Shown here: positions 1 to 64,000 of the stretch, one piece after another
Position numbering within the stretch: position 1 is the stretch's first letter
Layout: each line of letters starts with the position of its first letter
NCBI RefSeq assembly: GCF_029887875.1
Contig: NZ_JARXRM010000035.1
Span: 1 to 64,000, forward strand
Direction: 5' to 3'
Source: Luteimonas endophytica
GTDB lineage: Bacteria > Pseudomonadota > Gammaproteobacteria > Xanthomonadales > Xanthomonadaceae
Length of the DNA stretch: 64,000 nucleotides
Translations under genes and position numbers: made by a program
The notes under the pieces: generated by a model
What the model was told of the DNA's origin: nothing
Databases searched by the model: none
The model's input: only the letters and a program-made list of their open reading frames with translations

Positions 1-1
1 G

Positions 2-79
2 GAAGCGTATGGCGAGGCGATGCTGGAGCTGCGCGCCCGAAAAAAATTGGCGTCCCTGTTGGGCAAGGACGAGACCTGA
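2..79 (+). CDS. 3' end of an unidentified protein (truncated by window edge)
   Basis: An open frame enters from the left edge and ends at TGA 77-79. It encodes 25 residues, rich in Leu, Arg and Lys and ending in GKDET, like the amphipathic C-terminal helix of a cytoplasmic protein. The fragment is too short to assign a family. A 53-codon ORF starts at ATG 79, overlapping the stop as TGATG. Confidence 0.5.
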   Translation, partial: EAYGEAMLELRARKKLASLLGKDET

Positions 80-459
80 TGGTCGCGATCCAGCATTACA
101 GGCAGGTGCTATATAGGGTCGTGGACGCGGGTTCGGGTTTGGCTATGAACGGGGTGCCGGCCGCGATGTGGCCCACAGCCGCGTGTTCAGCTTCTTGGGC
201 TACGCCAAACGACCGAGTCCACCGCGACCGCACTAACTAGGCAGTCCGGTGAGCGGGTCGACCGGCGGAGGCTAGGCTTGTCAAAAAAAGCACTGTGATT
301 GCGGGCACATCATGACGGACTCTGCGGCGTTAGCCTTCTCGGTGAAGTGCGAACGAACATCTCGCACTTCTCTGGTCAATGAGAACGCTCACAGGCATCC
401 TTTGGCGGCTACCCAATTCAGGTAGCAAGTACGCAGGAAGCTAAAAAGGAGATGGATTG
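80..459. other. Intergenic region, no clear gene
   Basis: Apart from a 53-codon ORF (79-240) with no recognisable domain or strong ribosome binding site, nothing is supported here. Base composition is more AT-rich than the rest of the window. The last 15 bases hold the AAGGAGA ribosome binding site of the next gene. Confidence 0.5.
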
Positions 460-1798
460 ATGAAAAGTCTATTTCTACTACTGATTATGGTTGTGGGCTA
501 CGGAATGGCGGGCGGGCTCCAAGCGCAAGATCCCTCCGCACCGAGACTGCTGGACGTCCTGGTGAAAACGGATGCTCTTTCGGCATCGGACAAAGCTTTC
601 TTGGATAGACGGCGCAGTGACCACTCGATCCAGTGGGCGATACCGGTTACCGTCGAGCCAGACGCACTGAATCACAGTCAGCTTGACGTCTTTCTATACG
701 ACCGGCATGTCCGCATCATAAAGATCGAGGGCGCGGGCAACAGCAGGACAGGGAACGTGGAATGGCAAGGTTGTCTTGCCAGGAGATCCGCCGGGGTTTG
801 ATCCAGGGACCTTGCGTGAGGTACGTATCGTGCCTCTTAAAAGAGGAGGAATCTTCGCGACCATTCGGGTTGATGATTTCGTCTATCAGGTGGCTAGACT
901 TTCTTCCGGCACTCAGGTTCTAAGCAAGCAGGATCTGTCGAAGCTACATCAGCCGCCAAACGACATTCTTTTCCCAGAACTGCGTATCGAGCCGAAAGCG
1001 GGGGCTCGACAGCGCAATGAGAAGTCCCCCGACAAGATTCGTCTGGTGATTGGATTCACAGCTGCGGCCGAGTCCGGAGCGGGCGGATATGCTGCTCTTG
1101 TTGATGAAGTCAGCGATGCCATCGCGAATGCTCATACGAGCTATGGCTCAAGCGACATAGATCTGGAACTTGAGATTGCCGCATTTGCGCGGCCCGCATA
1201 TACGGAAAGCTCAGTTCATCAGGCTTTGTCGGATCTGTACTATGTCCAGGGTGGAATGTGGTTGCCTCATCAGGCTCGTGAATCTGAGTACGCTGATGTA
1301 ATCGCCCTTGTGGTGGAGGCACCAGGTGACCCCGTATGTGGGCTGGCGGCTTCGCTCGGTTCGGTCAAAGAGACTGCCATGTTCGTGGTGCGGCGCGGTT
1401 GTTTTGCATCGCACGTGTTTGCGCACGAGCTCGGGCATCTCATTTGGGCCGACCACAATCCTGAAGATGCTTCCATCCCAGAGCCGATTATTCCCTTCGC
1501 GCATGGATATCGCCGAGAGGCGGAACCTGGTGTTGCTGGTTGGAGTACTGTGATGTCCGTTACTCAGAGCTGTCAGAGCTCTTGTCCCCGCCAGAACAAA
1601 TGGTCGAGCCCGGTACATGAGCACAACGGCGAGCCGAGGGGTACGGCGCAAACGCATGACAACGCGCGTGTGCTAATCCAACAGAAGTCTGTCGTAGCCG
1701 GCTTCTATCCCGATCCTCCAGCTACCCAAATGGAACACACCTCTGGTACGCCAAAACTCTACACACCACACGGCCGCTTGGAGACCGCTCACTGGTGA
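460..1798 (+). pseudogene. Secreted metzincin-like zinc metalloprotease, split by a +1 frameshift
   Basis: Two overlapping frames read as one protein of about 446 residues once one T of the TT at 771-772 is removed: the first frame ends ...VEWQG and the second continues VLPGDPPGFDPG. The start is ATG 460, 7 bases after AAGGAGA; the preceding TTG at 457 is less likely. The N-terminus is a signal peptide with cleavage near AQA. The catalytic motif HELGHLIWADH lies at about 1424-1456 with a plausible Met-turn (STVMSV) about 30 residues later, as in metzincin (M12-like) proteases. The usual motif is HExxHxxGxxH; here Trp replaces the conserved Gly. The insert may be a real mutation, a sequencing error or a programmed shift; no slippery heptamer is evident. 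Confidence 0.75.
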
Positions 1799-1914
1799 TG
1801 TCTATTGCTGCTAGAACGAGTCTGCATAATTCGCTTAACGATTAAAGAGGCTAGCGCGATTAGTAGGCTTGAGTACGCCGGACGATGGGTTCATCCGAAT
1901 GAGGATTTTTGAAG

Positions 1915-1936
1915 AACGGCGTCAACTGTCGCCGTT
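1915..1936 (+). terminator. Hairpin downstream of the metalloprotease
   Basis: A perfect 7-bp stem (AACGGCG/CGCCGTT) encloses an 8-base loop and is followed by a weak T-rich tail, about 115 bases after the protease stop. It probably ends that transcript. Confidence 0.45.
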
Positions 1937-2224
1937 TGTCCTTTATGCTGCGGTTCTCAGAAGCGTGCCGGGCGCGAGACCTTCGCAACGGCTGACAAGC
2001 TTGGCAGCACTGAAAGGCTGCTAGCGTTTAGCTAGTCGATCGCCGGCCAAACGCGGTGCCAATCGCTGGCCGAGGGCACGCTGACGATGCTGGGCGATGC
2101 GATCTTCGAAGAGGCCGAAACCGCAAGCGATCTCATGGACAAGGTGGCCGGTCAGACGCTTCCCGATGCGTCCAGGCGGCGAAACCGCGTACGCGAGGAG
2201 CGGGTCGTTTACGGCTCGCCAGCC

Positions 2225-2375
2225 GGGCGGAGTTTGCGTTAGATGCGGCCATTCCGATGCTGCCGTCGCCCACGGATGCGGGCTGGCGCCCGCAGGCGGC
2301 CACTCGCCACTGATCGAGCAGGGCGCGGTGCCGGGCTCGGTCACGATCCCTGGCACCGCGTCCGCGCGGATCGGT
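2225..2375. repeat. Extragenic ~150-bp repeat, copy A
   Basis: This segment matches 4363-4511 over its whole length with scattered substitutions. Its core is a hairpin, TGCGGGC-TGGC-GCCCGCA, and a second inverted repeat (GGTGCC...GGCACC) lies downstream. Both copies are intergenic, on the same strand, and flank the TetR/MipA gene pair. No gene is evident between 1799 and 2470: the ORFs drawn there show no domain. A dispersed extragenic palindromic element is the best description. Confidence 0.7.
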
Positions 2376-2470
2376 GTCCGTTTCAGCGGGGCAGGTTCAT
2401 GGCCTCCAGGCGCCAACACAACGTGCGGAGATCAGTCGCCGCCGGTCCCGGAATGCCCGCGGACCATCGA

Positions 2471-3118
2471 TCAAGACCGCAATAGCTGGTGCAGCAGCTT
2501 GCGGTGCGTTTCTTTCATCCGGTCCACGTCTTCGGCGGCGGCCTCGCCGAAGACCAGTCTTGCGACCGCCGCGTACACGACCGGGGTCATGGCGAAATGG
2601 AAGTGATCGGTGAGCGGACCGCGCTTCATCCGGCCCGCCGCCACCTGTTCGTCGATGGCGGCCTGCCGATTGGCCCGGCCGCTAAGATTGGCTTCCTGCC
2701 ATTTGGCCAGGATGCCCGGAACGCGGTGCCCTTCCGCGATCGTCATCCGCAGGACGGCCAGCGCCTCGGGCGTCAACGATGCGTAGCTCGCATCGATCAG
2801 GTTGTCGATGAATGCCGGGACATCCTGCGCGGTCTCCAGCCGGGACCAGTTTCCCTGCGCTTTTCCCACCGAGGATAGCGACTCGAGCAAGGTCTCGAAG
2901 ATCTCGTTCTTGCTGGAGAAATGAACGTAAACGTTGCCCTTCGAGATCCCAACACGCTCCGCGATCATGGCAATGCTGGTGGCGGCAAAGCCCTGCCTGC
3001 TGAACTCGACCAGCGCCGCTTCAAGTATCTGCTTGCGGCGGACCTCGGGGGACAAGCGGGTTCTTTTCCTCGTCTCGCTCCCGGCTTGCGGCTTCTTCTT
3101 TGCTTTTTTTGCCGTCAT
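2471..3118 (-). CDS. TetR/AcrR family transcriptional repressor
   Basis: This encodes a 215-residue regulator. The start at 3118 is preceded by AGAGG; longer in-frame extensions cross the operator region. After a Lys-rich tail, residues ~30-80 form the TetR helix-turn-helix (RRKQILEAAL, IAERVGISKGNVYVHFSSK). The remainder is the helical ligand-binding and dimerisation domain. It is divergent from the MipA/OmpV gene, and a perfect 20-bp palindrome lies between them, so autoregulation and control of the neighbour are likely. The ligand is unknown. Confidence 0.9.
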   Translation of the reverse strand: MTAKKAKKKPQAGSETRKRTRLSPEVRRKQILEAALVEFSRQGFAATSIAMIAERVGISKGNVYVHFSSKNEIFETLLESLSSVGKAQGNWSRLETAQDVPAFIDNLIDASYASLTPEALAVLRMTIAEGHRVPGILAKWQEANLSGRANRQAAIDEQVAAGRMKRGPLTDHFHFAMTPVVYAAVARLVFGEAAAEDVDRMKETHRKLLHQLLRS

Positions 3119-3324
3119 GGCTGCCTCTTTCGTTCTGGCGGTTACAGGCGGTTTCGGGCCCGGCCCGACGGAACCACGCCGTGCCGGCGTTCCGCTGCCG
3201 AGTGTATCGCCGGCATCGCCGGTGCATGCCGCCGTGCCCCCGGGACCTGATCCCCCGAGCCACGCTCGGTACGGTCGGCTCAGCACCGGTGACCATGAAC
3301 GGCGACTTACCACTGCCAGATCTG

Positions 3325-3344
3325 TAATGACCGTACGGTCATTA
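3325..3344. promoter_or_regulatory. Perfect 20-bp palindromic operator, probable TetR site
   Basis: TAATGACCGTACGGTCATTA is a perfect palindrome between divergent tetR and mipA genes. Read on the minus strand, its edge contains TATAAT (3341-3346), a consensus -10 box pointing to the tetR gene. Binding there would block the tetR promoter. The rest of 3119-3481 shows no gene. Confidence 0.75.
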
Positions 3345-3481
3345 TAGCGATAGGATCGTGCTGTCCGGCGGCTCAGTAGCGCTCTCCCCACTCCGGACAC
3401 AGCAGCCGGCGGCCGCCTGCGTCGGGACAACGACATCAACTTGCCGGTTGGTTCGCGACCGGCCCTACGAGGATCTTGAAG

Positions 3482-4279
3482 ATGCTTCAGAAGGAATTTC
3501 AGCGTCGGTCGCCGAATGCGGTTTTAGCGTGGGTCGGAGCACTTTCCGTCGGCCTGGCGGCTACGCTGCCGGTCCGGGCCCAGGAGGCCGAGGTTCCGGA
3601 GGCGGAAACGTCGCGGTGGGGAATCGGCCTGGGTGCCGCGGTGATCGATCGGCCGTATCGCGACTACGACAACGAAACCAAGGGGCTGCCGATCCTCTAT
3701 TTCGGGAACCGCTGGATCGAGATCAACGCCGGCCGGGTCGATTTCAAGATCAACGACAGCGACGTCCTCGACTTTCGGGTCCGGGCGCGCTACGCGCTGG
3801 ATGGCTACGATCCCGATGACTCCGATTACCTGCAGGGAATGCAGGAACGCGACGACAGCGCTTGGGCCGGTGCGGCGGTTGCCTGGAACACGTCGATTGC
3901 CGAGGTCTCTGCCGAATACTTGGTGGACGTCATGGACAACAGCGAAGGCGCTCGTGGGCGGGTCCAGGCCGAGCGTCGCTTCGGCATGGGCCGCTTCGGG
4001 CTAAGTCCGCGCATCGCCGCGGAATGGGTCGACGACAAGTACGTCAGCTACTACTACGGCGTTCGCCCTGAGGAAGCCACGCTGGACCGCCCCGCCTACG
4101 CCGGCGACGCCACGGTCAATATCGAGGCGGGCCTGCGCCTGGACTACAGTCCCGCGCAACGGCACATGTTCTTTCTGGATGTCGCGGCAACCGAGTTTGG
4201 AGACGAGATCGAGCAAAGCCCGCTGGTCGAACAATCCCGGCAGACCAGAGTCTCAGCCGGCTATCTGTTCCGCTTCTGA
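3482..4279 (+). CDS. MipA/OmpV family outer-membrane protein
   Basis: This encodes 265 residues from ATG 3482, placed 8 bases after GAGGA. A TTG six bases earlier is too close to that site. The signal peptide ends near VRA-QEA. The mature part is typical of MipA/OmpV beta-barrels: an early GIGLGAAVIDRPYRDYD segment, alternating polar and hydrophobic strands, and a C-terminal strand ending YLFRF with the terminal Phe used for barrel insertion. Family members act as porins or as murein-synthase scaffolds. The operator at 3325-3344 suggests TetR control. Confidence 0.88.
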   Translation: MLQKEFQRRSPNAVLAWVGALSVGLAATLPVRAQEAEVPEAETSRWGIGLGAAVIDRPYRDYDNETKGLPILYFGNRWIEINAGRVDFKINDSDVLDFRVRARYALDGYDPDDSDYLQGMQERDDSAWAGAAVAWNTSIAEVSAEYLVDVMDNSEGARGRVQAERRFGMGRFGLSPRIAAEWVDDKYVSYYYGVRPEEATLDRPAYAGDATVNIEAGLRLDYSPAQRHMFFLDVAATEFGDEIEQSPLVEQSRQTRVSAGYLFRF

Positions 4280-4290
4280 CGGCGCATGCC

Positions 4291-4339
4291 CCACGCACGT
4301 GCAGCTGTTCCCCGTCCGGGGATCAGCTCGCGTGCGTGG
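4291..4339 (+). terminator. Long stem-loop after the MipA/OmpV gene
   Basis: The outer stem is CCACGCACG (4291-4299) paired with CGTGCGTGG (4331-4339). It encloses an AGCTG/CAGCT segment and an inner TCCCC-GTCC-GGGGA hairpin. It begins 12 bases past the stop codon. There is no U-tract, so it may stabilise the 3' end instead of terminating by itself. Confidence 0.5.
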
Positions 4340-4362
4340 TCTTCAATCGCTGAATGCTCACT

Positions 4363-4511
4363 GGGCGGGATTCGCGCTCGATGCGGCCATGCCGAGGCTG
4401 CCGCCGCCCGCAAATGCGGGCTGGCGCCCGCAGGCGGCCACCCGCCACTGAGGGGCAAGACGTGGCACCGGGCTCGGTCGCGATCCCCGGCGCCGCGTCC
4501 GTGCGATCCGT
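4363..4511. repeat. Extragenic ~150-bp repeat, copy B
   Basis: This is the second copy of the element at 2225-2375, with an identical core hairpin TGCGGGCTGGCGCCCGCA. The flanking palindrome is GGCACCGGG...CCCCGGCGCC. It lies in the gap between the MipA gene and the flavoprotein gene, where no other gene is supported. Confidence 0.7.
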
Positions 4512-4658
4512 ATGCGTTGGTGCAGGTGCAGTTGGAGCGGGGCCGGAGCCGTCAACGCCTTCGCCACCGCTGGCGGCGGTTGTAGGGCCGATCCGGAGGA
4601 GAGGGGTAGGATGGCCGCAGATCCAGCGCAGACACCGTCCCCATCGGAAGGCAAGGTC

Positions 4659-5249
4659 ATGTCCCAGCGCATCCTGGTGTTCTACGGTTCCTATCGCTCC
4701 GACCGCATGGGCATCCGCCTGGCGGCCTATTGCGTGCGCACGCTGCAGGCGCGCGGCATCGACGCCGAGTTGATCGACGCCAGGGCGGTCGGCCTGCCGA
4801 TGCTGGACCGCATGTACAAGGAGTATCCGCAGGGCCACGCACCGGAGGCAATGGAGGCGCTGGCCGGCAAGATCCGCGGCGCCGATGGCTTTGTGTTCGT
4901 CACCGGCGAATACAACTGGGGCATGCAGCCGGGCCTGAAGAACCTGACCGATCACTTTCTGGAGGAGTGGTTCTGGCGTCCCGCCGGTATCGTCAGCTAT
5001 TCAGCCGGGCGCCTGGGCGGTGCGCGCGCGAATGTCGCCTGGCACGGCACCCTGTCGGAGATGGGCATGGTGGTGATCTCCAGCACGGTGGAAGCCGGGC
5101 CGATTGCAAAGACCCTGGACGACCAGGGCCAACCCCTGGAAGCGGCCGGCAAGTCGCTCGAACGCAGCTTTGCCCGCTTCGCCGATGACCTGACGTGGTG
5201 GGCCGAAGCCGCGCGTTTGCAGAAGGCGCGGCGGGCGCCACCGTATTGA
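4659..5249 (+). CDS. NAD(P)H-dependent FMN reductase family flavoprotein
   Basis: This encodes 196 residues with a flavodoxin-like fold. The first strand and FMN phosphate loop read ILVFYGSYRSDRMG, and the central GEYNWGMQPGLKNLTDHF matches the flavin-contact region (GEYN) of NADPH-dependent FMN/azo/chromate reductases. It probably transfers hydride from NAD(P)H through FMN to quinones or small oxidants in the cytosol. ATG 4659 has GGAAGG 7 bases upstream and starts just before the first strand; an alternative ATG at 4611 has a strong AGGAGAGG site and would add 16 residues. Confidence 0.87.
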   Translation: MSQRILVFYGSYRSDRMGIRLAAYCVRTLQARGIDAELIDARAVGLPMLDRMYKEYPQGHAPEAMEALAGKIRGADGFVFVTGEYNWGMQPGLKNLTDHFLEEWFWRPAGIVSYSAGRLGGARANVAWHGTLSEMGMVVISSTVEAGPIAKTLDDQGQPLEAAGKSLERSFARFADDLTWWAEAARLQKARRAPPY

Positions 5250-5529
5250 GTAGGAAAAACCGGGGTCGGGTTCGCTTTTCGGACGGCCTCGCCTGGCGAG
5301 GGGGAGGGCGCGCGGCCGCGCAGTACGCGGCGCCCTGGGGCTGACCCGTTTTGGCCACTTCGATCGGCCGTCCCGCGGCGGCGCGCGACCTCCTCGGCCA
5401 AGTGGAGGGCGGGCGCCCCAGGGGAGGATAGAAAGCCTCGCCGCCGCCGGTCGATCCGGTGGGGTGGTAGGGGCGCCAGATTTCGGATAATTTCAAGTGC
5501 GGCTGGAAGCCGGACTCAGGGAGAGGGCG
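5250..5529. repeat. Intergenic region with two short dispersed repeats
   Basis: At 5263-5274 is GGGTCGGGTTCG, a variant of the GGGTCAGGTTCG motif also present at 7729, 9303 and 14246. At 5375-5410 is a segment nearly identical to 13745-13780; read on the minus strand it would encode HLAEEVARRR. No gene is supported. Both look like remains of dispersed elements. Confidence 0.5.
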
Positions 5530-6060
5530 ATGGCAAGGATGTGGATCGTGGTTGGGGACGCGACCTCCAGCGGTGGGCGGGTCATCACGGGCTCGCCCTT
5601 CACCGATATCGACGGCAAGCCCGTTGCCCGCGTCAATGATCAGGCCATCTGCCCGCTCCACAAGGGCGCATTCCCGATCGTCGACGGCGATAGCACCACT
5701 ATCATCGATGGACAGCCAGTCGCGCTGCATGGCAGTTCGCTTGCCTGCGGGTGCAAGGTGCTTGCCGTGCAGCAGAGTCGCGTTTTCATCGACACCGGCG
5801 CCTCCGGCGCGGCCGCTGTGGCACAGGTGCCGCAAGCGGTGCCCTTGCGTGCGGCTACCGACACGGCAGCAGACTACGACGAGGGGTTCGTGCTGCGCTC
5901 GTCGTTGACCGGTCAGCCCCTGGCCAACCGAAACTATAGGGTCTTCCACGCTGACGGGCGCTGTGAGACGGGTACCACAGACGCAGAGAGCGCTACCCAC
6001 ATCGTCAAATCGAATTGCTGCGAGACGCTGCGGATCGAACTCGAGGAGGAAGGCCCATGA
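5530..6060 (+). CDS. PAAR-domain type VI spike tip with a transthyretin-like C-terminal extension
   Basis: This encodes 176 residues from ATG 5530 (GAGAGGG upstream). Residues ~1-95 form a PAAR domain: repeated short strands around TSSGGRVITGSPF, CPLHKGAFPIVDGD and LHGSSLACGCK, the His/Cys positions that fold the cone sharpening a VgrG spike. Residues ~115-175 (SLTGQPLANRNYRV, GTTDAESATHIV) resemble the transthyretin-like domains found on some PAAR proteins. It overlaps the amidase gene by ATGA, so the two are translationally coupled. The natural inference is that it docks or delivers the amidase. No other type VI genes are in the window. Confidence 0.88.
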   Translation: MARMWIVVGDATSSGGRVITGSPFTDIDGKPVARVNDQAICPLHKGAFPIVDGDSTTIIDGQPVALHGSSLACGCKVLAVQQSRVFIDTGASGAAAVAQVPQAVPLRAATDTAADYDEGFVLRSSLTGQPLANRNYRVFHADGRCETGTTDAESATHIVKSNCCETLRIELEEEGP

Positions 6061-6764
6061 GCGCTGCCACGCAGCGGTTCGTCGAGGTTGGTAGCAGCCA
6101 GACGTCAGACGTCGCCAACACCCGGCGCGCCGAGGTTTCAGTCGACCCGTACGTTGGCGAGAATGGCTACGTGCAGAACGCGGGGTTTGTGCACCGGTCC
6201 ATTGCAGCGCTGGAGAAGGGTGACATGACCGGTCCGGTGGCAATCGTGCTGCATAGAACTGAGGGCGCAAGCGTCGAGGGTGCGTTCAGTACCGCAAGAT
6301 CTGGGTTCGGCACCCACTTCTATGTTGATAAGGACGGTACTGTGTACCAGGCCGCAAGCCTCCACAAACGCACTTCGCACATCGGACGTATTCGCTCCCG
6401 CTGTTACGAGGCTGGTGATTGCCCCGTGGATGAGATGGAAACGATTCGTGGATTCGGCTGGGCGCCCAAGCGCGTCTACGACCATGAGAAGGTCAAGTCG
6501 TATCCCGCGCGATATCCGCTCAACGAAGACAGCGTCGGCATTGAGACGGTCTCGCGGTGCATTAAGAACTGCGGGCCGGAGGACAAGGGAGTGCCAGAGT
6601 GGGAACCGGCGACTGCGGAGCAGATCGAATCGATCGCAAACATCATCACGATACTGCAATCGGCCTATTCCATCGGCGATGCCGACGTCTACGAGCACGA
6701 CCTGATTTCCTACAAGACTGAGGGCGAGGGTGCTGGCCTGTGGGCCGGTTCCGGGAATGAATGA
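6057..6764 (+). CDS. N-acetylmuramoyl-L-alanine amidase (Amidase_2), predicted type VI effector
   Basis: This encodes 235 residues with no signal peptide, as expected for a toxin exported by a spike. The amidase_2/PGRP fold is visible in order: IVLHRTEG with the first zinc His, THFYVDKDGTVYQ, the second His in SHIG, NEDSVGIE, and the third zinc His in YEHDLISYKTEGEG. It should cut the amide between MurNAc and L-Ala in target peptidoglycan. It is coupled to the PAAR gene upstream and the lipoprotein downstream (ATGAATGA). A decayed copy lies at 9314-9900. Role inferred from domain and gene order. Confidence 0.85.
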   Translation: MSAATQRFVEVGSSQTSDVANTRRAEVSVDPYVGENGYVQNAGFVHRSIAALEKGDMTGPVAIVLHRTEGASVEGAFSTARSGFGTHFYVDKDGTVYQAASLHKRTSHIGRIRSRCYEAGDCPVDEMETIRGFGWAPKRVYDHEKVKSYPARYPLNEDSVGIETVSRCIKNCGPEDKGVPEWEPATAEQIESIANIITILQSAYSIGDADVYEHDLISYKTEGEGAGLWAGSGNE

Positions 6765-7215
6765 TATGACTTCCTGCCGTTGCAGTTGTGCTGGTTCAAC
6801 TATTCCCGCGCTGATCGTCGCGATTTCGCTGACGGCTGCCTGCGCCGGGGTTCCTGCTGGCACCCCAGGTGACGGAGCTTTACGGGTGACAGACGTGGCG
6901 CCTGCCGAGTATCACGGCGCAGCGGGGCATCCGCTCGAGGAAGCCTGCCGCACTTGGGGATTGTCGCCTTCTCAAGTGCAGGCGTTCTTCCGTTTCGCCG
7001 ATGCGTACGAAGACAGGCCTTACCAGCGTTTCTACCAGGTGGGCTGCAGCATCAGCGGCCATTTGCAAGCCGAGGGGCGCGACTGGCGTTTCGCGATCAA
7101 TGGCGGTGGTGTCGCCACTTGGCAGGATGGCAGCACGACCCGGCACTTCGGCTGCTCGGCCAAGGAGTGCGAAACATTGGTGTTGCTGCCGACAGACGGG
7201 ATGGAACCCGAGTGA
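6757..7215 (+). CDS. Lipoprotein, predicted immunity protein 1 to the amidase
   Basis: This encodes 152 residues beginning inside the end of the amidase gene. A lipoprotein signal ends at the lipobox LTAAC, putting the mature protein in the periplasm where the amidase acts. The mature domain holds four cysteines (EEAC, VGC, FGC, KEC) and the block WRFAINGG, shared with the next gene. It does not match an immunity family I can name. Assignment rests on position, export and effector linkage. An out-of-frame relic is at 10041-10346. Confidence 0.72.
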   Translation: MNDMTSCRCSCAGSTIPALIVAISLTAACAGVPAGTPGDGALRVTDVAPAEYHGAAGHPLEEACRTWGLSPSQVQAFFRFADAYEDRPYQRFYQVGCSISGHLQAEGRDWRFAINGGGVATWQDGSTTRHFGCSAKECETLVLLPTDGMEPE

Positions 7216-7661
7216 CCGCTGGCCTCGGACTGGACCATACCCTGCCCATGCTAGGTCTGGCGACGATGGCGCTCCTCAGCTCCGCATGCCATGGCAGCGA
7301 GATACGCATCCAAGATTTCCAGATTACGGAAACGACCGGTGTCGAGATCGAGCGGGCGTCTTCCGCGCCGGAATATGCCGAACAATGCAAGCAATGGGCG
7401 TTGGACGCGGAATCTGCCGCGGCGTTTTTCTCGATGAGTACCCGACTCACGCCGCGTGAGTATCATCATGACTTCGATACGGCGCCATGCAGTGTGGAAG
7501 GTGTCGTTCGATATGACGGGATCGATTGGCGCTTCGAGATCAACGGCGCGGCGAAGGGTACGTGGACACACGACGCAGAGACCATCTACTTCGGATGCAA
7601 TCAGGAGGCGTGCGCCCGGCTCGTCATGTGGGAGCATGTGCCGATCGATTCGGTCGATTGA
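7212..7661 (+). CDS. Lipoprotein, predicted immunity protein 2 (paralogue of the preceding gene)
   Basis: This encodes 149 residues if started at GTG 7212, which overlaps the previous stop as GTGA. ATG 7248 is an alternative and is matched by the start of the decayed copy at 9887. The lipobox is LSSAC. Like its neighbour it has four cysteines (EQC, APC, FGC, EAC), an AFF segment, WRFEING and a C-terminal FGC...C..LV, so the two arose by duplication but have diverged strongly. Either they share the amidase as target or one protects against a lost effector. Confidence 0.68.
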   Translation: MTAGLGLDHTLPMLGLATMALLSSACHGSEIRIQDFQITETTGVEIERASSAPEYAEQCKQWALDAESAAAFFSMSTRLTPREYHHDFDTAPCSVEGVVRYDGIDWRFEINGAAKGTWTHDAETIYFGCNQEACARLVMWEHVPIDSVD

Positions 7662-7728
7662 TCCGGCATGCCCTGCCCATGCTGGGGCAGGCGATATCGC
7701 GGTCAGTTCAGCTCAATTCAATCAAACC

Positions 7729-7738
7729 GGGTCAGGTT
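7729..7738 (+). repeat. GGGTCAGGTT direct repeat, right of the intact cassette
   Basis: GGGTCAGGTT sits between immunity gene 2 and the 3' end of glsA, in an AACC-GGGTCAGGTT context. The same ten bases recur at 9303-9312 on the other side of glsA, with variants at 5263 and 14246. Confidence 0.5.
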
Positions 7739-7851
7739 GGGCTTTCTCAGGTCTCGTTGAGTATCGCCGCCGCTCTCCTCGGTCGCCCCATCTTCCCCGG
7801 TACTGAATGGTCCCGTACGCGCGTACGGGAGAACCAACCCGAATCTGTTGC

Positions 7852-9231
7852 CTAGCGACCCGTGTCTTCCTGGCTGGCGACGATGCGGCAGGCATCGCCG
7901 CCGACCACGGCTTGCGCCTCGGCATCGGTGGCGACAACCCGTGGGCGCCGCGCGGGGTCGAGGGACGTGAGGTCGAGCACGCCGTCGGGATCGACCAGCA
8001 CCACCGTGCGGCGGTCTGCGTGCAGGCGTCGCAGGTTCTCCAGCAGCATGCGCGTGGCGACATCGTTGAGCGAATGGGTGTGCAACTGGGAGAGGATCAC
8101 CGCGGTGGCTTCGCGATGGTGGCCGGCACCGGCATCGTTGGCATCGCCGAGGTCGTGCGCCAGTGTGCGCGTCAACAGTTCGGCGCCGCCAAACAGCACA
8201 GCGCCACGCAGTTCGTAGACCGGCACGATGGCATCGCCCGTGCGCCCCTTGCCGCCGGCCAGCGTCACCACCAGCTTGCGCACGACCGCGCGGCCGATCT
8301 GGCTGACATCCATCATGTGCAGGCCCATGTCGCGCGAGAGGCGTTCGCAGACAGCCACGCCACGTGCGCTGTTGCCGTGCGCATCGAGTTTCGGCGAGAA
8401 CACGGCGAGCCCCAGCTGGCCGGGCAGGGCACCGATGATGCCCCCCGCCACGCCGCTCTTGGCCGGGATGCCGACGTTGGAAACCCAGTCGCCCGCGGCG
8501 TCGTACATGCCGCAGGTGGTCATCACCGACAGCACCTGGCGTACGCCATCGCGATGGATCACCTGGCGGCCTGTAAGCGGCTGCACGCCGCCGTTGGCCA
8601 GGGTGGCGGCCATCAGGGCGAGATCGCGCACGGTGACGTCGACCGAGCACTGTCGCACGTAGCCATCGACGATGGTCTCGGCCTCGGCGGTGATGATGCC
8701 GCCGGCGCGCAGCATGTGCGCCAGCCCGCGGTTGCGGTGCGCGTCACGCAGTTCCGCCTCGTACACGGCTTCGTCGTAGCCGAGTTCGCGACCGGCCATC
8801 GCCGACATCAGCGTGCGCAGGCGCTCCACGCGCTGCGGGCCGCTGGCATCGGGGCCGGCGACCAGTGCATGCGTGGCGAGCGCGCCGGCGTTGATCATCG
8901 GATTCATCGGCCGATGCGTGCCGTCCTCGAGCGAGAGCTCATTGAAGGCATTGCCCGACGGTTCCACGCCGATCCGCGCCAGCACCGCGTCCAGGCCCAC
9001 GTCTTCGATGGCGGCCGCATAGGCGAACGGCTTGGAGATTGACTGGATCGAGAACGCCACATCGCTGTCGCCCGCCGCATAGACTTCGCCATCGACGGTG
9101 GCCAGCGCCACGGCGAGCCGTGAAGTGTCGGCCTTGGCCAGCACTTCGATGTAGTCGGCGGGCGCGCCATCGTCGATCGAGCGCACGGCGTCGAGCACGT
9201 CGACGAGGTAGTCGGGGACGGGAGAGCGCAT
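7852..9231 (-). CDS. glsA: Glutaminase A fused to a C-terminal STAS-like domain
   Basis: This encodes 459 residues. Residues 1-~310 are a serine-dependent glutaminase: the SxxK catalytic pair is in QSISKPFAY, followed by NPMINAGA, SGVAGGI and LDAHGNSARG. It converts glutamine to glutamate and ammonia. Residues ~325-440 look like a STAS domain (VYELRGAVLFGGAE, LENLRRLHADRRTVVLVDPDG), as in some longer bacterial glutaminases, probably for regulation. It is transcribed against the competition island and separates the intact cassette from its decayed copy. Confidence 0.9.
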   Translation of the reverse strand: MRSPVPDYLVDVLDAVRSIDDGAPADYIEVLAKADTSRLAVALATVDGEVYAAGDSDVAFSIQSISKPFAYAAAIEDVGLDAVLARIGVEPSGNAFNELSLEDGTHRPMNPMINAGALATHALVAGPDASGPQRVERLRTLMSAMAGRELGYDEAVYEAELRDAHRNRGLAHMLRAGGIITAEAETIVDGYVRQCSVDVTVRDLALMAATLANGGVQPLTGRQVIHRDGVRQVLSVMTTCGMYDAAGDWVSNVGIPAKSGVAGGIIGALPGQLGLAVFSPKLDAHGNSARGVAVCERLSRDMGLHMMDVSQIGRAVVRKLVVTLAGGKGRTGDAIVPVYELRGAVLFGGAELLTRTLAHDLGDANDAGAGHHREATAVILSQLHTHSLNDVATRMLLENLRRLHADRRTVVLVDPDGVLDLTSLDPARRPRVVATDAEAQAVVGGDACRIVASQEDTGR

Positions 9232-9302
9232 GGGGTGGTCCGGATCATGGGGCTGCCATCCAACCGCAGCCTGGGTGCGGATTCAACCCCCTGGCAGAGC
9301 AG

Positions 9303-9312
9303 GGGTCAGGTT
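9303..9312 (+). repeat. GGGTCAGGTT direct repeat at the edge of the decayed cassette
   Basis: The ten bases match 7729-7738. Similarity to the intact amidase gene begins immediately afterwards (CGACCCATACGTTGGC...), so this motif marks a duplication or insertion junction. Confidence 0.5.
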
Positions 9313-9313
9313 C

Positions 9314-9900
9314 GACTCGACCCATACGTTGGCGAGAATGGCTACGTGCAGAATGCGGGGTTCGTGCACCAGCCCATCGCAGCGCTGGAGAAGGGGGCGA
9401 TCTCCGGTCCGGTAGCGGTCGTCCTGCATCGAACGGTGTCTGCCGCGCCGGTCAGCGCCCTCGCCCCCCTTTCAGGCGACATCGGCACCCATTTCCTGAT
9501 CGACAAGGATGGAACGACCTACCAGACGGCAAGCCTGCGCAAATACACTGCCCACGTGGGTCCGATCAAGTCCAGGTGTTTGGCTGAGGGCACTTGCGAG
9601 GCCGAAGAGGCCAAGCGGCTGCGCCATGGGGCCGCGCGCTGGTCACGACCATGAGAAGGCAGAGCCCTATCCTGACCATTACCCCAAGAACGAGGACAGT
9701 GCCGGTATCGAGGTCGTCGCGATGTACCACGAGAGCTCGGAGTCGTGGGACGCACCTACGCCAGAGCGAACGAGTTCCGTTCGTACCTTGATTAGCTTGT
9801 TGAAGCGTTCTACAGCTTTGGAGACACAGATGTCTGTGCTCATGGCACCATCTCCAGAAAGACTGCTGGCGAAGGCCAAGGTCTCTATGTTGGCGATGGC
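9314..9900 (+). pseudogene. Decayed copy of the amidase effector gene
   Basis: The reading matches the intact amidase from DPYVGENGYVQNAGFVH onward, including VVLHRT, GTHFLIDKDGTTYQ and HVG. It shifts frame near 9640 (before HDHEKAEPYP) and again near 9800, after which the third frame reads FYSFGDTDV...RKTAGEGQGLY, equivalent to the zinc-His end of the intact protein. The N-terminal ~30 residues are missing. At least two frameshifts make it non-functional, but the zinc-site coding sequence is still recognisable. Confidence 0.85.
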
Positions 9901-10036
9901 GCTCCTCAGCTCCGCATGTCATGGCAGCGGGATACACATCCATGATTTCGAGATCACGGAAGTTGGCGCTGTCGAAACTGAGCCGAAGTCTTCTGCGCAG
10001 GAGTTTGCCGCGCAATGCGATGACTGGGCTCTGGAC
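9887..10036 (+). pseudogene. Truncated relic of immunity gene 2
   Basis: This starts MLAMALLSSACHGS, nearly identical to the signal region of the gene at 7212-7661, and follows it to QCDDWALD. At about 10037 it runs directly into sequence of immunity gene 1 in another frame. The last two thirds of the gene, including three of the four cysteines, are gone. Confidence 0.8.
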
Positions 10037-10040
10037 CGCG

Positions 10041-10346
10041 TATCACGGCGAACCCGGGCATCCGCTCGAGGAGGCCTGCCGGACTTGGAAATTGTCGTCT
10101 TCGCAGGTCCAGGCGTTCTTCCATTCGGCCGATGCCTACGAAGACAGGCCCTACCAGCGTTTCTACCAAATGGGCTGCAGCATCAGCGGCCATTTGCAAG
10201 CTGAGGGGCGCAACTGGCGTTTCGCGATCAATGGCGGTGGTGTCGCCACATGGCAGGAAGGCGGCACGACCCGGCACTTCGGCTGCTCGGCCAAGAAATG
10301 CGAGTCATTGCTGTTGCTGCCGACCGACGGGATGGGGCCCGAGTGA
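10041..10346 (+). pseudogene. Relic of immunity gene 1, lacking its signal peptide
   Basis: From YHGEPGHPLEEACRTW to LLLLPTDGMGPE the translation is almost the same as immunity protein 1, with all four cysteines. There is no signal peptide and it lies out of frame with the preceding fragment. The gene order here (2 then 1) is the reverse of the intact locus, consistent with recombination between the paralogues. Confidence 0.8.
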
Positions 10347-10532
10347 GCGCTGCCCCTGAGCTGGCGAGCATACCCAGCCCATGCCGCGGCAGGCGACTAC
10401 CATGCCGGACGGATGAATATCAGGGCGATGGGCCCTCTGCGCAGGCGCACGCATGGGCGCCCGAGGTGGGCCTGGGGCGAGCTGGCCGATTGCCTGGCGG
10501 GCAGGCCACCATGGAGAGCCGGGGTTTGGTTT

Positions 10533-10835
10533 CTAGCGCCTCACCAGATCACCGAACGAGATTCCATCGGAATCGCAGATCCACATGTCGTTGGCATCTC
10601 CAGAGAACACGACCATTGCTCTGCATCTTTTTCCCGGGAAGATGTCAAGCGCTTCGATTTCGATAGATGCGATCTCAGAGCGCCACTGCGGGTACATGAT
10701 GAAGCCCTGCTCTTTGAGTTGTACGTACGCCCGGTCGAATCGCTCCGGATCTGAGGAGACTCTTGCCATGATCAGATCGAAGCACTCGCTCACAGCGGGC
10801 TTCTCTCCAAAGGCGCGAATCTTCAAAGCCTCCAC
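10533..10835 (-). CDS. Hypothetical 100-residue protein
   Basis: A small soluble protein (MEALKIRAFGEKP...) of mixed alpha/beta look, with FDRAYVQLKEQGF and a C-terminal ISFGDLVRR. No family recognised. It overlaps the upstream membrane-protein gene by 13 bases on the same strand, so the two form a pair. This locus lies just outside the decayed effector cassette. The region 10347-10532 shows nothing. Confidence 0.6.
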   Translation of the reverse strand: MEALKIRAFGEKPAVSECFDLIMARVSSDPERFDRAYVQLKEQGFIMYPQWRSEIASIEIEALDIFPGKRCRAMVVFSGDANDMWICDSDGISFGDLVRR

Positions 10836-11119
10836 GCTTCCCCAACCTCTATGGTCGTCTGAAAGATGGGGGCGGGATCATCTTCGCTGGTTGGCAGCTC
10901 GGACTCGGCTGGGAGGGAATATCGCTTGGCCGTACTCCGGTGATGAATGTAGCTGAGCAAGAAGTGACCAGCGACGACCAGCAGCATGCCCGGGATCCAT
11001 ACTGATCCAAAGCCGAAAGCAACTGCTGCCGCTAGCGCGCATAGAACAGAATACCTGCCGTTCGCGGCAGCCAGGTCCAGCTCCTCTTGTTGCAGCTTCC
11101 GCGAGGTTTCGATCTTCAT
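10823..11119 (-). CDS. Small membrane protein of unknown function
   Basis: This encodes 98 residues. A charged N-terminal helix (RKLQQEELDL) is followed by a hydrophobic stretch at ~25-58 long enough for two short or one long membrane segment, then a polar tail. No family recognised. It overlaps the next gene downstream (10533-10835), suggesting joint expression. Confidence 0.6.
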   Translation of the reverse strand: MKIETSRKLQQEELDLAAANGRYSVLCALAAAVAFGFGSVWIPGMLLVVAGHFLLSYIHHRSTAKRYSLPAESELPTSEDDPAPIFQTTIEVGEAWRL

Positions 11120-11179
11120 GGTTGGAATACCCTGCGTTCAGCTTAGTCGGCGACTCGGAACCAACCAAAGACTGCTGGG

Positions 11180-12157
11180 TCAGGTATCCGCTGTAGATGG
11201 ATCTGTAGCTGATTCCGGAGCAGGCGCCCCTTCGTCCACAGGCCCGGACCACCAGACCCAGCCATCCTCGCGCAGTGGGATCGCCACCTCGCGGGTCTCG
11301 ATGCCCTCGACATCACGAGCCGCGCCGGTGCTATCCCAGTCGCGAAGTAGCTTTTCTACCGAATGCCGGCTCTGTGCAGCGATGCCCAGATTGCGGTGGG
11401 GCTGCCAGCTTTTCCCGGTGCCCGCCTGGTGCCGGTGCGGCGTGCCATAGCTGCACCGCATGCAATAGTGGTGCACGGTTTGTGTCCAGTCTTCCACGTA
11501 GCCGATCCCCGGGGCGGTCGCCTCGAGCAGTGGCCGAAGCGCCTCTGGTCCATTGCAACGGAGGAACACCACGAATGTCTGAAAGTCCGACGGGGCGATC
11601 CGGACCAGCTCATTGAACACCGGTACCTCGCGCTCGCCGTCGTGGCGGTGGCCGGTGGGCGCGCCGTCGTGCAGGACGATGTCGCCGAAGCGGTGGCCGC
11701 TTTCTGGGAGCGGCACATTGAGTAGCCGCGCGCGCACGGGATCGATACGGCGCATGAACACGGTCTCGCCTCCGTGCCAGGGGTTGAGGCGCACCACGGC
11801 GACGCCATAGTCGCCTTCGATGGCGCCGCTTCCTTCCGGCACCTGGATGCCGCACGCGGACCACAGGGCTCGCACGCGCTTCCAGTCGCTGAGCGCGGTC
11901 GCGGCGATGGCGGCGTTCCAGTGCTCGGCCTCGCCGAACTCTTCGGCCAGCTCGATGGCGCGCAGGTTGTGCTGCAGCGAAGCCGGCCACTCAAGCAGGT
12001 ACTTGGATGCCAACCCACGCATGTAGTGGTAGTAGCGGTTGTCAGGCTCGCGCAGGAGCAGAGCGCCGAAATCCTGTGAAGCCTCGGCCAGCGATCCGCG
12101 GTCCATTGCGGCGTATGCGCGCTCGTGCAACGCCTTGAGCTCGTCGTCGTCCGTCAT
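11180..12157 (-). CDS. TPR-containing protein of unknown function
   Basis: This encodes 325 residues. Residues ~1-110 are helical with tetratricopeptide-like pairs (ALHERAYAAMDRGSLAEA, WNAAIAATALSDWKRVRAL). The C-terminal ~200 residues contain FGDIVLHDGAPTG, FQTFVVFLRC and two nearby Cys (HHYCMRCSYG) with several His, a possible metal site. I do not recognise the family. ATG 12157 has no Shine-Dalgarno; the bases upstream are C-rich because a G-quadruplex motif lies on the opposite strand. An ATG 15 codons earlier is possible. Confidence 0.7.
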   Translation of the reverse strand: MTDDDELKALHERAYAAMDRGSLAEASQDFGALLLREPDNRYYHYMRGLASKYLLEWPASLQHNLRAIELAEEFGEAEHWNAAIAATALSDWKRVRALWSACGIQVPEGSGAIEGDYGVAVVRLNPWHGGETVFMRRIDPVRARLLNVPLPESGHRFGDIVLHDGAPTGHRHDGEREVPVFNELVRIAPSDFQTFVVFLRCNGPEALRPLLEATAPGIGYVEDWTQTVHHYCMRCSYGTPHRHQAGTGKSWQPHRNLGIAAQSRHSVEKLLRDWDSTGAARDVEGIETREVAIPLREDGWVWWSGPVDEGAPAPESATDPSTADT

Positions 12158-12162
12158 GCGGT

Positions 12163-12177
12163 GGGTGGGTGGGTGGG
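12163..12177 (+). promoter_or_regulatory. Four-tract G-quadruplex motif at a gene start
   Basis: GGGTGGGTGGGTGGG, four G-triplets with single-T loops, is a canonical very stable parallel quadruplex sequence. It lies 6 bases upstream of the start codon of the minus-strand TPR gene, on that gene's template strand. Nothing else is supported in the gap 12158-12565. Confidence 0.6.
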
Positions 12178-12565
12178 CGGTGGAGTTTGGGGATGATGGC
12201 ATGTATTCCGCGCCAAGCGACGGAAGCGCAGCGGCGCAGGCATGAGCCACGGCCCCAGCTGGCGTGGGTGACGCGTGGGCGGCGGGGTACGGCAAAGCGC
12301 CGGATATTGGCCTCCACCATGGTGATTGATCTGCGTGACGCTTCGGGGCTCGGCCGCACGAACGGTGTAAGGATGATGCCAGGTGCACCGGGCTGTATCT
12401 TCGCGGAAGCCGCAGGCGCGGCCCCGCGCGACCGAAGGCGGCGCCCTTCAATAAGGATGGGGGGAGGTGAGTTCAGCGCTGGCAGTCGAAAGTGCTTCTG
12501 TCGTCACGAAATAGGGCTCCCGTTCTTCATACCATCACGGCTGGTCTCAAGGAAGGAGTACTACG

Positions 12566-13600
12566 ATGGGGAAGGGGATCTTGTTGTTTGCAATGCTGCT
12601 GGCCACGGGGATCGCCCAGGCTGCGCCATACAAGCTTTTTCTCTCTGCAACCGGGCATGACAGCAACAGCGGCCTCACGCCAGCCGCGTCGATCAGGACG
12701 TTGCAGCGGGCCAATCAGCTGCTGGAGAGTGCCTCGCCGGCAACGCCGGTCGAGATCCATATCGCACAGGGGGTCTACCACGACCAGCAGGTGGACTGGA
12801 CGTTCACCAATGGACAGTTGATCACCTTCACCCCGATCAACTTCACGAACGATCGCCCCGTCTTCGAGGGCAATGGTGCTGCATTGTGGTTCAACTACCG
12901 CGGAACGGACGGAACCAGCCGGCTCAACTTCCGCTACCTACGCGTTCAGAACTACAACACCGCGATGTCGTTCAGCGGCAACCGTAACGACATCAACGCG
13001 TGGAACGGTGGCAACAAGATCCAAGGCATGTACTTCTACAACATTGGCGGGGTCTACAGCATCGGCGGCTACTCCACCGCGGCGCTGCGACTGGTCAATT
13101 CCAGGAACAACCACATCGTCAACAACCATTTCGTCAACGTGCTCAACCACGCGGGGGACGGCGCGCACATCCACGCGATCTACGCCGCGCATCATTCCAG
13201 TTCCAATCTCATCGAGCGCAACAAGTTCGTCAATTCGAATGGCGATCCGATCCGGATTCGGGACGCGTCCGATTTCAACCAGATCCTGGACAACCGATTC
13301 TTCGATACCGGCCTGGGGGCATTCTATTCGGACTGGTATTGCACCCACGACCGGACCGATTGCACCAAGCCCACCCCGGAGTGCCCCTCCATCGGCAACG
13401 AGTTCCGCTACAACGAGTTGAACGACGGCTACGAGGGGTGGATCAGCGTCTTCAAACTGTATGGTCCGGACAACGCCTGCGGGGTGCTGGCCCAGCCTCG
13501 ATTGAGAACTTCCGGTAACTATCGGCCTGAACCGCCGGCGCCTCCCGGTCCGCCCGTGGAGCCGTGCCCCCCACCCGATCCGGACACGCTTTGCCAATAG
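12566..13600 (+). CDS. Secreted right-handed beta-helix protein
   Basis: This encodes 344 residues, with GGAAGGAG 8 bases before ATG. The signal peptide ends IAQA-APY. Residues ~25-320 show the asparagine- and hydrophobic-rich coils of a parallel beta-helix (NHIVNNHFVNV, NLIERNKFVN, NQILDNRFFD) as in pectate-lyase and polysaccharide-degrading families; the opening SATGHDSNSGLTP.A..TLQ is typical of such secreted helices. The tail is Pro-rich with two Cys. Substrate unknown; no obvious catalytic residues can be assigned by eye. Confidence 0.8.
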   Translation: MGKGILLFAMLLATGIAQAAPYKLFLSATGHDSNSGLTPAASIRTLQRANQLLESASPATPVEIHIAQGVYHDQQVDWTFTNGQLITFTPINFTNDRPVFEGNGAALWFNYRGTDGTSRLNFRYLRVQNYNTAMSFSGNRNDINAWNGGNKIQGMYFYNIGGVYSIGGYSTAALRLVNSRNNHIVNNHFVNVLNHAGDGAHIHAIYAAHHSSSNLIERNKFVNSNGDPIRIRDASDFNQILDNRFFDTGLGAFYSDWYCTHDRTDCTKPTPECPSIGNEFRYNELNDGYEGWISVFKLYGPDNACGVLAQPRLRTSGNYRPEPPAPPGPPVEPCPPPDPDTLCQ

Positions 13601-14018
13601 TCTGGAAGCCTTCGACTTGGGTTGCTGAAGGAGTGGTATCGTCCAACGGCGTTTGCTGTCGGAACCATGCTCGGCGGCTGGCCGCGCGGCGCGCTGGCCG
13701 GCCGCACCCTGACCATGATGCCGCAGTAGGTCTTCGACGGTGCAGCGGCGGCGCGCGATCTCCTGGGCCAAGTGGAAGCGCAGCGGCTTGGGACGGGCCG
13801 CGGGCGCGAGGGTCACGGATCCCACTCTTTCAGACTTCTCCTACCCGTCGCCGCGGCATTGCCCTACTGCTGGCGCATCCCGGACGGAGCCAGGGTTGCT
13901 CCGTCAGCGGCGCCCGATCCATTCGTTCGGCCTCGCCCGCCCCGCGCGTGTTCCTGGGGTGCGCGGCCACCGGAGGTGGGGGCGCCTGTTGACACTCCCA
14001 ACGTTCAGGAGAACAGCA
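13601..14018. repeat. Intergenic region containing a dispersed repeat
   Basis: Bases 13745-13780 nearly match 5375-5410. Read on the minus strand this copy gives LRFHLAQEIARRRCTVEDLLRH interrupted by no complete gene, suggesting a remnant of an element. The rest of the gap shows no supported gene. Confidence 0.45.
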
Positions 14019-14228
14019 ATGAAACGACAGATCAGCAAGTTAGCGGCAGTGGTCGGCCTCTGCCTCATGTTGGGCGCCGCCAGTGCAGTTGCTCAGCCTG
14101 CCCAGCCCTGCCAGTGGGAGGGGCAGATCGGTCACACCCTCGAGCCCGATGGCTGGCACGTGTGGCAGTGCGAGGCCGGTTCCTGGCAGTACCTCGGCTA
14201 CTGCGGCCAGTACATCTGCATCGTTTAG
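14019..14228 (+). CDS. Small secreted Trp/Cys-rich protein
   Basis: This encodes 69 residues, with CAGGAG upstream of ATG 14019. The signal peptide (MKRQISKLAAVVGL...AVAQ) leaves a mature chain of about 43 residues with four Cys and four Trp and a WHVWQC...SWQYLGYC pattern, implying a compact disulfide-bonded domain. No family recognised. It stands alone between repeats; a GGGGGCAGGTTCG motif (14246-14258) follows the stop codon. Confidence 0.65.
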   Translation: MKRQISKLAAVVGLCLMLGAASAVAQPAQPCQWEGQIGHTLEPDGWHVWQCEAGSWQYLGYCGQYICIV

Positions 14229-14384
14229 CACCTGCTAGCGCAACCGGGGGCAGGTTCGCTTGCTGCTTGACGTTGCACGAAGCGAAGTGGGCCTGGCCCC
14301 GTTAGCCGCGCTGGCAGCGCAGCAGGTGGGCGCCCTGCATGACCGGGTTGATCTCGCCGAAGCATTCGTTGCAGAGTGGCGAGG

Positions 14385-14855
14385 ATGTCCTCGCCCCCCA
14401 CCTCGAAAACGACATCCGGGCCGGTTCCGGCATCGCCTGCGATCGTGGGCACGTGGCGCCTGGTGTCCTATGACGTGGAGGTCCGCTCCACGGGCGAGCG
14501 GTTCCCGGCGATGGGCGACCACCCGGCGGGCTACACCATCTTCAGCCCCGAGGGCCGCGTGTGGTTCATGCTGACCGGCGATGGCCGCCAGCCGGCCCAA
14601 AGCGACCGGGAGATGGCGCAGCTGCTGGAGACCCTGATCGCCTATACCGGCCGCTACCGGCTCGAGGGCGACGATTGGGTCACGGCGGTCGACGTGGCCT
14701 GGAACCCGGCCTGGGTCGGCACCGAACAGCGCCGCCAGTTCGCGCTCGACGGCGACCGGCTGCAGGTGCTCACGCCCTGGCGGGTGATGCCGAACTGGGC
14801 GGACCACGGCCAGACGCGCAGCATCATCACCTTCGAACGCGTGGCCGAGGGCTGA
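14385..14855 (+). CDS. Lipocalin-like domain protein
   Basis: This encodes 156 residues from ATG 14385 (GTG 14376 is an alternative). After a short Thr/Pro-rich head comes IVGTWRLVSYDVE, the GTW motif of the lipocalin-like family, followed by GYTIFSPEGRVWFMLTG, YTGRYRLEGDDWVTAVD and a final strand RSIITFERV. Members are small cytoplasmic or periplasmic barrels of poorly known ligand. No signal peptide. Confidence 0.78.
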   Translation: MSSPPTSKTTSGPVPASPAIVGTWRLVSYDVEVRSTGERFPAMGDHPAGYTIFSPEGRVWFMLTGDGRQPAQSDREMAQLLETLIAYTGRYRLEGDDWVTAVDVAWNPAWVGTEQRRQFALDGDRLQVLTPWRVMPNWADHGQTRSIITFERVAEG

Positions 14856-15024
14856 GGGGGCGATCCCAGGGCACGATTCGGTTGCGCCGCACGGGTGTCC
14901 GGCGGCTGACCATCCAGGCATCGTCGGGTACATTTCTCCGCTTGCTCCGGTCACCGCCTGGGAAGCGGCCGGGTCGAACCCGTAGCAGCCGCTCCAGCAC
15001 GGAACCCGGACAGGAGAACCACGA

Positions 15025-15411
15025 ATGCGCAACGATTTCGACCCTGCCACGGTCGGGCCCGATGGCCGCCCCCCGGCGCGGGAGAGGCTGTTCGATCCCG
15101 CTGCCGAGGGACCTTGGCGCGGCTCCATCGAGGGGGTCGCCATGGGCGGGGCGGTCACGGTGCTGGCCTACGGCACCGACACGCGGGGCGAGGGCCCGCG
15201 CCTGCATGTCCATCCGTACGACGAGACGTTCATCGTCGTCGCAGGGCGGGCCCGGTTCTTCGTCGGGGAGACCACCATCGACGCCGGCGCCGGGGAAGCC
15301 GTCCTTGGCCCCGCCGGCATTCCACACCGCTTCGAGAATCTCGGGCCTGGCCGGCTCCAGACGATCGACATCCATCACTCGCCGCGCTGGATCCAGACCG
15401 ATCTGGAGTAG
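15025..15411 (+). CDS. Cupin-domain protein
   Basis: This encodes 128 residues, with CAGGAG upstream. The two cupin motifs are visible: G(X)5HxH-type GPRLHVHPYDETFIVVAGRA at ~58-78 and IPHRFENLG at ~100-108, supplying three His and one Glu for a metal. It is a small single-domain beta-barrel of the kind that binds sugars or acts as a dioxygenase or isomerase. Substrate unknown. It converges with the VOC gene. Confidence 0.85.
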   Translation: MRNDFDPATVGPDGRPPARERLFDPAAEGPWRGSIEGVAMGGAVTVLAYGTDTRGEGPRLHVHPYDETFIVVAGRARFFVGETTIDAGAGEAVLGPAGIPHRFENLGPGRLQTIDIHHSPRWIQTDLE

Positions 15412-15436
15412 GCAGGGGCGGGCCCGGGCTCGAAGT

Positions 15437-15883
15437 TCAGCCCTGCGCAGGCTTCCAGTCCGCCGCCGGCACCGTGTTGACCATCCACGGCACCCCGAAG
15501 CGGTCGACCAGCGATCCGAAGCCCGGCGACCAGAAGGTCTCTTCGAACTTCATCACCTGCCTGCCGCCTTCGGACAGCTGCTCGAACCAGCGCCTGGCCT
15601 GGTCGATGTCGTCGGTGTGCAGGGTGACGTCGAAGCCGTTCTTGGGCTTGTCGACGTTGGGCGCCCAGTCCACGTCCATGTCGGCCCCCATCAGGGACTG
15701 GTCGCCGACATCGAGCCAGCAGTGCATGAGCCAGGTCTTGTGCTTCTCGTCGCTGATCGGCATGTCCGGCGGCGCGTCGGCATAGGGAATGGCCGCGGTG
15801 ATCTTGCCGCCCAGCACCTTGGCGTAGAACTCGAACGCTTCGCGGCATTGCCCGTGGAAGCTCAGGCTGGTCACGATCTTCAT
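15437..15883 (-). CDS. VOC-superfamily (PhnB-like) protein
   Basis: This encodes 148 residues, with CGAGGAG upstream of the start at 15883. It has the paired beta-alpha-beta3 modules of the PhnB/glyoxalase-like family: SLSFHGQCREAFEFYAKVLGGKI, LHTDDIDQARRWFEQLSEGG, and the C-terminal FGVPWMVN signature of PhnB proteins. Usually a small cytosolic protein of unknown catalytic role. The different VOC gene at 58982-59461 is a distant relative. Confidence 0.88.
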   Translation of the reverse strand: MKIVTSLSFHGQCREAFEFYAKVLGGKITAAIPYADAPPDMPISDEKHKTWLMHCWLDVGDQSLMGADMDVDWAPNVDKPKNGFDVTLHTDDIDQARRWFEQLSEGGRQVMKFEETFWSPGFGSLVDRFGVPWMVNTVPAADWKPAQG

Positions 15884-16305
15884 GTCATCTCCTCGTTGGG
15901 TGGGTCGGGGTGGACGGGGGCGCGATGGGCTGCGGACGGGCCGCGACTGTGACAAGGGTAGCTGCCGTGGCAACTCTCGCCGTGACAGAGCACACGCGCC
16001 TGACTGTGCGACGAACGACGGATCGGAGATTCGACACCAGCCCAGCGCGCCCGGGCGGCCACCATGCCGCGGCACAGATAGGACAAAGGGCTCCTGGTCG
16101 GGGGGTGGATACATCGGCGGGCCTGGCCGGCATGTTCTGGCCACGCAGCGGCTGCCGTGCGCCGCCCCGGCACCTGCTTCCGCTTTCGGCGCCACACCTG
16201 TAGTTTTGCTTCCTGGTACAACCCCCTTGCGCGCTTGTAGCGGCGCTATCCACCATGGCTGAAACCCGACAAGCAGCAGAACTGGGCGAGGCTCGGTGCC
16301 CTGAA
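15884..16305. other. Intergenic region, no clear gene
   Basis: This lies between divergent genes. Frames open here lack a start with a ribosome binding site and lack domains. It presumably contains two divergent promoters, but none matches consensus well enough to place. Confidence 0.4.
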
Positions 16306-17034
16306 ATGAAATCCATCGATTGCTTCATAGCAGCTGTCATTTGCGGGTGTGCGTTTCTGATTGGCTGCCAGGAAGGAGAAGACGCTCGCACAGGGACTGT
16401 GGCTTCAGGCGAGGTAGCCGACGCAGCGCCGAACGAGGGCAATCGCCCTTCCGACTCGCTTCGTTACGAAATGCAGAAGCCGGATGTCGAGGACTTTCTT
16501 TGCCAGCAAAGCTGTGGACAGAACCGATGGCGGCTGGCGCGCACCCCGGAGGAAGCCAAGTGGCTCATGAGAAACGGATTTCCAAGCCAGAACGAGGTCG
16601 ATTTGTTCGAAAGCATGAGCGCATACCAGCTGGGAAGGCTGGCAGCCGGGGGCTCGATTGTCGCCCAGGCTGAGTATGGGCGCCGCCTGGCGGCGAGCGG
16701 TGAGCTTGCAAATGGCTTGCTCGAGCTGAAGAAGGCCTCGGATCGAGGCAGCATCTATGCCTACTATCTCATCTCGGAAGTCCAGCTTCGCAACGCGAAC
16801 GATCGCCTCAGCGCTGCTGCGTTCCTGCGCGTCGCCTACTTGCTTGGCGATACCCGCGCTGGCGATATGATGGCCGGACTAGATCTTCATGTGGTCGAAA
16901 GTCGGGTAGTCGACCAGCGGGCCGCTGCATTGCTTCAGGCGTTTGCTGGTGGGCAGCGGCCAGATCACCGGCCAGTTCAGATGTGGGATGAGATCGCTAC
17001 CGAACCTGCCGGTGCGGCGATGGGTCGTCAGTGA
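16306..17034 (+). CDS. Lipoprotein with Sel1/TPR-like helical repeats
   Basis: This encodes 242 residues. ATG 16306 is chosen because MKSIDCFIAAVICGCAFLIGC is a proper lipoprotein signal with lipobox LIGC. The body shares RTPEEAKWLMRNGFPS with the gene at 17694-18476, then short helical pairs (LELKKASDRGSIYAYYLISEV, AAFLRVAYLLGDTRAGDMM) resembling Sel1 repeats. Probably anchored facing the periplasm. Function unknown. Confidence 0.72.
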   Translation: MKSIDCFIAAVICGCAFLIGCQEGEDARTGTVASGEVADAAPNEGNRPSDSLRYEMQKPDVEDFLCQQSCGQNRWRLARTPEEAKWLMRNGFPSQNEVDLFESMSAYQLGRLAAGGSIVAQAEYGRRLAASGELANGLLELKKASDRGSIYAYYLISEVQLRNANDRLSAAAFLRVAYLLGDTRAGDMMAGLDLHVVESRVVDQRAAALLQAFAGGQRPDHRPVQMWDEIATEPAGAAMGRQ

Positions 17035-17261
17035 ACGGGCGCAGGCGCGTGCCGCACCGGTCCGCGGGCTTCGCAGGCCGGGAAGTCGATAGCAGCTCGA
17101 CGCAACCGGCAACCGGCGTGCGGCGGAGCAGAGGGCGACGAAGCGGCTTGAGCTTCCACCGCACCCCAGGGACCCACGTGAATCGCCCAGGCCTTGCGGC
17201 TCGGGGGCTGGACGGGCTTCCCGGTGCTCCCACAGCCTCCGACTCCGGCTAGACTTCCGCC

Positions 17262-17633
17262 ATGCCCACCCCAGACCAGGCCAGGCTCGACCGCATCGTC
17301 GCCGAAGCCCGGCGCAACGCCGAGCGGCGCGCCAACGACTACCGCGAGCGTGCGCTGAAGTTGTACCCCTGGGTCTGCGGCCGCTGCGCGCGCGAGTTCA
17401 CCCGCGCCAACCTGCAGGAGTTGACGGTGCACCACCGCAACCACAACCACGACGACAACCCGGCCGACGGCAGCAACTGGGAGCTGCTGTGCGTGTATTG
17501 CCACGACAACGAGCACTCGCGCCAGGGCGACTACACCGGGGTCAGCGCACTGGAAGCCGAAGACAAGCACGCGGCGGCCAAGTCCAGCCCGTTCGCCGGC
17601 CTGGGCTCGCTGCTCAAGCGCGAGGACCCCTGA
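17262..17633 (+). CDS. YajD-type HNH nuclease family protein
   Basis: This encodes 123 residues. Two zinc-type CxxC pairs (CGRCAREF and CVYCHDNEH) surround the HNH core LTVHHRNHNHDDNPADGSNW. This order and length match the YajD family of small HNH proteins, whose physiological DNA or RNA substrate is not established. It sits between two paralogous helical-repeat proteins. Confidence 0.87.
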   Translation: MPTPDQARLDRIVAEARRNAERRANDYRERALKLYPWVCGRCAREFTRANLQELTVHHRNHNHDDNPADGSNWELLCVYCHDNEHSRQGDYTGVSALEAEDKHAAAKSSPFAGLGSLLKREDP

Positions 17634-17693
17634 GCGTTGGGACCGTTGCATTCTCGTGCCACCAGATAGCCAGGGGGCTGCGCAAGGGGGGTA

Positions 17694-18476
17694 ATGATGC
17701 AGGATCGTCCACGCCGCAGGCCGGCATGGCTGCTGGCGCTAGTAGTCGCGAGTGCTGGCCTGGTGGTCGTCTATTCGCTGGTCGATCCCTGGCGGCAATC
17801 GCCCGCACCGCGGGAAGTCTCGTCGCAAGCCGTGGAATCTTCCGAATTGCAGGCAATTGCCGAGCCGGGACCAGCGACTCAAGGTTCTGCGGGAGCCGCG
17901 AGGCCACGCCCAGCTCCGAGGGCTTTCGCGATCTCCCAGGTCCGCCTGGGGGACACCTTGCATGAGCCAAGAACGCAGGCCGAGGTTGACTGGTTGAATC
18001 GGAATGCGTTTCCTTCGCGCGAGACTCTGGTCGCTGCAGGGGAAGTCGAGCCCGACCCCAGAAACTTGGATGTCTCGAAAGGGATATCGCCCACGCAGAT
18101 CATCCATGCTGAGAACATTGCGCTTACCCAGCCGAGGTTCCGCGAACAGGCAATGGCCTACCTGAACCTTGCGGCCGTTCAAGGTTCGATTTTCGCGCTC
18201 GAATCTTTGGGCAGCGTGTACTCGAACTCCAATCCGGTGAGATCCGAAGCGTACTTCCGTGCCGCCGCCCTTCGAGGCGACTGGAAGGCGTCGCTGAGAA
18301 TGAGGGCCCGGCTGAGCCCTGAACAGGACTATCTATCGGAACTCCTGTCCCACCAGATTGCTTCCCGTATCAATCAAGATCGTATCGATCGCGGGTTGCC
18401 TCCACTCTCACCGGACGTTCGTCCAGGCCTGGATGACGCTTTGCTTGAAGTTTCCGAGCATGGAGTTCTCTACTAG
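17694..18476 (+). CDS. Membrane-anchored Sel1-like repeat protein
   Basis: This encodes 260 residues with an AAGGGGGG site before ATGATG. Basic residues then a single membrane segment at ~12-28 (WLLALVVASAGLVVVYS) anchor it, with the rest periplasmic. It shares RTQAEVDWLNRNAFPS with the lipoprotein at 16306 and has helical pairs (AMAYLNLAAVQGSIFALESLG, EAYFRAAALRGDWKASLRM). The two appear to be paralogues with different anchors. Function unknown. Confidence 0.72.
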   Translation: MMQDRPRRRPAWLLALVVASAGLVVVYSLVDPWRQSPAPREVSSQAVESSELQAIAEPGPATQGSAGAARPRPAPRAFAISQVRLGDTLHEPRTQAEVDWLNRNAFPSRETLVAAGEVEPDPRNLDVSKGISPTQIIHAENIALTQPRFREQAMAYLNLAAVQGSIFALESLGSVYSNSNPVRSEAYFRAAALRGDWKASLRMRARLSPEQDYLSELLSHQIASRINQDRIDRGLPPLSPDVRPGLDDALLEVSEHGVLY

Positions 18477-18589
18477 CTGGGCGTATCACCGTTGCAGAAG
18501 AGAAGGCCTGCAGTGCTCTCGGTTCTTGTTATCTAGGAAGCGGCTTGCGCCTGCGCGCTCGTGTCGGGTCTTGTGCCATCCAGTGCGGC

Positions 18590-19045
18590 TCACAGCGTGG
18601 GCGGGTTCTTCAGTTCCAGGGTCTGCACCCAGGTCCCGAAGCCGGTACTCAGGTGTACCACCTCGCCGAGCAGCTGCCCGCCGATCGCCTCGGCGTTCAC
18701 GAACACGCTGCCGTTCCGGTACTCGTCGATCGAATATTGCGGACGGCCCTGCACCATGGTGCGGGTGGCGTTCACGTACTGCAGGCCGGTCAGCACGATG
18801 TTCCACTGCTGGCCGTTTGCGCTCAGCGTTGCCGCCGCCGTCCCGCTGGCGACGCCGCCGTTGACATAGGTCAGCACCGCCTGGTTGATCGCGTTGGTCA
18901 GCGTTTGCCAGGGGATGTTGAAGATCACCGTGCTGGTGTGCGCGTTGGGGAAGTTGCCGAAGCGCTCGAACGCGGTCTGCGCGGCAACCTCCGGGATGTC
19001 GGTCGGATCGTAGTGCTTGTCGAGGAATTCGAATTCGTTGGCCAT
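18590..19045 (-). CDS. Hypothetical protein
   Basis: This encodes 151 residues from the start at 19045, preceded by CAGGAG. It is a soluble beta-rich sequence (STVIFNIPWQTLTNAINQAV, ATLSANGQQWNIVLTGLQYV) with no cysteine, no signal peptide and no membrane segment. I do not recognise a family. In-frame extension upstream is Pro/Thr-rich and probably not coding. A 16-bp palindrome lies upstream. Confidence 0.65.
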   Translation of the reverse strand: MANEFEFLDKHYDPTDIPEVAAQTAFERFGNFPNAHTSTVIFNIPWQTLTNAINQAVLTYVNGGVASGTAAATLSANGQQWNIVLTGLQYVNATRTMVQGRPQYSIDEYRNGSVFVNAEAIGGQLLGEVVHLSTGFGTWVQTLELKNPPTL

Positions 19046-19085
19046 GGACGGCTCCTGGGTAGTGGCGGTGGGCGGCGTGGCGGTG

Positions 19086-19101
19086 GGGCCGGTACCGGCC
19101 C
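19086..19101. promoter_or_regulatory. 16-bp palindrome upstream of a hypothetical gene
   Basis: GGGCCGGTACCGGCCC is a perfect palindrome 41 bases upstream of the start codon at 19045. It could be an operator or simply a GC-rich inverted repeat. The remaining gap up to 19440 shows no clear gene; a 31-codon ORF overlapping the lysR stop (19346-19441) is not convincing. Confidence 0.35.
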
Positions 19102-19440
19102 GGGTCGCCGGTGGCGGCGGGCGCGACAGCCCGCGCAGTAGCAACAGCAGCTCGAGGGGGTGGAGGGCCAAGCAAGACCGGTCTTCTGCGCGGGTACACA
19201 CCCGAAAACGCGGGGGCGGGCCGCTTGTGAAGGCGGGCGCCAGAAGCCGGGGTCGGCCTGGTCGTTCTCGGGCGTTGCCGGGTTCGGCAGTGCTGGCCAC
19301 GCCTGGCGGGGCTTCTCCCAGGAGCGAGTGCGAACGCTTCGCGGCCTAGTCCTTCTTTCCCAGGTGGTTGACACCGGCCAGGTGCGGTTCTGCCCAGGCG
19401 CCCCATTTGTCGTGCGGACCAGCCCGGTACGAGCACCGCA

Positions 19441-20343
19441 TCAGTCGGCCGTGGCGAGTCTTTCCCGCAGGCGGGGTGTTGCGTAATCCAGGAACGCGCG
19501 CAGCTTCAACGGCAGGCGGCGCTGGCCGCTGTACACCAGGCTGGCGGGCATTGCCGGCGGCTCGAACTCGCGCAGTGCGGTCTGCAGCTGCCCGCTGCGG
19601 GTCCACTCTTCGATCTGGTACGACAGCACGCGTGTCACGCCGACCCCGGCGAGGGTCGCATCGATCGCGGCTTCCGCGGTGTTCACCACCAGTACCGAAC
19701 GCACCGGTACCGCCACCTCGGCGCCGTCCACCGGGAAGGTCCACGCGACGGTCGAATTGATCGCGTCGAAGGTGATGCACCGGTGCTCGGCGAGGTCGCG
19801 CGGCACGCCCGGAAGCCCATGCGTGGAGAAGTACGCCGGGCTGGCGCAGACCACGCGACGGATGGTGCCGATGCGCGCCGCCGTCAGCCGGCTGTCGGGC
19901 AGCTCTCCGACGCGCACGGCGAGGTCGATCTGCTCTTCCATCAGGTGGGCGATGCGGTCCCCCTGGATCAGGCGCACGTTGATCTCGGGGAAGGCCGCCA
20001 TGAATTCGACGACGACCGGCAGCACGTGCATCCGGCCCATCACCAGCGGTGCGGTGATCACCAGTTCGCCCCGCGGCTCGGAGAACTCGCCCGCCGCGGC
20101 CCGCTCGGCCTCGGTCACGTCTTCGAGGATGCGCTTGCATGCGGCGAGGTAGTCGCGGCCGGAGTCGGTCAGCGTGAGCCCCCGGGTGGAGCGATTGAGC
20201 AGGCGCGCTTTCAGGTGCGCCTCCAGGTCCGACAGCTTGCGGCTGACGGTGGCCAGCGGCATGTCCAGCTTGCGGCCGGCGGCAGACAGGCTGCCGTGCT
20301 CCACCACGCTCATGAAGACGCCCATGGCCTCCAGGCGATCCAT
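19441..20343 (-). CDS. LysR family transcriptional regulator
   Basis: This encodes 300 residues. The N-terminal winged helix-turn-helix (MGVFMSVVEHGSLSAAGRKL, TVSRKLSDLEAHLKARLLNR) is followed by a periplasmic-binding-protein-like effector domain of normal length. It is divergent from the NTF2-like/GST/oxidoreductase genes. The 150-bp intergenic region contains a 13-bp inverted repeat, so it likely controls them and itself. Confidence 0.93.
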   Translation of the reverse strand: MDRLEAMGVFMSVVEHGSLSAAGRKLDMPLATVSRKLSDLEAHLKARLLNRSTRGLTLTDSGRDYLAACKRILEDVTEAERAAAGEFSEPRGELVITAPLVMGRMHVLPVVVEFMAAFPEINVRLIQGDRIAHLMEEQIDLAVRVGELPDSRLTAARIGTIRRVVCASPAYFSTHGLPGVPRDLAEHRCITFDAINSTVAWTFPVDGAEVAVPVRSVLVVNTAEAAIDATLAGVGVTRVLSYQIEEWTRSGQLQTALREFEPPAMPASLVYSGQRRLPLKLRAFLDYATPRLRERLATAD

Positions 20344-20348
20344 GTTTG

Positions 20349-20404
20349 TTCCATATTTCGGAAGACTGATTCCATTATTTACACACTAGTGCCGAAATAT
20401 GGAA
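20349..20404. promoter_or_regulatory. 13-bp inverted repeat with a 30-bp spacer, probable LysR site
   Basis: TTCCATATTTCGG (20349-20361) and CCGAAATATGGAA (20392-20404) are perfect inverted copies in the divergent promoter region. The left arm begins 6 bases upstream of the lysR start codon. The AT-rich spacer could hold the promoters. Confidence 0.65.
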
Positions 20405-20493
20405 GCACCTAGGCTTTCTCTCGGCGGCGGATGCCGAGGCCATTCGCCCACCGCCCGCGACCTGCGCCCTCCCTCCCCGTCGAGACGCCGACC

Positions 20494-20958
20494 ATGGACA
20501 GACCCCCGCTGCCGCCCTTCACCCGTGACACCGCCGCGCAGAAGGTGCGGCTTGCCGAGGACGCATGGAACACCCGCGAGCCCGCCCGGGTCGCGCTGGC
20601 GTACACGGCCGACAGCCGCTGGCGCAACCGCTCGGAGTTCCTGCAGGGCCGCGACCAGATCGAAGCCTTCCTGGCGCGCAAATGGCAGCGAGAGCGCGAG
20701 TACCGGTTGACCAAGGCGCTGTGGGCCTTCCACGAGCACCGCATCGCCGTGCGCTTCGCCTACGAATGGCAGGACGCGCACGGCGCCTGGTTCCGCAGCT
20801 ACGGCAACGAGAACTGGGAATTCGACCCGCATGGCCTGATGCGCACGCGCATCGCCAGCATCAACGACCTGCCGATCGGCGAGCACGAGCGCCTGTTCCG
20901 CTGGCCGCTCGGTCGCCGCCCCGACGACCAGCCCGCGCTCGGTGAGCTCGGGCTCTGA
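20494..20958 (+). CDS. DUF1348 / nuclear transport factor 2-like protein
   Basis: This encodes 154 residues. The sequence opens with a helix ([25 protein letters not shown]) then [24 protein letters not shown] and [23 protein letters not shown], the cone-shaped NTF2 fold of the DUF1348 family. Members are small cytosolic proteins, often beside LysR regulators and reductases. It leads the set of three genes divergent from lysR. Confidence 0.85.
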
Positions 20959-20999
20959 TCGCGCCACGCACTCCACCTTTCCCCTCGAGGACCATCGAC

Positions 21000-21617
21000 A
21001 TGGCAATCAAGCTCCATCGAAACCCGCTGTCCGGCCATTCGCACCGCGCGCAGCTGCTGCTCTCGTTGATCGGCTTGGATGCCGAGCTGATCGACGTGGA
21101 CCTGAAGAACGGCGCGCACAAGCAGCCGGAGTTCCTGCGGATGAACTGCTTCGGCCAGGTCCCCGTGCTCGAAGACGGCGGCGAGACGGTGGCCGACTCG
21201 AACGCCATCCTGGTGTACATCGCCAAGAAGTACGGCGGCGGCCAGTGGCTGCCCGAGGACCCGGCGGGCGCGGCGCGCGTGCAGCGGTGGCTGTCGGTGG
21301 CCGCGGGGCAGATCGCTTTCGGCCCGGCCGCCGCGCGCCTGGTCACCGTGTTCGGGGCGAAGCTGGATGCGGACGCGCTGGTCGCGCGCAGCCACGCCTT
21401 GCTCGCGGTGGTCGATGGCGAGTTGAGGGACCGCCGCTTTCTGGCCGGGGACAAGCCGACCATCGCCGACGTGGCTGCGTATTCCTATATCGCCCACGCG
21501 CCGGAAGGCAACGTCGCGCTGGACGAGTACGCCGGCGTCGGCGCATGGTTGAAGCGCATCGAGCAGCTGCCGGGCTTCGTTCCGATGCAGGCGACGAGGG
21601 TGGGGCTGGCGGCGTAG
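21000..21617 (+). CDS. Glutathione S-transferase family protein
   Basis: This encodes 205 residues. The thioredoxin-like N-domain ([21 protein letters not shown]) carries the active-site Ser region, with [22 protein letters not shown] supplying the cis-Pro and the glutathione-binding Asp-Ser pair. The C-domain has the N-capping/hydrophobic staple [18 protein letters not shown]. It is 41 bases downstream of the NTF2-like gene and probably shares its transcript; detoxification by glutathione conjugation is the expected role. Confidence 0.92.
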
Positions 21618-21645
21618 GCCGCCGGACCCTGGCGAGCCACCGGCG

Positions 21646-23685
21646 ATGTCGGCCGAACCGTCCCCATCCCCGTTCCACGCAGGCGAACTGGCGATCCAGC
21701 GGCAGCTCGGGGTGGCCGAGCGCGTGGACGCCTTCGCCAGGAAGGCGGTGCGCGACCACATGCCCGACCAGCATCGGACGTTCTTTGCGCAGCTGCCGTT
21801 CCTGGTCGCGGCGAGCGTCGACCGGCAGGGCGACCCGGCGGTCACGCTGCTGGCGGGCCGGCCCGGCTTTGCGCATTCCCCCGATGCGGGGTTCCTGCAG
21901 ATCGACTGCGCGCCGGATCCGTCGGATCCGGTGGCGGAAGGCTGGGTGCCCGGCGAACCCGTCGGCCTGCTCGGCATCGAACTGCGCACGCGGCGACGCA
22001 ACCGGATGAACGGCACTCTGGTGCAGACCGGGAGCGGGCGCCTCGGCGTGGCCGTCGGCCAGTCGTTCGGCAACTGCCCGCAGTACATCCACACGCGCAG
22101 CATGGCATTCGTCCGCGATCCGGCGCAGCCCTGGCATGGCGATGTCGAGTCCGGGCAGGCGCTCGATGAGGCGGCGCGAAGGATGATCGCGGGTGCCGAC
22201 CTCTTTTTCGTCGGCAGCCATGTCGAACGGGGAGAGCGGGGCGCGCGCTCGGTGGACGCCTCCCATCGCGGCGGCAAGCCGGGTTTCGTGAGGATCCGCG
22301 GCAACCGGCTGAGCATTCCGGACTTCGCCGGCAACCTGCACTTCAACACGCTCGGCAACTTCCTGCTCAATCCCAGGGCAGGCCTGGTGTTCGTGGATTT
22401 CGCCACCGGCGACATGCTCCACCTGTCCGGCGACGTGCTGCTCGATTTCGGGGCCGAGGAAGCCGCCACGTTCCAGGGCGCGGAGCGGCTTTGGCATGTG
22501 GACGTCCGGCGCTGGACCAGGCGCAAGGGCGCGTTTCCGCTGCGCGGCCGGGGCGGCGAGGCGTCGCCGAACGCGCTGATGACCGGCTCCTGGGAGGAAT
22601 CCGACGCGCGCCGCGAGGCCGAGCGCATGCGCGGGCAGTGGCGCGATTTCCGCATCGCGGAGATCGTGCAGGAGTCGTCCGTGGTCAAGTCGTTCTGGCT
22701 CGAGCCCGTGGGCACACCGGGGCCGTGGCTGCACCAGGCCGGCCAGTACCTGCCGGTGCGGCTGAAGCTGCCCGGCGATGAGCGCCACACCTCGCGCGTG
22801 TACACGGTCTCGGCCGCCCCGTCGGACAGCCGCTATCGCATCAGCGTCCGGAGGCAGGGGGCCTTTTCCACGCACCTGCACGATCACTGCCGCGCCGGCG
22901 ACACGATCCAGGCGCAGGCGCCGCGCGGCGGATTCGTCGTCGATGCGCTGCAGCCGCGCCCCCTCGTGCTGATCTCCGCCGGCATCGGCATCACGCCGAT
23001 GGTCGCGATGCTCAGGCACGTGGTCTACGAAGGCGTGCGCAAGCGCCGTGTCCGACCGACCTGGTTCATCCACGGCAGCCGCAGCGTGGCCGAGCGCGCG
23101 TTCGCCGGCGAGCTGCAGCAGCTCGCGGAAGCCGCCAACGGCGCCGTGCGCGTCGTGCAGGTGCTGAGCGATCCTGGCGGGGGCGGCATCGAAGGCCGCG
23201 ACTACCACGCCAGGGGCCGCGTCGACCTGGCGCTGCTGCAGGCTGTGCTTCCGTTCGGCGACTTCGATTTCCATCTGTGCGGCCCGCCGGATTTCATGCA
23301 GTCGGTCTACACGCAGCTGCGCGGCGTCCACGTGCCGAACGAGCGCATCCACGCCGAGGCGTTCGGCCCGGCCGGCATCCGCCGCGACGACCGGGCCGGC
23401 ATGCCGCCGGCCGCGACCGGGCCGGTGCAGGTGCTGTTCGCGCGGTCGGGCAAGGAAGCGCGGTGGACGCCCGGCGCCGGCAGCCTGCTCGACCTGGCCG
23501 AGGCGCGCGGGCTCGCCCCGCCGTATGCCTGCCGCTCGGGCACCTGCGGGAGCTGCAGGCAGGTGCTCGCGCAGGGCTCGGTCACGTACCCGAGCCAACC
23601 CCAGGCACCCTGCGGCAGCGACGAACTGCTGTTGTGCCAGGCGCTTCCGATGCAGGGCAGCGAGCCGCTGGTCATCGAAGCCTGA
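21646..23685 (+). CDS. PNPOx-like / ferredoxin reductase / 2Fe-2S ferredoxin fusion oxidoreductase
   Basis: This encodes 679 residues. Residues ~40-290 resemble the split-barrel pyridoxamine-phosphate-oxidase-like domain (GNCPQYIHTRSM, LNPRAGLVFVDF). Residues ~330-575 are a ferredoxin-NAD(P) reductase with the FAD motif RVYT at 384-387 and the pyridine-nucleotide motif GIGITPM near 446. Residues ~593-679 are a plant-type ferredoxin with cluster Cys 629, 634, 637 and 664. Electrons would run NAD(P)H to FAD to 2Fe-2S to a substrate at the barrel or a partner. It lies just downstream of the GST gene. Confidence 0.88.
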   Translation: MSAEPSPSPFHAGELAIQRQLGVAERVDAFARKAVRDHMPDQHRTFFAQLPFLVAASVDRQGDPAVTLLAGRPGFAHSPDAGFLQIDCAPDPSDPVAEGWVPGEPVGLLGIELRTRRRNRMNGTLVQTGSGRLGVAVGQSFGNCPQYIHTRSMAFVRDPAQPWHGDVESGQALDEAARRMIAGADLFFVGSHVERGERGARSVDASHRGGKPGFVRIRGNRLSIPDFAGNLHFNTLGNFLLNPRAGLVFVDFATGDMLHLSGDVLLDFGAEEAATFQGAERLWHVDVRRWTRRKGAFPLRGRGGEASPNALMTGSWEESDARREAERMRGQWRDFRIAEIVQESSVVKSFWLEPVGTPGPWLHQAGQYLPVRLKLPGDERHTSRVYTVSAAPSDSRYRISVRRQGAFSTHLHDHCRAGDTIQAQAPRGGFVVDALQPRPLVLISAGIGITPMVAMLRHVVYEGVRKRRVRPTWFIHGSRSVAERAFAGELQQLAEAANGAVRVVQVLSDPGGGGIEGRDYHARGRVDLALLQAVLPFGDFDFHLCGPPDFMQSVYTQLRGVHVPNERIHAEAFGPAGIRRDDRAGMPPAATGPVQVLFARSGKEARWTPGAGSLLDLAEARGLAPPYACRSGTCGSCRQVLAQGSVTYPSQPQAPCGSDELLLCQALPMQGSEPLVIEA

Positions 23686-23702
23686 CCGAACGAGGAGACA
23701 CC

Positions 23703-23903
23703 ATGGCGAGCATCATCGCGTTCATCCGGGGCATCGCCGCGCGACTGCCCGGCCGGCGCGCCGCTTCCCGCGCGCAAGCAGGCGGCTGCGCCGAACGACA
23801 CGACCCCTCCGCGTTGATCGAATCGCTCGCCATGCCACGGCAATGGATGACGGGGGGCGAGCTTGCGGATGCGTACCGGAGCGGCTGCGGCGGCTCAGCG
23901 TGA
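23703..23903 (+). CDS. Small hypothetical protein with a very strong ribosome binding site
   Basis: This encodes 66 residues starting 15 bases after the oxidoreductase stop, with GAGGAG placed ideally. An amphipathic basic N-terminal helix (IIAFIRGIAARLPGRR) precedes a polar tail. The frame stays open past its TGA stop (23901-23903) into a remnant of a metallo-beta-lactamase-fold enzyme. No family recognised. Confidence 0.6.
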   Translation: MASIIAFIRGIAARLPGRRAASRAQAGGCAERHDPSALIESLAMPRQWMTGGELADAYRSGCGGSA

Positions 23904-23942
23904 TCCCAGCGCAACCCGGGACGACCAAGACGGGAACCTCGT

Positions 23943-24137
23943 CTCTACACGCTGGGCTGCGGCCACGTCGACTTCGAGCGGGACCGGATGCCCGACTTCA
24001 ACCGTTCCCGCGGCGAGGCGCTGGCGTCCATGGGCCGGATCAGGCGGATCCTCCGGAATACCCAGGGCCGTCTGGTGATCCAGCACGAACCCAGGGACAT
24101 CGCGGCGATGCCCAGGATTCCCGCCTATCTGGATTGA
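23943..24137 (+). pseudogene. Remnant of a metallo-beta-lactamase-fold hydrolase (AHL lactonase-like)
   Basis: The translation begins LYTLGCGHVDF, like the first strand of lactonase-type metallo-beta-lactamases. It jumps directly to their C-terminal end ([42 protein letters not shown]). The central part with the HxHxDH zinc motif is absent, so an internal deletion removed the catalytic core. It has no start codon of its own and is in frame with the 66-codon gene upstream. Its end overlaps the yaiI-like gene by 13 bases. Confidence 0.7.
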
Positions 24138-24619
24138 TCGGGGCCTCGGGGGAGGGCCGCCACCCATCGGTCAAGCTGCATCGCGAACGCCTGCCGGTCC
24201 CGTGCGCCGAACGCGGCCGGCCCGCCGGTCTGCACGCCCGCCCCGCGCAGCTCTTCCATGAAATTGCGCACCGATAGCCGCTCGGCGATGTTGTCCTGGG
24301 TGAAGCGCTGGCCGCGGGGATCGACGGCTTCGGCGCCGCTGGCGAGTACGCGCGCGGCGAGCGGGATGTCCTGGGTGACCACCAGGTCGCCGGGCCCGGC
24401 GCGTTCGGCGATGGCATCGTCGGCGGCGTCGAAGCCGCCCTGCACCTGCAGCGCCCGGATGAAGCGCGAGCCCGGCGTGCGCAGCCACTGGTTGGCGACC
24501 AGGGTCAGCGGCACCTGCGCGCGCTCGGCGGCGCGGAACAGGATGTCCTTGATCGGGCCGGGGCAGGCGTCGGCGTCCACCCAGATCCGTGCGGGCGGGG
24601 TATCTGCTGGACTCGTCAT
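24125..24619 (-). CDS. YaiI/YqxD family (DUF188) protein
   Basis: This encodes 164 residues. Family signatures are clear: [33 protein letters not shown] at the start with the acidic pocket [22 protein letters not shown] in the middle and [24 protein letters not shown]. The fold is PIN-like with conserved acidic residues, consistent with a putative nuclease, but no activity is established for the family. Confidence 0.92.
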
Positions 24620-24725
24620 CGTCTGCGCTCCATTGCCGGTCGAGGATAGCCCGGCCGGCCCGGGGCAGACGACGCGCTCCGGGTTCGCTCATCGAAGCGT
24701 GGGCCGTGGGGCGGTCTTGCGGGTC

Positions 24726-25307
24726 CTAGTCGGCATCCTCGACGCGGGTATCGTGCGCGATCCAGTTGGTTTCCCAGGTGCGGCCGCCATCCTCCGAGAA
24801 CGCCTGTTCGAAGCGCGCCGAGTCGTGGGTGATGTCCGAAATGACGAAGCGCACCAGGATCGCCCTGCCATCGAGATCGTCCTGGCCGTAGAACTCGCCG
24901 CGACCGTCCCGGAAGCCGCCGAAGATCGGGCGGCCCATGGCGCCATTGCGCGCGCTGGCGTAGTGCAGGCTCCACTGCCTCGCTTGCGGATCGTAGAGCC
25001 GCAGGCTCATGCCCTCGATGCGCCCGGCAGGGCCTTCCACGCGCAATTCGACCAGGTTGGCCCGGCCATCTAGAACTTTTCGCACGACGGTGGTACCGGT
25101 GTACTGGTCCCATTCGCTCGATCCCGACAGCGGCCTCGCCAAGCGGCGCAGTTCGGTCTTCCAGGTGCCGATTTCCCAGTCGAAGTCGTGCTGGCCGGCC
25201 ACCGGGGCAGCGCCGGGAGCGGCCTGCGCCGACGCTGCCGGCGAGGCGATGCCCAGCAGTGCCGCCAGCAAGAGCACGGCGCTGAGTCGGCGTGCGGTGT
25301 TTTGCAT
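24726..25307 (-). CDS. Secreted DUF1579-like protein
   Basis: This encodes 193 residues from the start at 25307 (GGAAGGGACA upstream). The signal peptide ends near ASAQA. The mature protein has HDFDWEIGTWKTELRRL, WSLHYASARNGAMG and an antiparallel beta pattern like DUF1579 and heme- or lipocalin-like barrels. It is divergent from the HxlR regulator, only 51 bases apart, and is therefore a likely target of it. Ligand unknown. Confidence 0.78.
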   Translation of the reverse strand: MQNTARRLSAVLLLAALLGIASPAASAQAAPGAAPVAGQHDFDWEIGTWKTELRRLARPLSGSSEWDQYTGTTVVRKVLDGRANLVELRVEGPAGRIEGMSLRLYDPQARQWSLHYASARNGAMGRPIFGGFRDGRGEFYGQDDLDGRAILVRFVISDITHDSARFEQAFSEDGGRTWETNWIAHDTRVEDAD

Positions 25308-25358
25308 TGTCCCTTCCCGTTTCGCATGATGCGGGCAGGATGCGAGGACGAGGCGGCC

Positions 25359-25745
25359 ATGCACAAGAAGGCACCTGCAGGTAACCATGCGCGGCTGGAA
25401 GGTTGCCCGCTGTCGGCTGCTTTCGCGGCCATCGGCGGCAAATGGAAGCTGACCATCCTGTACTGGCTCGCCCACGGCGAATTGCACTTTGCGGGGCTGC
25501 GGCGGCGCGTCGCTCCCATCTCCCGCAAAGTGCTGGCCGAGCAGCTGCGCGAACTCGAAGCCGATGGCATCGTCGGCCGGACGCCGACCGGCCCGGCGCC
25601 GGCGCCGGTGATCTATCGACTCACGCCTTACGGGCAGACGCTGCTGCCGATCATCGAATCCGTGCGGGTCTGGGGCGAGAGCCATCTGCTGCGCTCGTCG
25701 GTGCCCCGTGCAGGAGCAATGGCGTGCCGCATGCCCATCAACTAG
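25359..25745 (+). CDS. HxlR family transcriptional regulator
   Basis: This encodes 128 residues. The winged-helix of the HxlR family is clear: GCPLSAAFAAIGGKWKLTILYWLAHGELHFAGL, ISRKVLAEQLRELEADGIVGR, then YRLTPYGQTLLPII. The conserved N-terminal Cys (EGCPL) can act as a redox sensor in some family members. It probably regulates itself and the divergent secreted gene. Confidence 0.92.
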   Translation: MHKKAPAGNHARLEGCPLSAAFAAIGGKWKLTILYWLAHGELHFAGLRRRVAPISRKVLAEQLRELEADGIVGRTPTGPAPAPVIYRLTPYGQTLLPIIESVRVWGESHLLRSSVPRAGAMACRMPIN

Positions 25746-25821
25746 TGGCTGGGCTGAGCGCAAGGGGGGCGGGCAGGAATGGGGCCCGGGAGCGGATCGG
25801 ACACTTTCATTCGAACGGACC

Positions 25822-26502
25822 ATGCTCAACGACGACCACGCCAGAGGCTTCGCCGCTCAGGGTGTCCTGCGGCTCGAAGGTGTCCTCGACAAGCGCCAGG
25901 TCGCGCCGCTCGCACGGCGGGTGCTTGGCGAGGTGAAGCGCCTGCAGGCCGCGGCGAGTTGGCGTGCGCTGCGCGACCTGCCGGTGTTCCAGCAGATCGG
26001 CCGGCTGTCCGGACAGGTGGCGGTGCCGCGTCTGCACCAGACGCTGGCGACCACCGAGCTGCTGGCGGCGATCGCCGGTCTGGCCGGGCGAAAGCCGTCC
26101 GCGGTCCAGCCGGCCCAGTTGCTGCTGTCGCCCCCCAGCCAGGGCGAGTGGACGCTGCGGCAGCTCAGCTGGCATGTCGACGTGGCCGCCACGCCCGGCC
26201 GCCTGCCGGGCATCCAGGCGTTCTTCCTGATCGACGACGTGGCCCCCCAGGGCGGCGCGACGCTCGCATTGGCCGGTTCGCACCGGGTGGAACGGAGCGA
26301 TGCGTCCGCGGTCCGTCAGTTGCTCAAGCGCTCGACCGATCCCGAACCCGAACTCGCCCAACGCGGGTTGGCGATCGTGGAGATGAGCGGCCGTGCCGGC
26401 GACGTGTACCTGATGGACATGCGCCTGCTGCATACCCCGTCGGTCAACGCCAGCCGGCACCCGCGGATGATGGCGACATGCCGGTGTCTGTTCGCCGACT
26501 AG
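25822..26502 (+). CDS. Phytanoyl-CoA dioxygenase (PhyH) family protein
   Basis: This encodes 226 residues. A double-stranded beta-helix oxygenase is indicated by the iron ligands HxD in SWHVDV (~residue 118) and the distal His in LLHTPSVNAS, followed by the 2-oxoglutarate Arg in SRHPRMM. GVLRLEGVLDKRQVAPL near the start is typical. It should use Fe(II), 2-oxoglutarate and oxygen to hydroxylate a small molecule; substrate not inferable. Confidence 0.85.
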   Translation: MLNDDHARGFAAQGVLRLEGVLDKRQVAPLARRVLGEVKRLQAAASWRALRDLPVFQQIGRLSGQVAVPRLHQTLATTELLAAIAGLAGRKPSAVQPAQLLLSPPSQGEWTLRQLSWHVDVAATPGRLPGIQAFFLIDDVAPQGGATLALAGSHRVERSDASAVRQLLKRSTDPEPELAQRGLAIVEMSGRAGDVYLMDMRLLHTPSVNASRHPRMMATCRCLFAD

Positions 26503-26665
26503 AAAACGGGGTGGATGAGCACTTCGAAGCGGGGTCGGGTGTCGAGATGTGCCGCCGCCGTTCGTCGCTGGAGTGCATGCCATCCCGCGGCCGGAGCCGA
26601 TGCCATGGCCGCCGGGCGCATCCTCCGATGCGCGCCGACAAGCGACCCACGACCGGAGCACGCCG

Positions 26666-27331
26666 ATGTCCCTGACCAGGATCCACAATCTGTCGATCTC
26701 GCTCGACGGGTTCGCCACTGGCGAACCGCAATCCAGGCAAGCCCCGTTCGGCCATGCCGGCGAGCGGCTCCACGAATGGATGTTCGCCACCCGGTTCTGG
26801 GCCGGGGCCGGGGGTGCCATCGGCGCCGACCACGCCTTCGCCGCGCGCCACGAGGCCGGCATCGGCGCCGAGATCATGGGCGCCAACAAGTTCGGCCCGC
26901 CCGGCTGGCAGGACGACCCGGACTGGAAGGGCTGGTGGGGGCCGAATCCGCCGTTCCATACGCCGACCTTCGTGCTCACCCATCGGCCGCGGCCGCCGCT
27001 CGAGATGGCAGGCGGCACCACGTTCCATTTTCTCGATGCCGCCCCCGCCGAGGCGCTGCAGGCCGCCCGCAAGGCCGCCGGCGGCCAGGACGTGCGCATC
27101 GGCGGCGGCGCCACGGTGGTCCGTGAGTTCATCGCCGCCGGGCTCGTCGACCACATCCACCTGGTCCAGGTCCCGATCGTGCTCGGTCGCGGGGTCCGGG
27201 TCTGGGACGGCCTGGAGGCGCTCGAGCGGGACTACGCGATCGAGGCGGTCTCGACCCCGAGCGGCGTGACCCACCTGACCTTCATGAGAAGGGCGGACGG
27301 GGCGGCGCGGGCTCGTCCGGCAGGGGGATGA
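26666..27331 (+). CDS. Dihydrofolate reductase-like (RibD C-terminal) family protein
   Basis: This encodes 221 residues with GGAG 8 bases before ATG 26666. NLSISLDGFATG at the start, IMGANKFGPPGW, FVLTHRPRPPL, and VRIGGGATVVREFIAAGLVDHIHLVQVPIVLG follow the RibD_C/DHFR-like order including the NADPH-binding GGG. Members are bifunctional-reductase relatives of unknown substrate, not the folate enzyme. The 3' end overlaps the convergent pirin gene by 50 bases. Confidence 0.88.
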   Translation: MSLTRIHNLSISLDGFATGEPQSRQAPFGHAGERLHEWMFATRFWAGAGGAIGADHAFAARHEAGIGAEIMGANKFGPPGWQDDPDWKGWWGPNPPFHTPTFVLTHRPRPPLEMAGGTTFHFLDAAPAEALQAARKAAGGQDVRIGGGATVVREFIAAGLVDHIHLVQVPIVLGRGVRVWDGLEALERDYAIEAVSTPSGVTHLTFMRRADGAARARPAGG

Positions 27332-28175
27332 ACTCGGCATCGTCGGCATCGGGCAGCTTCATGCGGCCGGCCTTCCAGTCCGCCGCGGCCTGCGCCAGGC
27401 GCTCCTTCGACGAGGACACGAAGTTCCAGTAGAGGAAGCGCTCGCCCACCGGCTCCCCGCCAAGCACCATCACCGTCGAACGCGCGACGGCCCGCAGCCG
27501 CGAGACGTCCTTGCCCAGCACCAGCATCCTGCCGGCGGCGTAGGTGGCGCCGTCGAGCTCCACCGTTCCGGTGGCGACGTACGCGGCGCGCTCGGAGTAG
27601 CCGGCGGGAATCTCCGCCGTCGCCCCGGGGGACATGTCGAGGTGCGCGTAGAACTGCGGCGAATGGGTCGCCACGGCCGCGGTGAGGCCGTAGGCGCTGC
27701 CGGCGATGAGCTGCCCGTGCACGCCGCCGTCGCTCCACTGCGGCAGGTCGGCGCCGGCGTGGTGCGAGAAACCCGGATCCACCTCCTCGTACTCGGCCGG
27801 CAGCGCCACCCAGGCCTGGATGCCATGCAGGCGATCGCCCTGCGCCCGCGCGCGCTCGAGCCGCTCGCTGTGGGTGATGCCGCGGCCGGCGGTCATCCAG
27901 TTGACTTCCCGCGGGCGGATCGCCTGCGCGTAGCCCAGGCTGTCGCGATGCACGATCTCGCCCGAGAAGAGGTAGGTGACGGTCGACAGCCCGATATGCG
28001 GGTGCGGCCGCACGTCGACGCTGCGGTCGGTGCCGGCAGGCAGGTCGAGCGGCCCCATGTGATCGAAGAAGATGTAGGGGCCGACCATGCGGCGCTTGGC
28101 GAAGGGCAGCACGCGGCCCACTTCCATTCCGCCGCCCAGGGCGCGGCGGCGTTGCTCTATGACCAGTTCGACCAT
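27282..28175 (-). CDS. Pirin family protein
   Basis: This encodes 297 residues; the start at 28175 has GGGAGA upstream. Two cupin barrels are present. The metal-binding N-domain shows RPHPHIGLSTVTYLFSGEIVHRDSLG, GRGITHSE and GIQAWVALP; the C-domain has VLVLGG. Bacterial pirins can be quercetinases or redox-linked regulators binding Fe. Length matches the family. Confidence 0.93.
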   Translation of the reverse strand: MVELVIEQRRRALGGGMEVGRVLPFAKRRMVGPYIFFDHMGPLDLPAGTDRSVDVRPHPHIGLSTVTYLFSGEIVHRDSLGYAQAIRPREVNWMTAGRGITHSERLERARAQGDRLHGIQAWVALPAEYEEVDPGFSHHAGADLPQWSDGGVHGQLIAGSAYGLTAAVATHSPQFYAHLDMSPGATAEIPAGYSERAAYVATGTVELDGATYAAGRMLVLGKDVSRLRAVARSTVMVLGGEPVGERFLYWNFVSSSKERLAQAAADWKAGRMKLPDADDAEFIPLPDEPAPPRPPFS

Positions 28176-28387
28176 GTCGTGTCTCCCGTCTGTGTGCGCC
28201 GGCGCCGGGCGAGGAATCCCGGGCGACGAAAGGACTCGCCGCCGAAACTGGGAACTCAGGCAAGAACAGAATAAAAGATTACGCCCCGATTGACTTGTTC
28301 TTAAGAAAGTTGGGAGCAAGGTTGCCGCGAGACGGGCTCTTCCTGTCTCGAACGAGATCCACCAGGAAATCATCAAGGAGGAACGTC

Positions 28388-28909
28388 ATGAGAAAGGCCT
28401 TGTTCGTTGCCGCGGTCGCGCTTGTTTCGGCTGCTGCCCAAGCAGGATCCCCCGCCTTCGTCATGCAGGCACCGCAGGACATTGCGGATAGGCTCGGAGA
28501 AAGGGAACTGCTGGAGCGGGAGCTGGCGTACGAGTTGGCACCGGTGAAGTCGGAAGCCGACCTGAGAAGCCTGCTGGTGGAGGGGGCCGAGGGAACGCCA
28601 CTTGCAGCCCTTTCCCCCGGAGCTCAGCAGCGATTCCTGCAGAGCCTCGTTTTCAGCGAGGCCGGGTTGGCCAGCTTCTACTACGAGGATCTTCGTGCGG
28701 AACTCTCTCCGACCCAGATCTATCGGCTACTGTCGCTGTTCGGTGCCCAGAGATCGACGCCGTCGATTCCGGGGCTGCGCGTCAAGTCCAAGGCGGACGA
28801 GCTTATCGTCACGCCGCAAGCGGATGGCGGCGACCATCAAGGGTACTTGTGTCATAGCCCGGGTACCTGCATGGAATCCAGAAGCTTCATATGCACTCAC
28901 AACTGCTGA
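28388..28909 (+). CDS. Secreted protein with a four-cysteine C-terminal tail
   Basis: This encodes 173 residues, with AAGGAGGA spaced ideally. The signal peptide (MRKALFVAAVALVSAAAQA) precedes a helical, acidic region of ~110 residues with no Cys. The last 20 residues carry all four mature cysteines in a C-x5-C-x7-C-x3-C pattern ending in CTHNC at the C-terminus. The layout, leader-like helical part then compact Cys-rich end, resembles exported precursor peptides, though no known family was recognised. The next gene is a secreted thioredoxin-fold protein on the same strand. Confidence 0.72.
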   Translation: MRKALFVAAVALVSAAAQAGSPAFVMQAPQDIADRLGERELLERELAYELAPVKSEADLRSLLVEGAEGTPLAALSPGAQQRFLQSLVFSEAGLASFYYEDLRAELSPTQIYRLLSLFGAQRSTPSIPGLRVKSKADELIVTPQADGGDHQGYLCHSPGTCMESRSFICTHNC

Positions 28910-29002
28910 GCGTCTGGCGGTGAGACGCGATCGGTGCGCCCCTTCTCCGGCCAGGGGAAGGGGCTTGATGCGGATACTGTACTTTCAGGTTGGAAAAGGA
29001 CT

Positions 29003-30016
29003 ATGACCAGGCGCTTCGTGGAGGTCATGGCGGGATTGCTGGCGATGGGCATAGCGAATGCTGGCGCCGGAATCGCGCAGGAGGAGCAGCAATACAATCG
29101 CTTGTACGAGGCCGAGCAGGATACGTTCGATCTCCCGTCTCGCCAGCGCGCCAGGGCGATCGAAGAAAAGTATGGGGAGCTCTTCCCCAGGCGCACCGTC
29201 GATGAGATCGAGGAAATGAAGGACGGTGACCTGGCTTTCGGGTTCAGGGCAGCATTCACCGCGCTCTTCTATGCGCGAAGCCGGCCGTATCTGGAGGTGA
29301 TGAGCGACCATCTGTCCGAGATGGAGCGCCGCGGCATCGCCCAGGACCAGATGCGCGAGGATTTCTATCGCGGGCTGATCGGGCTGCGGGCGTTCGACGA
29401 AGCCGCCGCGTACCTGTCCAGGCACCCTGGCCTCCAGGTCGAACCGGTGCCCGCGATCGCGCCTGCGGGCAGCGGCGCGGATCGCGGCCCGATGGTCTAT
29501 CGAACCGATCCGGATGAATTCAAGCTGTTGCGCGAGCACATTCGGATCGACCAGGGCATCGCGGTCGTCGCGGTCGTTCATCCCTTGTGCAATCCTTCTC
29601 GACGGGCGATGGAAGCGATCCTGAAGGACGTCGAGCTGCTGGATGCGATGAAGACATCCGTGCATTGGGTCGCGCCACAAAGCGTTCGTCTGAACTTCGA
29701 CGCGGTGCAGGACTGGAACCGGGAGCATCCGGACATCCAGATCGGGATCGCCCACGATACGCACCAGTGGCCCGGTATCGACGACTGGTCGACACCGCAT
29801 TTCTACCTGCTGCGCGATGGAGCGCTGCTGGACCAGTTCATGGGCTGGCCGGGCGAGGGCGGCAATCGCGCACGGCTGGTCGAACTGCTGGAGCGGGGCG
29901 AGCTTCTCCGGAGAACCGGAGCGACGGGGCCGGCGATGGCCGGGGCCGGGTTCTCCCGGCCCCGTTTCGCTAGCGGCCCGGCTGCACGAACGCGACCGGA
30001 GCGATCTTGTAGTTGA
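29003..30016 (+). CDS. Exported thioredoxin-like protein, partner of the Cys-tailed protein
   Basis: This encodes 337 residues. The signal peptide is near residues 1-25 (MTRRFVEVMAGLLAMG). The N-half is helical; the C-half has a thioredoxin-like order: GIAVVAVVHPLCNPSRRAMEAI, HWVAPQSV, then WSTPHFYLLRDGALLDQFMGWPG with the cis-Pro position. The usual CxxC is CNPS, so only one catalytic Cys remains. It starts 93 bases after the Cys-tailed gene. The last ~20 codons run through a terminator-like hairpin and overlap the SDR gene. Confidence 0.7.
   Translation: MTRRFVEVMAGLLAMGIANAGAGIAQEEQQYNRLYEAEQDTFDLPSRQRARAIEEKYGELFPRRTVDEIEEMKDGDLAFGFRAAFTALFYARSRPYLEVMSDHLSEMERRGIAQDQMREDFYRGLIGLRAFDEAAAYLSRHPGLQVEPVPAIAPAGSGADRGPMVYRTDPDEFKLLREHIRIDQGIAVVAVVHPLCNPSRRAMEAILKDVELLDAMKTSVHWVAPQSVRLNFDAVQDWNREHPDIQIGIAHDTHQWPGIDDWSTPHFYLLRDGALLDQFMGWPGEGGNRARLVELLERGELLRRTGATGPAMAGAGFSRPRFASGPAARTRPERSCS
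29941..29964. terminator. 10-bp perfect hairpin between converging genes
   Basis: CGGGGCCGGG-TTCT-CCCGGCCCCG followed by TTT is a strong GC hairpin just past the 3' end of the SDR gene. It lies inside the last codons of the thioredoxin-like ORF on the plus strand. It could terminate both converging transcripts. Confidence 0.6.
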
Positions 30017-30788
30017 GCGCGCTGGTGGTCCCGCAGGTCACGTCCAGGGTGACGCCAGTGATCCGGGCGGCCATGTCGGAGGCCAGGAACACCGCAGCGT
30101 TGGCGATGTCGTCCGTTGCGGACAGGGCCTTGAGCATGGTGTCGTCCCGCAGCTTGTCGATGAACTCGGCAGCGCGGTCGCCGCCTTGCTCGATGGCCTC
30201 GCGGAAGACGCGCGAATCCGGGGATCCGGCCGAGCGGAGGTTCACGACCCGCACCCCGTGCGGACCCAGTTCGCTGGCCAGATTGCGGGAGAGGCTTTCG
30301 ATGGCGCAGCACGCCGGGCCGAATCCCCCGACATTGGGGTAGCCGGTGCCGCCCGGCGTCGCGGTCAGCGACAGGATCACGCCGCTGCCCTGCGCCTTCA
30401 TGTGCCGGCCCGCTGCAGTCGCGGTGATGAACTGCGATTGCATGGCGATCCGGATCGGGCGCAGGAAATCCTCCAGCGGCATGTCGACCAGCGGGATGTC
30501 CTGCACGTCCTGCAGGCCGATGGCGTTGAACGAGATGTCGAGGGCGCCGTGGCGGCGGACGATGCCGTCGACGTGCGCATCGACGGCGTCCCGGTCGAGC
30601 GCGTCCACCCGGGCGGCCTGCGCGTCGCCACCGGCGGCGCGGATGGCGGCGGCCACGCGCTCCACCGGATCGAGCTGGTGGCCGCTCAGCACCAGCCTGG
30701 CGCCCTCGCGCGCGAGGGCGCGGGCGACGGCGGCGCCCAGCGAGCCGCCGGCGCCGTAGATCGTGGCGGTCCTGTTCTGAAGCAGCAT
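29970..30788 (-). CDS. SDR-family protein with altered catalytic residues
   Basis: This encodes 272 residues. The Rossmann start TATIYGAGGSLGAAVARAL has the glycine-rich NAD(P) loop and the N-A-G position reads NAIG. The usual YxxxK reads FGPAC: Phe replaces Tyr and Cys replaces Lys. Standard SDR catalysis is therefore unlikely, though nucleotide binding may remain. Similar proteins are annotated as SDR oxidoreductases. It converges on the thioredoxin-like gene. Confidence 0.87.
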   Translation of the reverse strand: MLLQNRTATIYGAGGSLGAAVARALAREGARLVLSGHQLDPVERVAAAIRAAGGDAQAARVDALDRDAVDAHVDGIVRRHGALDISFNAIGLQDVQDIPLVDMPLEDFLRPIRIAMQSQFITATAAGRHMKAQGSGVILSLTATPGGTGYPNVGGFGPACCAIESLSRNLASELGPHGVRVVNLRSAGSPDSRVFREAIEQGGDRAAEFIDKLRDDTMLKALSATDDIANAAVFLASDMAARITGVTLDVTCGTTSALNYKIAPVAFVQPGR

Positions 30789-31028
30789 GCGCGTTCTCCT
30801 GTCGTTCGGCGGGCCCGTTCCGCGTCCGCAGGGCTTGCGTATGCGCCGGTGGCCACCCTCACCCTCACGACGGGCGAGGGGAGGCGGGATCGACAGGGTT
30901 CGGCGACGGCCGGCTTCGCTTTCCGGGCGGGCCGGTGTTTCGCCGCCGGTGTGGCGGGCGGGTGCCGGCAGGGCGGCGCGTCCCGGCTTCGTCGATGGCG
31001 CGGATACCAGGCCCTGGAGAACCGGCCG

Positions 31029-31256
31029 CTAGAGAACCCGGCAGCTCACCAGCGCGTCGAGACGGGAGCGGTCCACCGGCGGGGAGGCGCTGCCGTCGAG
31101 CGCCAGCGCGGCCGGGCCGTCCGTGCCGTTGGTGGCGGCGGAGGGCGCCGCATTCTGCTCGCGGGCGCAGGCGGACAGCGCGAGCGCCAGCGCAAGGATG
31201 AGGAAGAGGACTCTCGAGGGGGATGGACTCACGTGCACGCTCCGGCCGGGGGGCAT
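31029..31256 (-). CDS. Short lipoprotein, hypothetical
   Basis: This encodes 75 residues from the ATG at 31256 (GTG at 31238 possible). A hydrophobic stretch FLILALALALSAC with lipobox LSAC is clear, then a short Ala/Ser-rich tail with one further Cys. It follows the kelch gene on the same strand and may be co-transcribed with it. Coding is uncertain because of length and composition. Confidence 0.45.
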   Translation of the reverse strand: MPPGRSVHVSPSPSRVLFLILALALALSACAREQNAAPSAATNGTDGPAALALDGSASPPVDRSRLDALVSCRVL

Positions 31257-31316
31257 CAGGACGAAAGGGGCCGCGCGCGCCGGCACCGTGGGCGGCGCGG
31301 CCCCGGGGGGCCAGGA

Positions 31317-33029
31317 TTACCGGGCCGGGATGGGAAGAGCGGGCCCGATCGCCGCCCGCCGCGGGTCTCCCTGCCTGCGGAACCACGCCGGCGCGCCGCC
31401 TTCCGGCGCTCCCGGAGCGGTCGATCGCGCCTGCCGAAGCCGGGGCATCGGATCCGGCGAAGGCCCGCCATCGACCCGGATCTCGGCCGTCGCGGTGTTG
31501 TTGCCGAGGTCGCCGTCGGGATTGCTGCTGCTGGCAATGGCGGTGGCGTGAAGCGGCTCGTCGGGCGCGGCGCCGGGTGCCTGCACCTCGATCCGCAGCG
31601 CCACCGAGGGCCTGCGCGGGTCGCGGCCCGGGCGCAGCTGGCCGTCGCGGGGCGTGCAGGCGATCGAGGTGCCATCGCGCGTGCACTCCCACGGCGCGGT
31701 TTCGCTTGGTTCGTGCAGCACCTGGATGGCGCCGATCGCCAGGTGCGGGGAAAGCGCGATGTCGACCGCGGCGTCCTCGGCGGGCATGGGGCCGAGATTG
31801 GCGATCGTCAGTGCGTAGTGGAACCGCGCTCCCGGCGCGACCCGCGCGCGCGATGCCTGCATCCTCACCGCCAGGTCCGTGGTGGGCCCGGAGCCGGGCA
31901 CGAAGAGCTCGGCGATGGCCAGCGGCGCCTCCCAGGGGCGTACGCCCCCGGCGACCAGCACGCGGCCGTCCTGCAGCAGCGCGGTGGCGGGCCGGGCCCG
32001 CCCGAGCGTCATGTCGGCGACATGGGAGAAACGACCGGTCTGCGCGTCGTACAGCTCGGCGCTGGCGAGCGGCGCGTCGCCATTGCCGGCCACCACCAGG
32101 ACGCGGCCGTCCGGCAGCAGCAGCTGGCCATGGTCGTGGCGCGACATGTTCAGCGCTCCGGTGACGGAAAAGGCGCCGGTGGCCGGGTCGTAGATCTCGC
32201 CGAACGGGCGCCATGCGCCGTTGTCCAGGCCGCCGGCGACCAGCACCCGCCCGTCCGGCAGCGGGCTGGCGGTGGCCATGAAGCGCGGCGCGGCCAGGCC
32301 GCCGGTGGCGCTGAAGGTGCCGGTGGCGGGGTCGAACAGTTCCGCCGAGGCCAGCTCGTAGGGCGCGTCCGTGGTCAGCCCGCCGGCGATCAGCACCCGG
32401 CCGTCGGCCAGGCGCGTGGCGGTATGGGCGTTGCGGTCGACCGTCATGTCGCCGACCGGCGAGAAGCGGCCAGTGGCCGGATCGAAGAGCTCGGCGCTGG
32501 CCAGGCGGTCGTCCGGCCCCCAGCCGCCGGCGATCAGCACCCGGCCGTCGTCGAGCAGGGTGGCGGTATGGAACATCCGCGGGCTGGCCATGTCGGCGGC
32601 GGTACGTTCGAAGCGCCCGGTCGCGGGGTCGTAGATCTCGGCACTGGCCAAGAGCGCGCGATCGCCGTCGACGCTCTCCGAGGTGCCGCCGGCGAACAGC
32701 ACCCGCCCGTCCGCCAGCACGGTGTGGGTGGCGTTGCCGTCGCGGCCCTGGCGCATGTCGCCAGTGCGGGCGAAGCCGCCGGTGGCGGGGTCGTAGAGCT
32801 CGGCCTCGTGCAGCGTGTAGCCGATGCCTTCGGCGTCGATGCCGATCCCGCCGGCCACCAGCACCCGGCCATCGGGCAGGGTCGCGGCCATGCCCATGTC
32901 GCGGCCATGCAGCAGCTCGCCGGTGCGTTCGAACTGCGAGCCCGCGGCCGGCAGGGCCGACACCAGCAGGCAGATGCACGCGACTGCGGACAAGCGCCGG
33001 TGCAGGGGGCGATGGGAGGGTGGCGTCAT
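31317..33029 (-). CDS. Secreted kelch-repeat beta-propeller protein
   Basis: This encodes 570 residues from 33029; the longer ORF start lacks a signal peptide. After a signal peptide (~1-32) come about seven kelch units of the form LPDGRVLVAGG...ASAELYDPATGRFS. These form one beta-propeller up to ~residue 390. Then comes a region like a DUF11/CARDB-type beta-sandwich (TDLAVRMQASRARVAPG...YALTIANLGPMPAEDA, GNNTATAEI), usual in surface proteins. The Arg-rich C-terminus is odd. Probably exported; partner unknown. Confidence 0.85.
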   Translation of the reverse strand: MTPPSHRPLHRRLSAVACICLLVSALPAAGSQFERTGELLHGRDMGMAATLPDGRVLVAGGIGIDAEGIGYTLHEAELYDPATGGFARTGDMRQGRDGNATHTVLADGRVLFAGGTSESVDGDRALLASAEIYDPATGRFERTAADMASPRMFHTATLLDDGRVLIAGGWGPDDRLASAELFDPATGRFSPVGDMTVDRNAHTATRLADGRVLIAGGLTTDAPYELASAELFDPATGTFSATGGLAAPRFMATASPLPDGRVLVAGGLDNGAWRPFGEIYDPATGAFSVTGALNMSRHDHGQLLLPDGRVLVVAGNGDAPLASAELYDAQTGRFSHVADMTLGRARPATALLQDGRVLVAGGVRPWEAPLAIAELFVPGSGPTTDLAVRMQASRARVAPGARFHYALTIANLGPMPAEDAAVDIALSPHLAIGAIQVLHEPSETAPWECTRDGTSIACTPRDGQLRPGRDPRRPSVALRIEVQAPGAAPDEPLHATAIASSSNPDGDLGNNTATAEIRVDGGPSPDPMPRLRQARSTAPGAPEGGAPAWFRRQGDPRRAAIGPALPIPAR

Positions 33030-33479
33030 GGATCCGGACCTCGCTGGCAGGCCGCCCGGCAGAGGGGTCGGCGATGCTCCAGCAAAGCCGGGGCCGTCCG
33101 TCGAAGTCATTCCCGGCGCGCTACGGATCCATTCCTGTTGCGTTGCCGGAGCGGCCCGGCTGCGTAAATATCAATAACCGCACAATTCAACCGTGATCGC
33201 TGCATACAGCGCCTGGTATCGGGGCGCGGGGCGCGCCTGTTCCGCCGGCGCTTTTCGCGCCGCGCATGCGTCCCGGCCCGGGTGCGGATCGATCGTCGGC
33301 CATGGCCGCCGATTGCGCCCGGCGTGGCCGGGTCGCCTGCAGGGTCTTGTCCCGTTTTCGACTCGTCGATGTGTGCGCGTGGTCGAAAGCGGGCAACCTG
33401 GGGTGAACCCCGATGGTGCGGTCGGGACCTGCGCGCCGAAGCTGCGATCCCCACTGCCCGTCACCAAAGGATGGCTGCC
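33030..33479. other. Intergenic region between divergent genes
   Basis: This separates the kelch gene and the LysM gene. It contains a short AT-rich stretch (33165-33190) that may hold promoters. Frames open here carry no domain or ribosome binding site. Nothing else is supported. Confidence 0.4.
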
Positions 33480-34220
33480 ATGAGCGGCGAGATCACCTAC
33501 TCCGGTCCAAGCTTCCGCGATTCCGCGCTGGTCACCCTGGACGAGTTGCGGGCCGGGGCGGCCCAGGCACCCGCAGGCACCACGGCCTACGAAGTCAAGC
33601 CGGGCGACAACCTCACCAGGATCGCGCAGGAGAACGGCTACCCGGACCTGCAGGCGCTGCTGGCGAACAATCCCCAGTACGCGCAGCGCAATCCCGACCT
33701 GATCTACCCGGGCGAGGTGGTCTTCGTGCCGGCGGCGCCGGACCCGCAGGCCCGGGCGGAAGCCGCCGCGAAAACGCATGGCGAGCGGGTCGCGAACGGG
33801 GATCCGAACGTCGACGGCTCCGACCAGAAGCACTACAACCAGGCGGCCTCCCACGCCGCCGGCCTTGCGCGCACCACGGACGGGGCGGCGCGCGCCTGGG
33901 TCGATGCGAAGCAGGCGGCGCAGTCGCACGGCACCCGTGTGGCCAATGGCGAACCGAACGTCAGCGGCTCCGATCAGCACCACTACAACCGCGCCGCCAG
34001 CGGCGCCGGCGCCGACTTCGACGCCGCTGCGCAGGCGGAAATCTCGCTCGGCTCCCGCACCTTCGCCGCCAGCAACAGCCCCGGGGATCGTGCCGACGCC
34101 GCGATCCAGGCCGGCGAAGGGATCGCCCAGAGGTTGGAGGCGCAGGGGCTTTCCGAAGCCGCCGCGCGGGTGCGCGAACTGGCGCAGCAGCAGGCGCAGC
34201 AGCTCCGCACCGAGGGCTGA
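33480..34220 (+). CDS. LysM-domain protein with an internal tandem repeat
   Basis: This encodes 246 residues; ATG 33480 lies ~9 bases after AAAGG, while ATG 33471 overlaps that site. No signal peptide. Residues ~38-85 are a LysM domain (YEVKPGDNLTRIAQENGYPDL, NPDLIYPGEVVFVP), which binds peptidoglycan-type glycans. Two following segments are near repeats: GERVANGDPNVDGSDQKHYN and GTRVANGEPNVSGSDQHHYN, about 47 residues apart. The C-terminus is a helical Gln-rich region. LysM modules without export signals occur in proteins exported by specialised systems; that is inference. Confidence 0.8.
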   Translation: MSGEITYSGPSFRDSALVTLDELRAGAAQAPAGTTAYEVKPGDNLTRIAQENGYPDLQALLANNPQYAQRNPDLIYPGEVVFVPAAPDPQARAEAAAKTHGERVANGDPNVDGSDQKHYNQAASHAAGLARTTDGAARAWVDAKQAAQSHGTRVANGEPNVSGSDQHHYNRAASGAGADFDAAAQAEISLGSRTFAASNSPGDRADAAIQAGEGIAQRLEAQGLSEAAARVRELAQQQAQQLRTEG

Positions 34221-34236
34221 CGCCTTGCGCCTCGCG

Positions 34237-34257
34237 CCCTCCCGGCGAGCGGGAGGG
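34237..34257. terminator. 8-bp hairpin after the LysM gene
   Basis: CCCTCCCG-GCGAG-CGGGAGGG begins 16 bases past the LysM stop codon. It has no U-tract, so efficiency is uncertain. Confidence 0.35.
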
Positions 34258-34410
34258 GGCGAACCGCACCCGTATTCCGGCTCGGCCGGGTTCGGTCCTT
34301 CGGGCAGGGCGCGGCCCGCTTGCGCGGGCCGGTCCAGGCTGACCTGAAAGCCGCCCAGAGCCCGTTGACCACGAGGACCGAAGACGGTCTACGGCGGCGG
34401 GGCGCGGGCC

Positions 34411-35427
34411 ATGGATCACTCCCAGTACTCCGTGGCCGCCACCGAGGACCTGGTCCGGCTGCGGCGCCGGATCGCCCGCGCCGGTGTGCCGGCGAGGCGG
34501 ACCGATGCCAACGTCATCGTCGGCACCTGGAACATCCAGAAGTTCGGCGGCTTCCACGCCGGCTGGGCGGAGAATCCGGGCAGCCCCAAGCGGAACCTGC
34601 GCGCGCTCGCGCTGATCGCCGAGATCGTCCGCTGCTTCGACGTGATCGCCCTGCAGGAGGTGCAGCGCGAGACCGCCGCGCTGCGCCACCTGATGGCCGA
34701 GTTCCTCGGCCCGCACTGGGCGGTGCTGCTCACCGACGTGACCGCCGGCGACAAGGGCAATTCGGAGCGTCTGGCCTACCTCTACGACACCCGGCGGGTG
34801 CTGCCTTCCGGGCTGTCGGGCGAGATCGTCCTGCCGCCCGCGCCCGCCGGCCTGCCCGAGCAGTTCGACCGCACGCCCTATATCGCCGGCTTCCGTGCCG
34901 GCGGCGAACACTTCACCCTGCTCACGGCCCATATCCGCTACGGCGAGCTGCCGGCCGATCGCCTGGGCGAGCTGCAGCGCTTCGCCCGGCACACCGCGCA
35001 CGAGCTGCGCGCGCGCACCCGCAGCGGCCAGAGCCGCGAAGAGCCGAACCTGCTGGTGCTCGGCGACTTCAATATCGACAAGCGCCAGGGCAACCCGCTG
35101 TTCGATGCCTTCGTCGCAACCGGCCTGTGGGTGCCCGAGGCGCTGCAGGCGGTCCGCACCACCACCGGCAAGGTGGCCAAGCACTACGACCAGATCGCCT
35201 GGTTCCGGGGCGAGGATTTCGGCCTGCGCCCCAGCGGCCGGGCCGGCACCATCGATTTCGCCGGCGCCGTCTACCAGGAGGTCCCCCAGAGCCAGGTGTC
35301 GCCCCGCGTCAGCGACCACCTGCCGCTGTGGATCGAGTTCGCTACCGACCGCAGCGACGAGGCGATGGCGCGGGTGCTGGGAGCGGACCCGGACAGCCCG
35401 GACCCGTTCGCGGGCGTACCGGAGTAG
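34411..35427 (+). CDS. Endonuclease/exonuclease/phosphatase (EEP) family protein
   Basis: This encodes 338 residues. All main EEP motifs are visible: GTWNIQKFGGF, IALQEVQRE with the metal-binding Glu, LLTAHIRYG, VLGDFNIDKRQGNP with the Asp/Asn pair, and the final VSDHLPLW with catalytic His. No signal peptide, so a cytosolic or specially exported hydrolase. Members cut phosphodiesters in nucleic acids or lipids. Which substrate is used here cannot be seen. Confidence 0.9.
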   Translation: MDHSQYSVAATEDLVRLRRRIARAGVPARRTDANVIVGTWNIQKFGGFHAGWAENPGSPKRNLRALALIAEIVRCFDVIALQEVQRETAALRHLMAEFLGPHWAVLLTDVTAGDKGNSERLAYLYDTRRVLPSGLSGEIVLPPAPAGLPEQFDRTPYIAGFRAGGEHFTLLTAHIRYGELPADRLGELQRFARHTAHELRARTRSGQSREEPNLLVLGDFNIDKRQGNPLFDAFVATGLWVPEALQAVRTTTGKVAKHYDQIAWFRGEDFGLRPSGRAGTIDFAGAVYQEVPQSQVSPRVSDHLPLWIEFATDRSDEAMARVLGADPDSPDPFAGVPE

Positions 35428-35689
35428 ACGCAACGCCGGTCCACCCCGGGGGCGGGGCCCGGGCGACTCGAGGGCTCCACCCATGCCCGAGGGGTTTCCC
35501 GCGTTCGCCCGTAGGGGCTTTCCTACACCTTTCGGATCAATCACTTGCGCTCCCGGGCGCTGGCCGTCGCGGGTGCGGTTCGGGCGTTAGGAGTGTTCGG
35601 AAGCGGCGAGCGTGCGCGGATGGTTCCCGACGCGGGAGGCTGCAGGCGCTTCTTCCATCCCATTCGCTGATACCGCACAGGAGCACGTC

Positions 35690-36400
35690 ATGAAGAAGAA
35701 ACCACAGCAATCCGCGCAGACCGGGCCGGAACCGGTCTCCGTGGACCAGGCGCTGAAGCAGCGGCGCGAGGATCTGACGATCAAGGACAAGGGCGAGGTG
35801 CTGGTCGGGCCGGAAGGCGAGTACGCGCGATTCTTCCAGCGCGTGCGCGTGAGCTCGTTCAAGGACCTGCAACGGATGTCGTTCGTGCCGGAGGGCCTGG
35901 ACGAGAAAAAGGCCATGGACGCCATCGCCCGCGACAACGACGCCGCCTTCGAGGCGGCGCTGCGCGCGCCGGACGAGGGCGATCCCGACTGCGGCTGCGA
36001 TTGCGACGGCAGGCACGATGCCGAAACGCCTGCCTCGCGCCCGGCGGGCCGCGCTGCGATCTCTCCCCTGCGCGCACGCTACTCGCGCCTGCGCCGAAAC
36101 TTCCATCCGCAGCTGGCCCGTGCCCTCACCGAGGTCTACCGGCGCGACGTGCAGTGGGACCACATGGTGGCCACGCATGTCCATCGCTGGATAGATCGAC
36201 TGGTGGTGGCGAAGGAGTTCGACCTCGGTTCGATCCTGTTCCGCGACATCGTGGTCGGCAAGAACAGCACCTTCAACGTCGCCGCCAGCACCCAGATCCT
36301 GTGGGCGAACGACATCCGCATCCACGTCGGCGGCAAGATCCGCACGCTCGGCTCGTACATGAAGGTCAAGTGCGCGTCCATCCAGGGCAACCTCGCTTAG
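35690..36400 (+). CDS. Hypothetical protein with a Cys/Asp cluster and beta-solenoid-like tail
   Basis: This encodes 236 residues, with AGGAG upstream. A basic/polar head with VSVDQALKQRREDLTIKDKG is followed by a DCGCDCDG cluster (~residues 102-109). The last ~55 residues (ILFRDIVVGKNSTFNVAAS, RIHVGGKIRTLGSYMKVKC) alternate hydrophobic and polar residues as in short parallel beta-solenoids. No signal peptide. It is followed after 50 bases by the glycine-rich gene. Family not recognised. Confidence 0.65.
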   Translation: MKKKPQQSAQTGPEPVSVDQALKQRREDLTIKDKGEVLVGPEGEYARFFQRVRVSSFKDLQRMSFVPEGLDEKKAMDAIARDNDAAFEAALRAPDEGDPDCGCDCDGRHDAETPASRPAGRAAISPLRARYSRLRRNFHPQLARALTEVYRRDVQWDHMVATHVHRWIDRLVVAKEFDLGSILFRDIVVGKNSTFNVAASTQILWANDIRIHVGGKIRTLGSYMKVKCASIQGNLA

Positions 36401-36450
36401 GCGCCCTCCGCGATTTTCCATCCACGACCGAAACGAAAGGAAACACGAAC

Positions 36451-37161
36451 ATGGCAAACATCATCGCGAACGGAGCCGCCGGCAACGCCGGGTTCCAAGG
36501 GGCGGACGGCAGCAATGGCGGCGCCGGCAACAATGGCCAGAAGGCGAACTGCAACTGGATCGACGACGACTGCGCCACCCGTGGCGGCCCGGGCGGACCG
36601 GGGACCAACGGCGGCGAGGGCGGGCCCGGGGGGCCGGGCGGCCACGGCGGCACCATCGTGCTCGAGGCCAACAATCTGCTGCCCGGGGTGCTGATCCAGG
36701 CGCGCGGCGGCGCCGGAGGCGCCGGCGGGCGGGGCGGCAACGGCGGCCACGGCGGCAAGGGCGGCAAGGGCGGTGCCGGCGACGACTGCGAGTACGGCCG
36801 CACCGGCGGCGACGGCGGGCGCGGCGGCAACTCGGGCAAGGGCGGTCTGGGCGGTCCGGGCGGCAACGGCGGCAGCATCATCGTGACCGTCAAGGTGGAC
36901 GGTTCACTGGGGACCAGCCAGCCGCTCGACGCGTCGGCCGGCGCGGGGGGCCAGGGGGGCGTCGCCGGCACGCCGGGATCGCCGGGCGCGCCCGGCGACG
37001 CCGGTGCCACGACCGGCGTGTTCTCCGCCAGCAGCGATTGCTCGAGCCCCGGCCCGCAACCGAACTGGGGCGGCAATGGCGAGACCCCTACGCCCGGATC
37101 CTATGGCAATGGGCCCTCGGGCAGTCCGGGGTCGGCACAGATGTTCGTGACCGGCCCGTAG
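36451..37161 (+). CDS. Glycine-rich, collagen-like protein
   Basis: This encodes 236 residues, with AAAGGA upstream. Long runs of GG-x and GGxGGxGG triplet-like repeats (GGPGGPGGHGG, GGRGGNGGHGGKGG) are interrupted by hydrophobic strands (TIVLEANNLLPGVLIQAR, SIIVTVKVDGS). A few Cys (NCNWIDDDC, DDC) are present. No signal peptide. The pattern suggests a polyglycine-helical or collagen-like structural fold. It lies 50 bases downstream of the solenoid-like gene; the pair probably acts together, perhaps as a surface or storage structure, but this is not shown. Confidence 0.75.
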   Translation: MANIIANGAAGNAGFQGADGSNGGAGNNGQKANCNWIDDDCATRGGPGGPGTNGGEGGPGGPGGHGGTIVLEANNLLPGVLIQARGGAGGAGGRGGNGGHGGKGGKGGAGDDCEYGRTGGDGGRGGNSGKGGLGGPGGNGGSIIVTVKVDGSLGTSQPLDASAGAGGQGGVAGTPGSPGAPGDAGATTGVFSASSDCSSPGPQPNWGGNGETPTPGSYGNGPSGSPGSAQMFVTGP

Positions 37162-37194
37162 CGGGCGAACATCGGCGATCGGAGCATCGATCCT

Positions 37195-37683
37195 TCATGC
37201 GCGCCGCCCGGGGCCGACGCCCCGGGCGGCAGGCGTGCGCTGCAGGTGTTCCCCGAGCGCATCGAGCATGTCGGTCCAGCCGGCGCGATGGCCGTCGGAA
37301 TCGTCGCTGCCGTCGAGATAGGCGCCCTGCTCGGTGAGCAGCATGCGGCATTGCCCGCCGGCGTCCTCGAACTCCACCGTCACCAGTCCGGCGAATCCGA
37401 GTGCGCCGCCGCTGGACAGGGTGGTGGTGTAGACGATCCGCTGCTGCGGCAGGATCTGCTCGTAGCGGTTGCGGTTGGTCCACACCGGGCCGGCCTCGGG
37501 GCCGAAGCGGCACACGTCGGTTCCGCCGGTGCGGAAATCGAAGGCCTCGTATTCGAAGGTCCAGCCCGGTCCGGGGGCGCACCAGTCGAGCACGGCATCG
37601 CGCCGGCTCCAGGCCGCGAACACCGCGGCGGACGGGACGGGGTAGGTGCGCTCCAGGCGCACGCAGGCATGGGGCAGGGGCAT
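37195..37683 (-). CDS. SRPBCC / AHSA1-domain protein
   Basis: This encodes 162 residues. The helix-grip fold of the activator-of-Hsp90-ATPase-like family is clear: ACVRLERTYPVPSAAVFAAW, DWCAPGPGWTFEYEAFDFRTGG, TVEFEDAGGQCRMLLTEQG, and the C-terminal helix GWTDMLDALGEHLQ. It is a small cytosolic lipid-pocket protein, often near regulators like its divergent AraC neighbour. A 12-bp perfect hairpin (37203-37230) overlaps its last codons. Confidence 0.9.
   Translation of the reverse strand: MPLPHACVRLERTYPVPSAAVFAAWSRRDAVLDWCAPGPGWTFEYEAFDFRTGGTDVCRFGPEAGPVWTNRNRYEQILPQQRIVYTTTLSSGGALGFAGLVTVEFEDAGGQCRMLLTEQGAYLDGSDDSDGHRAGWTDMLDALGEHLQRTPAARGVGPGRRA
37203..37230. terminator. 12-bp perfect hairpin at converging gene ends
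   Basis: GCCGCCCGGGGC-CGAC-GCCCCGGGCGGC lies between the glycine-rich gene stop (37161) and the SRPBCC gene end, overlapping the latter's last codons. It lacks a U-tract but is a strong structure at the convergent boundary. Confidence 0.45.
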
Positions 37684-37802
37684 GGCGGTTCCTCGGGGTC
37701 GGCGCGGACGCGATCGTCCGCGGGCCACACGCTACGGGTCGGCTTGGGCGGCTTCGAGAGAGGTTCTGGACTAAAACGGGGCATTCGTGCCAACGTCGCG
37801 GC

Positions 37803-38840
37803 ATGATTTCCGAGCCGCGGCATGCCGAACCGGTCAGGGTGGCGATCCTGGCGCTGCCGGAGACCACGCCGATGGCGGTGTATGGCCTGTACGAGGTGTT
37901 CTCGGCGGTGGGCTGGATGTGGGAGCGGCTGACCGGCGAGCCGGTGGCCGCGCGGCGCATGCGCCCCCAGATCGTGGCGATGTCGCCTGCGCCGATCGGG
38001 TCGGCGGTGGGCACGCCGATCCAGCCGCAGGCGGCCATCGCCCAGGTGCCGGCCTGCGACATCGTGATCGCCACGGATGTCGAGCTGCCGCTGGCGCCGG
38101 GCGCCGCTGCCGGCTGGGCGCCGGCGGCCGGCTGGATCCGGAGCCAGCTCGAGGCCGGCGCCATCGTCTGTTCCACCTGCAGCGGCTCGCTGTTGCTGGC
38201 CGAGGCCGGGCTGCTGGACGGGCGCGATGCCGCCTCGCACTGGAGCGCGGCGGATCTGTTCCGCGACCGCTACCCGCAGGTGCGCTTGCGCCCGGAGCGG
38301 ATCCTTTGCGACAGCGGCGCCGAAGGTCGCCTGATCACGACCGGTGGCGCCTCGTCCTGGCAGGACCTCGCGCTCTACCTGATCGGCCGCTGCTGCGGAC
38401 CGGCGGAAGCGGTGCGGATCGCCAAGATCTTCCTGATCGGCGACCGCGCCGACGGCCAGCTGCCGTTCGCGGCGATGACCCGGCCGCGCCAGCACGGCGA
38501 CGCGGTGATTTCCGCCTGCCAGGCCTGGATCGCCGGGCACTACGACGCGCCCAGCCCGGTGGCGCGCATGGTGCAGCGCTCGGGCCTGCCGGAGCGCAGC
38601 TTCAAGCGCCGGTTCCGCAACGCCACCGGCTACACCCCGGTGGCGTACGTGCAGGCGCTGCGGATCGAGGAGGCCAAGCAGATGCTGGAGTCCGGCGAGG
38701 CGCGGATCGACGCGATCGCCGCCGCGGTGGGCTACGAGGATCCGGCATTCTTCCGGCGCCTGTTCCGGCGCACCGCCGGGATCACCCCGGCCCGATATCG
38801 CCAGCGCTACCGGACGATGAAGGACGGCGGGCGGCGCTGA
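37803..38840 (+). CDS. GlxA family AraC-type regulator with DJ-1/PfpI domain
   Basis: This encodes 345 residues. Residues ~10-195 are a DJ-1/PfpI-like domain (VAILALPETTPMAVYGLYEVF) with the nucleophile-elbow-like AIVCSTCSGSLLLAEAGLL. Residues ~225-335 are two AraC helix-turn-helices (VARMVQRSGLPERSFKRRFRN, IDAIAAAVGYEDPAFFRRLFRR). It is divergent from the SRPBCC gene, 119 bases apart, and likely controls it. Ligand unknown. Confidence 0.92.
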   Translation: MISEPRHAEPVRVAILALPETTPMAVYGLYEVFSAVGWMWERLTGEPVAARRMRPQIVAMSPAPIGSAVGTPIQPQAAIAQVPACDIVIATDVELPLAPGAAAGWAPAAGWIRSQLEAGAIVCSTCSGSLLLAEAGLLDGRDAASHWSAADLFRDRYPQVRLRPERILCDSGAEGRLITTGGASSWQDLALYLIGRCCGPAEAVRIAKIFLIGDRADGQLPFAAMTRPRQHGDAVISACQAWIAGHYDAPSPVARMVQRSGLPERSFKRRFRNATGYTPVAYVQALRIEEAKQMLESGEARIDAIAAAVGYEDPAFFRRLFRRTAGITPARYRQRYRTMKDGGRR

Positions 38841-38864
38841 GCCGCCTTCGGGCCGCGGGCGTAC

Positions 38865-38878
38865 CCACGCGCGTGGGC
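38865..38878. terminator. 14-bp palindrome between converging genes
   Basis: CCCACGCGCGTGGG is a perfect palindrome between the AraC regulator stop (38840) and the PiT gene end (38892). No T-run follows; it may help end transcription from both sides. Confidence 0.35.
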
Positions 38879-38891
38879 CGCGCCTTCCTGG

Positions 38892-40139
38892 TCAAAGCAC
38901 CGCGCGCAGGATGAAGAAGAAGAGCACCGACAGCACCGCGCCGGCGGGCACGGTGACCAGCCAGGACAGGAAGATGTTGCGGATCACGGTGAGGTTGATC
39001 GCCGAGATCCCGCGGGCCATGCCGACGCCCAGCACCGCGCCGACCAGGGTGTGCGTGGTCGAGATCGGCAGGCCGGTGCTGGAGGCGAGCACGATGGTGC
39101 TGGCGGCCGACATTTCGGCGGCGAAGCCGCGGCTGGGCGTGAGCGCGGTGATCTTGGTGCCGACGGTGCGCATCACCTGCCGGCCGTAGGTGGCCAGGCC
39201 GAGCACGATGCCGCCGCCCCCCAGCAGCAGCACCCATGGCGAAACCGCCGACTGGCCCTCCACCATGCCCGTCGAGGCGACTGCGATCACGGCGGCCACC
39301 GGGCCGACGGCGTTGGCGACGTCGTTGGAGCCGTGCGCGAACGCCATCGAGCAGGCGGTGATGACCATCAGCACGCCGAAGATGCGTTCGACGGTGGCGA
39401 AGCGGAACTTGCTGTCGGCGGCCGGATCGACGCGGATGCGGTCGATGATCAGCTTGCCTGCGATCGCAACCACGATCGCGATGACGACCGCGATGGCGAG
39501 GTTCTGCCGGGTCGTCAGCTGCAGCCCGACGTGGGTGAGGCCTTTCATCAGCGTCATCATCACCACCATGAAGGCGGCGACGAGCATGTAGACCGGCACG
39601 TACCGGCGCGCGCGCTCGATCGGGTCCTTGCGATCCAGGATCAGCACCTGCACGGTGCGGAAGATCAGGAAGGCGATGACGCCGGACACCAACGGCGACA
39701 CCACCCAGCTCATCACGATCTGCCCGACCTTGCCCCATTGCACCGCCTCCATGCCGATGCCGACGGCGGCGAAGCCGACGATGGCGCCGATGATGGAATG
39801 GGTGGTGGACACCGGCCACCCCAGCTTGGATGCCAGGTTCAGCCAGACCGCGGCGGCCAGCAGCGAACCGAGCATGCCGTAGATCATCAGTTCCGGCGTG
39901 CCGGCGAGCAGGCTGGCGTCGACGATGCCGCTGCGGATCGTGGAAGTGACGCTGCCGCCGGCCAGCACCGCCCCGGCGAACTCGAACACCGCGGCGATGA
40001 TCACCGCCTGCTTGAAGCTGATCGCCTTGGCGCCGGTGGAGGTGGCCATCGCGTTGGCCACGTCGTTGGCGCCGATCGCCCAGGCCATGTACAGGCCGAA
40101 GACCGCGGCCAGCACGATATAGAGGGTCATCTGGTCCAT
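38892..40139 (-). CDS. pit: PiT family inorganic phosphate transporter
   Basis: This encodes 415 residues with about ten hydrophobic helices. Both halves carry the duplicated PHO4 signature: GANDVANAMATSTGAKAI near residue 25 and GSNDVANAVGPVAAVI in the second half. It imports metal-phosphate with protons or sodium across the inner membrane. It lies 10 bases downstream of a DUF47 gene, the usual low-affinity phosphate uptake pair. Confidence 0.95.
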   Translation of the reverse strand: MDQMTLYIVLAAVFGLYMAWAIGANDVANAMATSTGAKAISFKQAVIIAAVFEFAGAVLAGGSVTSTIRSGIVDASLLAGTPELMIYGMLGSLLAAAVWLNLASKLGWPVSTTHSIIGAIVGFAAVGIGMEAVQWGKVGQIVMSWVVSPLVSGVIAFLIFRTVQVLILDRKDPIERARRYVPVYMLVAAFMVVMMTLMKGLTHVGLQLTTRQNLAIAVVIAIVVAIAGKLIIDRIRVDPAADSKFRFATVERIFGVLMVITACSMAFAHGSNDVANAVGPVAAVIAVASTGMVEGQSAVSPWVLLLGGGGIVLGLATYGRQVMRTVGTKITALTPSRGFAAEMSAASTIVLASSTGLPISTTHTLVGAVLGVGMARGISAINLTVIRNIFLSWLVTVPAGAVLSVLFFFILRAVL

Positions 40140-40149
40140 CGGCCGGTCC

Positions 40150-40827
40150 TCAGCGGGCGAGCAGGCGCTGCAGGCGGCTGCCCACGCGCTGGGCGTAGTC
40201 GCCGACCTCGCCGATCCACTCGATGGCCTTGTACATGAACACCACGTCCACCGGCGGCAGGTCCTGCTCGCGCACGAACAGCGCGGCGCGCACCTCGGCC
40301 TGCAGCTGGTCGGTATCGTCCTCGATCGCGTCGAGCTGGCCGATCATCTCTTCCACCAGCTCCACTTCGGCGCCGCGGAAGCCGGTCTCGAACAGCTCGC
40401 CCAGCTCGTTGACGCTGCGCTCGGCCTGGTCCACCGCATCCACGCAGCGGCGCACCAGCTTCATCAGCGCCTCGCCGATCTCGGCCGGGAACGCCATGCG
40501 CCGGCCGATCACGATGCCCGAGACGTCCTTGGCGGTGTTGGCCACGCGGTCCTGGATCATCAACAGGTCCAGCAGATCGGCGCGGGCCACCGGCATCCAC
40601 AGGTTGTCGGGCAGGTTCAGCCGAACGTCCTTCTTCAGGTCGTCGGCGGCCTGCTCGCGGGCGACGATGCGGTCGCGCGCGGCGGACGCCGCTTCCCAGT
40701 CGCCGCGCAGCACCGATTCCATGAACGGCTTGAGTTCGCGCGCGCAGGCGGCCGCTTCCTCGAAGTGCTTCTGCAACGGGCGCACCGGCGAACGGCCGAA
40801 GAGATTGGCGACGAAGCTGTTTGCCAT
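40150..40827 (-). CDS. DUF47 / PhoU-like phosphate transport regulator
   Basis: This encodes 225 residues; GGGAG before the start at 40827. It is an all-helical PhoU-like protein: LFGRSPVRPLQKHFEEAAACA at the start, RADLLDLLMIQDRVANTAKDVSGI, and IEWIGEVGDYAQRVGSRLQ at the end. Its acidic faces bind metals in relatives. It probably gates or senses the PiT permease encoded immediately downstream. Confidence 0.93.
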   Translation of the reverse strand: MANSFVANLFGRSPVRPLQKHFEEAAACARELKPFMESVLRGDWEAASAARDRIVAREQAADDLKKDVRLNLPDNLWMPVARADLLDLLMIQDRVANTAKDVSGIVIGRRMAFPAEIGEALMKLVRRCVDAVDQAERSVNELGELFETGFRGAEVELVEEMIGQLDAIEDDTDQLQAEVRAALFVREQDLPPVDVVFMYKAIEWIGEVGDYAQRVGSRLQRLLAR

Positions 40828-40982
40828 GCGGGACTCCCTAGGTTGGTTGCCGGGCGGGCGCGCGACCGTCATCGAGGCGTCATTATCGACGAAAGGCCGC
40901 CGGATGGAATTCCTCCGCCGGTTTTCATGCCGCCTTTATGCCGCGCAGGTCAGGGTGGGGCTTGCGTTCCCACGGGATCCCG

Positions 40983-42407
40983 ATGCCCAGTACCTCGCCC
41001 ATCTTCGACGAAATGGGCTGGCCGGACGCCATCCGGCCGCCGTATTCGCTGATCGACGCCTGGCTGAAATCGGCCACGGCCGAGCAGCTGGCGCTCAAGC
41101 GCCGCGAGGCCGAAGTCCTGTTCCGGCGCATCGGCATCACCTTCGCCGTCTATACCGAGGGCGGCGACGCCGAGCGGCTGATTCCCTTCGACCTGATCCC
41201 CCGGGTGCTGGCCCAGGCCGAATGGCAGCGGCTGCGGCAGGGGCTGGAGCAGCGGGCGAAGGCGCTCAACGCCTTCCTCCACGATGTCTACCACGACCGC
41301 GAGATCATCCGCGCCGGCCGGATTCCCGAGCGGCTGATCCTGCACAACGCCGAGTTCCGCCCGGAAATGAACGGCCTGGACCTGCCGGGCCGGATCTATT
41401 CGCACATCTCCGGCATCGACATGGTGCGTACCGGCCCCGACGACTACTACGTGCTGGAGGACAACTGCCGCACGCCGTCGGGCGTCTCCTACATGGTGGA
41501 GAACCGCGAGGTGATGCAGCGGTTGTTCCCGGATCTGTTCCGCCAGGCCCGGGTGGCGCCGGTGGCGCACTACGCCGACGAGCTGCTGGAAACCCTGCGT
41601 TCGGTCGCGCCGCCCAACTGCCACGGCGAGCCCACCGTGGTGCTGCTGACCCCCGGCACCCACAACAGCGCCTACTACGAACACGCCTTCCTGGCCGACG
41701 AGATGGGCATCGACCTGGTGGAGGGCGCCGACCTGCTGGTGCGCAACGACGTCTGCTACATGCGCACCACCGCCGGGCTGGAGCGGGTGGACGTGATCTA
41801 CCGTCGCATCGACGACGACTATCTCGACCCGCTGGTGTTCCGCCCGGAGTCCGCGCTGGGCGCGGCCGGGCTGCATTTCGCCAACCGCGCCGGCAACCTC
41901 ACCATCACCAACGCGGTGGGCGCGGGCATCGCCGACGACAAGGCCGTGTACATGCACGTGCCGGAGATGATCCGCTTCTACCTGGGCGAGGAGCCGCTGC
42001 TGTCCAACGTGCCCACCCACGACTGCAGCAAGCCCGACGAACTCAAGTACGTGCTCGAACACCTCGACGAGCTGGTGGTCAAGGCGGTGCACGGTTCCGG
42101 CGGCTACGGGATGCTGGTCGGCCCGCACGCCAGCAAGCAGGAGCTGGAGGATTTCCGGGCGCTGCTGAAGGCGAAACCCGAGACCTACATCGCCCAGCCG
42201 ACCCTGGCGCTGTCGACCGTGCCCACCTTCGTGGAATCGGGGGTGGCGCCGCGGCACGTGGACCTGCGGCCGTTCGTGCTGTCGGGCAGCGACAAGGTGC
42301 GCGTGGTGCCGGGCGGGCTGACCCGGGTGGCGCTGCGCGAGGGCTCGCTGGTGGTGAACTCGTCGCAGGGCGGCGGCACCAAGGACACCTGGGTGCTGGA
42401 GCAATGA
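40983..42407 (+). CDS. Circularly permuted ATP-grasp protein of the Anbu cluster
   Basis: This encodes 474 residues. It matches the circularly permuted type-2 ATP-grasp family: YSHISGIDMVRTGPDDYYVLEDNCRTPSGVSYMVENR at mid-protein, and GSGGYGMLVGPHASKQELEDF with VDLRPFV in the second half. It is predicted to make an amide bond using ATP. It overlaps the alpha-E gene by ATGA, and the four genes to 44933 form one operon with Anbu. Peptide synthesis is proposed for this cluster but remains an inference. Confidence 0.93.
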   Translation: MPSTSPIFDEMGWPDAIRPPYSLIDAWLKSATAEQLALKRREAEVLFRRIGITFAVYTEGGDAERLIPFDLIPRVLAQAEWQRLRQGLEQRAKALNAFLHDVYHDREIIRAGRIPERLILHNAEFRPEMNGLDLPGRIYSHISGIDMVRTGPDDYYVLEDNCRTPSGVSYMVENREVMQRLFPDLFRQARVAPVAHYADELLETLRSVAPPNCHGEPTVVLLTPGTHNSAYYEHAFLADEMGIDLVEGADLLVRNDVCYMRTTAGLERVDVIYRRIDDDYLDPLVFRPESALGAAGLHFANRAGNLTITNAVGAGIADDKAVYMHVPEMIRFYLGEEPLLSNVPTHDCSKPDELKYVLEHLDELVVKAVHGSGGYGMLVGPHASKQELEDFRALLKAKPETYIAQPTLALSTVPTFVESGVAPRHVDLRPFVLSGSDKVRVVPGGLTRVALREGSLVVNSSQGGGTKDTWVLEQ

Positions 42408-43348
42408 TGCTCGCGCGCACCGCCGACGGCCTGTTCTGGCTCGCCCGCTACATGGAGCGGGCCGACTACGTGGCGCGCCTGTTGCAGGTGGCCGGACACA
42501 TGAACGCGGTGCGGGTGGACAGCAACCGCAGCAGCGAGTGGGAGTCGGCGCTGGTCGCGGCCGGCTGCGCGGAGAGCTTCGGGGCCGGCGACGCGCCGGT
42601 CGACGAGGCCGGCGTGATCCGCTTCCTGGCCTTCGAACGCGCCAATCCCTCGTCCATCGTCAACTGCATCGAGATCGCCCGCCGCAACGCCCGCGCCGTG
42701 CGTACCTCCCTGACCACCGAGATGTGGGATGCGGTGAACCAGACCTCGCTGGAGCTGGCCGACTTCACCCGGGAGCCGCTGGATGCCGATCGCCTGGCCG
42801 AGTTCCTGGACTGGGTGAAGGCGCGGGTGGGCCTGTTCCACGGGGTCTGCTCGAACGGCATGCTGCGCCGCGACAGCTACCACTTCATCCGCGCCGGCCA
42901 GTTCCTGGAGCGGGCCGACAACACCGCGCGCCTGCTGGACGTGAAGTACCACGTGCAGCTGCCGGACGTGAAGGACGTCGGCGGCGTGGTGGACTACTAC
43001 CAGTGGGTCGCCATCCTGCGAGTGGTCGGCGCCCGCCGCGCCTACCGGGTGCTGTTCAAGGGCCGGGTGCAGCCGGCGCACGTGGCCGAGCTGCTGATCT
43101 CCCGCACCGTGTTTCCGCGCTCGCTGGCGTTCTGCTACGAGCAGATCACCCAGCACCTGGACGCGATCGAGGCGCAGGACCCGCAGCTGGCCGCAGCCGC
43201 CCGCCGCCAGGCGCACGTGATGTACGCGCAGCTGCGCTTCGCCAGCATCGACCGGGTGATCGAGGAAGGCCTGCACGAGTACCTCACCGACATCATCGAC
43301 CGCACCCGCGACCTGGGGGCCGAGATCGCCAAGGGACACCTGTTCTGA
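42404..43348 (+). CDS. Alpha-E domain protein of the Anbu cluster
   Basis: This encodes 314 residues (313 from ATG 42407). The alpha-E family opening LARTADGLFWLARYMERADYVARLL is present with a later ERADNTARLLDVKYH repeat; the protein is entirely helical. Family members always accompany ATP-grasp and transglutaminase partners. It overlaps both neighbours by four bases or one base, implying tight stoichiometric expression. Confidence 0.93.
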   Translation: MMLARTADGLFWLARYMERADYVARLLQVAGHMNAVRVDSNRSSEWESALVAAGCAESFGAGDAPVDEAGVIRFLAFERANPSSIVNCIEIARRNARAVRTSLTTEMWDAVNQTSLELADFTREPLDADRLAEFLDWVKARVGLFHGVCSNGMLRRDSYHFIRAGQFLERADNTARLLDVKYHVQLPDVKDVGGVVDYYQWVAILRVVGARRAYRVLFKGRVQPAHVAELLISRTVFPRSLAFCYEQITQHLDAIEAQDPQLAAAARRQAHVMYAQLRFASIDRVIEEGLHEYLTDIIDRTRDLGAEIAKGHLF

Positions 43349-44163
43349 TGCTGCTCACCATCGCCCACGACACCCGCTACCACTACGGCAAGCCTGCCTG
43401 GCTGGTGGTCCAGGCGCTGCGGCTGTGGCCGGCCCCCAGCGAAAGCCAGAAGGTGAAGTACTGGCGCGTGGAGGTGAACGGCAAGCCGTTGCGGCCCACC
43501 GGCGTGGACGGCTTCGGCAACCCGGTGGCCACCCACGCCATCGATCGACAGGTCAGCGACCTGCACCTGGCGGTGCATGCGCAGGTGCTTACCCACGACC
43601 GCAGCGGCGTGCACGGCGACGACGCCGGCGGGCTGCCGCCGATGTTCTTCCTCAAGCCGACGCCGCTCACCCAGCCGTCGGCGGGCATCATCGCCCTGGC
43701 GGACGCCGCGGCGGGCGAGGGCGAGGCGCTGGAGCGCCTGCACCGCCTGGCCAACGCCGTGCGCGACAAGGTGGACTACGTCAGCGATACCTCCGACGCC
43801 TGCACCAGCGCCGGCGAGGCCTTCGAGGCCGGCACCGGCGTCTGCCAGGACCACGCGCAGGTGCTGATCGCCGCCGCCCGCCACCTGGGCTATCCGGCCC
43901 GCTACGTCAGTGGCTACCTGTGCCCGATGGAGGCCGGGTTCCCGGCCGCCAGCCACGCCTGGGCCGAGCTGTTCGTCGACGGGCTGGGCTGGGTCGGGTT
44001 CGACCCGGCCAACCGGGTGTCCCCGGACGAGCACTACGTGCGCGTGGCCTGCGGCCGCGACTACCGCGACGCCGCGCCGGTGCGCGGCATGCGCCGCGGC
44101 GGCGCCGAGGAAACGCTGAAAGTGGATGTGAACATCACCCAATCGGTGCAGACTACCCAGTAG
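43348..44163 (+). CDS. Transglutaminase-like cysteine protease of the Anbu cluster
   Basis: This encodes 271 residues. An N-terminal beta domain (LTIAHDTRYHYGKPAWLVVQALRLWP) precedes the transglutaminase core with catalytic triad Cys in AGTGVCQDHAQVL, His in AASHAWAELFVDG, and Asp in WVGFDPANR. It is likely a peptidase or isopeptidase. Start codon overlaps the previous stop by one base; Anbu follows 26 bases downstream. Confidence 0.94.
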   Translation: MLLTIAHDTRYHYGKPAWLVVQALRLWPAPSESQKVKYWRVEVNGKPLRPTGVDGFGNPVATHAIDRQVSDLHLAVHAQVLTHDRSGVHGDDAGGLPPMFFLKPTPLTQPSAGIIALADAAAGEGEALERLHRLANAVRDKVDYVSDTSDACTSAGEAFEAGTGVCQDHAQVLIAAARHLGYPARYVSGYLCPMEAGFPAASHAWAELFVDGLGWVGFDPANRVSPDEHYVRVACGRDYRDAAPVRGMRRGGAEETLKVDVNITQSVQTTQ

Positions 44164-44189
44164 AGTCCACCGTTTTGCGGAGATCCTGA

Positions 44190-44933
44190 GTGACCTACTG
44201 CGTTGGCTTGCTGCTCGACCAGGGCCTGGTGATGCTGGGCGATACCCGCACCAATGCCGGGTTCGACAACATTTCCTGCTTCTCGAAGCTGCAGAAATAC
44301 CACGTGCCGGGCGAACGCCTGATCGCCACCCTGAGCGCGGGCAACCTGGCGATCTCCCAGGCCGTGCTGAACCTGATCCAGGAAGGCCTGCCGGATCCCG
44401 AGACCGGCCAGGTGGAAACCATCTACACCGCGCCCACCATGTTCCGCGCCGCGGCCCTGGTGGGGGAGGCCGTGCGCCGCGTGCACCGCACCCACGGCGA
44501 GGCGATGAAGCAGCAGGGCGTGGGATTCGACGTGTCGATCATGCTGGGCGGGCAGATCGCGGGGCGCACGCTGCGGCTGTTCCACGTGTATGCCGCCGGC
44601 AACTTCATCGAAGCCACCACCGATACGCCCTACCTGCAGATCGGCGAACACAAGTACGGAAAACCGATGCTGGACCGCGCCATCACCAGCAACACCAGCC
44701 TGATCGAAGGGGTCAAGCTGGCCCTGATCTCGATGGATTCCACGCTGCGCTCGAACCTGAGCGTGGGCATGCCGCTGGACCTGCTGGTCTACCGCAAGGA
44801 CAGTATCGACGGGGTGGTGGAGCAGCGCATGGACGAGGGCGACGAGTATTTCGCCATGATCCGGGAGCGCTGGTCGAAGGCGCTGAGCGAGGCGCACCGG
44901 CAGATCCCGGCGCCGGACTGGCTGTCGCCCTAG
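44190..44933 (+). CDS. Anbu (ancestral beta subunit) proteasome-type peptidase
   Basis: This encodes 247 residues from a GTG start. The N-terminal T-Y-C-V-G after Met provides the Ntn-hydrolase nucleophile Thr once Met is removed. GLLLDQGLVMLGDTRTNAGFDN, KLQKYH with the catalytic Lys, and ATLSAGNLAISQAV are Anbu signatures. Homologues form open helical multimers. It is the last gene of the ATP-grasp/alpha-E/transglutaminase cluster. Substrate unknown. Confidence 0.95.
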   Translation: MTYCVGLLLDQGLVMLGDTRTNAGFDNISCFSKLQKYHVPGERLIATLSAGNLAISQAVLNLIQEGLPDPETGQVETIYTAPTMFRAAALVGEAVRRVHRTHGEAMKQQGVGFDVSIMLGGQIAGRTLRLFHVYAAGNFIEATTDTPYLQIGEHKYGKPMLDRAITSNTSLIEGVKLALISMDSTLRSNLSVGMPLDLLVYRKDSIDGVVEQRMDEGDEYFAMIRERWSKALSEAHRQIPAPDWLSP

Positions 44934-45156
44934 GCCGGAGCCGCGCCGGCGACCGGCCGGTCCGAGAAGTGAACCGGCGTCCGCGCCGCGACCTCGGCGC
45001 GGGTTTTGACGCGGGTTTCGCCGCTGCTGCGCTTCAATCCAGCGCGCGTCGCCGCGATCCGGCCGCGGCGCCGGGCCGGGGGCCGTGCAGTCTGCGGTCG
45101 CAGTCGCATGGCTGGCGCTGCAACTCCACCTCCGTTCGTTCCGAAGAGGAATCTAC

Positions 45157-46236
45157 GTGCTCACCTTCGTCCTGTTGGCCGCTGGCTTGGTTGCGCTGGT
45201 ACTCGGCGCCGAGCTGCTCGTGCGTGGGGCCTCCCGGCTCGCCCTGTCGCTCGGGATCTCGCCGCTCGTGGTCGGCTTGACCATCGTGGCGGTCGGTACC
45301 AGCTCACCCGAGGTCGCCGTCTCCGTGGGTGCGGCGGTGGGGGGCCAGACCGACATCGCGGTGGGCAACGTGGTCGGCAGCAACATCTTCAACGTCCTGC
45401 TGATCCTCGGCCTTTCTGCGCTGATCATCCCACTGGCGGTGAACGCGCAGATCGTGCGGCAGGAGGTGCCGATCATGATCGGGGCGTCGCTGCTGTTGCT
45501 GACCTTCGGACTCGACGGCCGCGTCGGCCGGGTGGAGGCCGGGACGTTGCTCGCATTGCTGGTGGCCTACGTCGGATTTCTCATCGTGCAGTCGCGGCGC
45601 GAGCAGCAGGCGGGCGCCGATGCAGCGGCCGCGACCGGCGCGATGCCCGTCGACAAGCCGGCCACGCGCAATGTTCCCCTGCAGCTGCTGTGGATCTGCG
45701 CAGGTCTCGGGCTGCTGGTGCTGGGTTCGAACCTCCTGGTCGATGCGTCGATCGCGCTGGCTAGCGCGATCGGCGTCAGCGACGTGGTGATCGGCCTGAC
45801 GATCGTCGCGGCGGGCACCTCCATGCCCGAAGTCGCGACGTCGATCATGGCCGCCCTGCGCGGGGAGCGCGACATCGCGATCGGAAACGTCGTCGGCAGC
45901 AACATCTTCAACATACTCGGCTGCCTGGGTCTCGCCGGGGTGGTGTCGTCCGCGGGACTGCCGCTGGCGCCCTCGTTGCTGAATTTCGATCTCTGGGTGA
46001 TGCTTGCGGTGGCGTTCGCCTGTCTGCCGGTATTCCTCACCGGACGCACCATCGCCCGGTGGGAAGGCGCGATATTCGTCTTTTATTATGTGGCCTACGT
46101 GGCCTATCTGATCCTCGCCGCGCAGCAGCACGATGCGCTCGAGGCGTTCAGCGGCGTGATGCTCGGCTTCGTGGTGCCGATCACCGTGATCACGTTGGTG
46201 GTCGCGGTGTCCAGGCCTGCCGCGCGGCCGGAGTAG
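45157..46236 (+). CDS. CaCA family Na+/Ca2+ (cation/H+) exchanger
   Basis: This encodes 359 residues. GTG 45157 is chosen because GAAGAGGA ends 6 bases upstream. Ten or so membrane helices are arranged in two inverted halves, each with an alpha-repeat: GLTIVAVGTSSPEVAVSV...GNVVGSNIFN and GLTIVAAGTSMPEVATSI...GNVVGSNIFN. The Glu in SPE/MPE binds the cation. It should extrude calcium using a Na+ or H+ gradient across the inner membrane. Confidence 0.94.
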   Translation: MLTFVLLAAGLVALVLGAELLVRGASRLALSLGISPLVVGLTIVAVGTSSPEVAVSVGAAVGGQTDIAVGNVVGSNIFNVLLILGLSALIIPLAVNAQIVRQEVPIMIGASLLLLTFGLDGRVGRVEAGTLLALLVAYVGFLIVQSRREQQAGADAAAATGAMPVDKPATRNVPLQLLWICAGLGLLVLGSNLLVDASIALASAIGVSDVVIGLTIVAAGTSMPEVATSIMAALRGERDIAIGNVVGSNIFNILGCLGLAGVVSSAGLPLAPSLLNFDLWVMLAVAFACLPVFLTGRTIARWEGAIFVFYYVAYVAYLILAAQQHDALEAFSGVMLGFVVPITVITLVVAVSRPAARPE

Positions 46237-46480
46237 CGCTCCCCCCTTCGGTGCGACGTTCGGCTCCGCCGGCGCCGGGCTGTCGCAACGCACGACCGGC
46301 CAAGGCCTTCTTCGCACGTCCGCGTCCATATGAGCTCGTTGGCGATACGCACGCCACCGGTATCGAACGTTGAACGAGGCCCAACAGCGCTGCCGTTCGT
46401 TCAGGAGAAGAGGGGCGATTTCATGCTGTCTTGCAAGGCCGGTGGTTAGCGTAGGGAACTCCCCCAACCCGGAGACCGCC

Positions 46481-47065
46481 GTGAACGCATTTCCAGATAT
46501 CCGAATTCGCGCATCGTGCCTGGCCGCTTGTGTCGGCTTGGCGTTGCTGGCCGGCTGCAGCGAGCCGGAGCCCGTTCAGGATGCCGGCCTCGACGAGGCC
46601 CCGCCGGCGGCCGAACGCGAGGTCGCCGAACCCGGAGACAGCGCGGACGCCGACGACGCCGCCGTGGGGGCCGTGGTGATCGCGCCCATGCCGCCGCCAC
46701 CCGCCGAGACGGACACGAACGAGATTCCGGTCGACGTCATCATGATCACCCCGGCGCCGCACCTTGGACAGGCGGTGACCGGCACCGTGGAGGTGGCCGA
46801 GGTCCCGTTCGATCGCGGCTTCTGGATCGAGAAGAACGGGCAGCGGATGTTCGCCATGATCGCGCAGTCGCCCAACATGGAGGACGAGGTGCATGTGGAG
46901 GCGGGCCAGACGCTTCGGCTGGCCGGCGTCGTCTACAGCAGCGAGTTGGCGTCCGACATCGCAGGCGAGGTCGAGCCGGGTGCGATGGAGGCGATCGCCG
47001 GCCAGCCGGCCTTCCTGCTCGTGGACGCCCGCAATATCTCGGTGATCGACGCCCCGGAGCGTTGA
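46481..47065 (+). CDS. Lipoprotein, hypothetical
   Basis: This encodes 194 residues from GTG 46481, with GGAG 6 bases upstream. The lipobox is LLAGC. An acidic Pro/Ala/Glu-rich linker (to ~residue 75) leads to a C-terminal domain of ~110 residues (TGTVEVAEVPFDRGFWIEKNG, EVHVEAGQTLRLAGVVYSS) with a beta pattern of an OB-like fold. No family recognised. It precedes another exported protein gene. Confidence 0.7.
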   Translation: MNAFPDIRIRASCLAACVGLALLAGCSEPEPVQDAGLDEAPPAAEREVAEPGDSADADDAAVGAVVIAPMPPPPAETDTNEIPVDVIMITPAPHLGQAVTGTVEVAEVPFDRGFWIEKNGQRMFAMIAQSPNMEDEVHVEAGQTLRLAGVVYSSELASDIAGEVEPGAMEAIAGQPAFLLVDARNISVIDAPER

Positions 47066-47148
47066 GTCGTTCCGCGGAACGTGCCCGGCCGGCGTGGGTG
47101 CCCGCTTGGCGCACCGTTCCCCATCGAACTCAACTCAGGAGTCCCAAC

Positions 47149-47610
47149 ATGACTATCAAACGATTCGCAAGCTGGAGTTCTGCCGTGATGCTGTGCGCAT
47201 CGGCCGGCATCGCCGCCGCGCAAACGCACAAGGAGATCGAACCTGTCGTCCCGGTTGGACCGCCGGTCACTCCGGTGGCCGAGGTCCCGACCGGCCCGAC
47301 CGTGCAACCCGTGGTTCCGGTGGAAAGCCTGCGCGGGGTAGACACGGTGACGCTGGATACGCCACGCGGCCCCGTGGTCGTGGTGTCGTGGCCGACCTCG
47401 GCCGGCCCCGCCGCGCTGAGCCCGGACAACAACATCGAGTTCGGGCGCGTGGATAGCAACGATGACGGCTACATCACGCGTCAGGAACTCACGGCCGCCG
47501 CGCCCGGCAGCGCCGCCGCCGGGCGGCTGGCCAATCGCTTCGAGGCGATGGACACCAACCGCGACGGCAGGCTCGATACCCAGGAGATTCTGGTCTGGGT
47601 GCATCGCTGA
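47149..47610 (+). CDS. Secreted EF-hand protein
   Basis: This encodes 153 residues with CAGGAG upstream. A signal peptide ends near AAAQ; then a Pro/Val-rich linker (VVPVGPPVTPVAEVPTGP). Two canonical calcium-binding EF-hand loops lie near the C-terminus: DSNDDGYITRQE and DTNRDGRLDTQE. It probably binds calcium in the periplasm or outside. Proximity to a calcium-type exchanger gene is suggestive only. Confidence 0.85.
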   Translation: MTIKRFASWSSAVMLCASAGIAAAQTHKEIEPVVPVGPPVTPVAEVPTGPTVQPVVPVESLRGVDTVTLDTPRGPVVVVSWPTSAGPAALSPDNNIEFGRVDSNDDGYITRQELTAAAPGSAAAGRLANRFEAMDTNRDGRLDTQEILVWVHR

Positions 47611-47672
47611 GGTCCATGGCGCGCTCGATGCGCGGTAGGCGCCTTTGGGCGGGTCACCCGCCAGGCGCCCGG

Positions 47673-47702
47673 AACGGCCACTCCAGCGTGGCCGTTTTTT
47701 TT
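47673..47702 (+). terminator. Rho-independent terminator after the EF-hand gene
   Basis: A 9-bp perfect stem AACGGCCAC/GTGGCCGTT with a 6-base loop is followed by a run of eight T ending at 47702. It is the clearest intrinsic terminator in the window. Confidence 0.9.
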
Positions 47703-47856
47703 GGCGAAGCGGCGCGCCGAGGCTTCCGCGTTCACCCGCACCGGTCGTTCCCCGCGGTGCCGGTGACCCCGGTCACTGGCACTTCGGGAAGGCAACCAGG
47801 ATCGACCCGGTTTCCGCGACAATGGGCGTCTCCTGGGCCCTCTTTCACCGATCCTC

Positions 47857-48735
47857 ATGCTCCCATTGCGCGTGACGCTGATGTCCCTGCTGCTTGCGGC
47901 CAATACCGTGCTGCACGTGGTGCCCTTGCTGGTGGTGGCGTTGGTCAAGGCGGCGTTGCCGCTCGATCGCCTGCGCAAGGCCAGCAATCCCATGCTCACC
48001 GGTCTGGCCGAAAGCTGGATCGGGGCGAACAGCTGGATGGTGGACCGCTTCAGCCGCGCGCACGTCCAGGTGCAGGAAGACGTGGCGCTGCAGCGCGATG
48101 GCCATTACCTGGTGCTGGCCAACCACCAGAGCTGGGTGGACATCGTGGTGCTGCAGAAGGTGTTCAACCGGCGCATTCCGCTGCTGCGGTTCTTCCTGAA
48201 ACGGCAGTTGTTCTGGGTGCCGCTGCTGGGGCTGGCCTGGTGGGCGCTGGATTTCCCGTTCATGGGCCGGCACACCCCGAAGCAGATCGCGCGCCGCCCC
48301 GAGCTGGCCCGGCGGGACATCGAGGCCACCCGCCGCGCCTGCGAGAAGTTCCGCGAGATCCCGGTGGCGATCATGAATTTCGTCGAGGGCACCCGGTTCA
48401 CGCCGGCCAAGCACGCGCGGCAAGGCGCGCCCTACCGGCACCTGCTCAAGCCGAAGTCGGGCGGTGCGGCGTTCGTGCTGGACGCGATGGGGCAGGGGCT
48501 GCACGCGATCCTCGACGTCACCATCGCCTATCCCGGCGGGCGGCCGTCGCTGGTGGACCTGATGGCCGACCGTGTCCCGGCGATCCGCGTGCACGTGCGC
48601 CAGCGCCCGATCCCCGCGGAGCTGCTGCACGGCGACTACCAGAACGACCGTGCCTTCCGGGTCCGCTTCCAGCAATGGATGAACGGGCTGTGGCAGGAGA
48701 AGGATGCGGACATGGCGCGGCTGCTGGGCGGCTGA
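47857..48735 (+). CDS. Acyltransferase (PlsC/YihG-like)
   Basis: This encodes 292 residues. A first membrane segment (LMSLLLAANTVLHVVPLLVVALV) is followed by the PlsC motifs: HQSWVD (HX4D catalytic block), RFFLKRQLFWVPLLGLAWWALDFPFM, and FVEGTRFTP. The order and length match the YihG/LpxL-unrelated 1-acylglycerol-phosphate acyltransferase family on the inner membrane. Physiological acyl acceptor likely lysophospholipid. Confidence 0.9.
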   Translation: MLPLRVTLMSLLLAANTVLHVVPLLVVALVKAALPLDRLRKASNPMLTGLAESWIGANSWMVDRFSRAHVQVQEDVALQRDGHYLVLANHQSWVDIVVLQKVFNRRIPLLRFFLKRQLFWVPLLGLAWWALDFPFMGRHTPKQIARRPELARRDIEATRRACEKFREIPVAIMNFVEGTRFTPAKHARQGAPYRHLLKPKSGGAAFVLDAMGQGLHAILDVTIAYPGGRPSLVDLMADRVPAIRVHVRQRPIPAELLHGDYQNDRAFRVRFQQWMNGLWQEKDADMARLLGG

Positions 48736-48753
48736 GCGCCTTTCCGCGCACCG

Positions 48754-50742
48754 TCAGAACCTGAGCCGCACCCCGCCATTGACCACGAAACCGTCCGACG
48801 GCGCCCATGCGTCCACCGTCCATCGGCCATCGGGCGCGGGCCGGGGCAGGGTCATGGGGTGGTGCCGGGTCTGCCGGACGTCGAGGATGTTCTCGAGATT
48901 GAGGAACAGGCTGGCGCTGCCCAAGGTGATCTCGCCGAGGGCGCCGAGTTCGACGTACGAGCGGCCGGTCGGGCGGTAAGGGTTGCCGTCCAGGGTCTGA
49001 CGGCCGGTGTAGTACGCCTCCAGCCCGAGGCGGCCGCGCCCGTGCCGTTCCCACATGGCGACCAGCCCGGCGGTGTGGCGCGGGGTCAGGGGCACGCGGC
49101 GGCGACCGGCCTCGGAGGGATCCGGCTCGGTCGCGTCGGTGTACACGTAGCTGCCGGTCAGCACGTAATCCCGCCAGCGGTAGCGCAACAGCAGTTCGCT
49201 GCCGCGGGTGCGGGTGGTGCCGGCGGCGTTGACCAGGCGCACGCGCTCGCTGCCATCGGCCGCCGTGATGGGCTCGAGCCGCACGGCGCCGTCGATGGCC
49301 GAGGCGAACAGGGTGACCCCGGTTTCCAGCCCGCCGACCGCATAGCCCAGGTCGAGAGAGCCCGTGGCGGCGGTCTCCGCCTCCAGCCCCGCCAGCGGTT
49401 CGAGCCGCGACAGCCCGGCCGCTTCGATCTCCTCCACGAACGGGGTGGGTGCGTGGAAGCCGCGGCCCATCGAGGCGCGGAACGTCCATCGACCAGGGCG
49501 GTAGAGCAGGGACACGCGGGGGCTGAAATGATGCCCGTATTCGCTGTGGCGGTCCCAGCGGGCGCTGCCGGCGAGGGTGAGCTGGTCGCCCAGCGCGTGC
49601 TCGGCCTGTGCGAACAGCGCCGGTACCGTGTAGCGGTAGTCGAACGCCCCGAAGGTGCGCGAGCGGAAATCGTCGGTCTGCACGGCGGCGCCGGCGAGCC
49701 AGGACGTGTCTCCGGCCCACGAGGCGTAGGCGGCCTCGGCGAACCCGGTCCGGTGGCGGTCGTTTTCGACCACCGGGCCGAACCGGTGCCGGTGATCGGT
49801 CGTCATCGCCGAGGCGCGCAGGTGCAAGGTGTCGCTGTCTGCCACCGGCAGCTCGACGACCGTGCCCGCATCCAGGCGCGTGGTGTCCTGCGTCAACGGG
49901 AACGGCCTGCCGTCCGGCATCCGCGCGCCGGCGAGCGTGCCGCCCGCGCGGTCCTCGGTCATCGCGCCGAAGGTCACCAGCGCCTTGCCCCCGTCGGGGG
50001 CGTTCCAGAACAGCCGCGGCCGCACCGTCCAGCGGTCGAAGCCCGGCATGTCGATCCAGCCATCCTGGTCGAGGTCCTGGCGGGCCTGGTCGTGGAAGCC
50101 GCCGACCAGCGAGTAGCTCCAGCGATCGCCCAGCGGCGAGGCGGCGTAGGCGGTGATGTCGTGCCCGTCGCGGCTGGTGGTGTTGAAGAGAAGTTCGGTC
50201 TGGCGGCGTTCGCCGGGGCGCCGTGAGATCAGGTTGATGACGCCACCCAGTGCCGAGGGGCCATACAGGGCCGAGGCCGCCCCCTTGATGATCTCCACCT
50301 GGCCCAGGTCGGTGGGCGGAATCTGCAGCAGTCCGATCGACGAGGCCTGCCCGCCGTACAGCGGCAGTCCGTCCGCCAGCAACTGCGTATAGCGCCCCCG
50401 CATGCCCTGCATGCGGATGTTCGCCGCGCCCAACGCGGGCGAGGTGACCTGCACCCGCACGCCGCCGGTCTCGGCGACCAGCATGGCGATGTTGCCGGGG
50501 GTCATCAGCAGCTTCTCCTCGATCTCCTCCTGCCCGATCACCTCGACCCGGATCGGCTCCTCGGAGATGCGGCGGCCCGAGCGCGTGGATTGAACGACGA
50601 CGGCGTCCAGTTCGACCGCGTCGTGCTCATGCTCGTCGTGGCGGTCCTGGGCGACCGCCGCGGAGGGGGCGGCCGAGGCGGCGAGCAGGCAGGCGGCGAT
50701 CGCCAGCGGCGGTCGGGGGCGGAGCGGGGCGAGTCGATGCAA
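48754..50742 (-). CDS. TonB-dependent outer-membrane receptor, possibly for zinc
   Basis: This encodes 662 residues if started at TTG 50742; no in-frame ATG lies near the signal peptide and an ATG at 50755 is in another frame. The signal ends AAVAQ, then a His-rich DRHDEHEHD segment. The plug domain is at ~50-160 (ISEEPIRVEVIGQEEIEE as TonB-box region, SALYGPSALGGVINLISRRPGE), followed by a 22-strand barrel ending GGVRLRF. His-rich extracellular-facing or periplasmic stretches are typical of zinc receptors such as ZnuD; that substrate is inferred. Confidence 0.88.
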   Translation of the reverse strand: MHRLAPLRPRPPLAIAACLLAASAAPSAAVAQDRHDEHEHDAVELDAVVVQSTRSGRRISEEPIRVEVIGQEEIEEKLLMTPGNIAMLVAETGGVRVQVTSPALGAANIRMQGMRGRYTQLLADGLPLYGGQASSIGLLQIPPTDLGQVEIIKGAASALYGPSALGGVINLISRRPGERRQTELLFNTTSRDGHDITAYAASPLGDRWSYSLVGGFHDQARQDLDQDGWIDMPGFDRWTVRPRLFWNAPDGGKALVTFGAMTEDRAGGTLAGARMPDGRPFPLTQDTTRLDAGTVVELPVADSDTLHLRASAMTTDHRHRFGPVVENDRHRTGFAEAAYASWAGDTSWLAGAAVQTDDFRSRTFGAFDYRYTVPALFAQAEHALGDQLTLAGSARWDRHSEYGHHFSPRVSLLYRPGRWTFRASMGRGFHAPTPFVEEIEAAGLSRLEPLAGLEAETAATGSLDLGYAVGGLETGVTLFASAIDGAVRLEPITAADGSERVRLVNAAGTTRTRGSELLLRYRWRDYVLTGSYVYTDATEPDPSEAGRRRVPLTPRHTAGLVAMWERHGRGRLGLEAYYTGRQTLDGNPYRPTGRSYVELGALGEITLGSASLFLNLENILDVRQTRHHPMTLPRPAPDGRWTVDAWAPSDGFVVNGGVRLRF

Positions 50743-50927
50743 GGGTGCGTTCCATGGAGCGTGTGGGGCCGCGGGCCGCGCATTGCGCGCCCGGAATTGT
50801 ACCGGCCCGCGGCCATTCAACGGTTCGGCGAATGGAAGGTGGCGGGTTTGGTCGCGGCATCGCGACTTCATCCTGGAGACCGGTATTCACCTGACCGGTC
50901 CGCACCCACCCGCATCGGAGAATCAAC

Positions 50928-51773
50928 ATGCGTTTCCCTCGCTTTTCCCCCGCAGCCGCCCTGCTCGTGGGCGGACTCCTGCTGTCGACCAATGCCCTGG
51001 CCGGGTCCCACAAGGCCTGGTACATCGATGACATCCACGGCCATTTCGAATACGGCGACCTGTCGGCCGGCAACACCAAGCTGACCATCCCGAACAGCGC
51101 CTGCGGCCGGCGTTGGGAGCTGCCGTCCTACTATCGCTGGGTCGGCCACTACGCCGACACCCTTTTCTCTGCGGACCTGTATTCCACCGTCGAGATCTGG
51201 GTGCCCAAGGCGGGCTGCCCGCACGAGAACGAAATCGTGTTCCAGACCCAGGCGGGGCAGGTCTTCACCCCGGTGGAGGGGACGCACTACCTGGAGCTGT
51301 ATTCCAACTACGGCAGCAAATGGATCGGCGCCGATGGCAAGCACCTCTCGTGCCTGCCCGGTTGCGTTCCCCTTGGCGGCTGGAAGTACAAGGCCAACGC
51401 CCATTCGTGGGGCAACGTCGAGGCCTTGCTGTTGGACATCAGGCAGGCGTTGCCCGGTGGGGACGCGAGACGCATCGATGCGATGCTGGCCGAAGCCGAA
51501 CAGCGCCTGCCCGCGTTGATCGAGCAGATCGGGGGCCGCATCCAGGAGCGGCGGCGAACCGATCTGGATGGGTTCGAGCGCACCATCGCCGACCTGGAGG
51601 ACGCCGCGGGCAGGAGCCTGCAGCTGAGCAGGAAGCACTTGCTCGACTGCCGGGGCAACGTGGCGACCCGCTCGTCGCACGAGGCTTACGTCGACTGCAG
51701 CCAGGCACTGGATGCGCTCGAGCGTGCCGATGCGCTGTTCGGCCTCGCCGAGAGCGAGTGGTCCGATCTCTAG
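50928..51773 (+). CDS. Secreted hypothetical protein
   Basis: This encodes 281 residues. The signal peptide ends NALAGS. Residues ~25-155 form a Cys-containing domain rich in aromatics (AWYIDDIHGHFEYG, YYRWVGHYADTLFS, LELYSNYGSKWIGADGK, CLPGC); residues ~160-280 are a helical coiled region with two Cys. No family recognised. Divergent from the TonB receptor. A strong hairpin follows the stop codon. Confidence 0.72.
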   Translation: MRFPRFSPAAALLVGGLLLSTNALAGSHKAWYIDDIHGHFEYGDLSAGNTKLTIPNSACGRRWELPSYYRWVGHYADTLFSADLYSTVEIWVPKAGCPHENEIVFQTQAGQVFTPVEGTHYLELYSNYGSKWIGADGKHLSCLPGCVPLGGWKYKANAHSWGNVEALLLDIRQALPGGDARRIDAMLAEAEQRLPALIEQIGGRIQERRRTDLDGFERTIADLEDAAGRSLQLSRKHLLDCRGNVATRSSHEAYVDCSQALDALERADALFGLAESEWSDL

Positions 51774-51781
51774 CCCGATCC

Positions 51782-51813
51782 GCTGCCGCGCTCGTTTTGC
51801 GGAGCGCGGCAGC
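51782..51813. terminator. 12-bp perfect hairpin between converging genes
   Basis: GCTGCCGCGCTC (51782-51793) and GAGCGCGGCAGC (51802-51813) pair perfectly around the loop GTTTTGCG, just 8 bases past the secreted protein's stop and 15 bases before the TrmY-like gene end. A bidirectional terminator is likely, although the following bases are not T-rich. Confidence 0.6.
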
Positions 51814-51828
51814 TCGCCGGCGCGTACG

Positions 51829-52422
51829 CTATCGCTGGTCCAGCTCGTAGTGGATCAGGCTCACGCATTGCGACGCGAACAGCATCGTGGATCCCAGCGC
51901 GATCCTTTTCGCGCCCAGGCGCTCGAGGCTGTGGAAGGTCTTCTTCGGCATCGGGATGTGGTCGGTGAGCAGGAAGCACGGGTTGCCGGCGAACGCCTGC
52001 TCGCGGATCGCTGCGCCTTTACGGTCCATGACGAACAACTGGTGATCCTCGGCCAGCGCCTGCACCAGCCGCTCGAAGCTGGTGGTGCGCACCGCCACGC
52101 CCGGTTCCACCGGCCGGGTTTCGTCCTTGCCCATGCCCCTGGACGCATCCAGCGCGTTGGCGATCCTGCCCAGCAGCGCCCTTTCGTCGAAGCCGCCGAT
52201 GCCCTGCATGGCGTTGGCGTCGAAGCTGATGGTGCGGGAAAAGTCCCGGGTGCTTTCCAGCACCAGGTGGACGGCGACGTCCGGGCGATGCGACTGGGCC
52301 ACGAAAATCGCGTTCATCAGGGCGTGCGCGAGGATCTCGGGATGCGCCTGCTTGCCCACCGACGCCAGCAGGGCCTGGCTGTCGGTGGGGGCGGCGCGCG
52401 CTCTGAGGACGAAGGTTCGCAT
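51829..52422 (-). CDS. TrmY-like SPOUT-fold RNA methyltransferase (DUF358)
   Basis: This encodes 197 residues. MRTFVLRARAAPTDSQALL at the N-terminus, RPDVAVHLVLESTRDFSRTISFDAN, and FLLTDHIPMPKKTFHSLERLGAKRIALG (the knotted SAM-binding region) match the TrmY family, which methylates pseudouridine 54 in archaeal tRNA. Members occur sporadically in bacteria, where the role is uncertain. It follows the large A-T-AOS gene by 94 bases on the same strand. Confidence 0.85.
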   Translation of the reverse strand: MRTFVLRARAAPTDSQALLASVGKQAHPEILAHALMNAIFVAQSHRPDVAVHLVLESTRDFSRTISFDANAMQGIGGFDERALLGRIANALDASRGMGKDETRPVEPGVAVRTTSFERLVQALAEDHQLFVMDRKGAAIREQAFAGNPCFLLTDHIPMPKKTFHSLERLGAKRIALGSTMLFASQCVSLIHYELDQR

Positions 52423-52516
52423 GGGTGTCCTGGGGGCTGGGCGGTGCACGCCACGGAACGTGCGCGCCCATTCTCCCTGCAAACCGGGGCCGGGGTCGAC
52501 GCGTCGCGGCTCCTGC

Positions 52517-55500
52517 CTAGCGAGGGTCCGCGTGCCCGCCGTGCCGTTCGGCCAGGCGCCCGATGAGCCAGACGAACGGTTCGACCTGGCCACTCAGCAC
52601 GCAGCCGCCCTGGATGACGCTTTCGAGCAGGCCCTGGGCGTCGGACGCACACAGCGCGGAGATCGCGCGGTCGTCGGCGAGCAGCAGCGAGCAGGCCGGC
52701 GTGCGGGGGTTGGCCTGGGCCGGTGCGACGTTCCGGCCATCGATCCGCATCGTGACCGGGGCTTCGCCGTCAGGGAGCCCGATCGAGACCGCCAGGCTCG
52801 GCAACGGGCCGGCCAACGATGCCGGTGCGGCCCGGAGGGAATCGCCGAAGGCCCCGGCCCAGGCCTCGAGGCCGGCGCGCCGCGGGTGGGGGCCGGGGGT
52901 GGCAGCCGCACCCATTCCCGTGGGTCCGTCCTGGGCCCCGGGGCCGTCGGCGGGCCCATCCGGGCGGTTCGCCTGCGACCCGCTGGCGCCGGCCGCGCGA
53001 CCGAGCCGGGCCCGTCGCGACGGGCCGGCTTCCCGCTCCACTTCGATCTCCACTTCGCTCAGCGCCTGGAGCGTTCTGTCGACGTCGTCGCGCGTGTGCG
53101 AGGCCGAGCAGATGAACCGCAGGCGGCCGCGCCCGCGCTCGACGATCGGATACGTCACGGGCGTGGTGTGGATGCCGCGCGCATGCAGGCCGCGCGCGAT
53201 CGCATACAGCGTGTCGCTGTCGGAGAAATGCGGGGTGACGATGGGGCCATCGCCGGTGCCCAGGTCGTAACCGGCTTCCGAGAAGCGCTGCCGCATGTAG
53301 CCGGTGGTGTCCCAGAGCCGCTCCCGGAGCGCCTCGTCCGTGCGCAGCCGGCGCAGGGCGGCGAGCGCGGCGGCGATGTCGGCAGGCGTGATGGTGGCCT
53401 GGAACACATAGGCCCTGGCGGAGGTCTTGAGCAGGGCGACGTGCTCCTCGCTGGCGGCGATCGCGCCCCCCAGGCTGCCGAGCGCCTTGCTGAGGGTGGT
53501 CATGATGAAATCGACCTGCTCGGTGACGCCCTGGGCCGCGCAGATGCCGGCGCCGCGGGGGCCGTAGAAGCCGAACGAGTGCGCCTCGTCCACCAGCACG
53601 AGCGCGCCGTGGCGTTTGGCCACCTGTACGATCTCGCGCACCGGCGCGGTTCCTTCGCCCATGCTGTAGACGCCTTCGAGCACCACCAGGGTCGTCCGGT
53701 AGGGCGAGGCTTCCGCCTCCAGCACCGCTTGCAGGTCGGCCGCGTCGTTGTGCTTGAAGGTCCTGATCGTCGCGCCGCTCAGGCGGGCCCCGTCGACGAT
53801 GGAGGCGTGGCAGAGCTGATCCATCACCACCGCGTCCTTGTCGCCCAGCAGGCCGGCGATCACGCCCAGGTTGGCGGTGAATCCCGTGGAGAACAGGCAA
53901 CCGGCCGGCTTGCCCACCAGTTCGGCGAATTCCTTCTCGAAGTCCAGGTGCAGATCGGTCATGCCGGATGCGGTCGGCGAGGTGCCCATGCCGGTGCCGA
54001 AACGCTCCAGCGCGGACCGGGCCTGGGCGATGACGTCGCCGTCGCGGTTCAGGCCCAGGTACAGGTTGGTGCTCCAGATGATGGCCTCTTGCGCTTCCCC
54101 GGTATGCACGTCGGCGACCGTGCCCCGGTGCCCGCTGCCGGTGCGGACCAGCTTGCTGTACGGCTCGTGTCCCGAGCGTGCCAGCAGGCCCTTGAGTTCG
54201 CGGATGAGCATGCCCTTGTCGGTCGCGGACCACGCCGGCGCCCGGGCCGCCAGGAACGGCGGATGGCCGGACTGGAGCTGCGCCTGGAAGCGGCCCAGCG
54301 GATCCGCGGCGCCGGCGCTCGCAGGCGCGCGCGAGCGGTCCGTGGGGCCGCTTCCCAGGACCTCGAACAGATGCTCGGCCACGGCGGCGGGGGTGGGGTG
54401 CTCGACCAGCGTCGATGCGGGCAGCTTCAGGCCCAGCACCGTGGAAAGCCGATGGCTCAGCTCCACCGAGTCCAGCGAGTCGAGGCCGAGCGCTTCCAGT
54501 GCCTGCCGCGGCGGAACCCGTTCAGGATCGCCAAGGCGAAGGAAGCGGGCGATTTCGCGCCGGACGACCGACAGCAGGGCGGCATGCCGCTCGTCCTTCG
54601 GCAGGCCGGCCAGGCGGTGCGCCAGGCCCACGGCATCGCCGGCGGCCACCGGGTCGGCATGCGCGCCGGGCGGACCGGACGCATCGGGGCCGCACCCCGG
54701 CTCCGGCCGCGGGAGCCGCTTGCGGTCGAGCTTGCCGTTGGGCAGGCGGGGCAGCTCGGCGAGCCGCATCACCAGCTGCGGGACCATGTACTTCGGCAGC
54801 CGCTCCGCCAGGTAGGCGCGCGACGCCTCGTTCGTCGCCGCCGCGTCGCGGCCGACCACGTACCCGACGAGCAGGGGCTTGCCGTCTGCGTCGACGAGCG
54901 CCGCCGCTGCGCCGTCCACGCCCGGCATCGACTCCAGCGCCGACTCGATCTCCTCCAGCTCGACCCGGAAGCCGCGGAGCTTCACCTGCTGGTCGATCCG
55001 TCCCAGGAACTCGATCTCGCCCGCTTCGGTCCACCGGCATCGATCTCCGGTCCGGTACAGCCGTTCGCCCGCAGCCGGTCCGTTAGGCGCGCTGTCTTGC
55101 GGTGGGCTGGTCGGCCCGCTTGCCGGTCCGCGAGCATCCGCCGCGACGAACCGTTCCTTCGTGCGTGCCTCATCGTGGAGGTAGCCCCGCGCAAGCTGGT
55201 CTCCGCCAAGATGCAGCTCGCCCGCGACGCCCGCCGCTACCGGTTGCATGGCCTCGTCCAGGATGTACGCACGCGCACGTCCCACCGGCTTGCCGATCGT
55301 GATAGTCCGCACCCCTGCGGGCACCTCGGTGGCCGTGCAGTAGACCGTGTTCTCGGTCGGCCCGTACACGTTGAGCACGCGCGGCCGCTGCGGCAGGGCG
55401 TGCAGTTGCTCCACCAGCGGGCGTTTCAGCACGTCGCCCCCGAGTACGACGCAGCGCACGCCTTCCGGCAGCCCGCCGGCCGCCAGCAGCGCCTGCATCG

Positions 55501-56344
55501 ACGACGGCACCATGATGGTGGTGCGTACGCGGTCCGCCGCCGGCAGTTCCGGCAGCGCCAATGCGTGCGCCGCCAGCACCACGGTGCCGCCGAGCGACAA
55601 GGTGCCGAGGATCTCCATCACCGAGGTGTCGAAGCAGATGGAGGCGGCGGCGAGCACGCCGGCGAGTTCCTCGTCGCCCAGCAGCTCGCGCATCGACCGG
55701 GTCATCGCGACGACGCTTCGATGCTCGACGGCCACGCCTTTCGGGCGTCCGGTCGAGCCGGACGTGTAGATGACATAGGCCAGGTCGCCCGCCGAAGGCC
55801 GGGCGGCCGCGTCCGGCAAGCGCTCTCCCACTGCGTCGAGCCGTACCAGCTCGGCCGCCCCGGCGCAGAGCTCGGCGGCCTTCGCGCCATCGACGACGAC
55901 GGCCGCGGCCCGGGCGTGCTCCAGCATGTAGCGCACCCGTTCCCGCGGATACTCCGGATCCAGCGGCACGTACGCACACCCCGCGCGCAGGACGCCGAGC
56001 AGCGTCGCCGCCAGTTCCCACGAGCGCCCCAGGCAGACGCCGACCAGCGCCCCGGGCCGCACGCCCCGCGCGGCGAGTTCGCCCGCGATCGCGTTCGCCC
56101 GCGCGGTCAGGCGCGTGTAGTCGATCTGCGCAGGTCCATCGACGATGGCGGTGCGTTGCGGATACGCCTGCGCCCGTTGCTCGACGAGTTCCCAGATCGT
56201 GTCCGTGCGGTCGTACGCCTGCGCGCCGGGGTTCCCCTCGGCGGGCACCCGATGCGCCGCGTTCCGGCCACGCGGGGAGGTCTCGTCGGCGGGTGCGTCA
56301 CGTTTCGCGTCCTCCGCCATCCCATGTGTTCCAGGCCCCTGCAT
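52517..56344 (-). CDS. Adenylation-carrier-oxoamine synthase fusion with SCP2-like C-terminus
   Basis: This encodes 1275 residues from the start at 56344, with AAGGAG upstream. Residues ~45-545 are an NRPS adenylation domain (A3 [12 protein letters not shown]5 NVYGPTE, A7 YRTGDR, A8 [14 protein letters not shown]10 [11 protein letters not shown]). Residues ~585-665 are a carrier domain with phosphopantetheine Ser623 in LGLDSL. Residues ~740-1100 are a PLP alpha-oxoamine synthase with Lys953 in [12 protein letters not shown]. After a Gly/Pro linker, ~1155-1270 resembles an SCP2/sterol-carrier fold. Predicted chemistry: activate an amino or fatty acid, hold it as thioester, then condense it decarboxylatively with an amino acid to an alpha-amino ketone. 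Confidence 0.92.
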
Positions 56345-56449
56345 CGAACCACTCCTTGCGGAAAAACTCGGCCTGCAGTCTATGGGCCTGCGCCGCCCAA
56401 AGGGCATGGGGTGTGGAGCGGAATGTGACGGGGTCGGCAAGACCCGCTC

Positions 56450-57112
56450 TCAGGCCCGCCCATCGGTCGTGCCGCCATCGGCGAACACCGCCCGTTGCGC
56501 GGCGAACGCGCGCCGGTAGGCGGGCCGCGCTTCGCCGCGGGCGACGTAGGCGACCAGGTTGGGGAAGCCTTCCAGCACGCCGATGCCTTCGATGCGGCGG
56601 AGCACCATCACCATCATCAGGTCGCCGGCACTGAACGCACCGTCGAGCCAGTCGGCCTCGCCGAGGCGCGCGGACAGCTGAGCCAGCCGCGCGCGGATCC
56701 GCGCCTCGAGCAGGGGCAGCCGCTGCGCGTGCCAGGGCTGGTCGCCCTCCACGTACGGCGCCTGCTCGCGCTCGACGATCGGCGGTTCCACCGTGTTGAG
56801 CGCAGCGAACAGCCAGCCGATCGCGCGCGCGCGGGCGCTGGCATCCTCCGGCAGCAGGCCCTCATGGCGCTCGGCGAGGTGCAGCACGATCGCACCGGAC
56901 TCGAACAGGGCGAGGTCCCCGGCTTCGTAGGTGGGGATCTGCCCGAAAGGGTGCCGCGCCAGATGCGCGGGCCGCTTCAGCCCGTCGAACGACACCGGAC
57001 GCACGTCGTAGGGCTGGCCGACTTCCTCGAGCGCCCAGCGCACGCGCATGTCGCGCGCCAGGCCTCGGCCGCCGTCGGGCGAGCGTTCGAACACGGTGAT
57101 GGTGGGAGTCAT
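56450..57112 (-). CDS. Glutathione S-transferase family protein
   Basis: This encodes 220 residues; GAAGGAG before the start at 57112. The N-domain has VRWALEEVGQPYDVRPVSFDGLKRPAHLARHPFGQIPTYE then LFESGAIVLHLAERH, the glutathione-binding Glu-Ser. The C-domain ends FSAGDLMMVMVLRRIEGIGV. Cytosolic detoxification enzyme. It lies 105 bases upstream of, and on the same strand as, the A-T-AOS gene, so it may be part of that unit. Confidence 0.92.
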   Translation of the reverse strand: MTPTITVFERSPDGGRGLARDMRVRWALEEVGQPYDVRPVSFDGLKRPAHLARHPFGQIPTYEAGDLALFESGAIVLHLAERHEGLLPEDASARARAIGWLFAALNTVEPPIVEREQAPYVEGDQPWHAQRLPLLEARIRARLAQLSARLGEADWLDGAFSAGDLMMVMVLRRIEGIGVLEGFPNLVAYVARGEARPAYRRAFAAQRAVFADGGTTDGRA

Positions 57113-57316
57113 GGGTGCTCCTTCGGGGTGGAGGACGCGGCAGCGCGGCGCATCAGCCGCTGGATGTCTGCTGGAACAGCCGCACCGGAGGCTGCGAGAT
57201 GCGGGCGATTTGCCATCCCGACGGATGGCGGGGCAGCGATTCGACGCGCGCCGCATGGCTGCCGGGAGGGAAACGGGTCGGCCAGCCGGTTCGCCCGATC
57301 CGGGGCCGGCTTCACG

Positions 57317-57334
57317 ACCATCCATATGGATGGT
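57317..57334. promoter_or_regulatory. 18-bp perfect palindrome, probable ribbon-helix-helix operator
   Basis: ACCATCCATATGGATGGT lies 34 bases upstream of the RHH regulator's start codon. Size and position suit a dimer of ribbon-helix-helix dimers and suggest autorepression of the regulator-depolymerase pair. Confidence 0.75.
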
Positions 57335-57368
57335 GCTAGGATGGCCATAGACATCCAGGCTCCTTCCC

Positions 57369-57779
57369 ATGCCCGAATTGCGCCCGCGTCCCGTCGCCGA
57401 CAGCGAGAAGATCACCATCAACCTCGGGGTCGTCGACCTGGGCCAGATCGACCTGCTGGTGCAGGAAGGCTTCTATTCCAACCGCACCGACCTCATCCGC
57501 ACCGCCATCCGCAACCAGCTGGCGTCGCATGGCGACGTCCTGCGGCACACGGTCGCGCGCCGCACCCTGGTGGTCGGGCTGCAGGATTACGGCCGCGCCG
57601 AACTCGAGGCCGCGCGCGACGTGGGTGAGCGTCTCCGGATCCAGGCGCTGGGCCTGGTGCGCATCGCCGACGACGTCACTCCGGAGCTTGCCCTGGAGGC
57701 GATCGAGTCGATCGCGGTGCTCGGCGTGCTCCAGGCAAGCCCCAAGGTCAAGGCCGCGCTGGCCGGCCGCCTCCTCTGA
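57369..57779 (+). CDS. Ribbon-helix-helix (CopG-type) transcriptional regulator
   Basis: This encodes 136 residues. The DNA-binding strand and helices (KITINLGVVDLGQIDLLVQEGFYSNRTDLIRTAIRNQL) occupy residues ~14-50. The remaining ~85 residues form an additional domain typical of this RHH subgroup (VVGLQDYGRAELEAARDVGERL). It is 13 bases upstream of the PHB-depolymerase gene, a pairing common in proteobacteria, and preceded by an 18-bp palindrome. Confidence 0.9.
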   Translation: MPELRPRPVADSEKITINLGVVDLGQIDLLVQEGFYSNRTDLIRTAIRNQLASHGDVLRHTVARRTLVVGLQDYGRAELEAARDVGERLRIQALGLVRIADDVTPELALEAIESIAVLGVLQASPKVKAALAGRLL

Positions 57780-57792
57780 TCACAGGTCCCCC

Positions 57793-58926
57793 ATGAAACC
57801 CAGCGATCACACCATGCGCCAGGCGATGCGCCTGATGCGGACCGGCGACCTGCAGGCCGCGACGCGCACCCTCCAGCACGCCCTCGCCGGCAGCATCGAC
57901 GCGCCGGCGGCGCCCGCTTCGCACGCCGGGCGCGGCGAGGCGCACGCCGGTGCCCCGGCCATCGACGGCGAGTTCCGCGTGATCGACGGCGGCAGGGCAC
58001 CGCGCGCCGGCGCGGTTCCCGCATGGCCCGGGCACCGCGCCGCGGGCGGCGACGGCGGCCTGCCGCGGCATCGCTTCTCCTGCGATGCGGGCCAGCTGGA
58101 ATACGGGCTGCACGTGCCCGCCGGGCTCGACGCTGCCGGCGCCCCCCTGCTGTTGATGCTGCATGGCTGCACGCAGACGCCCGAGGACTTCGCCCGCGGC
58201 ACGCGCATGAACCAGCTGGCGGACGCGCACGGTTACGTCGTCGCCTGGCCCGCGCAGTCGGCCGAGCGCAATCCGAACCGGTGCTGGAACTGGTTCCGCG
58301 GCAGCGACCAGCAACGCGGCCGGGGCGAGCCGGCGATGCTGGCCGCGCTGACCCGCCACCTGGTCGCCGCCCACCGGCTCGACGCCGGACGCGTCTACGT
58401 CGCCGGCCTGTCCGCGGGCGGCGCCATGGCCGCGGTGCTCGCCAGCACCCATCCGGATGTCTACGCCGCCATCGGTGTGCACTCCGGCCTGCCGATCGGG
58501 CTGGCCAGCGACGTCCCCTCGGCGTTCGCGGCCATGCGCAAGGGCGGTGCACAGCGCCGGCCCCGGGCCGGGGCCGGCGCGGAGCCCGTGCCGGCGATCG
58601 TCTTCCACGGCGACAGCGATACCACCGTGCACCCGGGCAATGGACAGGGCGTGGTCGAACAGAGCCTCGGCGATGCCAGCGCGGTGCGCGACTCGGCCAG
58701 CACAGTCGAACGCCACGTCGAGCCGGGCGGGCGCAGCGCTACCCGCACCGTGCACCGCGCCGGCGACGGCCGAATCGCAGCCGAACACTGGGTGGTCCAC
58801 GGCTCGGGGCACGCCTGGTCCGGCGGCGACGCTGCGGGCAGCTACACCGATCCGTGCGGGCCCGATGCCTCCGCGCAGATGCTGCGATTCTTCGCCGGTT
58901 GCAGCCGGAGGCGGGAGGCCGAGTAG
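57793..58926 (+). CDS. PHB-depolymerase-family esterase
   Basis: This encodes 377 residues. After a ~95-residue variable head comes an alpha/beta-hydrolase: PLLLMLHGCTQTPEDFARGT with the oxyanion region, catalytic Ser in the elbow AGLSAGGAMA, Asp in FHGDSDTTVHP, and His in GSGHAWSGG. This set defines the short-chain-length polyhydroxyalkanoate depolymerase-type (type 1) catalytic domain. No evident signal peptide, so intracellular polyester or other ester hydrolysis is likely. Confidence 0.9.
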   Translation: MKPSDHTMRQAMRLMRTGDLQAATRTLQHALAGSIDAPAAPASHAGRGEAHAGAPAIDGEFRVIDGGRAPRAGAVPAWPGHRAAGGDGGLPRHRFSCDAGQLEYGLHVPAGLDAAGAPLLLMLHGCTQTPEDFARGTRMNQLADAHGYVVAWPAQSAERNPNRCWNWFRGSDQQRGRGEPAMLAALTRHLVAAHRLDAGRVYVAGLSAGGAMAAVLASTHPDVYAAIGVHSGLPIGLASDVPSAFAAMRKGGAQRRPRAGAGAEPVPAIVFHGDSDTTVHPGNGQGVVEQSLGDASAVRDSASTVERHVEPGGRSATRTVHRAGDGRIAAEHWVVHGSGHAWSGGDAAGSYTDPCGPDASAQMLRFFAGCSRRREAE

Positions 58927-58981
58927 CGCTCCCGCCGTGGCCCCGGCCGGCTAACCGCCGCGGTCCGGGCAGTCGCCGGGG

Positions 58982-59461
58982 TCACCCCCGCCGCGCCGCC
59001 TCGATCGCGGCGATGTCGATCTTGCGCATCTCCAGCATCGCGTCGAACGCGCGCTTGGCCGCCGCGCGGTCGGGGTCGGCGATGGCCTCGGTCAGCGCGC
59101 GCGGGGTGATCTGCCAGGAGATGCCCCACTTGTCCTTGCACCAGCCGCAGGCGCTCTCCTCGCCGCCGTTGCCGACGATCGCGTTCCACAGCCGGTCGGT
59201 CTCGGCCTGGTCGTCGGTGGCCACCTGGAAGGAGAACGCCTCGCTGTGCTTGAAGAGGGGACCGCCGTTGAGACCGATGCACGGGGTGCCCAGCACGGTG
59301 AACTCGACCGTCAGCAGGTCGCCCTGCTTGCCCGACGGGAAGTCGCCCGGGGCGTGATGGAGGGCCGTGACCGCGCTGTCCGGGAAGGTCTCGGCGTAGA
59401 ACTTCGCGGCGTCCAGCGCGGTGCCGTCGAACCAGAGGCAGATGGTGTTCTTGCTGGTCAT
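58982..59461 (-). CDS. VOC-superfamily (PhnB-like, 3-demethylubiquinone-type) protein
   Basis: This encodes 159 residues from 59461 with GGAGA upstream. The strands TICLWFDGTALDAAKFYAETFPDSAV, LLTVEFTVLGTPCIGLNGGP and KHSEAFSFQVATDDQAETDRLWNAI, with CGWCKDKWGISWQITP, mark the PhnB-like subfamily annotated as 3-demethylubiquinone-9 3-methyltransferase-like. True methyltransferase activity is not expected. It is upstream-adjacent to lysR 2. Confidence 0.88.
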   Translation of the reverse strand: MTSKNTICLWFDGTALDAAKFYAETFPDSAVTALHHAPGDFPSGKQGDLLTVEFTVLGTPCIGLNGGPLFKHSEAFSFQVATDDQAETDRLWNAIVGNGGEESACGWCKDKWGISWQITPRALTEAIADPDRAAAKRAFDAMLEMRKIDIAAIEAARRG

Positions 59462-59565
59462 CTCGGTGTCTCCAGAAGTCGCTTGGGGTGTTCGCTGTGC
59501 GACGAACGGGGCCGGCGCGATTCGACACGCGCACCGCGCAAAGGAAGAGGAGCGATTGCGGCGGT

Positions 59566-60477
59566 TCAATCGGCTCCGTGCGGTTCCCGGGTCGCCTCGC
59601 GCACCACCGCGACGAACGCCTTCAGCGGCGCCGGCACGTGGCGGTAGCTGGCGTAGTAGAGGCACAGACCCGGGATCGCGGGGGTCCAGTCTTCCAGCAG
59701 CAGCCGCAGCGCGCCCGAGTCCAGGGCCTGCCGGGCGAACGGCTCCGGGACGTAGGCGACGCCGAGGCCCGCGGACGCCGCCTCCACCATCAGCCCGCTG
59801 TCGTCCAGGCACAGGGCGCCCGGCACGTCGAGCGCGATCTCGCGGTTGCCCTTTTCGAGCTCCCAGCGATAGCGCTTGCCGCTGGGGAGACGCTGGCGGA
59901 TGCAGCGATGCGACATCAGCTCGGCCGGCGTGGACGGCGCGCCGGCGACCGCGAGATACCCCGGCGACGCCACCGCGACGAAACGCGTGTCGCCGCCGAA
60001 ATGCACCGCCACCATGTCCTTCGGCACCGCTTCGGCCAGGCGCACGCCGGCGTCGAAACCCTCGGCGACGATGTCCACCAGCCGCCCGTCGGTCACCAGG
60101 TCCACGGCGACGCGCGGGTGGCGCTGCAGGAATACGGGGATCGCGTGCATCAGCAACCAGCGCGCGCCGCCCTGGTTGGCGTTGATGCGCAGCGTGCCGA
60201 CCAGTTCGTCTTCGCCGTGGCTGACGGTATCCAGCAGATCGTCCAGCTCCTGCAGCAGCGGGGCCAGGCGCTGCAACAGCTGCTCGCCGGCCTCGGTCGG
60301 GGCCACGCTGCGGGTGGTCCGGTGCAGCAGGCGCACGCCGAGGCGGCGTTCGAGGGCCTTCACTGCATGGCTGAGCGACGAGCGCGACACCCCGAGCGCG
60401 TCGGCCGCCCGTTGGAAGCCGCGGTGCCGCGCTACGTGGGCGAACGCGCCGAGTTCGGAGAGGCTGGCATCGGTCAT
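59566..60477 (-). CDS. LysR family transcriptional regulator
   Basis: This encodes 303 residues. Winged helix-turn-helix: LGAFAHVARHRGFQRAADALGVSRSSLSHAVKALERRLG. The effector domain is of normal length (LRINANQGGARWLL, CLDDSGLMVEAASAGLGVAYVPE). It is divergent from an SDR gene with a palindromic TGAG-N5-CTCA site in between, so it likely regulates the SDR. Confidence 0.93.
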   Translation of the reverse strand: MTDASLSELGAFAHVARHRGFQRAADALGVSRSSLSHAVKALERRLGVRLLHRTTRSVAPTEAGEQLLQRLAPLLQELDDLLDTVSHGEDELVGTLRINANQGGARWLLMHAIPVFLQRHPRVAVDLVTDGRLVDIVAEGFDAGVRLAEAVPKDMVAVHFGGDTRFVAVASPGYLAVAGAPSTPAELMSHRCIRQRLPSGKRYRWELEKGNREIALDVPGALCLDDSGLMVEAASAGLGVAYVPEPFARQALDSGALRLLLEDWTPAIPGLCLYYASYRHVPAPLKAFVAVVREATREPHGAD

Positions 60478-60480
60478 TGG

Positions 60481-60493
60481 TGAGTTTTTCTCA
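60481..60493. promoter_or_regulatory. TGAG-N5-CTCA LysR-type site
   Basis: TGAGTTTTTCTCA is a dyad of the T-N11-A LysR-binding type, extended by G/C to 15 bp, placed 4 bases upstream of the lysR start. It fits autoregulation and activation of the divergent SDR gene. Confidence 0.6.
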
Positions 60494-60573
60494 CGAGCTT
60501 GTTTATATTGGTGCGTCTTATCATACGCATGGCGCGCGCCTACCGTGGATTCGAACCCACAGGAGACACCCCA

Positions 60574-61398
60574 ATGAAGACCTGGTTGATTACCGGCGCG
60601 TCCTCCGGCCTCGGGCTGGTCATGACCGAGAAACTGCTGCAGCGGGGCGATCGGGTGGTCGCCTGCGGTCGGCGCGCGGCGCCATTCGAATCGCTGGCGG
60701 CGACGCCAGGCGACAGGCTGCGCTGCGCGATCTTCGACATGACCGACACCGCGGCGCTGCGGCGCGAAGTGGATGCGGCCTTCGAGGCCTTCGGCCGCAT
60801 CGATACGGTGGTCAGCAACGCAGGCTACGGCCTGTTCGGTGCCGCCGAGGAGGTGGCCGACGCGCAGATCGAGCGCCAGATCGCCACCAACCTGGTCGCG
60901 TCGATCCAGTTGGTGCGGGCGGCGTTGCCGCATCTGCGGGCGCAGGGTGGCGGCAGGCTCCTGCAGGTGTCGTCGGAGGGCGGCCAGGTGGCCTATCCCG
61001 CCTTCAGCCTCTACCACGCGACCAAGTGGGGAATCGAGGGCTTCCTCGAGGCGGTGGCGCTGGAGGTCGCGCCGTTCGCGATCGACGTGGTGATCGCCGA
61101 GCCGGGGCCGACCGCGACCGGGTTCGCCGAAGGGCTGGATCGCGCCGCCCCGCTCGAGGTCTACGACCAGACGCCGGCGGGCGAGGTGCGCCGCGCGCTG
61201 GCGAGCGGCGGGTTCGAGGTCAGGGGCGATCCCGAGCGTACCGTCGACGCGATGATCCAGGTGGCGGACGCGCCGCACCCGCGGCGTCGGATCGCACTGG
61301 GCAGTACCGCGTTCGAGAACATCCATCGTGCGCTGAGCGCGCGGCTGGACGAGCTGACGGAGCAGAAGGCGCTGACGCTTTCGGCGGACCGGGGTTGA
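60574..61398 (+). CDS. SDR family oxidoreductase
   Basis: This encodes 274 residues with AGGAGA upstream. The classical SDR features are intact: TWLITGASSGLGLVM, DTVVSNAGYGLFG, catalytic Ser in LLQVSSEGGQ, and YHATK (Tyr, Lys). NADP-dependent reduction of an aldehyde or ketone is expected. Divergent from a LysR regulator. Confidence 0.93.
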   Translation: MKTWLITGASSGLGLVMTEKLLQRGDRVVACGRRAAPFESLAATPGDRLRCAIFDMTDTAALRREVDAAFEAFGRIDTVVSNAGYGLFGAAEEVADAQIERQIATNLVASIQLVRAALPHLRAQGGGRLLQVSSEGGQVAYPAFSLYHATKWGIEGFLEAVALEVAPFAIDVVIAEPGPTATGFAEGLDRAAPLEVYDQTPAGEVRRALASGGFEVRGDPERTVDAMIQVADAPHPRRRIALGSTAFENIHRALSARLDELTEQKALTLSADRG

Positions 61399-61585
61399 CC
61401 TGGCGCCGCCCGGGCCGACATGGGATGGCCGGCCATCGGGTAGAGTCGGACTGGCCGGGCGGGGCGATCCGCCCGGCGTCCCTGTGGCGAGCCGGGCGAC
61501 TGCCGGCCTGGCCCATCGTTGCTCATCGAGCGGACCGGGCCGGCGTGTACAGACCGGCCACCGCGACGACAAGAGGAGGCGTCGC

Positions 61586-62572
61586 ATGCGTTCCAGACCC
61601 TTCGGCCGTACCGGCCGAGACGTCGGCGAGATCGGATTCGGGGCCTGGGCCATCGGCGCGGCCTGGGGCAGGGTGGACGACGGCGAATCCGTCGCCGCGC
61701 TGCACGCGGCGCTCGATGCCGGACTCGACTTCATCGACACCGCCGACGTCTACGGCGACGGGCACTCCGAGCGCCTGATCGCGCGGGTGCTGAAGGAACG
61801 CGGCGGCGAGCGCCCTTTCGTCGCCACCAAGGCGGGCCGGCGCCTGCCGGTGCAGACGGTCGAGGGCTACAGCGCGAACAACCTGGAAGCCTGGATCGAG
61901 CGCAGCCTGCGCAACCTCGGCACCGACCGCCTCGATCTGGTGCAGCTGCACTGCCCGCCGACCGAGGCCTACTACCACCCGGAGGTGTTCGAGCGGATGG
62001 AGCGCCTGACCGGGCAGGGCAAGCTGCGCCACTACGGCGTGAGCGTGGAGCGCGTGGAAGAGGCGCTGAAGGCGATCGAGTACCCGGGCGTGGCCAGCGT
62101 GCAGATCGTCTACAACCTGTTCCGCCAGCGCCCCGCGGAGCTGTTCTTCCGCCAGGCCGAGCGCCGCGGCGTGGCGGTGATCGTCCGCGTGCCGCTGGCC
62201 AGCGGCCTGCTCACCGGCAAGTTCGGGCCCGACACCCGCTTCGAGGCCGACGACCACCGCCGGTTCAACCGCCACGGCGAAGCCTTCGACGTCGGCGAGA
62301 CCTTCGCGGGCGTGCCGTACGAAACCGGCCTGGCGGCGGTGGAAAAGCTGCGCCCGCTGGTGCCCGAAGGCGCGACCATGGCGCAGCTGGCGCTGCGCTG
62401 GATCCTGATGGACGAGGCGGTGAGCGTGGTGATTCCGGGGGCGCGCACCCCGGCGCAGGCGCTGGGCAACCTCGCCGCGGCGGACCTGCCGGCGCTGCCG
62501 GCGGCGACGCTGGAGGCGATCGCGCGGATCTACGAACAGGACATCCGGCCCCACGTCCACCAGCGCTGGTGA
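61586..62572 (+). CDS. Aldo/keto reductase
   Basis: This encodes 328 residues with AGAGGAGG upstream of ATG 61586. The TIM-barrel AKR motifs are clear: DFIDTADVYGDGHSERLIARVL with catalytic Asp/Tyr, FVATKAGRR with Lys, LDLVQLHCPP with His, and VVIPGARTPAQALGNLAAADL for NADPH binding. Reduces carbonyl substrates; no specific pathway link in the window. Confidence 0.93.
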   Translation: MRSRPFGRTGRDVGEIGFGAWAIGAAWGRVDDGESVAALHAALDAGLDFIDTADVYGDGHSERLIARVLKERGGERPFVATKAGRRLPVQTVEGYSANNLEAWIERSLRNLGTDRLDLVQLHCPPTEAYYHPEVFERMERLTGQGKLRHYGVSVERVEEALKAIEYPGVASVQIVYNLFRQRPAELFFRQAERRGVAVIVRVPLASGLLTGKFGPDTRFEADDHRRFNRHGEAFDVGETFAGVPYETGLAAVEKLRPLVPEGATMAQLALRWILMDEAVSVVIPGARTPAQALGNLAAADLPALPAATLEAIARIYEQDIRPHVHQRW

Positions 62573-62708
62573 GGGTGGTTGTCGCCGGGTTTCGGCCTTC
62601 GCCGAGCCAGCGGCGCCCGAGGCGCCTAGCAGAGAGCACGATCCAGATGCGATCCGAATCCGACCAGTGGAAGCATGGCATGGAAGACCCGATGCGGAAG
62701 TCCCCGCT

Positions 62709-64000
62709 GTGAACCCGCCGGGCCTGCGAAGCGAGTGCGAGGCTCGGCGCGGCGCCGGGTGGCTGGCCTGGCTGCTGTGCTGCGTTTGCATGCTTCCGAT
62801 GGCGCAGCCGACGCTGGCGGCGGCACCGCCGCGCGTTGCATGGGAAGTGCCGGCCGACGCCGGTCCGGATCGGGTCGACGCCGCGCTGGCGCGCATCTCG
62901 CGGGAGATACTCGACGAGGACGGTCCGGGCGCCGAGGAGCTCACCGCCGCCCAACGCAGCCAGCTTGAGATCGTGGCTGGACGCCACCTCGAAGCGCTGG
63001 AGACCATCGGTGCGCTCGTCGTCTCGTCCATGGCCGACGGCGAAGCGGACAGGGCGCAGCGCTGGGTCCCCTATCTGCTGCTGGCCGAGGCGCGGGCCAC
63101 CCCGGGCCGGGACTTCGAGCTGGCTTACGCGGACGCCTTCCGCGCCAGGTTCGCCGGGCTGAACGATGTCGCCGCGCTGCAGACCCATTATTGGCTCGTG
63201 GCCGATGTGGAGGAGGCCTCCGACCAGCTGCGGGAAGCCGTGGCCGGTCACGGGGGGGAGGAAGCGATTTCGCGGGGCGCGGCGCTGGAACTGGTCCGGC
63301 AGGCCGCCTTCGTGCAGGCCTACAGGGCGGCCGGAGCGCTGGCCCCGGCGCTGGTGCGCGAAGACGAGGAGCGGCGCTTCCTGATCGACGACGAGACGAT
63401 GATCCCAGGGGGAGAGGACGGAGTCGTCCTGTCGGCGCACGTGGTCCGCAGCCGCGCCGTCGAGGCGCCGGTGCCGGCCGCGATGCTGTTCACCATCTAC
63501 GCCGATCCCGAGCGCAACCGCGCCCAGGCGATGCACGCGGCGGCGCGGGGGTACGCCGGGGTCGTCGTGGACGCGCGCGGCAAGCGCCTGGGGACCGGCG
63601 ACATCGCTCCCTACGAGCATGAAGGCGAGGACGCGCACGCGGCGATCGACTGGATCAGCCGGCAGCCCTGGTGCGATGGCCGCGTTGCGATGTACGGCGG
63701 CAGCTACTCCGGATTCGCCGCCTGGGCGGCGGCCGGGCGCCGTCCCCGGGCGCTGAAGGCCATCGCCCCGTACGTGGCGTCGATCCCGGGCCTGGGCCTG
63801 CCGATGGAGAACAACGTCTTTCTCAGCGCCAACTACGCCTGGCCGTTCTACGTCGCCACCAACCGGCTGCTCGATCGCGATACCTACGGCCAGCGCGGGC
63901 GCTGGGCGGAGCTTGCGGAACGCTGGTACGCATCGGGACGTCCCTACCGCGAGATCGACCGGATCGATGGCACGCCCAATCCGTGGCTGCAGCGCTGGCT
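62709..64000 (+). CDS. CocE/NonD-type hydrolase (X-Pro dipeptidyl-peptidase-like), truncated by window edge
   Basis: The frame opens at GTG 62709 (GGAAG ~9 bases upstream) and runs off the right end, giving 430 visible codons. The signal peptide ends near TLAAA. Residues ~30-215 are an extra helical domain. Then comes the alpha/beta-hydrolase start GVVLSAHVVRS, GYAGVVVDARGKRLG, AIDWISRQPWCDGRVAMYGGSYSGFAAW with nucleophile Ser in GGSYSG, the CocE/S15 pattern. The catalytic Asp and His would be beyond the window. An exported acyl- or peptidyl-hydrolase is expected. Confidence 0.88.
   Translation, partial: MNPPGLRSECEARRGAGWLAWLLCCVCMLPMAQPTLAAAPPRVAWEVPADAGPDRVDAALARISREILDEDGPGAEELTAAQRSQLEIVAGRHLEALETIGALVVSSMADGEADRAQRWVPYLLLAEARATPGRDFELAYADAFRARFAGLNDVAALQTHYWLVADVEEASDQLREAVAGHGGEEAISRGAALELVRQAAFVQAYRAAGALAPALVREDEERRFLIDDETMIPGGEDGVVLSAHVVRSRAVEAPVPAAMLFTIYADPERNRAQAMHAAARGYAGVVVDARGKRLGTGDIAPYEHEGEDAHAAIDWISRQPWCDGRVAMYGGSYSGFAAWAAAGRRPRALKAIAPYVASIPGLGLPMENNVFLSANYAWPFYVATNRLLDRDTYGQRGRWAELAERWYASGRPYREIDRIDGTPNPWLQRW

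Follow-up and report, generated by a model that had tools for sequence, protein, structure and literature searches.

A putative one-gene amino-ketone synthase with a C-terminal SCP2-like domain in Luteimonas endophytica

Introduction

Carrier-alpha-oxoamine synthase (AOS) proteins of the SxtA and PigH type, in which the AOS immediately follows the carrier loaded with its acyl substrate, are encoded in gene clusters and have no adenylation (A) domain in their chain. Chains that include one were tabulated in a 2013 survey, Table 2 of which lists A-CP-PLP2 proteins of Microscilla marina (A1ZVW4) and Blastopirellula marina (A3ZWL3) with the product unassigned, as well as CP-PLP2 and CP-CP-PLP2 rows (PMC3870968). 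A1ZVW4 is marked there as taking a generic amino acid, with no consensus prediction. In Corynebacterium amycolatum, a single protein, BioWF, carries out both the activation of an acid and its condensation with Ala, Ser or Gly (PMC9544090). Pyrazines or pyrazinones arise from A-T-R proteins such as ATRed (PMC7586950) and AsaC (PMC10512218).

Here we describe a gene in which an A domain, a carrier (T) and an AOS are followed by an SCP2-like domain. We think it rather probable that it encodes a one-gene amino-ketone synthase that joins two amino acids by a C–C bond and carries an SCP2 module at its end.

Results

Gene and Domain Organisation

The window is a 64,000 nt stretch of Luteimonas endophytica DNA (contig NZ_JARXRM010000035.1), of which about 45–64 kb was examined. 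The gene and its surroundings comprise the following features:

56450..57112, minus strand: glutathione S-transferase (GST) gene, upstream neighbour, 105 bp away (PF02798)
56352..56357, minus strand: ribosome-binding-site-like AAGGAG, 7 nt upstream of the ATG (read from the sequence)
52517..56344, minus strand: whole gene, ATG start, for the A-T-AOS-SCP2 protein P0001 (1275 aa)
54695..56206, minus strand: A domain, residues 47-550 (PF00501, E 2.6e-77; PF13193; TIGR01733)
54368..54568, minus strand: carrier (thiolation, T) domain, residues 593-659 (PF00550, 51.3 bits, cut-off 20.8)
54476-54478, minus strand: carrier Ser623, Ser in 24/24 aligned proteins
53045..54124, minus strand: AOS domain, residues 741-1100 (PF00155)
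53486-53488, minus strand: PLP-binding Lys953 of the AOS, kept in 24/24
52874..53032, minus strand: Ala/Gly/Pro-rich variable linker, residues 1105-1157, 53 aa (24-protein alignment)
52520..52873, minus strand: C-terminal SCP2-like domain, residues 1158-1275 (AlphaFold2 model, Foldseek, VIA-align, conservation)
51829..52422, minus strand: TrmY (tRNA pseudouridine-54 methyltransferase) gene, downstream neighbour (NF002560, 208.2 bits, cut-off 183)

A promoter and terminator scan returned zero sites. The four-domain protein claimed in a preliminary description of this DNA was confirmed as a real observation: Pfam and NCBIfam profiles, and for the SCP2-like part the fold of an AlphaFold2 model, bore out the domain order, and Ser623 and Lys953 lie at the positions given there. 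The interpretation attached to the gene was partly supported.

Distribution and Conservation of the Family

A genome survey found the same domain order in 24 full-length proteins, including the window protein, from Luteimonas/Lysobacter, Pseudoalteromonas, Bacteroidota and Acidobacteriota; these proteins were aligned. The gene is rare and patchy, scattered across bacteria from three or more phyla, and the family tree disagrees with taxonomy. The assembly is conserved as a whole. Identity to the window protein was 70–91% for the AOS, the most conserved of the four domains, 45–86% for the A domain, 25–85% for T and 26–73% for SCP2. When a profile of the C-terminal domain was searched, with at most 11–15 candidates scored per genome (weak copies may escape), the domain lay within an ORF of 1166–1409 aa in 17 of 17 distinct genomes with a match, and all 17 proteins are included in the alignment.

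A scan with six short peptide patterns, requiring one pattern and missing relatives without any, yielded 29 loci. Seventeen of these (L019-L035) match the A or AOS part only and were left out as non-members. Repeats were counted once (L036=L010, L037=L009, L038=L055, L053=L010, L054=L009, L059=L011, L060=L008, L095=L007), and short match loci such as L041-L050 were likewise not counted twice. Plasmid mobility of the gene was rejected: a search with the AOS-SCP2 half (E 1e-60) found no member and matched one of 72,556 plasmid records, a lone Rhizobium AOS with 44% identity.

Adenylation Domain and Specificity Code

The A domain passed the amino-acid-adenylation cut-off (TIGR01733, 398.6 vs 317.4 bits). 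Core motifs A3, A5, A6, A7, A8 and A10, hallmarks of NRPS A domains, were recognisable in the 20 proteins compared. Equivalents of Asp235 and Lys517, whose roles are treated in PMC11253843, are present in 24/24 aligned proteins. The pocket residues of the window protein (239, 240, 243, 278, 300, 302, 326, 334, 335 and 538) read DTMMVGVVYK. The earlier claim that this pocket matches no known code held in part: the strings DTMMVG and DPMMVG were not found in the open-licence PMC literature, but DGFFLGVVYK, the Ile code of bacitracin (PMC2866473, Table 2), shares six of the ten positions with the window code. Met occupies the 239 position of the code in 22/24 proteins and is absent there from every known code compared. 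One Leu code is DAFMLGMVFK, a string that was not found in the open-licence PMC literature. Judged by its residues, the window code appears similar, and no closer than that, to aliphatic codes. Codes vary between members, with DPSVIGAVFK in L017 and L106 and DPMAFGVVFK in L018, so members may differ in substrate.

Carrier and AOS Domains

Ser623, Lys953, His846, Asp919, His922 and Arg1076 are kept in 24/24 proteins; the alignment thus shows neither an inactive carrier Ser nor a missing PLP residue. The AOS has the fold type I PLP residues (Lys, Asp and two His) and the Arg of serine palmitoyltransferase (SPT), again in 24/24; roles of SPT His137, His212 and Arg366 and of the Asp and Lys are given in PMC3870968. 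Its nearest solved relative by sequence is the SPT 3a2b. The domain scored below the NCBIfam SPT equivalog cut-offs (318.2/500, 302.6/640 and 251.1/670 bits), below that of 8-amino-7-oxononanoate synthase (BioF, TIGR00858, 327 vs 426.45 bits) and below those of glycine C-acetyltransferase (KBL; NF005394, 321.6/460 bits; TIGR01822, 273.5/493 bits). Where the SPT loop (S-R) has its Arg, 24/24 proteins have Pro or Ala, which could signal an unusual acyl partner. The phosphopantetheinyl transferase family PF01648 was present in 8/8 host genomes tried; it was also positive in 10/14 well-known control genomes, so its presence in the hosts is permissive only.

The proximity of the AOS to SPT among solved structures raises the alternative of a lipid-type synthase, in which the A domain would activate a fatty or other non-amino acid, the AOS would form a sphingoid-like amino ketone lipid and the SCP2 domain would carry it. 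Lipid binding is a general property of SCP2 folds. A sphingolipid route combining a PKS and an AOS is also known (PMC12134224). We nevertheless regard this alternative as unlikely, given an A domain above the amino-acid-adenylation cut-off with the Asp235 equivalent in every member, and an AOS short of every SPT cut-off.

C-Terminal SCP2-like Domain

The AlphaFold2 model of the C-terminal domain matched SCP2 and UbiJ-SCP2 folds in Foldseek and VIA-align, placing the domain, on the predicted model, in the SCP2 fold that had been claimed for it. Its fold is like that of UbiJ and other SCP2 proteins (6h6p, 6z1x, 1ikt); unlike them, it gives no sequence-profile match, and identity to them is 10–11% over aligned residues. 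The Pfam SCP2 profile matched none of the 13 members searched at E up to 10, and neither Pfam nor the PDB yielded a useful sequence match. Four Pfam families matching one or two of the 13 members each, the best being PF21930 (0.0006, in a single member), were set aside as not common to them.

W1162, G1252, E1255, F1257, W1259 and R1263 occur in 24/24 proteins, and the last helix reads E-x-F-x-W-x3-R in all of them. With a mean identity of 46% (24 proteins), the domain ranks below the other three, and it is under modest constraint (dN/dS, five pairs), which speaks little for a precise role. Residues 1101-1157 had a dN/dS of 0.56–0.88 (five pairs), and the linker ranges from 17 to 53 aa across the 24 proteins, with 53 aa in the window protein.

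The conserved motif of the last helix would suit a domain that is catalytic or regulatory instead of lipid-binding, closing the AOS active site for example, and among the VIA-align matches of SCP2-like regions are C-terminal portions of alkylsulfatases and of Eis-type acetyltransferases. We give this a low probability, as the variable linker suits a mobile tether and the constraint on the domain is modest.

Genomic Neighbourhood

No neighbour of the gene recurs widely. None of the ten window neighbours was matched in any of eight loci outside the window's family (E 1e-8), and recurring neighbours were limited to Luteimonas/Lysobacter or to the L104-L105 pair, one clustering covering clusters of at least three loci only. 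The suggestion that GST and TrmY belong to the unit was not supported: a GST ortholog (80–87% identity) lies near the gene in 3/19 other loci and TrmY in 2/19, and 15 of 19 TrmY-positive genomes also searched for the synthase had no full-length copy. At L007, GST and TrmY adjoin each other, and the synthase gene lies about 2 kb beyond them. Seven congeneric loci (L088-L094) were chosen from 27 clear TrmY matches, a 28th being weak (E 4.9e-4), and checked for the synthase within the stretch around TrmY only, which for L088 stops at the contig end. In that stretch all seven were free of the synthase and had no close GST ortholog beside TrmY; L093 has a 43% GST paralog there. A link of the synthase to GST or TrmY in this lineage is possible, because TrmY was found in 4/4 synthase-bearing genomes of the genus searched and the GST gene is close and co-oriented.

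Some loci have neighbours of other kinds. L016 has a large NRPS-type ORF on the strand of the gene, about 0.5 kb downstream of it, and L013 has one on the opposite strand at a distance of about 1.5 kb, so the protein could act before or after an assembly line in some hosts; L106 has an ORF, reductase-like by eye, about 0.1 kb downstream. These ORFs, together with the GST orthologs, are what a larger pathway would predict, the ketone being an intermediate for an NRPS, a ketoreductase, a GST or other enzymes encoded nearby or elsewhere. Neighbours vary by locus, however, and recur only among the close relatives named above, and we consider such a pathway quite improbable. A rare, patchy family, a tree in conflict with taxonomy and the lack of neighbours recurring beyond close relatives make it probable that the gene acts as a unit by itself. 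That the gene is decayed or unused, judged for the family as a whole, is scarcely credible against an open frame and all tested active residues in 24/24 proteins and a dN/dS of 0.12–0.24 in the A and AOS domains (five pairs).

Discussion

For the one-gene amino-ketone synthase, we infer every chemical step, both substrates and the role of the SCP2-like domain as follows. The A domain would use ATP to activate a hydrophobic alpha-amino acid, most likely Leu/Ile/Val-like, which would pass to the phosphopantetheine on Ser623. A second amino acid, most likely Ser, Ala or Gly, would be held by the AOS as a PLP aldimine on Lys953. The carbanion from this aldimine would attack the aminoacyl thioester with loss of CO2, forming the C–C bond and releasing the product with need of neither a condensation nor a thioesterase domain. 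An alpha-amino ketone would result; should the carrier indeed hold an amino acid, it would probably be an alpha,alpha'-diamino ketone, open to reduction or to dimerisation to a pyrazine. On its variable tether, the SCP2-like domain probably binds this ketone, which would be hydrophobic and reactive, or brings in a greasy partner. More tentatively, and with somewhat less than even confidence, we suggest a horizontally spread one-gene system in which two free amino acids are C–C-joined without a condensation domain and a diamino ketone is released with its own SCP2 chaperone.

The locus had been put forward as a possibly undescribed system. Among the matches listed in the open-licence PMC literature, outside which most subscription journals lie, we found no A-T-AOS-SCP2 protein or report of its single-gene spread, no product of any A-T-AOS protein (one may be known elsewhere) and no enzyme class that C–C-joins two free amino acids with its own SCP2; no paper there combines "oxoamine synthase" with "sterol carrier". 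Within that literature the claim stands for the product and the SCP2 extension, but the bare A-T-AOS order already appears in the 2013 table (PMC3870968).

If the proposal is right, a single 3.8-kb gene would be a complete biosynthetic pathway that is easy to express and test, its release step would be of a C–C-bond-forming kind seldom seen in NRPS-like enzymes, and the SCP2 domain attached to such an enzyme would represent a novel means of handling a reactive product.

Among known systems, the minimal A-T-R synthetases ATRed (PMC7586950) and AsaC (PMC10512218) turn an amino acid into a reactive carbonyl compound with one module in one protein, as we propose here; they differ in having a reductase in place of the AOS and in releasing an aldehyde, not an amino ketone. 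TamD likewise has an AOS directly after the carrier that holds its acyl substrate, whereas it has no A domain in its chain and belongs to a 19-gene cluster (PMC4698589). BioWF resembles the proposed enzyme in combining activation and decarboxylative AOS condensation to an amino ketone in one polypeptide; its BioW part, unlike the window protein, makes CoA thioesters of fatty mono- or di-acids, and it is described without a carrier, an NRPS-type A domain or SCP2 (PMC9544090). With the A-CP-PLP2 proteins, the window protein shares the Pfam-level order of A domain, carrier and Aminotran_1_2 in one chain; compared by description only, it differs from them in its C-terminal domain, none being mentioned in the survey's account, and, if the proposal holds, it could supply a product for an architecture tabulated there without one (PMC3870968).

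Gene and domain architecture

The synthase is encoded by a single gene:

56344-52517, minus strand, synthase gene, with AAGGAG 7 bases 5' of the ATG

From N- to C-terminus, its product carried the Pfam domains AMP-binding, AMP-binding_C, PP-binding and Aminotran_1_2, corresponding to adenylation (A), carrier (T) and alpha-oxoamine synthase (AOS) domains, followed by a C-terminal domain with a predicted SCP2-like fold. The amino acid adenylation model TIGR01733 scored above its curated cut-off (398.6 versus 317.4 bits). Among the best 25 of 121 matches, none of the AOS-type curated models attained its own cut-off: BioF reached 327 bits (cut-off 426.45), KBL 321.6 (460), serine palmitoyltransferase (SPT) 318.2 (500) and 5-aminolevulinate synthase 252.7 (338.55). 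Because these cut-offs were not attained, the domain is, by its sequence, an AOS-superfamily member to which curated models assign no named enzyme. The solved structures closest to it in sequence were SPTs (3a2b, E 3.9e-71).

Conservation and selection

A scan seeded with short peptide patterns and covering 84,980 species genomes yielded 29 loci, 12 of them with full-length relatives: five from Luteimonas or Lysobacter (73-79% identity), Sulfidibacter (61%), Acanthopleuribacter (55%), two Fulvivirga, Sinomicrobium and Aquimarina (51-55%), and one Pseudoalteromonas (47%). Whole-genome searches supplied further relatives, and 24 distinct full-length proteins, the window's included, were aligned. 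All 24 kept the carrier Ser623, the PLP-binding Lys953 together with His846, Asp919, His922 and Arg1076 of the AOS, Asp239 and Lys538 of the A domain (Asp235 and Lys517 of GrsA), and W1162, G1252, E1255, F1257, W1259 and R1263 of the SCP2-like domain. Identity to the window's protein was 70-91% for AOS, 45-86% for A, 25-85% for T and 26-73% for SCP2. The SPT residues with roles assigned in the available text of a 2013 survey (His137, Ala211, His212, Ser242 and Arg366; PMC3870968) were applied to the AOS. In a comparison of 20 proteins, Ser preceded the PLP Lys throughout, and the Ala211 equivalent was Ser in one (L056).

Domain-by-domain dN/dS (Nei–Gojobori) between the window and the Luteimonas suaedae locus L010 was 0.235 (A), 0.434 (T), 0.213 (AOS), 0.573 (linker) and 0.567 (SCP2); between L007, from the Luteimonas/Lysobacter group, and L010 it was 0.241, 0.512, 0.118, 0.563 and 0.386, respectively. 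The A and AOS domains are clearly constrained, and T and SCP2 are less constrained than these. In the window–L010 pair, SCP2 was no more constrained than the linker; nevertheless, its predicted fold, together with ten columns that do not vary among 13 sequences, argues that the domain is kept.

Distribution and descent

The full-length gene was found in four of 41 genomes of the window's genus. The C-terminal profile matched 10 of 297 genomes in the window's family, one of 398 in its phylum (the window's own genome), one of 395 in the phylum of locus L013 (the search centre) and two of 297 in that of L012 (the search centre and one other). Within the order of L013 it matched five of 370, including two already known. 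An AOS-SCP2 profile (E 1e-130) matched two of 118 genomes in the Pseudoalteromonas family, the search centre and one other. Since all 17 distinct C-terminal matches lay in ORFs of 1166-1409 aa, the SCP2 variant was not seen outside the four-part protein in the genomes sampled with this profile.

In a tree of 20 synthases, members of the window's family fell into two clades separated by supported branches, which forces two label changes (none of 500 shuffles gave so few). L066, from a genome in the phylum of L012, grouped beside the window's clade, and the two Fulvivirga did not fall together. Details of the tree are unsure because five of 17 inner branches were open, the Pseudoalteromonas branch was long and seven rows, including the window's, deviated from the alignment in letter make-up. 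Tree placement and patchy presence together point to spread of the gene by horizontal transfer. Base composition gave no sign of recent arrival, as GC (0.725) was similar to that of the neighbours (0.67-0.73) and GC3 (0.884) only slightly lower (0.90-0.94). Elsewhere in the window, positions 1-2000 had a GC of 0.558, versus 0.61-0.74 in the other 2-kb steps.

Neighbouring genes

Two genes flank the synthase gene:

56450-57112, GST
51829-52422, TrmY

The preliminary description had suggested a unit that might include both, which was not supported: when ten window neighbours were compared with 19 other loci, none matched in the eight loci outside the window's family, and the full-length synthase was absent from 15 of the 19 TrmY-positive genomes also searched for it. 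GST orthologs lay near the synthase gene in L007, L008 and L010, and TrmY did so in L007 and L010 only (19 other loci); in L007, GST adjoins TrmY, with the synthase ~2 kb from the pair. TrmY was present in all four synthase-bearing genomes of the genus search. A clear TrmY match was obtained in 27 of 52 congeneric genomes (weak or none in the remainder), which is patchy for an enzyme that modifies tRNA. Two TrmY sequences were seen in L. suaedae:

L010 13844-13936, N-terminal TrmY fragment (23-31 residues) directly behind the synthase gene
L010 19433-20044, full TrmY, ~5.6 kb from the synthase gene

The fragment is likely a scar of local rearrangement or duplication. Large NRPS-type ORFs occurred ~0.5 kb downstream in L016, in the orientation of the synthase gene, and ~1.5 kb away on the opposite strand in L013, and L104 and L105 had neighbours in common. 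One further locus contained an ORF that could reduce a ketone:

L106 10484-11212, same strand as the synthase, ~0.1 kb downstream, reductase-like ORF (short-chain dehydrogenase, judged by eye)

What the loci have in common is the one gene.

Predicted chemistry

The well-known biochemistry of each of the three catalytic domains suggests a direct route, in which the A domain would convert an amino acid and ATP to aminoacyl-AMP, the aminoacyl group would be loaded on the carrier (aminoacyl-S-T), and the AOS would condense it decarboxylatively with a PLP-bound second amino acid.

The A pocket followed a mostly hydrophobic pattern in 24 proteins, D-[TPV]-[MS]-[MVAI]-[VILF]-G-[AVLCF]-V-[YF]-K. A Leu code, DAFMLGMVFK, was absent from the open-licence literature searched. 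The pocket had initially been described as matching no known code; this holds insofar as the strings DTMMVG and DPMMVG were absent from the open-licence literature searched, but the window's DTMMVGVVYK is like the bacitracin Ile code DGFFLGVVYK at six of ten positions (PMC2866473, Table 2). With DAFFLGVTFK, a code shared by two Ile- or Val-accepting positions in cyanopeptolins, it has four of ten in common (PMC2533009, Table 1). Code likeness thus suggests an aliphatic-type specificity, a class described as difficult to call from A-domain codes in the available part of PMC11253843.

The Ser-Arg before the acyl site of SPT was replaced by Ser-Pro or Ser-Ala in all 24 proteins. The same position was Val-Arg and Ser-His in two host proteins judged from their motifs to be KBL-like and AONS-like, respectively, and Ser-Ala in a stand-alone AOS:

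L097 5803-7089, stand-alone AOS, Rhizobium rhizoryzae plasmid NZ_CP049247.1 (record 2879-4165)

This AOS had 44% identity to the synthase-family AOS over 352 aa and the same unusual GTSA loop, and an annotated SAM-dependent methyltransferase gene adjoins it. As the loop faces the acyl group in 5-aminolevulinate synthase structures, one may speculate by analogy that small residues at this position could accommodate an aminoacyl unit with an alpha branch.

Comparison with known systems

The 2013 survey listed A-CP-PLP2 proteins from Microscilla marina and Blastopirellula marina, product not given, and modelled the AOS domain of a Synechococcus PCC 7002 AMP-binding protein without a product; its available text mentions no C-terminal domain in the A-CP-PLP2 proteins, whereas the synthase has the SCP2-like domain (PMC3870968). 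As far as the accessible parts of the sources describe them, BioWF fuses activation to AOS, as in the synthase (PMC9544090), TamD fuses carrier to AOS, resembling its T-AOS portion (PMC4698589), SgaAB represents another AOS partnership, with a PKS (PMC12134224), and one-protein A-T-R systems lead to pyrazines or pyrazinones (PMC7586950, PMC10512218). No A-T-AOS-SCP2 protein was among the matches listed in the open-licence literature. Each domain and the three-domain order A-T-AOS are already known; as far as the literature searched extends, neither the addition of the fourth domain nor the spread of one gene over several phyla is known.
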